6,774 bases of DNA, from assembly GCA_003648125.1 (NCBI GenBank), contig QMOE01000129.1, positions 1 through 6,774 of the forward strand, in the 5' to 3' direction. Numbering within the stretch: position 1 is the stretch's first letter; the number at the start of each line of letters is the position of its first letter. The position numbers and the translations under genes are program-made. Shown here in pieces: positions 1-6,774 of this stretch. The DNA is from Chloroflexota bacterium (GTDB taxonomy: Bacteria > Chloroflexota > Anaerolineae > B4-G1). The notes below the pieces were generated by a model that saw only the letters and a program-made list of their open reading frames with translations, had not been told where the DNA came from and did no database searches.

Positions 1-395
1 AGGGGCAGATCACCATCAAGCCGGACCTCATCACGCGCCAGATGGAGAACAGTACGGGCTACGTGGACCTGTGGCCTCAGGGTTGCTACGTTGATTCTGG
101 AGCGAAGGTTGAGTTCAGCTTTACTGTGTGGCCGGGGGTGATGGTGAGCCAGGTGGACAAATTGGTGGTGGATATGCAAACCAGCGATGACCCTTCCCAT
201 CCCCCGGCGGTCGCGCTGTGGAATTGGGAGAGCGGGGAGTGGGACGAGCTTGACCTCGGTTGGGGACAACACTCGATCCCCAACGCCGGGGCTTACGTCC
301 TCTCGCCGGGCCAGGTGCGCTTGCGGTTGACGGCGCAGCCGGATTGGCCGGCCAGCGTGGATGACTTGACGATCACGATCAAGGGGCAGCGTTGA
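1..395 (+). CDS. C-terminal end of an unrecognised, probably extracytoplasmic beta-rich protein (5' end outside window)
   Basis: The frame is open from the left edge (first full codon at position 3) to the TGA at 393-395, giving 130 visible residues. The ATG at 42 is probably internal, because the frame continues upstream of it (GQITIKPDLITRQ). The segment alternates hydrophobic and polar residues (VEFSFTVWPGVMV, VDKLVVDMQTS, QVRLRLTAQ, DLTITIKGQR) and is rich in Trp, Gly, Pro and Asp. This looks like a beta-sandwich domain, and no membrane helix is visible in this part. I do not recognise a family. The stop overlaps the ATG of the ABC ATPase by one base (TGATG), so the two are probably translationally coupled. 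By inference it may be an exported or membrane-anchored domain of a protein working with the exporter. The coding call is firm and the function is unknown. Confidence 0.75.
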   Translation, partial: GQITIKPDLITRQMENSTGYVDLWPQGCYVDSGAKVEFSFTVWPGVMVSQVDKLVVDMQTSDDPSHPPAVALWNWESGEWDELDLGWGQHSIPNAGAYVLSPGQVRLRLTAQPDWPASVDDLTITIKGQR

Positions 396-1342
396 TGGCG
401 ACGATTATCAAAGTAAAAGGACTGACCAAGCGGTACGGTCGGCTGACAGCGCTAAAGGGGCTGGACCTAACGGTCGAAGAGGGGGCCATCTTTGGCTTTG
501 TCGGGCCGAACGGGGCGGGCAAGACGACGACGATGCGTATCCTGGCGACACTCCTGCGCCCGACGGCTGGGGAGGCGTGGGTCGCGGGGCACTCGGTGTT
601 CAAGGAGCGACGGGATGTGCGGCGGGCCATCGGTTATATGCCCGATTTCTTTGGCGTCTATGGCGACATGAAGGTTTGGGAGTATCTGGATTTCTTCGCT
701 GCCTGCTACGAGATCCCCGTCGAGACACGCCGCCGGCTGATAGGCGACCTGCTAGAGTTGGTAGACCTGGCTCACCGGCGCGACGATTACGTGGACGCGC
801 TCTCACGGGGAATGAAGCAGCGGCTCTGCCTGGCCCGGTCGCTGGCTCATGATCCGCAGGTGTTGATCCTCGACGAGCCGGCCTCTGGCCTGGACCCCAG
901 AGCGCGGGTCGAGATCCGCGAGCTTTTGCGCGAGTTGCAGGCCATGGGCAAGACCATATTCGTCTCCTCGCACATCCTCTCCGAGATTGGCGAGATCTGC
1001 ACCCACGTTGGCATCATCGAGGCGGGGGAGTTGGTGGCGCTGGGCACGCTGGATGAGATGCGGCAGCTTGTCCGTGCCCAGCGCGTCGTCAAGATCGGGT
1101 TGCTGGAGCGGGTAGATGAGGCGCAGGCCTGGCTGGCGACCTGGCCCGACGTGATGCAGATCGAGCCGGTGGTGGATAACGGCGGGGGTGATTTGCAGAT
1201 CACGTTCGCCGGCGACGACGAATCGCTGGCGCGGCTTTTGAGCCAGATGGTGGGCGCGGGCTTTCCGGTGCTCTTGTTCCGCGAGGAGACCGGCGATCTG
1301 GAGGACGTGTTTATGCGGCTGACGAAGGGGGTTGTGTCCTGA
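395..1342 (+). CDS. ABC-2 type exporter, ATP-binding subunit
   Basis: A 315-residue cytoplasmic ATPase that would power the two permeases encoded next. Visible motifs are Walker A GPNGAGKT (37-44), signature LSRGM (136-140), Walker B VLILDEP (156-162), D-loop SGLD (164-167) and the H-loop histidine in SSH (193). The usual Q-loop glutamine is Asp84 (IGYMPD), a variant I recall from this subfamily. Residues from about 220 form the extra C-terminal domain typical of ABC-2/CcmA-like ATPases. ATG at 395 is preferred over an in-frame TTG at 392 because it gives the TGATG coupling with the preceding gene and has AAGGGG (381-386) at good spacing. Substrate cannot be predicted: relatives move drugs, lipids, polysaccharides or peptides. 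The family call is very secure; the substrate is open. Confidence 0.96.
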   Translation: MATIIKVKGLTKRYGRLTALKGLDLTVEEGAIFGFVGPNGAGKTTTMRILATLLRPTAGEAWVAGHSVFKERRDVRRAIGYMPDFFGVYGDMKVWEYLDFFAACYEIPVETRRRLIGDLLELVDLAHRRDDYVDALSRGMKQRLCLARSLAHDPQVLILDEPASGLDPRARVEIRELLRELQAMGKTIFVSSHILSEIGEICTHVGIIEAGELVALGTLDEMRQLVRAQRVVKIGLLERVDEAQAWLATWPDVMQIEPVVDNGGGDLQITFAGDDESLARLLSQMVGAGFPVLLFREETGDLEDVFMRLTKGVVS

Positions 1343-1352
1343 GAGGAAGTAG

Positions 1353-2249
1353 GTGAGAGCCCGCTGGCAATCCACACTCGATCACCCCATGCTTCGGCTG
1401 GAACTGCGCCGCATCCGCCGCGTGCGCTGGTGGCCGGGACGTCGCTTTTTCCTGTTCTACCCGGTGGTGCTGGGCGCTACGCTGGGCTGCGGGGCGATCG
1501 TGGCCTTGAGCGCCGGGCTGAGCAATCTTTCTGTGCCGGTGCGGTTTCTGGAACCTGGGGGAATTCAGATGGCGGCCCTCGTCACAGGCGTGCCGGTGAT
1601 TTGCCTTGTCGGCACGGCGACGACGTTACTTTCCGTGGCCCTGCCCTGGATCGCACCCGCGCTCACATCCGCGACGATTGCCCGCGAGCGGGAGTTGGGT
1701 ACGCTCGACCTGCTGCGGACGACGCTGCTGACCGAGCGTTCCATTGTGCTGGGCAAGCTGGGTGGATGCCTGGCGCGGCTGTGGCCCGGCATCCTGGCGC
1801 TGGCGTTGCTGACGCCGTTCCAGTTGGTCGGGACGAGCTTGTTGGGCGGCTATTCCTCCACCATTGGGATGGTTGCGCTGGGGGCCAAGCAGCCGTGGCT
1901 GTGGCTGTTGCTGGCGACTGTGGCGGGCTGGCTCAAGCCGTGGGGCGATCTGGTGCTCAACGCGGCGATAGGGTTGTTCGTCTCGGTGCTGGCGCGCGCG
2001 TCGAGCGTGGCCGTGGCCGTTACTTATGGCGCAGTCATCGTGACGCGGGTGGGGCTGTGGTCACTGGAGATGCTTTTAATGTCCGTGTTGGTGATACCTG
2101 CTATGATAAATCCAATGCAGCAACTGGATGGTCAGATTGGGTTAACGGAATTGATGGCGGGGCTAATCCCGCTGGCGACCGTGCTGCTCGAGATCACCGG
2201 GACCGTGTTGCTGGTGTGGGCGGCTATTTGGTGGTTGAAGCGAACGTAG
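1353..2249 (+). CDS. ABC-2 type transporter permease (first of two)
   Basis: A 298-residue integral membrane protein with about six to seven hydrophobic stretches (roughly 33-54, 75-97, 143-165, 182-193, 199-229, 236-253 and 266-295). After the second helix comes the cytoplasmic motif TIARERELGTLDLLRTTLL (108-126), the hallmark region of ABC-2 permeases thought to contact the ATPase. The same motif recurs in the next gene, so the two permeases are diverged paralogues and probably form a heterodimer. The GTG start at 1353 follows a GAGGAAG ribosome-binding site (1343-1349). An in-frame ATG at 1389 would give 286 residues and lacks such a site. The gene lies 10 bases after the ATPase. Family confidence is high; substrate is unknown. 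Confidence 0.9.
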   Translation: MRARWQSTLDHPMLRLELRRIRRVRWWPGRRFFLFYPVVLGATLGCGAIVALSAGLSNLSVPVRFLEPGGIQMAALVTGVPVICLVGTATTLLSVALPWIAPALTSATIARERELGTLDLLRTTLLTERSIVLGKLGGCLARLWPGILALALLTPFQLVGTSLLGGYSSTIGMVALGAKQPWLWLLLATVAGWLKPWGDLVLNAAIGLFVSVLARASSVAVAVTYGAVIVTRVGLWSLEMLLMSVLVIPAMINPMQQLDGQIGLTELMAGLIPLATVLLEITGTVLLVWAAIWWLKRT

Positions 2250-2256
2250 GAGGCTG

Positions 2257-3195
2257 ATGGTGGGAGAAAAACCTGTACCGGTCAAACAACGCCGTTGGCT
2301 GCGCCGCGAATCGAACCCGCTCTTGGTCAAAGAACTGCGGGGACGCATGCGCGGCGCGCGGGCGTTCGTTGTGTTGACCATCTACCTGTTGTTGTTGACT
2401 TGCTTTACCTCGCTCATCTACTACACCTACGTGACAACCACTCACAGGCCGGGCAGCGGGTCAGATATGGCGAACCTCGGCAAGATCATTTTCTCCAGCG
2501 TCGTCATCATCGAGATATTTATGGTTACGTTCATCACACCGGCCTTCACCGCCGGGGCCATCAGCGGCGAGCGGGAGCGCAAGACCTACGAGTTGCTGCG
2601 CACGACGCTCCTTTCCGCCCGCAAGTTGGTCTTTGGCAAACTTTCCTCTGCGCTGACGTATATGCTCTTGCTTGTCTTAGCGGCGGTGCCGCTGGAGGGT
2701 CTGGCATTTGTCCTGGGGGGCGTGGTGGCGAAGGAACTGGCGGTTGCTCTGCTCATTTTGATGGTGACCGCGTTGACCTTTGCCGTCATTGGTCTCTTGT
2801 TCTCTTCCTTCCTGCGCGCCACTCTTTCTGCCACTGTGTTGTCCTACATCGTCGCCCTGATGTTGACGGTTGGATTGCCCGTGTTGATGTTGATCTCGCT
2901 GGCTCTGCTGGACTCGTTTATGTACGACTTTGACCCGCCTGTTTGGATCGTGGAGGCAGGTTTGATGTACCTGGCCTTTTTCATCGTTGGCCTGAGCCCT
3001 GTCTCGGCGGCTGTGGGGACCGAGATTATGTTGGAGCAAGAGAATTCTATCTTGTACTTTTGGTACGATATAGATTCCATCCATCGTATCCCGATTCCTT
3101 CTTTCTGGATCATCTATGCGGTGATCTACCTGGTCATGGCGGCGATCTTGCTGCTGATAACCATGCTGCGGGTGCGCCAGCAGGAGCGGCGGTAA
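2257..3195 (+). CDS. ABC-2 type transporter permease (second of two)
   Basis: A 312-residue permease with about seven hydrophobic segments (roughly 36-58, 77-97, 132-154, 160-184, 190-218, 230-253, 282-304). The N-terminus has NPLLVKELRGRMRGARAF (20-37), a signature I associate with the cytoplasmic start of ABC-2 permeases. TAGAISGERERKTYELLRTT (98-117) matches the motif of the preceding permease and is the likely ATPase-contact loop. A strong AGGAGG (2248-2253) spans the stop of the previous gene. It is only 3 bases from the ATG at 2257 and 6 bases from an adjacent in-frame GTG at 2260, so translation may start at either codon. The TAA stop shares its last base with the ATG of the next gene (TAATG). 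It should pair with the upstream permease and ATPase. Confidence 0.92.
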   Translation: MVGEKPVPVKQRRWLRRESNPLLVKELRGRMRGARAFVVLTIYLLLLTCFTSLIYYTYVTTTHRPGSGSDMANLGKIIFSSVVIIEIFMVTFITPAFTAGAISGERERKTYELLRTTLLSARKLVFGKLSSALTYMLLLVLAAVPLEGLAFVLGGVVAKELAVALLILMVTALTFAVIGLLFSSFLRATLSATVLSYIVALMLTVGLPVLMLISLALLDSFMYDFDPPVWIVEAGLMYLAFFIVGLSPVSAAVGTEIMLEQENSILYFWYDIDSIHRIPIPSFWIIYAVIYLVMAAILLLITMLRVRQQERR

Positions 3196-4349
3196 TGACA
3201 AAACTCGGAGTCTACCTGCGCCGCTGGGGATTGCGGCTGCGGTTGGTCGAGAGCCTGACCTGGGGGCCGTGGGGTGGGACGGTTGGGTTGGGCCTGGGAT
3301 TGATGCTGGCGCTGGCGGCGCGGCTGTGGCCGCTGTTGATGGCCCGCTGGCTGGCCGCGCTAACTGGCTCATTCGCGCTCGCCGGCGTGATGATGGGGCT
3401 GACGGCCGCCTGGCTGTGGCCGCGCTCCTCGTTGCGACTGGCGCGTATCTTTGATCGTCGCTTTGGGCTGGCCGAGCGACTGACGACGGCGGTCGAGATT
3501 GGCGCGGACCGGCTGCGGGCCACGCCCGCGATGGCCCAGGCGCAGTTGACCGACACCCTGGACATCGCTGCCCGCGTTGACCCCGGCGCGATGCTGCCGC
3601 TGCGAGCCTCTCGTCGGGCGCTGCTCGCTTTTTGCGCCTTGGCGGCCGCGCTGGCCCTCTCGCTCTGGCTGCCGAATCCCCAGGAGGACGTGCTCTTGCA
3701 GCAGGCTGCCGTCCGCGAGGCTATTGAGGAGCAGATTGAGGATTTGGAGGCCGCGCGGGAGCAAGTCTCCGATGCCGAGGGATTGACCGAGGCCGAGCGG
3801 GAACTGCTCTTGCAGTCGCTGGAGGAGGCCATCGCTGCCCTCGACGAGGGCCGGGCCACGCCGGAGGAGGCGGTAGCGGCCCTTTCGGAAGCGGAGCGGT
3901 CGCTGGCCGAGTTGCAGGATCCGGGCGCCGCGACCGCGCGGGAGGGGCTGGAGCGCGCTGCTGGCGAGATGTCCGACTCCAAACTCACCCAGGATATCGC
4001 CGAGGCGTTGGCCGAGGGTGACTATCAAAAAGCGGCCCGCGAGTTGGCTTCCTTTAGCGGCAGCAGAGGGGAATCGCTGACCCGCGAGGAGGAACTCGAA
4101 CTGGCCCAGGAGTTGGCGCAAGCGGCGAAGGCATTGGCCGAAAGCGACCCCGCTCTGGCGCAGCAGTTGGCCCAGGCGGCCGAGGCCATCGAGCGCGGCG
4201 ACATTGCCGAGGCGCGTGAAGCTATCGGCCAGGCGGCGCAACAGATGGGGGAGGCGGGCGAGCGGGTGGAGCGCCAGGAAGCGGTCGAATCTGCGCTGAC
4301 AGAGTTGCAGGAGGGGCGCGAGCAGATCGCCCAGGCCGGCTCTACCTGA
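3195..4349 (+). CDS. Three-helix membrane protein with long helical/coiled-coil tail, cut by an in-frame UGA
   Basis: The open frame gives 384 residues. Two membrane helices lie at about 26-46 and 52-76. A conserved-looking cytoplasmic patch IFDRRFGLAERLTTAVE (85-101) follows, then a third helix at about 141-160. Residues from about 163 to 383 are Glu/Ala/Gln/Leu-rich and should be almost entirely helical, with repeats such as LAQELAQAAKALAESDPALA. This layout resembles the DUF4175-like proteins found beside ABC exporters or BatA/MoxR-type loci; that assignment is from memory and tentative. The start ATG overlaps the permease stop (TAATG) and has AGGAG at 3182-3186, so a longer frame reaching back into the permease gene is not the real start. 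The TGA at 4347-4349 is followed in the same frame by 128 codons with a family-like C-terminus, so the native protein was probably 513 residues. It is likely a membrane partner of the exporter. Confidence 0.8.
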   Translation: MTKLGVYLRRWGLRLRLVESLTWGPWGGTVGLGLGLMLALAARLWPLLMARWLAALTGSFALAGVMMGLTAAWLWPRSSLRLARIFDRRFGLAERLTTAVEIGADRLRATPAMAQAQLTDTLDIAARVDPGAMLPLRASRRALLAFCALAAALALSLWLPNPQEDVLLQQAAVREAIEEQIEDLEAAREQVSDAEGLTEAERELLLQSLEEAIAALDEGRATPEEAVAALSEAERSLAELQDPGAATAREGLERAAGEMSDSKLTQDIAEALAEGDYQKAARELASFSGSRGESLTREEELELAQELAQAAKALAESDPALAQQLAQAAEAIERGDIAEAREAIGQAAQQMGEAGERVERQEAVESALTELQEGREQIAQAGST

Positions 4350-4736
4350 CCGCGCACCGGACAGCCGCTCGGTCAGAGCGGCGCGGGTGGAGAGGCGGCC
4401 CAAGGGGCGGGGCAAGGACAGCAGGCGGGCGACGGTCAACAGCAGCAGCCCGGTCACAGCGAAGACTCTGGTACCGGCGCGCCCTACGCCGAGGTCTACG
4501 TACCCGGTCGCCTGGACGAGGAGGGGGCCGGCGTGAACGTGGGCCGCGAGGGAGACGAGGGAATCCAGGGCGGGGATGTGCCGCTTCCGGCCCCGCAGGG
4601 CGGTGGGGCGGCCGTGCCCTATCGCGAGGTCTATGCCGAGTACGCCGACCAGGCCGGCGCAGCTCTGGAGGGGAGCTATATTCCCCTGGGAATGAAACAG
4701 TACGTGCGAGATTATTTTAGTTCGTTGGAGCCATAA
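4350..4736 (+). pseudogene. Downstream part of the same membrane-protein gene, beyond the in-frame UGA
   Basis: In exactly the frame of the preceding gene, 128 codons remain open after the UGA, up to TAA at 4734-4736. They encode a Gly/Gln-rich linker, then two related blocks (PYAEVYVPGRLDEEG and PYREVYAEYADQAG), then an aromatic end (SYIPLGMKQYVR, DYFSSLEP). The low-complexity linker flows naturally from the upstream helical region, and the tail looks like a conserved terminus, so both halves are one gene. No convincing independent start exists. The GTG at 4533 has a GAGGAGGGG upstream, but those bases encode Asp-Glu-Glu-Gly and may be fortuitous. Explanations are a nonsense mutation, an assembly or read error, readthrough, or reinitiation. 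No frameshift is needed. HAD translation starts directly at 4737, so loss of translation here could also affect that gene. Confidence 0.7.
4364..4382 (+). repeat. Perfect 7-bp hairpin 14 bases after the in-frame UGA
   Basis: GCCGCTC (4364-4370) and GAGCGGC (4376-4382) are perfect reverse complements around a five-base loop GGTCA. A competing 7-bp stem, CTGACCG (4346-4352) with CGGTCAG (4370-4376), includes the UGA itself. No T-tract follows, so this is not a Rho-independent terminator. The apical loop starts with GG, 21 bases after the UGA, which falls in the geometry described for bacterial SECIS elements. In GC-rich DNA such hairpins are common by chance. Confidence 0.55.
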
Positions 4737-5399
4737 ATGGGCCAGCAATTTCTCGCAGTCATCTTGGACCTGGACGGCCTGATGGCCGATAGCGAACCGC
4801 TGGCCAAGTGGGCCTGGGGCCAGACGCTGGCCCGCTACGGGCGCGAATTGGACGATCAGATTTTCCGCGATGTGCAGGGTATGCGAGTAGCCGATTCCGC
4901 CCGTATATTCTGTGAGCGGTTCGTGCTCCCCATTTCCCCGGAGCAGGCGATGGCCGAGCGGGACGAGCTGTTTCTGCAAGCAGTCCCGACTCGCCTGCGA
5001 CCCCGCCCCGGTCTCTACTCCCTGCTGGATGAGCTGGTCGCCCGCGGGCTGCCGCTGGGCGTCGCCACCTCCGGACACCGCCGCTATGTTAATTTGGCGT
5101 TGCAGACGCTGGGGTTGGACGTCCGCTTCCGGGCCGTCGCTGCCGGGGATGAGGTGGAACGCGGCAAGCCTGCGCCCGACATCTACCTGCTGGCGGCGGA
5201 GCGGCTGGGTGTGCTGCCGAATCGCTGTCTGGCTTTGGAGGATGCGCCGCTGGGGGTCGAGGCGGCTGTCGCTGCCGGGATGACCTGCCTGGCCGTGCCG
5301 AGCCAGTGGACGGCTGCGATCGAGTTTCCCGGCGCTGAGCGGGTCTTGCCATCGCTGAATGAGGTCAGAGAGGGACTGGACAATTTACTGGGATTGTGA
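4737..5399 (+). CDS. HAD-superfamily hydrolase, beta-phosphoglucomutase/phosphatase-like
   Basis: A 220-residue soluble cytoplasmic protein of normal length for subfamily IA HAD phosphatases. All four catalytic motifs are present. Motif I is DLDGLMADSE, with nucleophile Asp11 and acid/base Asp13. Motif II is the Thr/Ser in ATSG (Thr111). Motif III is Lys144 in RGKPAPD. Motif IV is the acidic pair Glu168-Asp169 in ALEDAPLG. Residues of about 15-85 form the helical cap. The DLDGLMADSEP start resembles the CbbY/YcjU/beta-phosphoglucomutase branch, so the likely reaction is dephosphorylation or phosphate transfer on a small phosphosugar or similar metabolite; the substrate is not readable. The ATG directly follows the TAA of the preceding frame with no gap, and GGAG lies at 4727-4730. 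The gene therefore belongs to the exporter operon by position, though its role may be unrelated. It converges on the toxin gene 22 bases downstream, with no clear terminator between. Confidence 0.93.
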   Translation: MGQQFLAVILDLDGLMADSEPLAKWAWGQTLARYGRELDDQIFRDVQGMRVADSARIFCERFVLPISPEQAMAERDELFLQAVPTRLRPRPGLYSLLDELVARGLPLGVATSGHRRYVNLALQTLGLDVRFRAVAAGDEVERGKPAPDIYLLAAERLGVLPNRCLALEDAPLGVEAAVAAGMTCLAVPSQWTAAIEFPGAERVLPSLNEVREGLDNLLGL

Positions 5400-5421
5400 G
5401 TGTGTGGAGCGACGTTTGAGG

Positions 5422-5817
5422 CTAGTTGCTTCCCAGGTCAAGGAGGTTTTCGATCTCGATCAACATCTGGGCCAGGGTAGGAGCGGGGGAATTGACGACG
5501 TGATTTTCGGCGCCAGCGTGCTTATGGTGGGGATGCGTGGCTAGGTTCAGGGAGCGGTGGTGATCAGTGTTGTCGTAGCGAAAAACAAATTTCCCATCTT
5601 CTTGTTGGTACTGATAGGCGTACATATATCGCTCAATACCAGCATTGGTGTCTATGAACTCGCGAAAGTGCAGTTGAGACCCGTCCAATAAGTAGAGAGC
5701 ACCCCGAACAAAACCAATGTGTGAACTGCGTTTGTCGTAGGTCACTCTGGCTGACTGAATGATGAGGCTTTCGTCAATAATTGCTCGCAGCGTGTCAAAG
5801 TATTCTTCAATCCGCAA
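5422..5817 (-). CDS. TumE-like (DUF6516) toxin of a type II-like toxin-antitoxin pair
   Basis: A 131-residue small basic, histidine-rich protein. Motifs I recognise from the TumE/DUF6516 family are LHFREFID (49-56), an aromatic strand YMYAYQYQ (64-71), and the family hallmark FRYDNTDHH (79-87) followed by HPHHKH (95-100). The molecular activity of the family is not obvious from the sequence; the conserved His/Asp/Arg cluster could be catalytic. The start is TTG at 5817, supported by AAGGAAG six bases upstream inside the antitoxin gene. No ATG is near, and the frame matches the family N-terminus (RIEEYFDTLR). It overlaps the upstream antitoxin by 11 bases, so toxin translation is probably coupled to and limited by antitoxin translation. 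Base composition is visibly AT-richer than the operon to the left, consistent with transfer. The family call is good; toxicity is inferred. Confidence 0.8.
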   Translation of the reverse strand: MRIEEYFDTLRAIIDESLIIQSARVTYDKRSSHIGFVRGALYLLDGSQLHFREFIDTNAGIERYMYAYQYQQEDGKFVFRYDNTDHHRSLNLATHPHHKHAGAENHVVNSPAPTLAQMLIEIENLLDLGSN

Positions 5818-6103
5818 TGCGGGCTTCCTTGAGCGTCTCGTGTTGTTGGCGCAATCGTAGCAGGGTGTGATATTCGCCGGCCCATTCTATGGTATCCAAA
5901 GTTTCTTCTATCTGATCCTGGGTCAGGCGTTGATAAAATTCTTTACTGCTCATGTTATATTGGTTCTCAAAATTCTGTAACCGGCGTTCTGTGCGCCGCA
6001 GCCCGGTTTTGATGACGCGCAATTGAATGCTCATTGCTGCTTCGAGCAGTGGGCGCAGGGCGATTGAGCCTGTCGGCGCTGTCACGATCACTTGAGTTGT
6101 CAT
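5807..6103 (-). CDS. Probable antitoxin paired with the TumE-like toxin
   Basis: A 98-residue protein encoded directly upstream of and overlapping the toxin gene. The C-terminal half is helical, with FENQYNMSSKEFYQRL (45-60) and DTIEWAGEYHTLLRLRQ (70-86). This pattern of a short FxxxYxMSSxEF helix followed by a (D/E)xxxWxGEY helix is what I recall from small partners of TumE/DUF6516 proteins. The N-terminus (TTQVIVTAPTGSIALRPLLEAA) may form a short strand-helix region; no clear DNA-binding fold is visible. I chose ATG at 6103 over the in-frame GTG at 6109, because that GTG lies within the GAGGTG ribosome-binding site (6112-6107), which has ideal 5-base spacing to the ATG. Function as antitoxin is inferred from order, size and overlap. 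It may also repress the promoter just upstream. Confidence 0.7.
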   Translation of the reverse strand: MTTQVIVTAPTGSIALRPLLEAAMSIQLRVIKTGLRRTERRLQNFENQYNMSSKEFYQRLTQDQIEETLDTIEWAGEYHTLLRLRQQHETLKEARIAD

Positions 6104-6120
6104 ATTCACCTCGTAGAAAG

Positions 6121-6149
6121 ATTATAGCATGTCTCGAATTGCATTGCAA
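6121..6149 (-). promoter_or_regulatory. Sigma-70-type promoter of the toxin-antitoxin operon
   Basis: On the minus strand, TTGCAA (6149-6144) and a perfect TATAAT (6126-6121) are separated by exactly 17 bases. The expected start of transcription is near A6114, giving a leader of about 11 bases with GAGG just before the antitoxin ATG at 6103. The strength and spacing are unusual for this GC-rich window. Confidence 0.75.
6139..6149. promoter_or_regulatory. Small palindrome over the -35 box, candidate autoregulatory operator
   Basis: TTGCA (6139-6143), one central T, TGCAA (6145-6149): perfect 5-base arms covering the -35 element of the antitoxin-toxin promoter. Toxin-antitoxin operons are commonly autorepressed at such sites, so this is a candidate operator. 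It also lies between this promoter and the divergent Nudix start, so binding could affect both. Arms are short and chance is possible. Confidence 0.4.
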
Positions 6150-6163
6150 ATAGGAAGCGTGGC

Positions 6164-6774
6164 GTGAGTGAGGGGGCCGTTCGCTATACCGCCGCTGGCG
6201 GCGTTGTTGCGCACGATGACCGCGTGCTGGTGTTGCGCCGCTCCAACCTAACGTTTGAACAAGCAGAAAGCGCTGGTCGAGTAGCGCCCAAAGGGCGCGT
6301 ATCGAGACCAAGCGGCTTGGGCGAGACCCGCCCCCTTGGTTTCGATACGCCTTCGGCTACTCAACCCGCGGTCACTAGCCTTGGGTTGACGCGTATGTGC
6401 CCCAACTCCCGCTCTGTTTCCTCCAATGAGGGGGAGGTGCGGCTGCCCAAGGGACACGTTGACCCCGGCGAAACGGCGCGGGAAACCGCGCTGCGTGAGG
6501 TTCGTGAGGAGAGCGGCTATGCCGACTTGACGATAGAAGCCGACCTGGGCACGCAGGTGGTCGAGTTCGACTATGATGGACGGCACGTCGTGCGCAGCGA
6601 GCGGTATTTCCTGATGACGTTGGCGGACGATGCCAGTCCGCCCGGTGCTGGAGAGGAACAATTCGAGCCGGCCTGGCTCAACTGGGACGAGGCGCTGGCG
6701 GCGCTGACCTTTGAAGCGGAGCGGGAATGGGTGCGACGGGCGAGAGCAATGAACGAACCAATTCAGGAGGAAAA
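6164..6774 (+). CDS. Nudix hydrolase with a 60-residue in-frame repeat-encoded insertion (3' end outside window)
   Basis: From GTG at 6164 (AGGAAG at 6152-6157) the frame is open to the right edge, 203 codons. Residues 5-27 (AVRYTAAGGVVAHDD then RVLVLRRS) are a normal Nudix N-terminus. RLPKGHVDPGE then leads into the Nudix box G97-x5-E103-x7-R111-E112-V-R-E115-E116-S-G118-Y, all key residues present, so Mg-dependent hydrolysis of a nucleoside diphosphate-linked substrate is expected. Residues 28-87 are foreign: they derive from a palindromic element and its target duplication. Removing 180 bp gives RRSNEGEVRLPKGH, a natural Nudix sequence, and about 143 visible residues, close to a usual family length. 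The insert sits in the loop between two beta strands before the box, where extra length may be tolerated. The stop is not visible. Specificity cannot be assigned; the protein may be active, impaired or misfolded. Confidence 0.88.
   Translation, partial: MSEGAVRYTAAGGVVAHDDRVLVLRRSNLTFEQAESAGRVAPKGRVSRPSGLGETRPLGFDTPSATQPAVTSLGLTRMCPNSRSVSSNEGEVRLPKGHVDPGETARETALREVREESGYADLTIEADLGTQVVEFDYDGRHVVRSERYFLMTLADDASPPGAGEEQFEPAWLNWDEALAALTFEAEREWVRRARAMNEPIQEE
6241..6246 (+). repeat. Left copy of the 6-bp direct repeat (target-site duplication)
   Basis: CTCCAA lies immediately left of the element and is repeated exactly 180 bases to the right. It belongs to the native codons for Arg-Ser-Asn of the Nudix gene. 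Confidence 0.7.
6275..6309 (+). repeat. REP-like unit A
   Basis: GGTCGAGTAG, then a perfect hairpin GCGCCC-AAA-GGGCGC (6284-6298), then CGTATCGAGACC. It is an imperfect palindrome in itself, closing with GGTC/GACC. I recall similar GGTYGAGTAG...CGTATCGARACC repeats scattered through actinobacterial and related high-GC genomes. Confidence 0.7.
6338..6366 (-). repeat. REP-like unit B, inverted relative to unit A
   Basis: On the minus strand this reads GGTTGAGTAG, a short GCC-GAA-GGC hairpin, then CGTATCGAAACC, the same consensus as unit A. A and B pair with each other: 6298-6312 with 6335-6349 (15 pairs, one G-U) and 6275-6284 with 6357-6366 (9 of 10). The spacer holds another stem, GGGCG (6319-6323) with CGCCC (6329-6333). 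Confidence 0.7.
6421..6426 (+). repeat. Right copy of the 6-bp direct repeat (target-site duplication)
   Basis: The second CTCCAA, directly followed by the native continuation coding Glu-Gly-Glu-Val-Arg-Leu-Pro. Joining the gene at the two copies restores a typical Nudix sequence, which is why this is read as a target-site duplication and not a chance match. Confidence 0.7.
6765..6770 (+). promoter_or_regulatory. Strong ribosome-binding site for a gene starting just past the window
   Basis: AGGAGG is followed by AAAA at the window edge. The Nudix protein has reached about its usual length (143 residues without the insert), so its stop and the start of a following gene probably lie within a few bases beyond. 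Confidence 0.4.

Follow-up and report, generated by a model that had tools for sequence, protein, structure and literature searches.

The window analysed here, a stretch of 6,774 nucleotides from a Chloroflexota bacterium, carries at its right end an open reading frame for a Nudix hydrolase (6164..6772, plus strand) that begins with GTG, is preceded by AGGAAG at 6152-6157 and reaches the last bases of the window. The Nudix domain (PF00293) covers residues 92-191 of the translation, scoring 54.4 bits where the cut-off is 21.1. The Nudix box motif is GX5EX7REUXEEXGU, and in the translated frame the box, GHVDPGETARETALREVREESGY (6452..6520, plus strand), is intact. Between this gene and a HAD hydrolase gene, at 5422-6109 on the minus strand, sit a homologue of the toxin TumE (PF20126, 77.6 bits) and its small upstream partner (100 aa, no Pfam match). 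HAD and Nudix are seemingly adjacent or fused in some relatives, as in open frames of 401 aa (L168) and 368 aa (L171); a tail like that of the window's HAD protein precedes the Nudix part in L001, L004, L006 and L014, and both domains are present in the proteins P0017 and P0105. Elsewhere in the window a probable membrane protein with Ala/Glu-rich stretches has its otherwise unbroken frame (3195-4736) interrupted by a single in-frame TGA (4347-4349, plus strand), which may reflect a recent nonsense change, a sequence error or recoding.

A preliminary description of the locus had pointed to two copies of CTCCAA lying 180 bp apart and had read them as the ends of a palindromic, REP-like insert of 60 codons, free of stops in the gene's frame and followed by an intact Nudix box. 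The two copies lie at 6241-6246 and 6421-6426, the frame 6164-6772 is indeed open across the whole insert, and the box that follows is intact. The palindromic character was confirmed as well: the insert contains an inverted repeat whose arms (6297-6315 and 6332-6350) are 89% complementary, and 6241-6426 folds more strongly than all of 200 shuffled versions (z -4.15). The placing of the ends, and with it the count of 60 codons, did not hold, since the right terminal inverted repeat stops at 6397 and not at 6420, and a database homologue with the same insert, P0001, is five residues longer at the left edge. The REP-like label was half right, in that a REP-like core is present; the unit as a whole is not a bare REP and appears to be an IS231-like MITE enclosing that core. 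An Rfam scan gave just two microRNA matches, far under the gathering scores, and no similar DNA was found in a phage collection or a plasmid collection.

As it stands in the window, the body of the putative MITE spans 6248..6397 on the plus strand (150 nt, 50 codons, residues 29-78), a short unit without a transposase of its own. Its REP-like double palindrome core (6275..6366, plus strand) runs from GGTCGAGTAGC (6275-6285) to GCTACTCAACC (6356-6366) around the inner arms; a GTAG lies inside the stem of the palindrome (6281-6284), not at the hairpin end. The right terminal inverted repeat, CATACGCGTCAACCCAAGG (6379..6397, minus strand), occurs once in the window, against a chance expectation of 0.03 at up to three mismatches, and differs from the consensus built in this analysis by one mismatch, a C for T at position 15, which is one of the eight IS231 consensus positions. 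Its outer end provides an ATG (6395-6397) in the Nudix frame. An inverted repeat that starts with CAT reads as ATG outward, and a possible outward start codon may thus arise at either end of such insertions.

The left side is less complete. The full left inverted repeat is absent from the window, where only CCAACCTAACG (6243..6253, plus strand) is present, a likely remnant judging by the peptide of P0001 and by copies in another genome, G104. The left end therefore appears truncated: compared with P0001, its outer part seems to have gone in a deletion of 15 nt, and such a deletion between two CAACC strings would yield the window's form from a P0001-type form. An 11-nt target duplication probably has its left copy in the left flank CGCTCCAACC (6239..6248, plus strand), whose final base was removed by the deletion or overlaps with it, and its right copy in TGCCCCAACTC (6398..6408, plus strand). 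The target duplication in the window would accordingly be CGCTCCAACCC / TGCCCCAACTC; with the left copy completed from P0001, the flanks match at 8 of 11 positions, a value that 2.6% of mismatched flank pairs reach.

Comparison with relatives places the insert as a late addition. A scan of genome contigs yielded 116 Nudix relatives, and the insert is absent from all 80 of the best 80 that were kept, which indicates that it is derived. The usual form, as the preliminary description had expected, is an uninterrupted loop of four residues (e.g. RRPSRG-EVRLPKGH) that joins the second strand to the EVRLPKGH box; it was recognised by script in 64 of the 80 and by eye in three more, the other 13 differing mostly by few residues. 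Among the 120 listed homologues, out of 4214, a loop pattern found the four-residue form in 87 and a PPS[V/I]PP-type or similar loop in 11; 16, including P0002, were unmeasured by that pattern, 5 lacked the box pattern, and one, P0001, carries the insert.

P0001 is a protein of 203 aa from ENA, represented by five member sequences on two contigs (the longest one 14,979 nt), with the same insert in the same place plus the residues NPIRI. It is listed as full length with the same start as the window's ORF, and its residues 1-26 show one difference from the window. Its left edge reads NPIRINLT, the peptide expected from a complete repeat CATACGCATCAACCTAACG in the Nudix frame; IRINLT is the translation of ATA CGC ATC AAC CTA ACG, an inverted repeat of the MITE type. 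From this peptide we infer that the complete left inverted repeat in the DNA of P0001 would read CATACGCATCAACC, and that the intact mobile element there would measure about 163 nt plus the 11-nt duplication, the window's copy being 15 nt shorter. The second homologue, P0002, is a database gene call of 126 aa on a contig of 6774 nt. It is 100% identical to the window, starts at the ATG at 6395 and evidently represents the database's version of the window's own gene.

The search for other copies, proposed when the insert was first noticed, showed that the element belongs to a family. At E<=0.001, 29 of the 396 Anaerolineae genomes searched contain DNA that matches the insert, with at least 41 matches in G104 (40 of 127 candidates scored there). 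Copies of the composite MITE in G104 include L111 (91% identity over insert positions 19-112), L140 (84% over 2-104) and L139 (77% over 18-157). Together with L141 and L151, these three have inverted repeats close to CATRYGCRTCAASYTAASG at both ends, and their flanks match as target duplications at 11/11 (L111, L140 and L151), 10/11 (L141) and 9/11 positions (L139), so that three of the five have exact 11-bp duplications. Eight two-ended copies, 144-225 nt in length, were recovered from G104 and G133. By a pattern test the REP-like core occurs only in the copies from G104 and in one from G133 (L288), which marks the window element as a composite. The length of element plus 11 nt is divisible by three in three of these eight (L111, L139 and L141); L111 is open in one frame per strand, L288 in one frame, and the other six in none. 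Across the loci examined, 21 inverted-repeat pairs were scored (one locus counted twice, and some pairs probably spurious): in ten the 11-nt flanks agree at no fewer than 10 positions, as they do in 0.95% of mismatched flank pairs, the mean match being 7.4 against 3.8 for mismatched flanks. The remaining 11 of the 21, which include three of the five complete elements described below, fall short of 10/11 in direct register.

The ends also point to a transposase family. The IS231 subgroup of IS4 is described as having ends of the form CAT-------AA--TAA--- and target repeats of 10-12 bp (PMC2266710). The exact end pattern occurs in 29 of 396 genomes, against two matches overall for a reversed control. 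We found five complete insertion sequences that combine the MITE ends with a long frame, of 1408 bp (G158), 1417 bp (G250), 1432 bp (G303), 1516 bp (G077) and 1764 bp (G016). All five frames match the IS4 transposase model NF033592, four of them over the cut-off, and all five match DDE_Tnp_1. Among these elements an 11-bp duplication in direct register is seen in L334 and L337 only; the flanks of the others match at 6 (L308), 2 (L328, identical with L335) and 4 (L330, identical with L336) of 11 positions. The Y-x2-R-x3-E motif is present in two of the four transposases tested and was not found in those of L335 and L336. A search of G104 for a complete element with these ends gave none, and its three DDE_Tnp_1 genes are unframed by such ends. 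A link to RAYT was not supported: the repeat does not frame any of the three Y1_Tnp genes of G104, two of these loci having no arm within about 1.5 kb and the third a copy about 1.2 kb upstream.

Non-autonomous derivatives of IS231 exist in the form of MIC231-type cassettes. The window family would be a comparable case, with a right terminal inverted repeat that fits CAT-------AA--TAA with one mismatch and candidate autonomous partners in the elements of G016, G250, G303, G077 and G158. The family shares with the IS231 subgroup the ends CAT-------AA--TAA, duplications of about 11 bp and, in the complete elements, an IS4-type transposase (PMC2266710). In contrast to IS231, the window unit encloses a REP-like double palindrome and no transposase, its left end is truncated, and the genomes that bear copies belong to the Anaerolineae.

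Taken together, these data make it probable that a non-autonomous IS231/IS4-type MITE built around a REP-like core inserted into the loop of the Nudix gene, where it is likely nested in an older repeat. The element, with CAT...TCAA..TAA inverted repeats, an 11-bp target duplication and the double palindrome within, would have been mobilised in trans by an IS231/IS4-type transposase and would have landed in the loop directly before the Nudix box, which probably already held a repeat coding for PPSVPPN. An element of about 163 nt and a duplication of 11 nt add up to 174 nt (58 codons), a multiple of three, and one frame is free of stops, so that the gene would have stayed open; 15 nt, likewise divisible by three, would later have been lost from the window's copy. 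The loop lengths agree with this sequence of events if the element length derived for P0001 is used: its 65 extra residues correspond to 58 plus 7 (SRSVSPN), and those of the window to 53 plus 7. The product would be a Nudix enzyme with an unstructured loop that is tolerated since it lies outside the fold, its activity presumably retained, and a neutral, tolerated insertion is the most likely reading.

Structure prediction is consistent with this. An AlphaFold2 model based on 25 sequences has pLDDT values below 50 at residues 40-88 and above 90 in most blocks of the Nudix part, and its 50 listed Foldseek matches are led by Nudix enzymes, including Ap4A hydrolase and MutT1. The fold is thus predicted to be intact and the insert to be disordered, the insertion apparently lengthening a loop by some fifty flexible residues, which may be read through into the protein. 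It is unlikely, yet deserves to be weighed, that the gene is instead split, with a 126-aa protein made from the ATG at 6395 supplied by the right inverted repeat and the first strands separated from it. P0002 is precisely this protein, and the strong hairpin could impede translation; the full frame is nevertheless open, AGGAAG stands ahead of the GTG, and the full-length P0001 keeps the same start with a nearly unchanged N-terminus.

That the added loop has been recruited and is under selection for a function such as partner binding or localisation seems to us rather improbable. The observation in its favour is that window and P0001 differ at none of 50 element residues and at 9 of 148 others (10 gapped positions left out), with P 0.04 by the flank rate. 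For two sequences only, Fisher's test (0.12) is not significant, adjacent changes in the flank (136-138) suggest recombination, and the insert is predicted to be disordered. Moreover, a region search with residues 26-88 found the element peptide in no protein of similar length but P0001 (1 of 13 candidates). The difference of 0/50 versus 9/148 is suggestive only, and compatible with constraint or with recent origin.

A REP-like element that went straight into RRSNEGEV with a 6-bp CTCCAA duplication, as the preliminary description had it, is quite improbable. Two features speak for this version: the copies are exactly 180 bp apart, so that deletion leaves the usual four-residue loop, and this loop is found in P0022 and P0046, which are near the window on the tree. 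Yet the right inverted repeat ends 23 nt ahead of the second CTCCAA, P0001 has 65 and not 60 extra residues and a P for S at the second copy, and the copies in G104 with the same ends show 11-bp duplications. An assembly chimera or sequencing artefact, conceivable for one single window sequence, has practically negligible probability, since P0001 carries the insert at the same site on other contigs.

Under the MITE reading, the residues that follow the right inverted repeat have a history of their own. If the target duplication CGCTCCAACCC / TGCCCCAACTC is right, the gene earlier read RRSN-SRSVSSN-EGEVRL; the form before the insertion was then probably RRSN-SRSVSSN-EGEV, itself a decayed repeat, and not the RRSNEGEV restored previously. 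The residues NSRSVSSN (6404..6427, plus strand) are a probable remnant of an older, decayed loop repeat of the PPSVPPN type, at a site that holds a PPS-type or similar loop in 11 of 120 relatives, and such a repeat probably explains SRSVSSN (6407-6427) better than a CTCCAA duplication does. The nearest non-carrier on the tree, P0007 (path 0.69), has the loop PNPPSVPPNGGEEGG (PPSVPPN), and the likeness of N-SRSVSSN to its N-PPSVPPN suggests decay of an older repeat. P0022, with a plain four-residue loop, is practically as near (0.70), which weakens the argument for nesting; P0046 is likewise close (0.78). The tree, of 105 rows with few columns and many open forks, has the window in no starred fork, and P0008 dropped out of it. 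Two starred forks separate P0065, P0101 and P0103 from P0084, a split that agrees with such loops having been gained more than once, although losses may also have played a part. Nesting is favoured by the inverted-repeat insertions L139 (G104) and L313 (G201), both of which adjoin a CCCCCCTCxGTCCCCCC repeat (2 of 18 pattern matches in the loci examined), and repeats of this type may be preferred targets. Overall, we regard nesting in an earlier repeat as likely but less certain than the insertion itself.

The core repeat is not confined to the MITE. In G104 the pattern of the palindrome arm gave 169 matches (92+77), against 1 (0+1) for the reversed control; 100 of these were listed, and 72 distinct copies were examined after C15:52381 had been left out and copies with identical surroundings merged. 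For ten of the 72 the surrounding frame is 150 codons or longer and leaves 30 or more on each side of the copy, a test to which gene-breaking copies are invisible and which gives no rate of in-frame survival. In four of the ten the frame has a Pfam domain over the cut-off, namely Der (L233), PrmC (L251), lactate permease (L280) and a transglutaminase-like protein (L234, minus strand); two frames pass through the copy in L234, and the Pfam domains are found only in the minus-strand one. L278 and L279 match Wzt_C and YfhO below the curated cut-offs, and L268, L281, L243 and L248, for which no Pfam family was found, may be chance frames. Aligned to solved chains, Der jumps from residue 69 to 95 as the chain goes from 83 to 88, and PrmC from 118 to 188 as the chain goes from 121 to 122; no solved relative of the lactate permease was found. 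By eye, the framed copies show the core without inverted repeats, which makes them kin of the core and not of the whole MITE; the MITE itself, bounded by terminal inverted repeats, was seen in frame in the Nudix gene only (window and P0001). Tentatively, and with more doubt than confidence, unrelated palindromic families of the Anaerolineae (PPSVPPxGGE-coding repeats, REP-like cores and IS231-type MITEs) might be thought to enter genes repeatedly in frame, even der and prmC, with some loops, such as that preceding the Nudix box in this gene, serving as landing pads in which each repeat is targeted by the next and loops are built stepwise. In the minus-strand gene at L234, the REP-like core and a PPSVPPN-coding repeat are both in frame.

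Protein-coding mobile repeats have precedents. Intragenic REPs inside ORFs have been published for many bacteria, in-frame GTAG/CGTC REPs have been described from many genes, with different REPs near the same recB site of X. campestris and X. oryzae, and the Chloroflexi too are reported to have GTAG REPs (PMC3733652); MITE-ORF fusions and the Rickettsia palindromic elements have been reviewed (PMC10969869), and the enterobacterial RU-1/2/3 are MITE-like repeats with open frames within genes (PMC2759123). The preliminary description knew of no such case for this repeat type. With in-frame GTAG/CGTC REPs published (PMC3733652) and MITE-ORF fusions reviewed (PMC10969869), its novelty was overestimated, and the present case joins already described in-frame REPs and MITEs. 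The likeness it drew to the Rickettsia palindromic elements is apt, a palindromic mobile repeat being in frame in the Nudix gene: both are short palindromic repeats in frame in genes of conserved function (PMC10969869, PMC3733652), and occurrence in frame in genes of unrelated function was found for the related core repeat in G104. In contrast to them, the inverted repeats and target duplications of the window unit indicate a specific transposase family. With the intragenic GTAG/CGTC REPs it shares in-frame REP peptides, for which the recB site common to two species is on record (PMC3733652); unlike these, it is a MITE bounded by terminal inverted repeats, and the Y1_Tnp genes of G104 are unframed by the repeat. 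RU-1/2/3 are alike by description in being MITE-like open-frame repeats in genes, but the hosts differ (PMC2759123). A search by title and abstract start, which covered little of the subscription literature, listed no paper on IS231-type MITEs inside Chloroflexota genes.

The locus would add an IS231-type MITE of Chloroflexota to the range of protein-coding mobile repeats, and one enzyme loop offers a testable two-step case, an older repeat followed by a nested MITE. Together with the der and prmC insertions of G104, it provides a system for asking how often and why selfish repeats become peptide, and whether repeats with runs of G or C are preferred targets. Two further observations concern the Nudix relatives: in P0116 another Nudix loop is enlarged by a tandem VGQAFEPAEP repeat, and P0003-P0006, kin of the window enzyme, are tandem two-domain Nudix proteins of 275-286 aa.
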